The notes under the pieces were generated by a model. It did no database searches, had not been told where the DNA came from, and was given only the letters and a program-made list of their open reading frames with translations. A stretch of 33,040 nt of DNA. It comes from Lachnospiraceae bacterium (lineage in GTDB: Bacteria > Bacillota > Clostridia > Lachnospirales > Lachnospiraceae). Within the stretch, counting starts at the first letter, position 1; every line of letters starts with the position of its first letter. Of this stretch, positions 1-33,040 are shown one piece after another. Made by a program: the position numbers and the translations under genes. The DNA lies in the NCBI GenBank assembly GCA_029338875.1, contig JAQYBF010000114.1:1-33040 (forward strand). The letters are read 5' to 3'.

Positions 1-11
1 ATAATATTGCT

Positions 12-45
12 GAAAAACAAGTCCCGGTGCAGATCGCACCGGGAC
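12..45 (-). terminator. Rho-independent terminator of the HD-domain gene
   Basis: Perfect 10-bp stem GTCCCGGTGC-AGATC-GCACCGGGAC (21-45). On the minus strand it is followed by TTGTTTTTC and lies just downstream of the minus-strand ORF ending at 112. Confidence 0.85.
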
Positions 46-111
46 TGTTTATGTCAGAGAATCATGACATCTTTGTATCGGAACTCGAATCACATCTGCT
101 GTCTCAGGAGT

Positions 112-975
112 TTACCGGATTCGCTCGTCCATATACTTCCGGATTTCATCTTCGATTTCCAAAAGTTTTTCTTCTGTCTTCGGATTCTCGGATGTGGTCT
201 GAAGCATCTGATTCAGATAACCCTGTTCTTTGGATATGACAATGCTTTCCCGGTAAACCAGACCATAGACCAGAGCAAAATGCGATACGATTTTATCGAT
301 GGCGGTAAGTCCCGGTCTTCGTAGAACATTCTGATGAGCCATGACGCTTTGAAAGACTTCATCAGAGAGATCGGATGTCAGGAATTCTTCCTCTGTCAGG
401 TCGTAGATTTCCGTCCGGGGTGTTTCCACATTGACACGGAAAATGTCGATTTTATCGGCATCTCTTAAAATATCGCAGTAGGTCTGCTCCCGTTCGGTCA
501 GATCCTTCGGAAGCCGGAAGACATTGTGAAGGCGGATGGCCTTCTCGATCAGCGGATCTTCGGAAGAATCATCGATGAAGCTTCGAATCAGAGGAGCCTG
601 CTTCGAAGACGCATCATCCGGGAGGCAGCCTATCGGGCGATTGCTTTCTCTGTCCTTTTTGTCATCGGCCTTGAAATGATCCTTTCCGAAAAGGATATCA
701 GCGCTCAGCATGGCATGGTTTACGGAAATGCCGTCGGTAAAAGTATGATACTGACGCAGCTGTTCAAAGCGGCCGATATCATGAAGCATGCCGAGAAGCC
801 AGGCCAGGTCGCGGTCCGGTCTCTCAAGGCCGATACTTTCAGCGATCCGGTCTGCATTTTCTGCCACATGATAGGTGTGAACTGCTTTCAGATGGATCTT
901 TACATCAGACAGATCATAGTTATTTGCGTAATCCGAAAAAACTTTTTCGACTCTCTTTCGATCAAGGCTGAACAT
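112..975 (-). CDS. HD domain-containing protein (predicted phosphohydrolase)
   Basis: 287-aa ORF with HTYHVAENADRIA...LAWLLGMLHDIGRFEQLRQYHTF...NHA...LRDADKIDIFR, an HD-type metal-binding pattern. SD AAAGGAG lies upstream of the ATG on the minus strand. Confidence 0.85.
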   Translation of the reverse strand: MFSLDRKRVEKVFSDYANNYDLSDVKIHLKAVHTYHVAENADRIAESIGLERPDRDLAWLLGMLHDIGRFEQLRQYHTFTDGISVNHAMLSADILFGKDHFKADDKKDRESNRPIGCLPDDASSKQAPLIRSFIDDSSEDPLIEKAIRLHNVFRLPKDLTEREQTYCDILRDADKIDIFRVNVETPRTEIYDLTEEEFLTSDLSDEVFQSVMAHQNVLRRPGLTAIDKIVSHFALVYGLVYRESIVISKEQGYLNQMLQTTSENPKTEEKLLEIEDEIRKYMDERIR

Positions 976-1174
976 AACGTTACTCCTTTGTGATGGACAG
1001 TTCCCTATAATAAAGCTGTGGGTGTCATAAGTAGAATAGCTGGATCGCCTGACATGTATGAGCTCTGACGGTCCTATTATTTATGATATCTTTTCCCCAA
1101 TGTAAAATAAAGCCCGGGTTGGCCGGGGCGGAAAGCTATATGCAAAAGGTGTTTTTTCGGGTACAATATATTAT

Positions 1175-1375
1175 GCCATGAAGGAAGCAGTAAAGGACCT
1201 GGTTCCCTTCCGGGGATAAGCCTTAAAGCTAGTTCTTTGTGAATAAAATGCTGCAGGAGTCCATCGGGCTATGCCCGCATGGGCTCTTGTATGGTCCGGG
1301 AAAGGAAGGCCTGCGCGAGTCAGGCGGTTTGATTGCAAAACCGGACAGGTCTGTCAGGAAATTAGTTTGAATCAG
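1175..1375 (+). ncRNA. Candidate structured RNA (class not assigned) or long structured 5' leader of the FAD-oxidoreductase gene
   Basis: Intergenic. Possible -10 TACAAT at 1162-1167. Multi-helix layout: closing stem GGACCTG(1195-1201)/CAGGTCT(1346-1352); long hairpin CAGGAGTCCATCGGGC-TAT-GCCCGCATGGGCTCTTG (1254-1289); GCCTG/CAGGC (1309-1325); CGGTTT/AAACCG (1325-1343); local hairpin GGTTCCC-TTCC-GGGGATAAGCC (1201-1222). Confidence 0.55.
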
Positions 1376-1394
1376 TTATTTTACAGGAGTAAAC

Positions 1395-2879
1395 ATGGAA
1401 TTCGAAGACAAGAAATATGATGTCATTATTATCGGCGCCGGTCCCGGCGGAATCTATGCAGCCTATGAGCTTTTACAGAAGGCCCCCATGCTTTCGGTCG
1501 GCCTTTTCGAAGAGGGCATGCCCCTCGAGAAGCGCCATTGTCCCATCGACGGAAAGAAGATCAAGTCCTGCATCCACTGCAAGACCTGTTCCATTATGAA
1601 CGGCTTCGGCGGAGCGGGCGCCTTTTCCGATGGAAAATACAATATTACCAACGACTTCGGCGGCACCCTCTATGAATATCTGGGCCGGGAGAAGACCATC
1701 GAACTCATGAAGTATGTCGATTCGATCAATATGGCAAACGGCGGCGAGGGAACCCATCTTTATTCCACGGCCGGCTCCCATTTCAAGACCCTCTGCATGC
1801 AGAATGGCCTCCAGCTTCTGGATGCTTCGGTCCGTCACCTGGGGACCGACAAGAACTATGTCGTTCTCGAGCATCTCTTCGCATTGCTCAAGGACCATGT
1901 AGACTTCCATTTCAACACGCCGGTCGAGCGAATCGAGGCCATTCCGGCAGAAGGAGCGGCTTCTTCGAGCGAAGCTTCGATGGATGCTTCGATGGATGTT
2001 TCTGCGGATTCTTCTTCGAAAGATAGGGCGTCGGCCTACCTTTACCGGGTTCATACCGAGAAGGGTACAGCAGTTGCAAAGACCTGCATCGTCTCGGTGG
2101 GCCGGTCCGGCTCCAAGTGGATGGAGTCTGTCTGTAAGGATCTGAAGATCGAGACCAAGTCCAACCGGGTGGATCTGGGTGTCCGGGTCGAGCTTCCGGC
2201 TCCGATCTTCGAGCATCTGACCAGCGAGCTCTATGAGAGTAAGATTGTCTATAGGACCAAGAAATTCGAGGACCGGGTCCGGACCTTCTGCATGAATCCG
2301 AACGGCATCGTGGTCAATGAGAATACCAACGGCATCGTAACTGTCAATGGACATTCCTTCGAGGATCCGGCCAAGAAGACCGACAATACGAATTTCGCCC
2401 TCCTGGTTTCCAAGCACTTTTCCGAGCCCTTCCATGATTCGAACGGCTACGGCGAATCCATCGCCCGCCTGTCCAATATGTTAGGCGGCGGTGTCATCGT
2501 CCAGAGATTCGGAGACCTGGAGCGGGGCCGGCGGTCAACTGTGAAGCGGATCGAAGAGGGCATTGTCCGTCCGACACTGAAGGCGACGCCGGGCGACCTG
2601 TCCCTGGTCATCCCCAAGCGGATTCTCGACGGCATCATCGAAATGATCTATGCCCTGGACCGGATCGCTCCGGGAACGGCAGGAGACGATACCCTTCTCT
2701 ACGGAGTCGAGGTCAAGTTCTACAACATGGAAGTTCAGCTCAACAATCGTCTGGAGACCATCTATCCGGGGCTCTTCATGATCGGAGACGGCTCCGGCGT
2801 GACCCATTCCCTGTCTCATGCATCGGCCTCCGGAGTCTTTGTGGCGGATGAAATTGCAGAAGCATATGATGCCAACTAA
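1395..2879 (+). CDS. NAD(P)/FAD-dependent oxidoreductase (FAD-dependent dehydrogenase, COG2509-like)
   Basis: N-terminal dinucleotide-binding motif DVIIIGAGPGGIYAAYEL; CPIDGKKIKSCIHCKTCSIMNGFGGAGAFSDGKYN; C-terminal GLFMIGDGSGVTHSLSHASASGVFVADEIA. SD ACAGGAG upstream. Confidence 0.85.
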   Translation: MEFEDKKYDVIIIGAGPGGIYAAYELLQKAPMLSVGLFEEGMPLEKRHCPIDGKKIKSCIHCKTCSIMNGFGGAGAFSDGKYNITNDFGGTLYEYLGREKTIELMKYVDSINMANGGEGTHLYSTAGSHFKTLCMQNGLQLLDASVRHLGTDKNYVVLEHLFALLKDHVDFHFNTPVERIEAIPAEGAASSSEASMDASMDVSADSSSKDRASAYLYRVHTEKGTAVAKTCIVSVGRSGSKWMESVCKDLKIETKSNRVDLGVRVELPAPIFEHLTSELYESKIVYRTKKFEDRVRTFCMNPNGIVVNENTNGIVTVNGHSFEDPAKKTDNTNFALLVSKHFSEPFHDSNGYGESIARLSNMLGGGVIVQRFGDLERGRRSTVKRIEEGIVRPTLKATPGDLSLVIPKRILDGIIEMIYALDRIAPGTAGDDTLLYGVEVKFYNMEVQLNNRLETIYPGLFMIGDGSGVTHSLSHASASGVFVADEIAEAYDAN

Positions 2880-4362
2880 AACCTATATCGCAATCGATCT
2901 CAAGTCCTTCTATGCCTCGGTCGCCTGCCGGGATCTGGGCCTGGATCCCCTGACCACCAACCTGGTTGTGGCCGATCCGACAAGGACCGAGAAAACCATC
3001 TGTCTGGCCGTATCGCCTTCGCTCAAGGCCTACGGCATTCCCGGCCGGGCCCGGCTCTTTGAAGTGAACCAGGTGGTCGACCGGATCAATGCCGGCCATC
3101 CTGATAAGCCTCTGACCTTCCGGATTGCTCCGCCTCATATGGCCCGCTATATGGAGGTCAGCCGGCAGATTTACGGGATCTATCTCCGCTTTGTGGCGTC
3201 CGAGGACATCCAGGTCTATTCGGTGGACGAAGTCTTCATGGATGTGACCGGCTACCTCCACAGCTTTCACGGAAGTCCTCATGAAATGGCCATGACCATG
3301 ATTCATGAGGTCTTAAAGGAGACCGGAATTACGGCAACCGCCGGGATCGGGCCCAATCTCTACCTGGCCAAGATTGCCATGGATGTCATGGCCAAGCACA
3401 TACCTCCCGATCAGGACGGGGTCAGGATTTCGGAGCTTACGGTCAGATCCTACCGGGAAAAGCTCTGGGATCACAGGCCTCTGACGGATTTCTGGCGGCT
3501 GGGCCCGGGCATAGCCCGAAGACTGGAAAAGAACGGCATGCACACCATGGGCGAGGTGGCCCTCATGGCACTCCGGAATGAGGACTGGTTCTATCAGGAG
3601 TTCGGTGTCAATGCGGAATTCCTGATCGATCATGCTTTTGGCTTCGAGCCCTGCACCATCAAGGATATCAAGAACTGTCATCCCATGGTAAAGTCCGTTT
3701 CCCAGGGCCAGGTTCTGGCCATGCCCTATCATTTTGACAAGGCCCGCCTGGTCGTCCGGGAGATGGCGGAGACCCTGGCCCTGGACCTGGTAAGGAAGCA
3801 CTTTCTGGCCGGCGGCATTGTCCTGACGGTTGGCTATGATATCGAAAATCTGACGGATCCTCTGCGGAGGAAGAACTATCACGGTCCGATTGTTACGGAC
3901 CGTTACGGGCGGAGAATCCCCAAGTCCGCCCACGGAACCGAAAGGCTGGAAACTCTAACCAGCTCCAACCGGGAGATCGTCGAGGCCACGGTCCGTCTTT
4001 TCGACCGGATCGTGGATCCGAGCCTTCTGGTCCGCCGTATGTATGTCGTCGCTGACCGGATCCGGCCGGAAGGCGGAAGTAAAGCCGGGCTGGAGGAGGC
4101 AGTGACCGCAGGGGATTCCAGGACGATCGAGGGCCAGCTCTCCTTCTTTGATCTCTTAGAGGAAGAGCAGGAGAAGAAGGCCAGAAAGAAGGAAATCGAA
4201 CAGAAGAAGGCCCGCGAGCGTTCCAGGGACCACAAGGCCCAGGAAGCCATCTTAAAACTTCAGAAGAAATACGGGAAGAATGTGGTCATGAAGGGCATGG
4301 ACCTAGAAGAGGGCGCTACCCAGCGGGACCGGAACGGATCGATCGGAGGTCACAAGGCCTGA
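2866..4362 (+). CDS. Y-family DNA polymerase (UmuC/DinB-like)
   Basis: ORF open from 2818; likely start ATG 2866 or 2869, overlapping the upstream stop. YIAIDLKSFYASVACRD (catalytic Asp, steric-gate aromatic), VYSVDEVFMDVTGY (catalytic DE), QLSFFD (beta-clamp-binding-like motif), C-terminal RNGSIGGHKA. Confidence 0.88.
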   Translation: MMPTKTYIAIDLKSFYASVACRDLGLDPLTTNLVVADPTRTEKTICLAVSPSLKAYGIPGRARLFEVNQVVDRINAGHPDKPLTFRIAPPHMARYMEVSRQIYGIYLRFVASEDIQVYSVDEVFMDVTGYLHSFHGSPHEMAMTMIHEVLKETGITATAGIGPNLYLAKIAMDVMAKHIPPDQDGVRISELTVRSYREKLWDHRPLTDFWRLGPGIARRLEKNGMHTMGEVALMALRNEDWFYQEFGVNAEFLIDHAFGFEPCTIKDIKNCHPMVKSVSQGQVLAMPYHFDKARLVVREMAETLALDLVRKHFLAGGIVLTVGYDIENLTDPLRRKNYHGPIVTDRYGRRIPKSAHGTERLETLTSSNREIVEATVRLFDRIVDPSLLVRRMYVVADRIRPEGGSKAGLEEAVTAGDSRTIEGQLSFFDLLEEEQEKKARKKEIEQKKARERSRDHKAQEAILKLQKKYGKNVVMKGMDLEEGATQRDRNGSIGGHKA

Positions 4363-4392
4363 TCGGAAGTCTGCAGACGGAGGAGAAAGAAT

Positions 4393-4449
4393 ATGGCCTG
4401 GCCTTTTACGAAGAAGGATCGAAAGCAAAGGAGACTTTACCGGGAATGA
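4393..4449 (+). CDS. Putative 18-aa basic small ORF (MAWPFTKKDRKQRRLYRE)
   Basis: Read directly: atg gcc tgg cct ttt acg aag aag gat cga aag caa agg aga ctt tac cgg gaa tga. Good SD GGAGGAG (about 4379-4385) and an ATGA overlap with the next gene start (4446). Below the length cut-off of the ORF track. Confidence 0.5.
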   Translation: MAWPFTKKDRKQRRLYRE

Positions 4450-4868
4450 AGGAAGAAATAAAAGAGATTCTCGATTACGACTGGACCGGCCCGAGGAAGC
4501 ATCCCCACCTGTCCATGGACAAGCGGGCGGCCCAGTTCAACCCTTTTGCGGCTCTGACCGGCTACGGCGATGAGATCCGGGAGGAAGGCCGCTTTACCGA
4601 GGAGAAGCCGGAGCTGACCGAGGACCAGAAACGGCAGATTGACCTTCGCCTGCAGGAGTTGAGAGACAAGCCCGGTGTCCGACTTCGTGTGAAAAGCTTC
4701 CGCGGGGACCTGAGAAAAAAGGGCGGACTGGTCCAGACCATAAGCGGAAGCCTGTCCGCCATAAGTCCTCAGGCCGCTTGCGATCGGGGACACATGGATC
4801 TTATTGTCGAAAATGTCGGGACGGTCTCCATTTCACTGGATGACATCCTGGATTTGGAGGAAATCTGA
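4446..4868 (+). CDS. YolD-like family protein
   Basis: 140-aa ORF with HPHLSMDKRAAQFNPFAALTGYGDEI, the characteristic YolD-like N-terminal motif, downstream of a Y-family polymerase as is common in Firmicutes. Confidence 0.8.
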   Translation: MKEEIKEILDYDWTGPRKHPHLSMDKRAAQFNPFAALTGYGDEIREEGRFTEEKPELTEDQKRQIDLRLQELRDKPGVRLRVKSFRGDLRKKGGLVQTISGSLSAISPQAACDRGHMDLIVENVGTVSISLDDILDLEEI

Positions 4869-5608
4869 TGCGGCTGGACAAATACCTTTCTGATATGAAT
4901 CTGGACAGCAGAAGCAATTTGAAGAAGGCCATCCGAAAAGGCAGTGTCACGGTGGACGGACAGATGGTCCGGGATCCGGCCATGGCTGTGCCCGACGGGG
5001 CAGAGGTGACTTACTGCGGAAGGCCGGTAAGGCACGAGACCTTCCAGTACTACATGCTGAACAAGCCGGCCGGCGTCCTGTCGGCGACCTCTGACCGCCG
5101 GCAGAAGACGGTTCTGGATCTCCTTCCCGGAGAGCGGCGGACGGATCTCTTTCCGGTCGGCCGCCTGGACAAGGACACGACCGGCCTCCTTCTGATCACA
5201 AATGACGGGGATATGGCCCACCGCCTTTTGGCCCCCAAAAGCCATGTGGACAAGGTCTACGAGGCCCTGATCCTGGGCAGGGTCGGATCCCGTGAGATTG
5301 AAGCCTTCCGAAGCGGTCTGGTCGTGGACGAGACCTTTACTGCGGCACCGGCAGGACTTCAGGTCCTCTCGCATCCTGAGGATCCGGAAGAGGAGGGCAG
5401 GGATCTAAGCCTGGTCCGCATTACCATTCACGAGGGCAAATTCCATCAGATCAAGCGGATGTTTCTGGCTGTCGGCATGGAGGTTCTGACCTTAAAGAGA
5501 CTTTCCATGGGAAGCCTGCTTCTCGATCCGGATCTATCGGAGGGAGAATGCCGGAGACTGACCCAAGAAGAGTTGGATGCTCTTGAAAATCTTATAATGA
5601 AAAATTAG
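4868..5608 (+). CDS. Pseudouridine synthase, RsuA/RluB family (S4 domain plus catalytic domain)
   Basis: MRLDKYLSDMNLDSRSNLKKAIRKGSVTVDG (S4); YYMLNKPAGVLSAT; FPVGRLDKDTTGLLLITNDGDMAHRLL (catalytic Asp motif); EGKFHQIKRMF. Overlaps the upstream stop (TGATG). Confidence 0.92.
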   Translation: MRLDKYLSDMNLDSRSNLKKAIRKGSVTVDGQMVRDPAMAVPDGAEVTYCGRPVRHETFQYYMLNKPAGVLSATSDRRQKTVLDLLPGERRTDLFPVGRLDKDTTGLLLITNDGDMAHRLLAPKSHVDKVYEALILGRVGSREIEAFRSGLVVDETFTAAPAGLQVLSHPEDPEEEGRDLSLVRITIHEGKFHQIKRMFLAVGMEVLTLKRLSMGSLLLDPDLSEGECRRLTQEELDALENLIMKN

Positions 5609-5652
5609 AATAAATATAATACCAAAGCGGAAAGTGTATCAGGAGGTTTTGC

Positions 5653-6951
5653 ATGGACGGATGGAAGGAAAATGATGTCTCCGGGACCAATGATTTCAGG
5701 GAAGAATCCGCTCTGACCGCGGATCCGGACGGCCGCTCAGAGGATCCCGACCGGGCCGAAAAGAAGGAAGGCATGGCAGCTTCTCCTGCAGACAATCGGG
5801 ATTTTCTTCTGGAATATCTGGATAACCGGATTCGTACCTCTTTAAATTCCCTTCTCGGCATCACGCGGGACGGCAGAGAGGATAACATCCGAAACGGCGG
5901 TTCCGAAGAGGTGGATCAGCTCCTGAGCCGGATCTCTCTTCTCGGCATGGAATTAAAGGATTCGGCCGCCGGCATTCTGGACCTCTATAAGATGGGCCTG
6001 AAGGAACCGGAGCTTTCTAACGAGACCGTCCAGCTGGATGTCCTTATCGACCGGGCTCTGGATCAGATGCGGCAGGAAAGCCTGGACCGCCATGTCATTT
6101 TAAGGAAGAATCTGGCGGAAGCCTCGGGCGCCCTGGTCCGGACCGATAAGAAGCACTTCTTCCGTCTCATCCTTTCCCTCCTGCAGACAGCGGTTCGCTT
6201 TTCCGCCCAGAACAGCACGGTAACGCTTCAGATTCAGAGACAGGGCAGGGAAGGCAGACGGATTCAGTACGAGTTTTCCGCTGAGCTTACGGATTCCCGC
6301 CTGAATCAGGACCATTTCTTCGAAATGAAGACCCTCTACCAGATGATCCGCCAGCGGGGCCTTGGTTTTATGCCGGTCGGCCTGGATGATACCTCGGTTG
6401 GTCTCCTTCTCCTCTTTGCCTATGCCGAGCTTCTCGGAATCAGCGATGTCCGCTTCCGTATGATTGCAGGCGGCTGTGCCCTCTTTTTCACCGCCTCTCT
6501 GGAAGAGGGCGAGAGGGAGAAGGTCGTCGCAAGCTGGGGCAGCACACCGGATCTGGCCGGCAAGTGGATTCTTGTGGCAGAGGATAACAAGATCAATCAG
6601 GAAGTGATCTCCCGGATTCTAACAAGCTACGGCATGTGCGTAATTCTGGCCGGAGACGGTCAGGAGACCCTGGAGGCCTTCCGGGGAAATGAAGACCGGA
6701 TCGATCTCATTCTCATGGATGTCGTCATGCTTAACATGAACGGACTGGAAACCACCCGGCAGATCCGTTCCCTTCCGTCGGAACAGGCCAAATCCGTTCC
6801 GGTCATCGCCATTACGGCGGATACCCTCCGGAGAGATCTTCCGGCCGAGCTTAAGGAAAACGGCATCAATTCTTATTTATACAAACCGATCGAGCCGGAG
6901 GTTCTGATACGGGAAATTCGAAAATATCTTCGAAACGGCGACCGTTCTTAA
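5653..6951 (+). CDS. Degenerate histidine-kinase-like protein with C-terminal receiver (REC) domain
   Basis: N-terminal HisKA-like LDNRIRTSLNSLLG with Asn in place of the phospho-acceptor His; weak HATPase-like region; C-terminal REC WILVAEDNKINQEVISRIL...DLILMDVVMLNMNGLETTRQIR...VIAITAD...YLYKPI. SD AGGAGG. Confidence 0.8.
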   Translation: MDGWKENDVSGTNDFREESALTADPDGRSEDPDRAEKKEGMAASPADNRDFLLEYLDNRIRTSLNSLLGITRDGREDNIRNGGSEEVDQLLSRISLLGMELKDSAAGILDLYKMGLKEPELSNETVQLDVLIDRALDQMRQESLDRHVILRKNLAEASGALVRTDKKHFFRLILSLLQTAVRFSAQNSTVTLQIQRQGREGRRIQYEFSAELTDSRLNQDHFFEMKTLYQMIRQRGLGFMPVGLDDTSVGLLLLFAYAELLGISDVRFRMIAGGCALFFTASLEEGEREKVVASWGSTPDLAGKWILVAEDNKINQEVISRILTSYGMCVILAGDGQETLEAFRGNEDRIDLILMDVVMLNMNGLETTRQIRSLPSEQAKSVPVIAITADTLRRDLPAELKENGINSYLYKPIEPEVLIREIRKYLRNGDRS

Positions 6952-6964
6952 AGCAGGAGAGACT

Positions 6965-9900
6965 ATGGATCATATCAGGGATAAAAAGATCGAGTTCAGG
7001 GATTATGTAACCGGACTGAATAACCGGTCCTTTTTCCTGAACCTTCTGGATGAATGGGCCATAGGCGCCAGAGAAGAGAAGGACAGGGAAAAGACTGCGC
7101 TTCTCTATTTCAATATCTCCGGATTTAAACTTTATAATGAAGCCTTTGGAATGAAAGAGGGGGACCGCTGCATCAGAGACGTCGCAGTGGTCCTTTCTGA
7201 AATTTTCGGAAAAGACCGGACGGCCCATCTGTCGGCGGATCATTTTGCCAGTCTCTCCACTGAGATCGACCGGCTGGAAGAAAAAATCAGCCAGGCCCAC
7301 GACCGGGTCCTGCATTTAAGAGATAGTTTTTCTCTGAATCTGACCGTCGGCATCCTGATCGTTCCGAAAAACGAGCTCCAGGAGGGAAACCTGGATATGG
7401 CCAAGATGGCCTGCGACAGGCTGCGGAATGACAGCCTTCACTACTGCGAGTATTTTACCGACGAGCTCAGGCAAAGCCTGGAGAAGAAGCACTATATCCA
7501 GGAGAATATCGATGAGGCCATATCCCATTCCTATATCAAGGTCTACTATCAGCCGGTCATCCGGACTCTGAATGGCATGGTCTGCTCCATGGAGGCTCTG
7601 ACCCGCTGGGATGATCCCAAATACGGACTGATTTCACCGGCGGAGTTTGTTCCTCTTCTTGAGGAACGGCACCTGTCCTGGAAGCTGGACAGCTTTGTTG
7701 TGGACCAGGTCACCTCTATGCTGAAGGGCAGGAAAGAGAAGGAGCTTCCCATCGTTCCGGTTTCGGTCAATTTCTCCAGAAGAGACTTTGACATTATCGA
7801 TCCCTTCCAGCTGGTCAGCGGCATGGTGAAAAAGAAGGGACTTCATCCGGAATGGATCAGTGTGGAGCTTACAGAGTCTACGGCAATGGATGCTCCGGAT
7901 AAGATCCGGGATCAGATGAGCCGCTTTCACAATGCCGGCTTTGAGGTCTGGATGGATGATTTCGGCTCCGCCTTTTCTTCTCTCAATTCCCTGAAGGACT
8001 TTGATTTCGATGAGATCAAGCTGGACCGTGGCTTCCTTCTCAATGAGAATAAGAAGTCCTATGCCATTATCCAGGCGGTTATCCAGATGGCAAAGCAGCT
8101 GGGCGTTCATACTCTGGCGGAGGGCGTTGAGACCCGGGAACAGATGGATATGCTTCGGAATATGGGCTGTGAAAAGATTCAGGGTTATTACTATTCGAGA
8201 CCCCTGCCTCTGGACCAGCTCTTAAGCAAGCTGGAGAACAACCATCTGGTCTTCGAGACCCAGGCCCAGAAGGATTTCTATGATGAGGTCGGACAGACTG
8301 ACCTTTCGGCCCGGGAACCCAGAGCCATGGTCTATTTTGACGGGGAAGAGATTCAGATCCTCTATGAGAACAGGGCCTTTTGGAATCTCATGGTGGAAAA
8401 CGGCCTGGAAGGCCAGAATGGACTGGAGGATGCAGTCAATGCCGGACAGAGCTTCGGCTCCGAGAAACTTCTGAAGCTGATCCGGTCCGCAGTGAAAAGC
8501 AATGCGATCGAGACGGCCTATCTTTTCTATCATGGCCATTACTTAAGAATCCGGATGAAGAAGCTGGCCGACAGTGTCTCGGGCTCCATGCTTCTGACTG
8601 AATGCACCGATGCGACCAGAGAGGAAAGGGGCAATATCGTCCGCTTTGATCCCATGCTTCGAAGCCTGCTCCAGTCCTATGAGGAGATTTATCTCGTCGA
8701 TGCCGAAAAGCAGGAGATCCGGGTCCTTCAGTCCTCGGTGGACGGGGAGAATCCGGGCGATGTCTTTCTCGGGAAACGGATTCTCGAACTGATCTGGAAG
8801 CGGATCTATTTCAAGGACCAGGACCGATTCCGGGAAAACTCCGGCTATCTCTTTATCAATAATGAGATGAACCGGAGAAAGAAGGACAGCTACCATGCTC
8901 TCTACCGGATGGTTCAGAAGGACGGCTCGATCGAATGGATGGAATTTACCTGGGTCCGGGTTCCGGGAGAAACAAAGGGAACCTGCCTCTTCTGCATCAA
9001 GGCGGCTGCCATAGCGGATTCCGAAAATCCCAGGGACTTTGTCCGCCTCCTCTGGCAGGATGACTGGGGAAGCCTGTCGGAAAACGACAGGAAAATCGAT
9101 GACCGCCTGGAAGAGGAACACCTCCTCTTTACGGCCCTGATGGAGCAGTCGAGAATTCATTTCTTCTGGAAGGATCAGGACCGGAAATTCCTCGGGGCAT
9201 CCAGGTCCTTTTTAAATTTCTATGGTTTTGATTCGGAAAAGCAGATTCTCGGGAAGACTGATGAGGACATCGGCTGGCATATCGACGGAAGCCTCTTTAA
9301 GGAAGATGAAATCCGGGTCTTACGGCAGGGCTCTACGGTTTATTCCGTACCCGGTCAGAATGTCTTAAATGGAATAATAAGGAATATTCAGGCCACCAAA
9401 TTCCCTGTCTATAAGGACGGAAAGATTGTCGGTCTCATGGGCTATTTCATCGATGCCGACAAGCTTCTGCCCAGGGCCAAGGCGGCTGAGGCCGAGCTTA
9501 TGCGGGATCCCGTGACAGGCTTTCTGTCTGTTCAGGGCTTTCTGGCAGCCGTTTCCGCCTATGAGGATAATTATCAGAAGAACCGGGAAGACTACAGCCT
9601 GGGAATTCTTGTCTTCCCTTCCTATGACCGGATCTATGACTCCTTCGGCAGACTTTCGGCAGAGAATCTGATCCTTCGGATTTCGGATATCCTTCACTTG
9701 TCCTTCCAGGAGAACTGTACGGTCGCCCGGGTCCAGAAGGGGGCCTTTGCCATCTTAAGAAAGACGGCGCCCTCCCGAGCCAATTTCGATGAGCTTCTCA
9801 ATAAGAGCATTCAGGAGATCGAGCAGATTCATGAAATCGACGGTCATGCCATCCTTCCCAGGGTGGGATTCGGAAGCGCCAGCCGCGCGGAGACCTACTC

Positions 9901-10828
9901 CCAGTACCGGCTTCTGACCGTGACTATCGGCCGCATGCAGATCGATGAGACTTCGGACTGGAAGCTTACGGCGGCGGAGCTGGACTTCCGCCTGGCTGAG
10001 TATGAGAAGATCTTTGACCATGTCCATATTGTCAATGTGCAGAGCCGCAGTATCGTCGAACCTTATCATAAGGATTCCGAGGCCATGGAAGACACCTTCT
10101 GCTGGAAGCACTGGGGCATGCGTGAGCGCTGCAGGGACTGCATCGCTGCAAAGGCTATGGCCAGGGGCGGAAAAACCGTGGCCGTTCAGCACAGAGAGGA
10201 CGGAAGCTGGCTCATGCTGGCCCATCCCCTGTATTTCCAGAACCGTGAGTACTGCCTGGAGGCAGAGGTCCGGGTAGGGGATGAATTCCTGCCGGCCATC
10301 CGCCATATCAATCTGCCCTTGTTTAAGGAAGAGCGGGACTATCTTGACGACGAGACCGGTCTCAGAAACCGGAATTATTATGATGAACAGCTGATCGGAA
10401 GCCGGGCGGGCGCTCTCTGCGCCATTGAGATTCTGGATTTCAGACGGGTCCGGGATCTGATCGGCAAAGCCCAGGCCGCCCGCATATTGCGGAGGATGGG
10501 CCGGATCCTTCAGGAGAGCTTCCGGAAGGAAGACATCGTTCTCCACTATGATGACGGCGAATTTGTGGCCATTCTGGATCATGTCAGCGAGGGCACCTTG
10601 AAGGGCAGACTTCATCTGATCCGAAATGCCGCGGAAAGCATCCTAGCCATGGAAGGCCCGGTCGTCTATCAGATCCGGATTGCCATCGGCGCGGTTTACG
10701 GAGAGGGAAATGTGGAGGATCTCTTGCACCAGGCGGAGAAGAATCTCTATCAGGCCCGGAAGGAGAAGAATTTTATCTTTCTGACGGAAGAGAAGGGGAC
10801 CTCCGACCGCTCGGAGAACTCAGACTGA
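6965..10828 (+). CDS. Multidomain GGDEF-like/EAL/PAS protein (predicted c-di-GMP phosphodiesterase)
   Basis: EAL: YYQPVI...SMEALTRW, VNFS, ELTES, WMDDFGSAFSSLNSLKDFDFDEIKLDR, LAEGVET, IQGYYYSRPLP. PAS: FFWKDQDRKFLGAS...GYFIDAD. Three GGDEF-like regions with non-canonical signatures (LSADHFA, VQKGAFA, YDDGEFVA). SD GCAGGAGAG. Confidence 0.88.
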   Translation: MDHIRDKKIEFRDYVTGLNNRSFFLNLLDEWAIGAREEKDREKTALLYFNISGFKLYNEAFGMKEGDRCIRDVAVVLSEIFGKDRTAHLSADHFASLSTEIDRLEEKISQAHDRVLHLRDSFSLNLTVGILIVPKNELQEGNLDMAKMACDRLRNDSLHYCEYFTDELRQSLEKKHYIQENIDEAISHSYIKVYYQPVIRTLNGMVCSMEALTRWDDPKYGLISPAEFVPLLEERHLSWKLDSFVVDQVTSMLKGRKEKELPIVPVSVNFSRRDFDIIDPFQLVSGMVKKKGLHPEWISVELTESTAMDAPDKIRDQMSRFHNAGFEVWMDDFGSAFSSLNSLKDFDFDEIKLDRGFLLNENKKSYAIIQAVIQMAKQLGVHTLAEGVETREQMDMLRNMGCEKIQGYYYSRPLPLDQLLSKLENNHLVFETQAQKDFYDEVGQTDLSAREPRAMVYFDGEEIQILYENRAFWNLMVENGLEGQNGLEDAVNAGQSFGSEKLLKLIRSAVKSNAIETAYLFYHGHYLRIRMKKLADSVSGSMLLTECTDATREERGNIVRFDPMLRSLLQSYEEIYLVDAEKQEIRVLQSSVDGENPGDVFLGKRILELIWKRIYFKDQDRFRENSGYLFINNEMNRRKKDSYHALYRMVQKDGSIEWMEFTWVRVPGETKGTCLFCIKAAAIADSENPRDFVRLLWQDDWGSLSENDRKIDDRLEEEHLLFTALMEQSRIHFFWKDQDRKFLGASRSFLNFYGFDSEKQILGKTDEDIGWHIDGSLFKEDEIRVLRQGSTVYSVPGQNVLNGIIRNIQATKFPVYKDGKIVGLMGYFIDADKLLPRAKAAEAELMRDPVTGFLSVQGFLAAVSAYEDNYQKNREDYSLGILVFPSYDRIYDSFGRLSAENLILRISDILHLSFQENCTVARVQKGAFAILRKTAPSRANFDELLNKSIQEIEQIHEIDGHAILPRVGFGSASRAETYSQYRLLTVTIGRMQIDETSDWKLTAAELDFRLAEYEKIFDHVHIVNVQSRSIVEPYHKDSEAMEDTFCWKHWGMRERCRDCIAAKAMARGGKTVAVQHREDGSWLMLAHPLYFQNREYCLEAEVRVGDEFLPAIRHINLPLFKEERDYLDDETGLRNRNYYDEQLIGSRAGALCAIEILDFRRVRDLIGKAQAARILRRMGRILQESFRKEDIVLHYDDGEFVAILDHVSEGTLKGRLHLIRNAAESILAMEGPVVYQIRIAIGAVYGEGNVEDLLHQAEKNLYQARKEKNFIFLTEEKGTSDRSENSD

Positions 10829-10864
10829 GATGAAATATAGAGCATAGAGGAAAGAGGGTAGTCT

Positions 10865-13800
10865 ATGGAGTATGAAAGAGAAATCAAGAATACCAAGAAG
10901 GTGGTCAGCCGGCCCAACTGTGTGGTTGGTGTCGGAGCCAGCGCCGGAGGACTTGAGGCGCTCCAGCAGTTTCTGACCTTCCTTCCGTCCAATACCGGCA
11001 TGGCCTTTGTGATCATCCAGCATCTGGCTCCGGATCACAAGAGTCTCCTCACGGAAATCCTCGGCAAATACACGACCATGCAGGTTTCGGAAATCGAGGA
11101 CGGAATGAAGCTGGAACGGAACCATGTCTATATGATTCCGCCCAGATTCGATGTCGAGCTCCAAGGGGATACCCTGCGCCTTCACGAATATAACACTCAG
11201 CTCATCAATCATCCGATCGACATCTTCTTTAAATCCCTGGCCACATCCTACGGAAACCGGTCGGTGGCCGTTATCCTTTCCGGCACCGGCTCCGACGGAA
11301 CGAACGGAATCCGCTTCATTAAGGACCAGAACGGCATGATTATCGTTCAGTCTCCGGAATCGGCCAAGTTTGACGGCATGCCGAGAAATGCCATAGCGAC
11401 CGGCTTTGCCGATCTGGTCCAGAATCCCGAATCCATAGCCAAGGAGATGGCCCATATCGCAGCCTCCATGGTGGATGCCAGCGCCAAGCTGAAGCTGTCT
11501 GACCAGGATCTGATGGCGCAGATTTTCTCCATCCTTAGAAATGTCACCAATATCAACTATACCTATTACAAGCAGACGACCATTCTCCGCCGGATCGAGC
11601 GCCGTCTGGTCATTACCCACAATCATAATCTCCAGTCCTATGTCAGCTATCTCAATAACAATCCGGATGAGGCCAAGCTTCTGGCCAAGGAGGTTCTGAT
11701 CGGGGTCACATCCTTTTTCCGGGACAGTGAATACTTTGACGTCCTGAAGGAGAATGTCATCAAGCAGATCATCAAGGATGCTCCCCAGTCCAAGCAGATC
11801 CGGGTCTGGGTCGCCGGCTGTTCCACCGGTGAGGAAGCCTATTCCATTTCCATCCTCTTTCTGGAGGCCATGGATGAGCTCAATATCCACAGAAAGGTCA
11901 AGATCTTCGCGACCGATCTGGATTCGGATGCCATTGCAACGGCCATGAAGGGAACCTACGGAGACAATATCATCGAGGATGTCTCCATCAGCCGCCTGTC
12001 CCGCTTCTTTGTCCGGAAGGGCAACAAGTATCAGGTCAGACGGAATGTCCGCCAGATGATTATCTTTGCCAAGCATAATGTCTTCCAGGATCCGCCCTTC
12101 GGGAAACTGGATCTGATCAGCTGCCGCAATGTCCTGATCTATTTCCAGACCGTCCTTCAGAAGAACCTCTTCGCCATTTTCCACCGGGCCTTGAATGATC
12201 ACGGCTATCTCTTCCTCGGAAAATCAGAGTCCGTAACAGACTACGATGATGTCTTCCGCGCGGTCTGCCCCAATGAGAAGATCTTCATCCATAATGTCTC
12301 CGGAAAGGCCCCGGCCCATGAGGAACTGGGTTACAGTCTGCAGAGCATAGAGACCAATCTGGAGCCCATCGCCCAGCAGACCGCTGAGGATGAGACCGAG
12401 GAGCAGGTGGCATCGAATGAGCTGAATACAGCCATTTTGGAAAATCTGATGCCGGCGACTGCGCTTCTGGACGGGAAAAACGAGCTGGTTAGAACCTACG
12501 GTGACTGCTCTAAATTTCTCTCGATACCGGTCGGCATGGCAACGCTTGACATTTTCATGCTGCTTCGGTCGGACCTGAAGATTGCGGTTTCCACGGCTCT
12601 CAGGGAAAGCCGGAACAAGAAGGCGCGTGTCGCCTATGACAAGGTCCCGGTCAAGCTGGATGACAAAGAGGAATACATCACGCTGGTCGCCCAGCCGGTC
12701 CTGGATCAGAACGGACGGAATACCGACTATACGGCCATTGTCTTTATCAGCGGCGGCCAGGATGTCAAAGGGGACGTCAAGGATTTCAAGATCGACACGG
12801 CGGCATCCGAGCGGATCGCCAATCTGGAGACCGAGCTTCGGGGCACCCGGGACAAGCTGAAGCAGGCCGTCTCGGAACTTGAATCCGTGAACGCCGAGCT
12901 CCAGGCGGCAAATGAAGAGCTTCTGACTTCTAATGAGGAGCTTCAGTCCTCCAACGAGGAGCTGCAGTCGGTGAATGAAGAGCTCTACACGGTTAACAGT
13001 GAATATCAGGCCAAGGTCAAGGAACTCGGAGACCTGAATGACGATATGGCAAACTTCCTGTCCACCACCCTGATCGGAATCATCATGGTGGATAAGAACC
13101 TGAATATCCGGAAATTCACCGAATATATCGCATCGGAATTCAATATCGGAGAGCAGGATGTCGGCAGATCCTTAAAATATCTGACCTTCAGCTTTGCGAC
13201 GATCGACCTTCTGAATCAGTGCCGCCAGGTCCTGGAGACCGAGGAAACCCTGGAGGAGCACTGCGCATCCACCTCGGGAAAGACCTATCTGATTCGGATC
13301 GCTCCCTACAGGAGCCATATCATGGATCCGGATACTGGAAAGAATACGGACGGTCAGGTCCAGGGCCTGGTTCTGACCTTCGTGGATACGACCAAGCAGA
13401 TCGACGACCAGGAACAGGTCGAGGAACTGTCCCGGGCCTTACGGAAGGCTGTCGAAGAGGGCAAGGAGAAGGAGAGCTTCCTGTCTCATATGTCGCATGA
13501 CATGCGGACGCCTCTGACGGCCATTCTCGGCCTGACCCAGCTGGATCTCCAGAAGTCCGGCCTGCCGGAGGATGTGAGAGAGGATCTGGGCAAGGTCGAG
13601 GCTTCAAGCAAGTACCTCCTGGGACTGATCGAAGAGATTCTTGAAACCAGTCAGATCAATGCCGGAAAGATCGTCTCGGTCTCCTCCGCCATTCATGAGA
13701 AGACGATTGTCGACAATATCGATAAAATGATGTCCGTTCAGATGAAGCAGATGAACCGGGACTTCCAGATCAGTGTCAAGGGCAGTGTCAACCGGGTCAT

Positions 13801-14623
13801 CATGGCGGACAGCAAGCACCTGGAACGGATCCTTGTGAATCTCCTGCAGAACAGCTTGAAGTATACCAAGCGGGGCGGCCATATCCGCCTGGACATCAAT
13901 GTCCGCTATGCCGGAAATACAGCCCGCTATACCATTACGGTCCGGGATGACGGATCAGGCATCAGTAAGGACTTTCAGAAGCGGATGTATCTTCCCTTTG
14001 AACAGGAGGGGAAGGCTCCGGAGGGAGGAGAGACCGGAAACGGCCTCGGCCTCTATATCGTAAAGACTTTGACCGGAATTATGGACGGAGACATCTCCTG
14101 CATCAGTGAAGAAGGCCACGGAACGGAATTTATCCTCCACTTTACCTTCCCTCTGGCGACAGATGAGCAGGTCCGCCTGGCCTCCTACCATTCGGAGACC
14201 TATGAGGAGCAGATCCTCTACGGAAAGAATGTACTTCTGGTCGAAGACAACCGGATCAATGCCGAGGTCATTATGAAGATCTTAAAGACCAAGGGCATTC
14301 ATTATGAACTTGCCACTGACGGCAGGGAAGCCCTGGAGCTTTTCAAGACCCAGGGACCCTATCATTTCCAGGCCATTCTCATGGACCTCATGATGCCGGT
14401 CATGGACGGAAAACAGTGTGCCCAGGCGATCCGGAAGCTGGATCAGGAGGATGCGAAAAAGATTCCCATTCTGGCTCTGACGGCCGATGCCTCCCAGGGC
14501 ACCGAGGAAGCCTGCCTGAGGGCAGGCATGGACGGCTATATCGAGAAGCCGATCGAACCCGAGCATCTCTTCTATAAGCTGGCGGAAGCCTTTGAAAGAA
14601 AGGATACTGTGGATGGACAATAA
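10865..14623 (+). CDS. CheB-CheR fusion / PAS / hybrid histidine kinase-REC protein
   Basis: CheB: VVGVGASAGGLEAL, IIQHLAPDHKSLL, LSGTGSDGTNGI. CheR: RVWVAGCSTGEEAYSISILF. Signalling helix NEEL repeats; PAS; HisKA MSHDMRTPLTAILG; HATPase NLLQNSLKYT, DDGSGIS, GNGLGLYIVKT; REC VLLVEDNRINAEVIMKIL...AILMDLMMPVMDG...GYIEKPIEP. Confidence 0.93.
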   Translation: MEYEREIKNTKKVVSRPNCVVGVGASAGGLEALQQFLTFLPSNTGMAFVIIQHLAPDHKSLLTEILGKYTTMQVSEIEDGMKLERNHVYMIPPRFDVELQGDTLRLHEYNTQLINHPIDIFFKSLATSYGNRSVAVILSGTGSDGTNGIRFIKDQNGMIIVQSPESAKFDGMPRNAIATGFADLVQNPESIAKEMAHIAASMVDASAKLKLSDQDLMAQIFSILRNVTNINYTYYKQTTILRRIERRLVITHNHNLQSYVSYLNNNPDEAKLLAKEVLIGVTSFFRDSEYFDVLKENVIKQIIKDAPQSKQIRVWVAGCSTGEEAYSISILFLEAMDELNIHRKVKIFATDLDSDAIATAMKGTYGDNIIEDVSISRLSRFFVRKGNKYQVRRNVRQMIIFAKHNVFQDPPFGKLDLISCRNVLIYFQTVLQKNLFAIFHRALNDHGYLFLGKSESVTDYDDVFRAVCPNEKIFIHNVSGKAPAHEELGYSLQSIETNLEPIAQQTAEDETEEQVASNELNTAILENLMPATALLDGKNELVRTYGDCSKFLSIPVGMATLDIFMLLRSDLKIAVSTALRESRNKKARVAYDKVPVKLDDKEEYITLVAQPVLDQNGRNTDYTAIVFISGGQDVKGDVKDFKIDTAASERIANLETELRGTRDKLKQAVSELESVNAELQAANEELLTSNEELQSSNEELQSVNEELYTVNSEYQAKVKELGDLNDDMANFLSTTLIGIIMVDKNLNIRKFTEYIASEFNIGEQDVGRSLKYLTFSFATIDLLNQCRQVLETEETLEEHCASTSGKTYLIRIAPYRSHIMDPDTGKNTDGQVQGLVLTFVDTTKQIDDQEQVEELSRALRKAVEEGKEKESFLSHMSHDMRTPLTAILGLTQLDLQKSGLPEDVREDLGKVEASSKYLLGLIEEILETSQINAGKIVSVSSAIHEKTIVDNIDKMMSVQMKQMNRDFQISVKGSVNRVIMADSKHLERILVNLLQNSLKYTKRGGHIRLDINVRYAGNTARYTITVRDDGSGISKDFQKRMYLPFEQEGKAPEGGETGNGLGLYIVKTLTGIMDGDISCISEEGHGTEFILHFTFPLATDEQVRLASYHSETYEEQILYGKNVLLVEDNRINAEVIMKILKTKGIHYELATDGREALELFKTQGPYHFQAILMDLMMPVMDGKQCAQAIRKLDQEDAKKIPILALTADASQGTEEACLRAGMDGYIEKPIEPEHLFYKLAEAFERKDTVDGQ

Positions 14624-16367
14624 TCTGAGAAGTGTCTGTGACTATCTGGACCAGTGGGGAGCGGATACCGGCGCAGGGCTTCGAAGAGTACTGGATGACA
14701 AGAAATTCTATTATAAACTGCTCCTGGAGTTCAGCCAGGATGATGCTCTTCGAAAGCTGGAAAATGCGATTGACAGCAGTGAATGGAAGACGGCCTTTGC
14801 CATCGCCCATGACATGAAGGGCGCGGCCCTAAGCCTGGGCCTTCTGCCTCTGAGCCGGGCCATCAGTAATGTGGTCGAGGATCTGAGGAGCGAGGTCCGG
14901 CCCACTCTTACGGATGATCTGGGAAAATTTCAGACCGAGTGGCAGCGCTACCAGAAGATCATTCAGTCCTGGACCGCCATGCCGACGGCAGAGGGAGAGG
15001 GAAATGATATGATCACCCCGCAGAAACTGGTGATTCCGGACTTCTGCCATGACCTTCCGGTCATCTATGTCATCTATAGGATCGTTTTAAAACCGGACTC
15101 GAGCGTGCCGGAGGATCTCTGCTATCTTGAAATGTCTGATGCCTACTGCCGGCTGATCGGACGGGAACGGAAAATGCTTGTCGGACGGACCCGGTCGGAG
15201 ATCTTCGGCTCTCTGGATTCCTCCTGGATCGAATATGCCTCCCGGGCTTCGGTCTATCGGAGAAAGTCGAGCAGCCACTACTTCGACCGTCTGACCGACC
15301 GCTGGTACAATCTGACGGTTTCTCCGATTGGAATCCCCGGCTGCTCGGTTTTCTCCTTCCAGCCTGTGGAGGATACCCAGTCCGACCGCCAGGCCCTCCT
15401 TCGGAACCAGAACACGGACAAGCTGATCATACAGATCTGCAGGACACTGGATATGGACCGGGATTATTCCAGAGCCATGAACCGGGTGCTTGAGGAATTA
15501 AGCCAGGTCATCCATCCCGACAGGATCTACATTGTGGAGAAGAAGGGCCCTCTGATCCGAAATACCTTCGAATGGTGTGCGCCCGGCGTTGATCCTCTTC
15601 TTAAGAAGCTTGGAAATATGGTCAATCCTGAGGTCAGCCGGGGCTGGGGCATTGAGAACGGATCCCCGCATCTAAGCATGGTCGAGGACATCGAGGAGCT
15701 CCGCGACCGCTTCCCGGTCAACTATCAGATCCTGAAGAAGGAAGGAATCCGAAACATGGTCAGTGTTCCCTTCTATTCGGGCGGAGAAATGGTCGGTCTC
15801 ATGGGCATCCATAACTTCACGCCCAGCGAGACCGTGGATATCCAGAAGGTCCTCCAGAATGTCGCCTTCTTTATTTCCGTCAAGGTCTCCAATCACCTTC
15901 TTCACGAACGCCTGGAGGATCTGAAAAAGCATGACGAGACAACCGGAGCTCAGAACCGGGAGGCCATGCTTCTTCGCATTCAGAACATTCAGAACGGAGA
16001 CCAGGCGGTCGGCATTGTCTACTGCAATCTGAATTTCATGAAGGAGATCAATGACCGGGAGGGCTTTACCGGAGGGGACGGCGTCCTGAAGGATGCCGCA
16101 GGGATTCTGTCGGACACTTTCGGAAAGCAGAATGTATACCGGATCGGGGGCGATGAATTTCTGGCTCTGGTTACGGACAAAAGCGAAGATGGCTTCCGCG
16201 ATATGGTTTCCTCCTTCCGGGAACTGCAGACCGATCCGGGCACCCCGTCCATGGCTGTCGGAACCCTGTGGGTCAGCCACGGGACCGATGTAAAGCAGGG
16301 CATCCGTCAGGCCGACCGGGCCATGCAGGAGGAGAAGAAGATCTATCACAGGAGTCACAGGGAGTGA
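14613..16367 (+). CDS. Hpt-PAS-GAF-GGDEF protein (predicted diguanylate cyclase with phosphotransfer domain)
   Basis: Start ATG 14613 overlaps the end of the hybrid kinase (14623). Hpt motif AIAHDMKGAALSLGLLPLSRAI; GAF-like central region; C-terminal GGDEF VYRIGGDEFLALV. Confidence 0.88.
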   Translation: MDNNLRSVCDYLDQWGADTGAGLRRVLDDKKFYYKLLLEFSQDDALRKLENAIDSSEWKTAFAIAHDMKGAALSLGLLPLSRAISNVVEDLRSEVRPTLTDDLGKFQTEWQRYQKIIQSWTAMPTAEGEGNDMITPQKLVIPDFCHDLPVIYVIYRIVLKPDSSVPEDLCYLEMSDAYCRLIGRERKMLVGRTRSEIFGSLDSSWIEYASRASVYRRKSSSHYFDRLTDRWYNLTVSPIGIPGCSVFSFQPVEDTQSDRQALLRNQNTDKLIIQICRTLDMDRDYSRAMNRVLEELSQVIHPDRIYIVEKKGPLIRNTFEWCAPGVDPLLKKLGNMVNPEVSRGWGIENGSPHLSMVEDIEELRDRFPVNYQILKKEGIRNMVSVPFYSGGEMVGLMGIHNFTPSETVDIQKVLQNVAFFISVKVSNHLLHERLEDLKKHDETTGAQNREAMLLRIQNIQNGDQAVGIVYCNLNFMKEINDREGFTGGDGVLKDAAGILSDTFGKQNVYRIGGDEFLALVTDKSEDGFRDMVSSFRELQTDPGTPSMAVGTLWVSHGTDVKQGIRQADRAMQEEKKIYHRSHRE

Positions 16368-16369
16368 AT

Positions 16370-16400
16370 CGGTCGGATCGACCGTGCAGTTTCTTTTATT
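16370..16400 (+). terminator. Probable terminator of the signalling operon
   Basis: CGGTCG-GAT-CGACCG stem (16370-16384) immediately after the stop codon, followed by TGCAG and then the T-rich TTTCTTTTATT. Confidence 0.5.
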
Positions 16401-16513
16401 CATGGAATTCCAAAAGCATTTCCTCAGGGCACTTACCGAGTGAATCTGCATAAACAGGCGTTTTTGCAAGAATGGGCCGCATAATTGCCGGCGGGTCTGT
16501 GCTATGATAGTAG

Positions 16514-16599
16514 CGGCTCTGAGTTATGCGCCTGTTATAAAAGGCCGGAAAAAAGTGACCATTATTGAATAGATGAATAGACAGGATCGGCTCTGAGTT
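16514..16599 (+). repeat. 12-bp direct repeat CGGCTCTGAGTT (two copies) upstream of galT
   Basis: Exact copies at 16514-16525 and 16588-16599, 74 bp apart. The first is just downstream of a possible extended -10 (TGCTATGAT). Confidence 0.55.
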
Positions 16600-16650
16600 T
16601 TGAAAGATTTGTAAGAGCTATTAATTTCTGAAAACAAGAAGGGGAAAAGC

Positions 16651-18159
16651 ATGTTACAGGAAAGTATTAAGAAACTGGTTCAATATGGCATTGACAGCGG
16701 TCTGACACCGGAGTGCGAGCGGATTTATTCCACGAATCTGATTCTGGATCTCTTCCATGAGGATGAATATACAGATCCCGACTGCGATTTAAGCCACATC
16801 GTCCTTGCAGATGTACTGAAGGATCTTCTGGACGAGGCCGTTTCCCGCGGCATTATCGAAGATTCCATTGTCTACCGGGACCTCTTCGATACTAAGATCA
16901 TGAACTGTCTCTGCCCACGTCCGGCCGAGGTACAGCGCCGCTTCTTCGAGGAATACAAGAAGTCGCCGGAAGCTGCAACCACTTATTTCTACAATCTTTC
17001 CCGGGCATCGAATTATATCCGGACCGACCGTGTCAAAAAGGACCTTCGCTGGACGGTCGACACCGACTACGGCACCCTGGATATCACCATCAACCTGTCC
17101 AAGCCGGAAAAGGATCCCAAGGCCATTGCCGCAGCCTTAAAGGCCAAGAATTCCGCCTATCCCAAGTGCCAGCTCTGCATGGAGAATGAGGGCTATGCCG
17201 GACGGGTCAATCATCCGGCAAGAGAGAATCACCGGATCATCCCCCTTACCATTAATAACAGCCGATGGGGATTTCAGTATTCGCCTTACGTCTACTTCAA
17301 TGAACACTGCATCGTCTTCAACGGTAAGCACACACCCATGAAGATCGAGAAGGCGACCTTCCGGAAGCTCTTCGATTTCATCAAGCAGTTCCCTCATTAT
17401 TTCCTGGGTTCCAATGCCGACCTTCCCATCGTCGGCGGCTCCATCCTGACCCATGACCACTTCCAGGGCGGACACTATACCTTCGCCATGGAGAAAGCGC
17501 CGGTCGTAGACTCTTTCACGGTTCCGGGCTTTCCGGATGTCGAAGCCGGCATCGTAAAGTGGCCCCTGTCCGTTATCCGTCTGGACGGCAGGAATGAAAA
17601 CCGTGTGATCGAGCTTGCCGATCATATTCTAAAGGCCTGGAGATCCTACACCGATGAGGATGCCATGATCCTTGCCGAGACCGACGGCGAACCTCACAAT
17701 ACCATTACCCCGATCGCCAGAATGCGGGACGGAAAGTACGAGCTGGATCTGGCTCTCCGGAACAATCTGACCACACCCGAGCGCCCCATGGGACTCTATC
17801 ATCCCAGACAGGAGCTTCATCACATCAAGAAGGAAAATATAGGCCTGATCGAGGTCATGGGTCTGGCCGTTCTTCCTTCCCGTCTGAAGAAGGAAATGGA
17901 AGAGCTGAAGCCCTATGTCATCGCAGGAGATGTCGACGGCATCCGTAAGAACGAAACCCTGGAAAAGCATGCAGACTGGGTGGAGAAATTCCTTTCCGAC
18001 TATAAGGCACAAGGCATTGCCATCACCGAGGAAAATGCAGACCATGTCCTGGAGCAGGAGATCGGAAAGGTCTTCTGTCAGGTACTCGAGGATGCAGGTG
18101 TCTACAAGTTCACGGAAGAGGGACAGAGGGCCTTCCATCGTTTCATCGATACTCTGTAA
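16651..18159 (+). CDS. galT: UDP-glucose--hexose-1-phosphate uridylyltransferase (Firmicutes-type GalT)
   Basis: 502-aa ORF; MLQESIKKLVQYGIDSGLTPECERIYSTNLILDLF; NSAYPKCQLCMENEGYAGRVNHPARENHRIIPL; GGSILTHDHFQGGHYTFAME. SD AAGGGG. Confidence 0.92.
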   Translation: MLQESIKKLVQYGIDSGLTPECERIYSTNLILDLFHEDEYTDPDCDLSHIVLADVLKDLLDEAVSRGIIEDSIVYRDLFDTKIMNCLCPRPAEVQRRFFEEYKKSPEAATTYFYNLSRASNYIRTDRVKKDLRWTVDTDYGTLDITINLSKPEKDPKAIAAALKAKNSAYPKCQLCMENEGYAGRVNHPARENHRIIPLTINNSRWGFQYSPYVYFNEHCIVFNGKHTPMKIEKATFRKLFDFIKQFPHYFLGSNADLPIVGGSILTHDHFQGGHYTFAMEKAPVVDSFTVPGFPDVEAGIVKWPLSVIRLDGRNENRVIELADHILKAWRSYTDEDAMILAETDGEPHNTITPIARMRDGKYELDLALRNNLTTPERPMGLYHPRQELHHIKKENIGLIEVMGLAVLPSRLKKEMEELKPYVIAGDVDGIRKNETLEKHADWVEKFLSDYKAQGIAITEENADHVLEQEIGKVFCQVLEDAGVYKFTEEGQRAFHRFIDTL

Positions 18160-18173
18160 AGTTTCTATTTTTT

Positions 18174-18229
18174 ATAAGAGCTTTTTAGATTTGAATATGG
18201 CTTTTAGAAGTTCCGGAAAAGGCTCTTAT
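18174..18229 (+). promoter_or_regulatory. Long imperfect inverted repeat between galT and the YfiH-like gene
   Basis: ATAAGAGCTTTTT (18174-18186) versus AAAAGGCTCTTAT (18217-18229): 12 of 13 complementary, about 30-nt loop containing a TTCCGGAA palindrome. Confidence 0.5.
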
Positions 18230-18243
18230 GCAATGCAGTTATT

Positions 18244-19074
18244 ATGTCATATGTAATCAATCGGACAGGAAGCGTTCCCCTGATCCAGAGCAGCCTTCTA
18301 AAGGATGAGCCGGGCCTCATCCACGGCTTTACCAGCCGGGAGGGCGGGGTCAGCGAGGGCTTCCTGTCCTCCTTAAATCTAAGCTTTACCCGCGGGGACA
18401 GAGAGGAAAATGTCCGGGAAAATTTCCGCCGGCTGGGAGAGACCATAGGCCTTTCTCCTGATCGCTTCGTTCTGACCGATCAGACCCATACGGCAAATAT
18501 CCGTCTGGTGACAGAGGAGGATGCCGGAAAAGGCGTGACCAGGCCTCTGGACTACCATGATGTGGACGGCCTGATCACCGACAGGCCCCGTCTGGTCCTC
18601 TCAGTATTTGTCGCCGACTGTCTGCCGGTCCTTCTCTATGACCCGGTTCATCATGTCATCAGCGCCCTGCATTCGGGATGGCGGGGAACCGTCGGAAGGA
18701 TTTCCGGTAGAGCCATAAGGTGGATGGAGGAAAATTTCCATACGGATCCAAAAGATGTCCGTGCCGTCATCGGTCCTTCCATCTGTCCCAACTGCTATGA
18801 GGTCAGCCAGGAGCTGGCCGACCGCTTCTCTAAGGAATTTTCTTCCCCTTCGATTCTTAGGCCCGGACGGATTATGGAAGACGGGAGTGGCCGGCATTTC
18901 TATCTGAATCTCTGGGAAGCCGTAAGGGAAACCCTTCTGGATCAGGGTCTGGAAGATTCTCACATCGATATCCTGGGTCTCTGCACGATGGAAAATGCCG
19001 ATTGGCTCTTTTCCCACCGCGCGACCGGCGGAAAACGCGGGAACATGGCCGGGATCATAGCGCTCAGATCATAA
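18244..19074 (+). CDS. pgeF: Laccase-domain / YfiH family protein (multicopper polyphenol oxidase-like, PgeF type)
   Basis: LIHGFTSREGGVSEGFLSSLNLSF; DQTHTANIRLV; DVDGLITDRPRLVLSVFVADCLPVLLYDP; SALHSGWRGTVGRI; IGPSICPNCYEV; FSHRATGGKRGNMAGIIAL. Confidence 0.88.
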   Translation: MSYVINRTGSVPLIQSSLLKDEPGLIHGFTSREGGVSEGFLSSLNLSFTRGDREENVRENFRRLGETIGLSPDRFVLTDQTHTANIRLVTEEDAGKGVTRPLDYHDVDGLITDRPRLVLSVFVADCLPVLLYDPVHHVISALHSGWRGTVGRISGRAIRWMEENFHTDPKDVRAVIGPSICPNCYEVSQELADRFSKEFSSPSILRPGRIMEDGSGRHFYLNLWEAVRETLLDQGLEDSHIDILGLCTMENADWLFSHRATGGKRGNMAGIIALRS

Positions 19075-19178
19075 GAAATACTCTGTTTTCTGATTTTTGA
19101 ATTGATCCAGATCAATCTGAATCATTCCGGATTTTCAGAAGGAAATCCATGGATTCAAATCCAATAAAAAATCAATAG

Positions 19179-19218
19179 ATACCCCCTTGGTGATTTTATA
19201 CAAAATCCAAGGGGGTAT
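19179..19218 (+). terminator. Long stem-loop, candidate terminator or regulatory hairpin
   Basis: ATACCCCCTTG-(GT bulge)-GATTTT-ATAC-AAAATC-CAAGGGGGTAT: 17 bp paired with a 2-nt bulge and 4-nt loop. Followed by TCTTGT, so the U-tract is poor. Confidence 0.6.
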
Positions 19219-19236
19219 TCTTGTAGGAAACGCCAT

Positions 19237-19258
19237 ATTGTAGGTTAGTTTCTACAAT
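19237..19258 (+). promoter_or_regulatory. Inverted repeat, candidate operator for the adjacent TetR-type regulator
   Basis: ATTGTAG-GTTAGTTT-CTACAAT (7-bp perfect arms, 8-nt spacer), with an additional TTGTAGG at 19221; about 180 bp upstream of the TetR start. Confidence 0.4.
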
Positions 19259-19261
19259 GTT

Positions 19262-19438
19262 ATGATGGAAACCGTAGATATAAGTACTGGTTTCCTTGCT
19301 TTACTTTACAAATCCACTGATTTCAGGCCTGGAGAGGGAAACCGGGAAAATCGGCTTCAAAAAACAGGCAGTCGGGCGGACCTTTCGCTGTCCACCTTCT
19401 ACAGACTGAAGAAAGAGAAAAACGGGAGGTACAGATGA
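19262..19438 (+). CDS. Possible 58-aa leader ORF overlapping the TetR start (low confidence)
   Basis: MMETVDISTGFLALLYKSTDFRPGEGNRENRLQKTGSRADLSLSTFYRLKKEKNGRYR*. Its stop overlaps the TetR ATG (ATGA at 19435-19438). No clear SD. Confidence 0.25.
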   Translation: MMETVDISTGFLALLYKSTDFRPGEGNRENRLQKTGSRADLSLSTFYRLKKEKNGRYR

Positions 19439-20019
19439 GCGGATTTCTATCTGGAAAAGACGAACACAACAGAGCCAGGATTCTGGAAGGCACCATCAGG
19501 GTTTTCCGAAAAGAGGGCATAGGCTTTACCATGAATGACCTGTCCCATGAGCTGGGCATGTCGAAGAAGACGATTTATACCGTTTTCCGGGATAAGGAAA
19601 GCCTTCTTTACACCATGGTGGATTATTTCTTTGATTCCGTAAAAAAGGATGAGAACGAAATTCTCCAGAGAGCGGATCTTCCGACCCAGGAAAAACTTCG
19701 TCAGGTTCTCGGTGTCATGCCGGTCAGCTATTCCGATATTGATTTCGGCTCCATCTATTCCCTTTCTGACAAGTATCCGAGAGTCACCAGCCATCTGAGA
19801 GACCGGCTGGAGACCGACTGGGAAACCACCCTTTCCCTGGTGGATCAGGGCGTTGCCGAGGGTGTTTTCCGCCCGGTCAACAAGGTTGTCTTCCAGCTGA
19901 CCTTTGAGGCTGCCATTGAGCGTTTCCTCTCCGATGACACCTTAAAGAAGAATCATATTCACTATAAGGCAGCTCTCGATGAACTGACGGATCTTCTGAT
20001 CGGTGGCCTCCTGAAGTAG
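19435..20019 (+). CDS. TetR/AcrR family transcriptional regulator
   Basis: RARILEGTIRVFRKEGIGFTMNDLSHELGMSKKTIYTVFRDKESLLYTMVDYFF, a classic TetR N-terminal HTH. SD GGGAGG. Confidence 0.92.
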   Translation: MSGFLSGKDEHNRARILEGTIRVFRKEGIGFTMNDLSHELGMSKKTIYTVFRDKESLLYTMVDYFFDSVKKDENEILQRADLPTQEKLRQVLGVMPVSYSDIDFGSIYSLSDKYPRVTSHLRDRLETDWETTLSLVDQGVAEGVFRPVNKVVFQLTFEAAIERFLSDDTLKKNHIHYKAALDELTDLLIGGLLK

Positions 20020-20028
20020 GAAGGCAGG

Positions 20029-20116
20029 GAAGCGGACCTGAAAATCCGATTCAGAACATTAAATTTCGGAATCAGGTTCAGAAATCCGATCGCTGAAGCG
20101 GATCTTGAAAATCCGA
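20029..20116 (+). repeat. Near-identical 22-bp direct repeats in the TetR/GT-B-like intergenic region
   Basis: GAAGCGGACCTGAAAATCCGAT (20029-20050) and GAAGCGGATCTTGAAAATCCGA (20095-20116), 66 bp apart, with related CCGATTCAGAA / GGTTCAGAAATCCGAT between them. Confidence 0.55.
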
Positions 20117-20126
20117 AAAAAGAGTT

Positions 20127-21635
20127 ATGAAAAAAATCAGCATAGAAACGGAAAGGAACAAGTTAAAAATGGAAGAGAAGTCGCGTTCCATTTTTGGAAA
20201 CGTACTTCCCGATAAGGTCTATCGGAAAGCCGTAAAGTCCAAAAAGAAGTATCTGAAGAAATTCGGAGATGACAGCAGTGTCAACTATCCGGTGATAGTT
20301 CGGAAGAATCCGGTCATCGGAGATTCGCTCGGTGTCCGGGATATCCGGATCGAGGACGGCCCCTCACCGGAGTCCTTCGATCACGAAAAGGGAATCATCG
20401 TCGGAAATATCCGTATGGGATTCGGTCATTACCGGATCAGCATGGCCATGGCATCCGCAGCCAAGGCCCTGGGCTATACCCCCTACTGGCTGGATCTGAA
20501 TTCCTTCCCCGAAACCACCTGCACCAAGGTCATTTCCTATCAGAATGACCTCTATTCCCTGGGCTCCCGCCTGTCGAAGATCGGTCTTTTCAACAAGCTG
20601 GTCTGGGAGCCGGTCAACTATGAAGGCTTCCGGGCCCTGTCCTATAATGCGGCGGATCAGAAGAATGCCGAGCTTATGGTTCCGATTTTTAAGAACATTC
20701 CGAAAGACATTCCCCTGATCGGCACTCATGTCTGGCCGGCTCAGGCAGCCATTCATGCGGACATGAAATATGTGGTCAATGCCATTCCCGACAACTGGCC
20801 CATGGCTCTTCATCTGGCAGAAGGCGCTGTCCATACCATCCAGACCCGGAATTCCTACCAGGGCTATAAGATCTTAAACGGCATGCAGAAGGACAAGGTC
20901 AACAAACCCATGCCGAACGATGCTCTGATCTATACGGGTCATTACATTGACCACGAGCTGGTTTCCAATATCGACGAAGACTGCAGAAAGCGTCTGGAGC
21001 GGAAAAAGAAAGACCAGCCCATGCGTTTCCTTCTGACCATCGGCGGAGCCGGCGCCCAGAAGGAAATCTTTGAAGCCATTATCAAATACCTGCTTCCCCT
21101 GATCCGTTCGAAAAAGGCAGCCCTCTATGTCAATGTCGGCGACTATAAGAATGTCTGGGAAGATATCGTAAAGACTCTGCCGGAGGTCAGGGATCTGGCT
21201 GCCGAGCACTTTGACGATTTCAAGGAAGCAAGCGCATTTGCAGATACTGCAATCGACGGCGAAGTGGACGGCATCCACGCCTTCTATCATAAGGACATCT
21301 TCGAAGCGGTCTACATTACCAATCTTCTGATGAGAAGCTGCGATGTCCTGGTCACAAAGCCCAGCGAACTGGCCTTCTATCCGGTGCCCAAGCTCTTTAT
21401 CCGCCGGGTCGGAAAGCACGAAATGTGGGGTGCCATTCATTCTTCCGAAATGGGAGACGGAACCCTGGAATGCCGGGATATCCCCCATACTCTGCAGATG
21501 CTGGACCTTTTCCTGCAGGACGACAATCTCCTGTCCATGATGTGCGATGCCATCCGGGCCAACAATTCGATCGGCCTCTATGACGGCGCCTACAACGTCG
21601 TAAAGATCGCCATGGGACTGAAGGAAAATTCCTGA
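20127..21635 (+). CDS. Uncharacterised protein, GT-B glycosyltransferase-like
   Basis: 502-aa ORF; IIVGNIRMGFGHYRISMAMASAAKALGYTPYWLDLNSF resembles the G-x-G-H-x-R nucleotide-sugar/GT-B N-domain pattern; MRFLLTIGGAGAQKE...LLMRSCDVLVTKPSELAFYPVPKLFIRRVGKHE resembles a GT-B C-domain. No specific family recognised with confidence. Confidence 0.6.
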   Translation: MKKISIETERNKLKMEEKSRSIFGNVLPDKVYRKAVKSKKKYLKKFGDDSSVNYPVIVRKNPVIGDSLGVRDIRIEDGPSPESFDHEKGIIVGNIRMGFGHYRISMAMASAAKALGYTPYWLDLNSFPETTCTKVISYQNDLYSLGSRLSKIGLFNKLVWEPVNYEGFRALSYNAADQKNAELMVPIFKNIPKDIPLIGTHVWPAQAAIHADMKYVVNAIPDNWPMALHLAEGAVHTIQTRNSYQGYKILNGMQKDKVNKPMPNDALIYTGHYIDHELVSNIDEDCRKRLERKKKDQPMRFLLTIGGAGAQKEIFEAIIKYLLPLIRSKKAALYVNVGDYKNVWEDIVKTLPEVRDLAAEHFDDFKEASAFADTAIDGEVDGIHAFYHKDIFEAVYITNLLMRSCDVLVTKPSELAFYPVPKLFIRRVGKHEMWGAIHSSEMGDGTLECRDIPHTLQMLDLFLQDDNLLSMMCDAIRANNSIGLYDGAYNVVKIAMGLKENS

Positions 21636-21642
21636 GGCAGAG

Positions 21643-21694
21643 GACCGGAAAAATATTCCGGAAGAGAGTTCCGGAAGAACATTCCGGAAAATAT
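21643..21694 (+). repeat. Tandem 13-bp array with palindromic TTCCGGAA core
   Basis: Four in-register units: GACCGGAAAAATA / TTCCGGAAGAGAG / TTCCGGAAGAACA / TTCCGGAAAATAT, cores starting at 21643, 21656, 21669 and 21682. Confidence 0.75.
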
Positions 21695-21762
21695 AAGACA
21701 GATTCCGAGGGAAACCCACATTGGGTGAAAAGGGAATTTGAGAAATTTTAGGAGGAGAAACC

Positions 21763-23160
21763 ATGAATTTAAAACCTGTCACAAAAAAGATTATCTGGCT
21801 TTTTGCCATCGGACAGCTGGGCTGGTCCCTGATGTCCGCCATCCTGACCAACTTTATCGAGTCCTTCTACCAGCCGGACGATGTCTCCATCTCCGAAGGC
21901 ATGCTTTACTTCATTCCCCAGGGCCGTGTCATCCTGGGTGTCTTCACCATCATCGGCGGAATCTATGCCCTGGGCCGTGTCTTTGATGCCATCACCGATC
22001 CCTGGATCGGAAATCTTTCCGATAAGAGCAAGAACCCCAAGGGCCGCCGCATTCCCTTCATGAAGAAGGCCGCCGTGCCTCTGGCCCTGATTACGATCAT
22101 GGTCTATATTTGTCCGACTGCAGGAAACCCCGTTGCTTCCAAGCTCGGAACCAACGGTATTATCAACGGCATCTGGGTCCTTGTCATGATGCTTCTCTTT
22201 TACCTCTTCATGACCATCTACTGCACACCCTACAATGCCCTGATCGCCGAGCTCTCCAGGGATGAAAAGACCCTGGCCAATATCTCGACCGCCATCTCCT
22301 TCACCTTCATTTTCGGTTCCGCCTTAGGCTACATGGCTCCGACCATCTGGTCCGCCATCACCCCCATGGTGGGAAGCAGAGTCTGGGCTATGCGGATCGT
22401 CTTCATTGTTATGGCTCTGATCGCCATGGTCTGCTGCCTGGTTCCGACTCTGACCATCAAGGAAACGGATTATGTCGAAGTTCATCCGACCGAGGGCAAT
22501 GCCTTCCATTCCCTGGCCAAGTGCTTTTCCAACCGGGAATTCAGGATCTTCGTTATCTCCGATATCTGCTACTGGATCGGCATCACCATGTTCCAGACCG
22601 GTCTTCTTCACTATGTTACCGTTCTGATGAAGCTTCCGGAAAGCTTCAGTTCCATCCTCTACATCGCAATGACCTTCCTGTCCGTTGTCTGCTATGTACC
22701 GGTCAACCGGATCATGCAGAAGGTTGCCAAGAAGAAAATGGTTGTTCTCGCCTTCCTTGGCATGTGCCTGGTTTTCCTGATTACTGGCCTGTCCGGCTTC
22801 TTTAACGTGCCCGGTATTGTCAGCGGTGTCCTGGTTGTCATCTTTGCTGCCTTCCCTATGGCTACTCTTGGAATTATTCCTCAGACCATAGTTGCCGATA
22901 TCGCAAAATCAGATTATATTGTTACAGGAGAGAACCACGACGGAATGTTCTTCGCAGCCCGGACCTTCTCCATGAAGATGGGCCAGTCCCTGTCCATCCT
23001 CTTATTTACCTCTCTCGGTACCATCAGCGTGGCAACCGGCCTCGGATACAGAATCGCAGCCTTCTGTGCCATTGCCTTCTGTCTCCTCGGAGCCCTTGTC
23101 CTGCATTTCTATAACGAGTCCAAGGTTCAGGGCATCCTGAAGAACGGATTCAAGGAGTGA
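21763..23160 (+). CDS. GPH-family MFS transporter (glycoside/sugar:cation symporter)
   Basis: 465-aa hydrophobic ORF; ALGRVFDAITDPWIGNLSDKSKNPKGRRIPFMKKAAVPLAL; YCTPYNALIAELSRDEKTLANISTAISF, a GPH/MelB-like signature. SD AGGAGG. Confidence 0.88.
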   Translation: MNLKPVTKKIIWLFAIGQLGWSLMSAILTNFIESFYQPDDVSISEGMLYFIPQGRVILGVFTIIGGIYALGRVFDAITDPWIGNLSDKSKNPKGRRIPFMKKAAVPLALITIMVYICPTAGNPVASKLGTNGIINGIWVLVMMLLFYLFMTIYCTPYNALIAELSRDEKTLANISTAISFTFIFGSALGYMAPTIWSAITPMVGSRVWAMRIVFIVMALIAMVCCLVPTLTIKETDYVEVHPTEGNAFHSLAKCFSNREFRIFVISDICYWIGITMFQTGLLHYVTVLMKLPESFSSILYIAMTFLSVVCYVPVNRIMQKVAKKKMVVLAFLGMCLVFLITGLSGFFNVPGIVSGVLVVIFAAFPMATLGIIPQTIVADIAKSDYIVTGENHDGMFFAARTFSMKMGQSLSILLFTSLGTISVATGLGYRIAAFCAIAFCLLGALVLHFYNESKVQGILKNGFKE

Positions 23161-23232
23161 TGCCTTTGGCGCTTCATCCGGCACTGACCGAAAGCCGCTG
23201 AAAATACTTAATAAAAAGAAAGGGAGCATGCC

Positions 23233-25740
23233 ATGATTCGCATTTTCGAAACAACGGAAAGCTTCAGTGAAGAGAATGCAAAGGGGGAAAAGCAGGAGAA
23301 GAAGTATACTCTTGTGAATTTCGTCCTGGAAACGCCTCATACGACCTATGCCTTCCGGACCAATATCACCGGTCAGCTGGAACATCTTTACTACGGGAAA
23401 AGGATCCATCTGGATCTGGACAGCTCGATCGCCGAATCCCATACCAATGCTCACGGAAACTCGGTTCTCTATCAGAATGATCATCCGGAGCTTTCCCTGG
23501 AGGACCTCCTCATGGAGACATCCGCCTACGGTAAGGGCGATATCCGCGAGCCTCAGTTCGGGATTCTTGCGAAGGATGGAAGCTCCACTCTGGATCTGGT
23601 CTATCTTTCTCATGAAATCCGGGAGGAAAAGGAGCCCTTCGAGACTCTGCCCTCGTCTTACGGCGATCCCGCCGACGGCGGAAAGGCAGACCATCTCCTG
23701 GTCACCATGAAGGACCGGAACAAGGGTTATATCGTAGAGCTTCATTACTATGTCTATGAGGACTGTGATGTGATCAGCCGGTCGGCCAAGTTCATCAATG
23801 CTTCGGAAGAGGAGGTTACTCTGACCCGGGCCCTGTCGAACCTGGTGGATTTCCCGGCCAGCGGATACCGGATCACATCCTTCCACGGCGGCTGGACCAA
23901 GGAGATGGGAAAATATGAGACCATTCTGACCGCGGGAAAGTTCGTCAATTCTTCCTTTACCGGAACCTCTTCCAACCGATCCAATCCTCTGGTTCTCATG
24001 GCGGAGCCCCTGGCTGACGAGGACCGGGGCAGGGTCTACGGCTTTAACCTCATTTATTCGGGCAACCACTATGAGGCCTTTGACGTGAATTCTTTCGGAA
24101 AGACCCGTTATGTCAACGGCATCAATCCGGATCACTTCTCCTGGCATCTGGATCCGGGCGAGGCTTTCGAGGCGCCGGAATCCGTTATGACCTTCTCGGA
24201 TCAGGGCTATAACGGCATGTCACAGAACATGCATCACTTTGTACGGCGGCATATTACCCGGGGCGTCTGGAAGAATCAGGAGCGGCCGGTTCTCTTAAAC
24301 AGCTGGGAGGCCAATTACTTCGATATCGATGAGGGAAAGCTTCTGAAGCTTGCTAAGAAGGGCAGGGAAGCCGGAGTCGAGCTTTTCGTTATGGACGACG
24401 GCTGGTTCGGTCAGAGATCCGATGATCACAGGGCTCTGGGCGACTGGACCGTGAATACCAAGAAGCTTCCGGGAGGCCTTGCCGGCCTGTCGGATAAGAT
24501 TCATAAGCTGGGCCTGAAATTCGGTATCTGGATCGAACCTGAAATGGTCAATGTGGATTCGGATCTCTACCGGGCTCATCCGGACTGGTCCATGGATATC
24601 CCCGGAAAGAACCATTCCGAAGGCCGGAATCAGAGATTCCTGGACTTCGCCAATCCGGAGGTTGTAGATCATATTACAAAGGTTATCTCCGATGCCCTGC
24701 ATTCGGCCGAAATTGACTATGTCAAGTGGGATATGAACCGGATCATTTCGGACATTTATTCCAAGTATCTGCCGGCGGACCGCCAGGGAGAGACCCTCCA
24801 CCGTTATATGCTGGGTGTCTACCGTCTGATGAAGAATCTGACCGAGGCCTTTCCCGAGATCCTCTGGGAGGGCTGTGCCTCCGGAGGCTGCCGTTTTGAT
24901 CTGGGCGCCCTGTGCTATTTCCCTCAGATCTGGGCCAGCGACAATACAGACGCCGTCTCCCGTATGGATATTCAGAACGGCTACTCCTACGGCTATCCGC
25001 AGATTACCTATACCGCCCATGTCTCAGCCGTACCAAACCATCAGACCCTCAGGGTGACCCCGATGGAAACCAGAGCCAATGTGGCTTTCTTCGGAAACCT
25101 GGGCTATGAATGCAATCTCTGTGACATGTCGAAGGAAGACTGCGATGCCATTGCCGTACAGATCGGAATCTATAAGAAGTATCGGAAGACCCTTCAGTTC
25201 GGTGATTTCTACCGGACCGGCGAATCTCTGGCTGCAGGAAACCGGGCATCCGATCTGGGAAGAGCCTTAGGCCTTATGTCTCCGGCAGGAGGAGAGGGTC
25301 AGTCCGACAATATCGTCACCTGGACCATCGTAAGTCCGGACAAGAAGCAGGCTGTGGCAATGCTCGCAGAGAAGGAGATCCACCCTTCCGATCCGCATCT
25401 GACCTATGTAGCCAGAGGCCTGGATCCGGAGAAAAAATATCATTTTTCAAATCTTCCGATCAAGGTCAATGTCAAGACCTTCGGCGATCTGGTCAATTCG
25501 GTCGGCCTGCCCATTCATGTCAAGCAGGATTCCCTGGTCCATAACCTGATCGCAAAGTTCTATCATCTGGACGGAGAGAAGGAGGACAGTCTTCTTTACG
25601 GCGACGCCTTGATGGAATACGGAAAACCTCTGACCCAGGCCTATATCGGATCCGGCATCAATAACGTCCGCGTCTTCAAGGACTTCAGCTCCAGACTCTA
25701 CTTCCTGGAGGAAGAGTCTGAAGATACGAATGAGGAATAA
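23233..25740 (+). CDS. Alpha-galactosidase, GH36 family
   Basis: DDGWFGQRSDDHRALGDWTVNTKKLPGGL; FGIWIEPEMVNVDSDLYRAHPDW; IDYVKWDMNR (nucleophile motif); LWEGCASGGCRFDLG...FPQIWASDNTDAVSRM (acid/base region). Confidence 0.93.
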   Translation: MIRIFETTESFSEENAKGEKQEKKYTLVNFVLETPHTTYAFRTNITGQLEHLYYGKRIHLDLDSSIAESHTNAHGNSVLYQNDHPELSLEDLLMETSAYGKGDIREPQFGILAKDGSSTLDLVYLSHEIREEKEPFETLPSSYGDPADGGKADHLLVTMKDRNKGYIVELHYYVYEDCDVISRSAKFINASEEEVTLTRALSNLVDFPASGYRITSFHGGWTKEMGKYETILTAGKFVNSSFTGTSSNRSNPLVLMAEPLADEDRGRVYGFNLIYSGNHYEAFDVNSFGKTRYVNGINPDHFSWHLDPGEAFEAPESVMTFSDQGYNGMSQNMHHFVRRHITRGVWKNQERPVLLNSWEANYFDIDEGKLLKLAKKGREAGVELFVMDDGWFGQRSDDHRALGDWTVNTKKLPGGLAGLSDKIHKLGLKFGIWIEPEMVNVDSDLYRAHPDWSMDIPGKNHSEGRNQRFLDFANPEVVDHITKVISDALHSAEIDYVKWDMNRIISDIYSKYLPADRQGETLHRYMLGVYRLMKNLTEAFPEILWEGCASGGCRFDLGALCYFPQIWASDNTDAVSRMDIQNGYSYGYPQITYTAHVSAVPNHQTLRVTPMETRANVAFFGNLGYECNLCDMSKEDCDAIAVQIGIYKKYRKTLQFGDFYRTGESLAAGNRASDLGRALGLMSPAGGEGQSDNIVTWTIVSPDKKQAVAMLAEKEIHPSDPHLTYVARGLDPEKKYHFSNLPIKVNVKTFGDLVNSVGLPIHVKQDSLVHNLIAKFYHLDGEKEDSLLYGDALMEYGKPLTQAYIGSGINNVRVFKDFSSRLYFLEEESEDTNEE

Positions 25741-25756
25741 GTAGGTTCGCAGAGAG

Positions 25757-25806
25757 AAGCACATTTTTCCTGATTGATTTCAAGAAAAATGTGCTTTTCG
25801 TTTCCA
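25757..25806 (+). terminator. Rho-independent terminator after the GH36 gene
   Basis: AAGCACATTTTTC ... GAAAAATGTGCTT perfect 13-bp stem (25757-25769 / 25784-25796), 14-nt loop, followed by TTCGTTT. Confidence 0.75.
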
Positions 25807-25812
25807 AGATGC

Positions 25813-25818
25813 TATAAT
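25813..25818 (+). promoter_or_regulatory. Candidate extended -10 promoter of the LysR-type gene
   Basis: TGCTATAAT (TGn plus TATAAT) upstream of the LysR gene; no strong -35 seen. Confidence 0.4.
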
Positions 25819-25893
25819 AAAATCAATGGATAAGATTCGGGAAAGGAATATTATCCACATATGTGGCGGGCCTGCAGGAGGGGAGGTTTCACT

Positions 25894-26742
25894 ATGGATC
25901 TAAGCAAAATACGATATTTCCTGAAGGCGGCAGAACTGGAAAACTTTTCGGAAGCTGCGGAGGAATGCAATATTTCTCAGGCCACGATGAGCAAATACAT
26001 TTCAAATCTCGAAGAAGAGGTTGGCTTTGAGCTCTTTGCCCGCGAACACCGGAAGGCATTCCTTACTCCCAGCGGCAGGCGCCTCTACAGGGGCCTTCGT
26101 CAGATTGAAGACGACTACCACAAGCTTTTACTGGAGATCCGGGACAGCACCAAGAAGGAGATCCGTGTCGGAATCGCCATGCAGGAATATTTTGAGATCC
26201 CCGGCATTCAGAGCTATCAGGAGAACAATCCCAATATCTCCGTCAATTTCAACTTTGACAACCTGTTCAATCTGGAAAAGCAGCTGGCCAGCCACGCCAT
26301 CGATGCCGTTCTCTATTCCTCCGCTCAGGAGGGCTCCCATGATTTCCAGGCGGCCGAGGTTTTCGAGACCGGAACGGCTCTCTTTATCAATAAGGATCTC
26401 TGGAAGAAATATCAGAATATCCCGGCTATTTTAAAGAATGAGACCCTGATCACCAAAACGGATTTCGAATGGTATCTGTCCCGTCTGAGTGAGCAGATGA
26501 AGGCTATCTATGGTACCGCGATCGGGAAAATCGAGAAGCGGGACATGCTCATGGACCAGCTCATGCAGCTGAATCAGAAAAGAGGTTATGCCATCCTTCC
26601 CCTGACAACAGCCCATGGCTTCGATCAGGTCATCCTGGTTCCCCTGGATGCCTCCGTCCGGAGCAAGGTCTTTATGGAATACCGGCCGGGCGACAATAAT
26701 ACTGCCATCCGGGGCTTTGTGGACAGTCTGAGGGTGAAATAA
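25894..26742 (+). CDS. LysR family transcriptional regulator
   Basis: From the internal ATG at 25894 (SD GGAGGGGAGG): MDLSKIRYFLKAAELENFSEAAEECNISQATMSKYISNLEEEVGFELFAREHRKAFLTPSGRRL, a LysR winged HTH. Confidence 0.9.
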   Translation: MDLSKIRYFLKAAELENFSEAAEECNISQATMSKYISNLEEEVGFELFAREHRKAFLTPSGRRLYRGLRQIEDDYHKLLLEIRDSTKKEIRVGIAMQEYFEIPGIQSYQENNPNISVNFNFDNLFNLEKQLASHAIDAVLYSSAQEGSHDFQAAEVFETGTALFINKDLWKKYQNIPAILKNETLITKTDFEWYLSRLSEQMKAIYGTAIGKIEKRDMLMDQLMQLNQKRGYAILPLTTAHGFDQVILVPLDASVRSKVFMEYRPGDNNTAIRGFVDSLRVK

Positions 26743-26744
26743 AA

Positions 26745-26768
26745 CCGGGCCTTTGGCCCGGCTTTTTT
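26745..26768. terminator. Terminator between convergent LysR and ClC genes (likely bidirectional)
   Basis: CCGGGCC-TTT-GGCCCGG then CTTTTTTTAT on the plus strand; A-rich AAATAAAA on the left gives a U-tract for the minus strand. Confidence 0.85.
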
Positions 26769-28048
26769 TATACGAATTTCTTAAAACGGAATTCCTGAGT
26801 CTTATAAAGACTGTAATAGGAGCTTGCCACATAGCTTATGGCAATGGGCAGAATGAAGAAGGGCATGGCCTTGAAGCCGAAGAGCTCAAAGAGGAAGACC
26901 AGGCCGGTCAGCGGGCAGTTGGTAACACCGCAGAAGACCGAACCCATGCCTGCAGCTGCTGCAAGAGCAGGATTTAAACCGACAAGGGGTCCGATGGCTG
27001 CTCCCAGGGTGGCTCCTATGAAGAAGGACGGAACGATCTCTCCGCCCTTATAGCCGGCGGCAATGGACAGGGCCGTAAAGAGTATCTTCATCAGAAAGGC
27101 ATACCAGGGAGAATTTCCAAGGAGGGCCATTTCAATCATATCGATTCCGGCACCATTGTACTGCTCCGGTCTTCCTTCCAGGAATCCAGTCAGAATGGTC
27201 AGCCCCAGAAGAATACAGCCGATGACAAAGGCCCGGAGGTATTTATTGCCGACCAGACTTCCGGCATATTTACCGGCCTCCCTTAAGGCGATGATAAAAA
27301 GAATGGCCGCAAGACCCGAGGCAAAGCCGACCAGGCTGATCTTTAAGGCGGAAATCAGAGTGAATTCCGGCACCGGTCCGATCGAATAAGCTGTCACAGG
27401 CTGATGGAGAAGGATGGCGATCCGGTGGGCTGTAAAAGCAGCGATGACACTGGGAAGCAGGGCCGGATAGTACATGACACCGACCGAGGTGATCTCCATA
27501 GCAAAGACGGCTCCGGAAAGAGGCGTACCGAGAAGAGCGGAAAAGGCGGCTCCCATGCCGGCCATGACCATGATTCGCCGGCTTTCATCCTTCTGGCGGA
27601 AAATCTTTGCCATGAAGGCACCGACACTTCCGCCTAATTGGAGGGCGGCACCTTCTCTTCCTACGGAAGCTCCGCAGAAATGGGAGAATACGGTTGAAAT
27701 AAAGATCAGAGGTGTCATTCGAAGAGGAATCTTCTGTCCGTCCCGGATCGAAGCCAGGACCAGGTTGGTACCGCCGGGATTATCCCTTTTGGTAATATGA
27801 TAGATCCAGTGGATGGCCATGGCGCCGAAGGGCAGAAGCAGGACCACCATAAGATGGCTTTGCCGAAAGCCTGTGGCCCAGGCAATGCAATAGTAAAATA
27901 AGGTGCCGATCAGGCCCAGAACCACGCCCTCGATGAGAGAGATCAGGATCCACTTTACAATACTTTTTATTCTGAGCCAGCTGATTGACAGGCGGCCCTT
28001 CAAATCTTTAGATTTTTTTATGTCTTTCGGAGATGTTTCTTCCTGCAT
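26768..28048 (-). CDS. ClC-family chloride/anion channel or antiporter
   Basis: 426-aa hydrophobic ORF; FSHFCGASVGREGAALQLGGSVGAFMAKIF (GxEG external-Glu motif); AAGYKGGEIVPSFFIGATLGAAIG; MGSVFCGVTNCPLTGLVFLFELFGF. Confidence 0.88.
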   Translation of the reverse strand: MQEETSPKDIKKSKDLKGRLSISWLRIKSIVKWILISLIEGVVLGLIGTLFYYCIAWATGFRQSHLMVVLLLPFGAMAIHWIYHITKRDNPGGTNLVLASIRDGQKIPLRMTPLIFISTVFSHFCGASVGREGAALQLGGSVGAFMAKIFRQKDESRRIMVMAGMGAAFSALLGTPLSGAVFAMEITSVGVMYYPALLPSVIAAFTAHRIAILLHQPVTAYSIGPVPEFTLISALKISLVGFASGLAAILFIIALREAGKYAGSLVGNKYLRAFVIGCILLGLTILTGFLEGRPEQYNGAGIDMIEMALLGNSPWYAFLMKILFTALSIAAGYKGGEIVPSFFIGATLGAAIGPLVGLNPALAAAAGMGSVFCGVTNCPLTGLVFLFELFGFKAMPFFILPIAISYVASSYYSLYKTQEFRFKKFV

Positions 28049-28230
28049 TTCATACCTCTATCCCATGGATGACTGTGAATGTTTTCTATCTGGTATTCTA
28101 TTATAAAAGATTCCTTCTTCGCAATGGGTCTGGATTTTGAGATTTCTTCTTATTCATCTTTTGATTGAAAAAATCGTTGTTTTTTCGTAAGGTATATCTA
28201 ATACGAACCTGCGGATACAATAGACATATT

Positions 28231-28246
28231 CGGATGGAAACATCCG
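28231..28246 (+). promoter_or_regulatory. Small GNRA-type tetraloop hairpin in the leader of the MBL-fold gene
   Basis: CGGATG-GAAA-CATCCG perfect 6-bp stem with GAAA loop, about 70 nt upstream of the likely start at 28318. Confidence 0.4.
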
Positions 28247-28317
28247 GGATGAAGACATTCCGAAGAAATTCAAAAGACATTCATCAGATATTCAATTCAA
28301 TAGAGGTGATATTATCT

Positions 28318-29097
28318 ATGATCAGAGTGACCTTTGTTCACCAGGACTGCTTCGTTGTGGAATTGGACAGGCATGTCCTGGTTTTTGACTATATTCCGGA
28401 GACCGCCCTTTTGGACTGCGAGCCGCCGGTCCGTCTCCACGGCCATATGCCGGTTCTTCCTGAGGATAAGAGGCTCTACTTCTTCGTTTCCAACAGCCGG
28501 ATGGATGCCTATGCTCCGGAAATTTTCGGCTGGCTGAAGGAGAGAAAGGATACGGTCTATATTTTGCCCAGGGATCTGAAGATCACAGGAGAGACCAGGA
28601 GGAAATACGGACTGAACCTGGCCGTCCGAAAGCAGATCCATAAGATCGGCGTCCGACAGGAGGTAGAGATCGGTGATGTGAAAATCCGGACCCTGAATCC
28701 CAACACGGTCGGCGTCGCCTACTTTATTACCTGCGAGGGCCTGAATATCTACCACGCCGGAGATCTGAACTGGTGGAACTGGGGCGTGGAGCGCGAGCTT
28801 TACAGCCATATGAGCGGGGCCAACTACAAGAGGGAGCTCCGCCATCTGAAGGAAAAGCACATCGATCTGGCCTTTGTGGACCTGGACGGAAGGATGGGAG
28901 AGGGCGCAAGGCTTGGCATCTCCTACTTCCTCCGCCACATACCGGCGGATCTGGTCTTCCCCATGCATCTCTGGCAGGATTTCGGCCAGATTGCGGCCGT
29001 AAAGGAAGACCCGGAGCTTCGCGGCCTTGCTGACAAGGTGGTGGACATCGACCGCGAGGGGATCGTTTTTGAAATTCCGGACGATCGAAGGCGCTAA
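28318..29097 (+). CDS. MBL-fold metallo-hydrolase-like protein
   Basis: From ATG 28318 with SD AGAGGTGAT: MIRVTFVHQDCFVVELDRHVLVFDYI...FFVSNSRMDAYAPEIFGWLKE...YFITCEGLNIYHAGDLNWWNW, an MBL-like arrangement (COG2220-like). Confidence 0.75.
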   Translation: MIRVTFVHQDCFVVELDRHVLVFDYIPETALLDCEPPVRLHGHMPVLPEDKRLYFFVSNSRMDAYAPEIFGWLKERKDTVYILPRDLKITGETRRKYGLNLAVRKQIHKIGVRQEVEIGDVKIRTLNPNTVGVAYFITCEGLNIYHAGDLNWWNWGVERELYSHMSGANYKRELRHLKEKHIDLAFVDLDGRMGEGARLGISYFLRHIPADLVFPMHLWQDFGQIAAVKEDPELRGLADKVVDIDREGIVFEIPDDRRR

Positions 29098-29100
29098 ACC

Positions 29101-29129
29101 TTTACATCAGAAGGCTTTTCTCTTATAAT
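29101..29129 (+). promoter_or_regulatory. Sigma-A-type promoter of alaS
   Basis: TTTACA (29101-29106), 17-bp spacer, TATAAT (29124-29129); predicted leader of about 120 nt. Confidence 0.75.
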
Positions 29130-29256
29130 TTAGACGTTTGTATTATTAAAAAAGCAGCAACAGGCGAGGCAATTGCAGGATTCCTATATCTGTGATGCAT
29201 AAAGCAGAACGTTGCAAGTTTACAGCAGGCCTTGACGGCATGAGAGGTTTCAATCC

Positions 29257-31908
29257 ATGAAGTACGGAGTAAATGAACTCAGAAAAATGTACCTGGATTT
29301 CTTCCAGAGCAAGGGACACCTTGTCATGAAGAGCTTTTCCCTGGTACCCCACAATGACAACAGTCTTCTTCTGATCAACGCAGGTATGGCTCCCTTAAAG
29401 CCCTACTTCACCGGTCAGGAGATTCCGCCGAGAAGACGGGTTACCACCTGTCAGAAGTGCGTAAGAACCGGTGATATCGAGAACGTCGGAAAGACAGAGC
29501 GTCATCTGACCTTCTTCGAAATGCTGGGAAACTTCTCCTTCGGCGATTATTTCAAGACCGAAGCCATTCACTGGAGCTGGGAATTTTTGACCGAGGTTCT
29601 GAAGCTGGATCCCGAGAGACTTTACGTCACGATCTACATTGATGATGACGAAGCCTACAAGATCTGGCACGAGGAAATGAATGTTCCTTCCGATCACATC
29701 ATGCGGATCGGCAGAAGCGCCGACGGTTCCTCCGATAACTTCTGGGAGCACGGCGCAGGCCCCTGCGGCCCCTGCACCGAGATGCACTATGACCGTGGCG
29801 AGAAATATGGCACAGGCCCCGAGGATGTCTTGGGCGGCGAAGGCGACCGCTTCATGGAGATCTGGAACAACGTCTTCACCCAGTTTGAGGGCGACGGTCA
29901 CGGCAACTACACCGAGCTGTCTCAGAAGAATATCGATACCGGCATGGGCCTGGAGCGTCTGGCCGTTGTCATGCAGGATGTCGAGTCCGTCTTCGATATC
30001 GACACCATGGTTGCCATCCGGGATGCTATCTGCAAGCTGGCTGGCAAGAAATATAAGGAAAATGAGAAGGATGATATTTCCATCCGTCTGATCACCGACC
30101 ATATCCGTTCGGCAACCTTCATGATTTCCGACGGCATCACTCCTTCCAATGAAGGCCGGGGCTATGTCCTCCGCCGTCTGATCCGCCGGGCTGCCCGCCA
30201 CGGCAGAATGCTCGGAATCAAGGGTGCTTTCCTTGGAAAGATCGCCGATGTCGTCATCGAGTCCTCCAAGGCCGGTTATCCGGAGCTTGTCGAAAAGGCT
30301 TCCATGATTAAGAAGGTCCTGACCAAGGAAGAGGAGCAGTTCAACAAGACCATTGACAATGGCCTGGAGCTTCTGACTAAGTACGAGGATGCTCTGAAGG
30401 AAGAGGGTAAGACCGAGCTTTCCGGCGAGGATGCCTTCCGCCTCTACGATACCTACGGTTTCCCTGTGGATCTGACCGCTGAGATCCTTGAAGAGCAAGG
30501 CCTTACCTACGATAAGAAGGGCTTCGAGGACTGCATGGAGCGCCAGAGAGAGCAGGCCAGAAATGCCCGCCATGAGACCAATTACATGGGCACCGATGCT
30601 TCTGTCTACGAAGAGATTGATCCGAAGATCACATCCGCCTTTGTCGGCTATGATGAAAACTTAGACCATGATTCCAAGATCTCTGTTCTCACCAGTGAGA
30701 CCGAGATCGTAGATTCCCTGACCGAGGGCCAGAAGGGTACCATCATTGTGGATGAGACACCTTTCTACGGCACCATGGGCGGCCAGAACGGCGACCAGGG
30801 CTATATCCGGAACGAGGACGGCGAGTTCAAGGTTGAGGATACCATCCACCTTCTGGGCGGAAAGATCGGCCATGTTGGCGTAGTTACCAGAGGCTCTCTG
30901 ATGACAGGCTCCGAGGTTCACCTTTCCGTTGATAAGAAGAGAAGAGATCTGATCTCCAGAAACCATACCGCAACTCATCTCCTTCAGGCTGCGCTCCGCC
31001 GTGTTCTCGGCGATCATGTACAGCAGGCCGGATCCGATAACAATACCGACCGTCTGCGTTTCGACTTCACTCATTTCTCCGCTATGACAAAGGATGAGCT
31101 GAAGCAGGTTGAGACTCTGGTCAACGAAGAGATCAGAAAGTCTCTTCCGGTTGTTACAGAAGTCATGAGCCTGGAAGAAGCCAAGAAGACCGGCGCTATG
31201 GCTCTCTTCGGAGAGAAGTACGGCGATAAGGTCCGTGTCGTAAAGGTCGATGATTTCTCGACTGAGCTCTGCGGCGGTACTCATGTGGCAAATACCGGCG
31301 AAATCGGAGCCTTCAAGATTCTGTCTGAGTCCGGCGTAAGCTCCGGTGTCAGAAGAATCGAAGCCGTTACTTCCGATGGCCTGATCTCCTATTATGAGGG
31401 ACGTGAAGCCCTTCTGGACAAGGCTGCGGAAGAGGCCAAGGTTACAGCAGCCGAGCTTCCGGACCGTATCGTAAAGATGCAGGAAGAATTAAAGGCACTG
31501 AAGTCCGAGAATGAATCCCTGAAGTCCAAGGCAGCCCAGGCAGCAGCCGGCGATGTCATGGATCAGGTGGAAGAGGTCAAGGGCGTGAAGCTTCTGGCCG
31601 TCAATGTACCCGGTGTCGGCGGCAAGGAGCTCAGAGATCTGGGTGATTCCTTCAAGGAAAAGCTCGGCTCCGGCGTCGTTGTCATCGCATCCGAAGCAGA
31701 CGGCAAGGTCGGCCTGATCGCAATGGCAACCGATGATGCCATTGCAAAGGGCGCTCATGCAGGAAACCTGATCAAGGCCATTTCCGGTCTGGTCGGCGGT
31801 GGCGGCGGCGGACGGCCTAACATGGCCCAGGCCGGCGGCAAGAACCCTGCAGGTATCGAAGATGCCTTAAAGAAGGCGAAGGAGACCCTGGCAGAGCAGC
31901 TGGGCTGA
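29257..31908 (+). CDS. alaS: Alanyl-tRNA synthetase
   Basis: 883-aa ORF; LRKMYLDFFQSKGHLVMKSFSLVPHNDNSLLLINAGMAPLKPYF; RVTTCQKCVRTGDIENVGKTERHLTFFEMLGNFSFGDYFK; HTATHLLQAALRRVLGDHVQQAGS; ELCGGTHVANTGEIG. Confidence 0.98.
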   Translation: MKYGVNELRKMYLDFFQSKGHLVMKSFSLVPHNDNSLLLINAGMAPLKPYFTGQEIPPRRRVTTCQKCVRTGDIENVGKTERHLTFFEMLGNFSFGDYFKTEAIHWSWEFLTEVLKLDPERLYVTIYIDDDEAYKIWHEEMNVPSDHIMRIGRSADGSSDNFWEHGAGPCGPCTEMHYDRGEKYGTGPEDVLGGEGDRFMEIWNNVFTQFEGDGHGNYTELSQKNIDTGMGLERLAVVMQDVESVFDIDTMVAIRDAICKLAGKKYKENEKDDISIRLITDHIRSATFMISDGITPSNEGRGYVLRRLIRRAARHGRMLGIKGAFLGKIADVVIESSKAGYPELVEKASMIKKVLTKEEEQFNKTIDNGLELLTKYEDALKEEGKTELSGEDAFRLYDTYGFPVDLTAEILEEQGLTYDKKGFEDCMERQREQARNARHETNYMGTDASVYEEIDPKITSAFVGYDENLDHDSKISVLTSETEIVDSLTEGQKGTIIVDETPFYGTMGGQNGDQGYIRNEDGEFKVEDTIHLLGGKIGHVGVVTRGSLMTGSEVHLSVDKKRRDLISRNHTATHLLQAALRRVLGDHVQQAGSDNNTDRLRFDFTHFSAMTKDELKQVETLVNEEIRKSLPVVTEVMSLEEAKKTGAMALFGEKYGDKVRVVKVDDFSTELCGGTHVANTGEIGAFKILSESGVSSGVRRIEAVTSDGLISYYEGREALLDKAAEEAKVTAAELPDRIVKMQEELKALKSENESLKSKAAQAAAGDVMDQVEEVKGVKLLAVNVPGVGGKELRDLGDSFKEKLGSGVVVIASEADGKVGLIAMATDDAIAKGAHAGNLIKAISGLVGGGGGGRPNMAQAGGKNPAGIEDALKKAKETLAEQLG

Positions 31909-31921
31909 TATAGGGAATGAT

Positions 31922-31955
31922 AAGGCCATCGGGGCAGGCCCCCGATGGCCTTTTT
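31922..31955 (+). terminator. Rho-independent terminator of alaS
   Basis: GGCCATCGGGG-CAGGC-CCCCGATGGCC perfect 11-bp stem followed by TTTTT. Confidence 0.93.
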
Positions 31956-31972
31956 AAAAAATTGGAGAATTT

Positions 31973-32617
31973 ATGCAGATCAGTAAGAAAGAATTATTGA
32001 CCGGCCGATCCCTGGCCAGGGTAGCCTGCCGGGCCTGTGAGGGCTGCGGCGACTGCTGCAGGAATATGGGAGACAGCATCCGCCTGGATCCTTATGATTT
32101 CTGGCAGCTGGAGAAAGGCCTTTCCATGTCCGCCCGGGATCTGGCCCGAAGCTTTATTGGCTTTGTAAAATCGGACGGACTTCTTCTTCCTTACATAAAG
32201 ATGAAAGAAAATGCCTGTCCTTTCCTGGAGAAGGGCCGCTGCAGGATTCATTCCTTCCGGCCGGGCATCTGCCGCCTCTTTCCTATGGGACGCCAGTTTG
32301 ACGCCGTCGGGCTTCGCTATTTTGTCATCCCGGATGGCTGCGACATGCCCGGAAAATCCAAGGTTCGGATCGAGGATTATCTGGAAATTGAAAATCTCTC
32401 CCGTTATGAGGCCTATCTGTCGGAGTACCATCGTCTTCTCCGCCGGGTCCAGAGCCTTCTTAAGGAAGATTACTGGCAGAAGATGGGGCTCGGCCCGGAC
32501 TTTCGGACGACCTTTTTCCTTCTGGACTATGATTCGGACAGGGATTTTGAAAGTCAGTTTCTTCGCAGGGAGGAAGACTATATCCGAAGAAACCATCTGC
32601 CGTCTCTCATGGGATGA
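31973..32617 (+). CDS. YkgJ-type cysteine cluster protein (zinc/iron-chelating domain)
   Basis: CRACEGCGDCCRNMGDSIRLDPYDFW...ENACPFLEKGRCRIHSFRPGICRLFPMG...VIPDGCDMPGKS Cys spacing typical of the family. Confidence 0.85.
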   Translation: MQISKKELLTGRSLARVACRACEGCGDCCRNMGDSIRLDPYDFWQLEKGLSMSARDLARSFIGFVKSDGLLLPYIKMKENACPFLEKGRCRIHSFRPGICRLFPMGRQFDAVGLRYFVIPDGCDMPGKSKVRIEDYLEIENLSRYEAYLSEYHRLLRRVQSLLKEDYWQKMGLGPDFRTTFFLLDYDSDRDFESQFLRREEDYIRRNHLPSLMG

Positions 32618-32769
32618 AGAGATGGAAATCCATTTAGAAAAAATCCAGGCGGGAGCATGCTGTTGACAGTCGGATCGGATCTGACTATTGACTGTCGGAA
32701 CGGGTCGGAATTTTTGGAAAAAGAGCTTCCCTCAGGTGAAAAAAGAGGCAAAAAAGTTGATAAACCACC

Positions 32770-32798
32770 TTGACGGATAGAGAAAGTGTGAGTATACT
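32770..32798 (+). promoter_or_regulatory. Sigma-A-type promoter of rpsU
   Basis: TTGACG (32770-32775), 17-bp spacer, TATACT (32793-32798). Confidence 0.75.
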
Positions 32799-32881
32799 AA
32801 CTTAAGTGCGTTGATTTCGTTTATAACCGATTCAGCTATACGCATAATCTTAAAAGCTGGAGGGAGGTTTGGTTCGAGAAT

Positions 32882-33040
32882 ATGGCAACTGTTATTGTTA
32901 AAGAGAATGAATCTCTTGACAGCGCCCTTCGCAGATTCAAGAGAAGCTGCGCAAAGGCAGGCATTCAGCAGGAAATTCGTAAGAGAGAGCACTATGAGAA
33001 GCCCTCTGTAAAGCGGAAGAAGAAGTCTGAAGCTGCTCGT
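32882..33040 (+). CDS. rpsU: 30S ribosomal protein S21 (3' end beyond the window)
   Basis: Manual translation: [53 protein letters not shown]..., open to the window edge. Absent from the ORF track because there is no stop codon in the window. Confidence 0.95.

Follow-up and report, generated by a model that had tools for sequence, protein, structure and literature searches.

The question raised by this locus was whether the roughly 200 nt at positions 1175-1375 encode a structured RNA, and of which kind. The window (the whole stretch of DNA that was analysed, 33,040 nt) is contig C114, part of a 2.07-Mb draft genome. A NAD(P)/FAD-dependent oxidoreductase of 494 residues is encoded downstream of the segment on the + strand (1395-2879; Pfam FAD-depend_C, 2.3e-10, and Pyr_redox_2, 2.4e-8) and is followed by a gene for a Y-family DNA polymerase. 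The other flank is an HD-domain gene on the - strand (112-975), divergent from the FAD gene. The nearest named relatives of the FAD protein came mostly from Lachnospiraceae assemblies. The segment is best read as the untranslated 5′ leader of the mRNA for the FAD oxidoreductase, with a predicted length of about 220 nt from a TACAAT box to the gene.

The TACAAT box resembles a -10 element and lies at 1162-1167 (+ strand), giving an expected transcript start near 1174. An earlier note on this DNA had placed the beginning of the segment near such a box, which was also found in the leader of a second species of the same genus (G004). The -35 element is weak (TATGCA, spaced 17 nt from the box), and the box was absent from the list returned by a consensus promoter scan. 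As read from the alignment, 38 of 41 positions in the surrounding block (about 1130-1170) are identical in G004; the baseline, taken from fourfold-degenerate sites of the downstream gene, is 79% identity. The two genomes share this block on the promoter side as well as the divergent HD gene. The hairpin described below would be transcribed from this box.

An open frame of 13 codons (MKEAVKDLVPFRG*, 1178-1219, + strand) was considered as a leader peptide whose translation would alter folding of the downstream leader. A frame of the same length is open in G004, with a GTG start; however, its 83% identity is near the neutral baseline (~79%), and four of the seven differences alter a residue or the start codon. 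Its start lies a few bases past the expected transcript start and is preceded by no Shine-Dalgarno sequence. The frame was rejected as a gene on these grounds, and control of the FAD gene through such a peptide is very improbable.

The Shine-Dalgarno sequence of the FAD gene itself is AGGAG (1385-1389, + strand). Its first four bases are mostly unpaired in the predicted ensemble, with pairing probabilities of 0.13-0.30 at 1385-1388 and 0.82 at 1389. A terminator scan of the leader found no + strand terminator with a proper U-run upstream of this site, as had been supposed from the sequence beforehand; the single + strand match (1309-1325) has a mixed tail.

Known RNA families were then compared. 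No Rfam match at gathering score was obtained in the whole window, and a cmscan-type comparison of the surroundings of the segment (1000-1500) with the 4227 families of Rfam 15, a check proposed in the earlier note, returned no meaningful match at E up to 10. Neither of the two widespread RNAs named there as candidates is borne out: raiA gave no match at E up to 10, and 6S RNA (RF00013) is excluded on present evidence, with no match in 1000-1500 and with a 6S gene of its own, above the cut-off, elsewhere in the same genome (G000, C109:3581-3761, 56.4 bits). Known riboswitch classes were rejected in the same way, no covariance model matching. The segment is like 6S RNA in length and in having a long imperfect duplex, but the 6S duplex opens into a central bubble resembling an open promoter, whereas the stem found here is continuous, and unlike 6S RNA the segment continues into a gene with no terminator in between. 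The raiA motif and other Firmicutes leader RNAs in Rfam are likewise structured intergenic segments of ~200 nt; the present one matches none of them. The G004 leader gave only a microRNA-precursor match far under the cut-off, which simply reflects its long hairpin. No tRNA or tmRNA was found in the window, and a search for a plasmid origin gave no match.

Folding energies predicted for the leader ranged from -75 to -81 kcal/mol with the choice of ends. Compared with dinucleotide shuffles, the ~200-nt segment gave a moderate z-score (-2.2 to -2.5), and 7.8% of the 200-nt stretches in the same window matched the score of 1175-1374, so that the closed domain of four or more hairpins described in the earlier note is not beyond chance. 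Its closing stem (GGACCTG, 1195-1201, with CAGGTCT, 1346-1352) was not confirmed, having a probability of 0.008 in the full leader (1172-1394) and reaching 0.93 only when the RNA was cut to 1185-1360. The 3′ part of the leader (1292-1375, + strand), including the CAGGTCT arm, forms alternative local stems with competing pairings, and it has no counterpart in G004, the only homologous leader.

The core feature is a single hairpin, P2 (1252-1291, + strand), of 18 bp with one bulged C, with pair probabilities of 0.99-1.0 in the core. It corresponds to a helix previously given as 16 bp with one bulge, which was thus confirmed in kind and revised in length. The proposal of a structured leader therefore stands for P2, which is kept in the second species with strand-asymmetric pairing, and not for the remainder of the fold. 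No other 60-nt stretch on the + strand of the 33-kb window is as stable as the one that contains it (1251-1310), and the folding energy of P2 is -29.2 kcal/mol on the + strand versus -18.1 kcal/mol on the - strand.

In G004 the downstream protein is 95% identical to the FAD protein of the window, and the two leaders can be aligned well between the promoter block and the point where the hairpin loop begins. The P2 stem of G004 has its bulged C at the same place and is extended to 49 pairs with few interruptions, forming a near-perfect hairpin of 108 nt (L126:1594-1701, - strand of that contig). For a leader duplex this is unusually long, and it stands immediately upstream of the ribosome site. 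The G004 leader folds with z = -7.3, and its hairpin has an energy of -76.2 kcal/mol on the + strand versus -36.9 kcal/mol on the - strand. Every change in the P2 stem between the window and G004 is one-sided and keeps pairing. Of the pairs in the G004 hairpin 13 are G-U, and there is a single C/A mismatch. Under unselected decay of a DNA palindrome, in which transitions yield G-U and A-C equally, this imbalance has p = 0.0009, the true value being somewhat higher since a minimum-energy fold favours G-U. Together with the far better fold of the + strand, the imbalance points to RNA-level constraint on P2 in the direction of the gene, as judged from sequence comparison and modelled folds.

The main rival is a neutral inverted repeat, that is, a non-functional local inverted duplication which arose between genes in an ancestor of both species and lies in the leader by chance. 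It would account for the very different arm lengths (18 versus 49 bp) and for the near-baseline identity of much of the leader, and it remains a serious rival because only two species have the hairpin and other members of the genus lack it. The excess of G-U over A-C in G004, the large strand asymmetry of folding and the preservation of pairing by changes between the species argue against it, and we consider it unlikely, though by no means negligible. A mobile or dispersed repeat was rejected, neither genome having a second copy. A pattern of 18 bases from the hairpin also matched three viral contigs, none of which matched the covariance model; the first has the stretch within an open frame, and no ATGGGCTC arm occurs at hairpin distance in the second or third. 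These matches were taken as chance.

The hairpin and the Shine-Dalgarno sequence are ~94 nt apart in the window and ~10 nt apart in G004, which means that the hairpin does not keep a fixed position relative to the ribosome site. The short distance in G004 also bears on whether the hairpin belongs to a free small RNA with its own promoter instead of a leader. A stable hairpin that follows a conserved box would suit such an RNA, but in G004 a separate gene would have no space in which to end, a terminator before the gene is missing, and 6S RNA is located elsewhere in the genome; a free RNA is accordingly improbable.

A DNA search of 61 genomes returned one homologous leader, that of G004. The FAD protein of a third genome, G006, is 91% identical and its gene has a similar Shine-Dalgarno sequence (ACAGGAGT), but the upstream DNA is different and the leader absent, which indicates that the gene does not need the leader. 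The genus members examined other than G004 either have differing DNA upstream of the gene, as in G006, or yielded no close orthologue of the FAD protein (G002 and G005). A covariance model built from the two leaders refound both source sequences and yielded no credible third copy in 397 genomes of the family, no credible further copy in 39 relatives with laxer filters, and none when 80 loci with more distantly related FAD genes were scanned. Matches of 19-26 bits in other genera were rejected, the sequence or pairing of P2 and of the 5′ helix described below being unconvincingly kept. Upstream of 41 related FAD genes no hairpin was as stable as those of the window and G004, the start-site pattern having parsed half of the loci. 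Covariation is thus based on only two sequences in the searched sets. With one other carrier among the genomes searched, a widespread new RNA class is unsupported, and the evidence for a new class of any kind is weak.

A tentative helix in the 5′ part, P1, was obtained with RNAalifold from these two sequences (1191-1239, + strand; 1191-1202 paired with 1229-1239, with an apical hairpin of 1204-1208 and 1212-1216). It is weak and overlaps the 13-codon frame. Three of its pairs are changed on both sides and none is broken; its energy and double changes were attained by 0.2-0.35% of column shuffles and by 2.8% of random mutations of the window sequence. P1 is ~10 kcal/mol worse than the competing fold of each sequence, has a thermodynamic probability of ~0 in both full leaders, and is mutually exclusive with the stable folds. 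We regard it as suggestive, a lead from modelled pairing and not a result.

Two readings follow from P1. One is a riboswitch or other ligand-sensing leader, in which P1 and the stronger competing folds would be two states and P2 would form part of the expression platform. The three double changes without a broken pair, their rarity in the randomised controls (0.2-2.8%) and the exclusion of P1 by stable folds are consistent with it. However, no Rfam class matches, P1 lies far below its alternatives in stability, and nothing resembling an expression platform was seen, the terminator being absent and the Shine-Dalgarno sequence largely free. Aptamers of riboswitches are normally widespread, and here a single relative carries the leader, so that a ligand-sensing function appears quite unlikely. 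The second is a lineage-restricted regulatory RNA of two stems, in which a covarying P1 would switch against stabler folds and a fast-changing P2 (18-49 bp within one genus) would set expression of the redox enzyme; this, too, we consider quite unlikely.

Our preferred reading, held tentatively and somewhat short of probable, is that the hairpin at 1252-1291 is a lineage-restricted leader element acting in cis on the FAD mRNA, most likely as an RNase III site or a barrier to decay. Control of decay or processing is the simplest function for a long leader duplex here, because the leader has no terminator and its ribosome site is mostly free. The double strand of P2 would be recognised by RNase III, or would obstruct decay by its structure, and in this way the hairpin could set the amount of FAD-oxidoreductase mRNA available for translation. 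Action of RNase III, or of some other nuclease, on the hairpin is inferred, as is the direction in which the mRNA would be affected. Each of the two genomes has a gene for RNase III. A leader target of this enzyme needs an RNA duplex of ~20 bp or more; the duplex has 18 bp with one bulge in the window and 49 pairs in G004. Restriction to two species, the absence of the leader from G006 and the variable distance to the Shine-Dalgarno sequence weigh against cis-acting control of decay.

In E. coli, rnc and pnp are established cases of autoregulation in which the leader acts through mRNA decay, which favours the reading; direct mRNA targets of RNase III in B. subtilis have been described as limited in number, which counts against it (PMC3997798). 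Like the pnp and rnc leaders, the present one carries, ahead of the ribosome site, a duplex presumed to affect decay of the mRNA. It differs from them in organism and gene and has no sequence relation to them, and cleavage of P2 by RNase III is putative. Whereas pnp and rnc regulate themselves, the FAD gene gives no sign of autoregulation since it does not encode a nuclease. If real, the element would lengthen the list of cis-acting RNAs of narrow range in Lachnospiraceae, a family that has been little studied. It would also illustrate how a leader hairpin can change rapidly in length with its RNA pairing kept by G-U wobbles; the present evidence opens no new RNA class.

Other sites were noted elsewhere in the window. 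A perfect 13-bp hairpin with a U-run (31922-31952), after the alanyl-tRNA synthetase gene, is an ordinary terminator and received a weak score with the leader covariance model. A terminator-like hairpin of 20 bp lies at and beyond the end of an alpha-galactosidase-like gene (25754-25799). Between glycosyltransferase-like and transporter genes, short tandem TTCCGGAA palindromes (CCGGAAAAATATTCCGGAAGAGAGTTCCGGAAGAACATTCCGGAA) at 21645-21692 possibly represent a repeated operator site.
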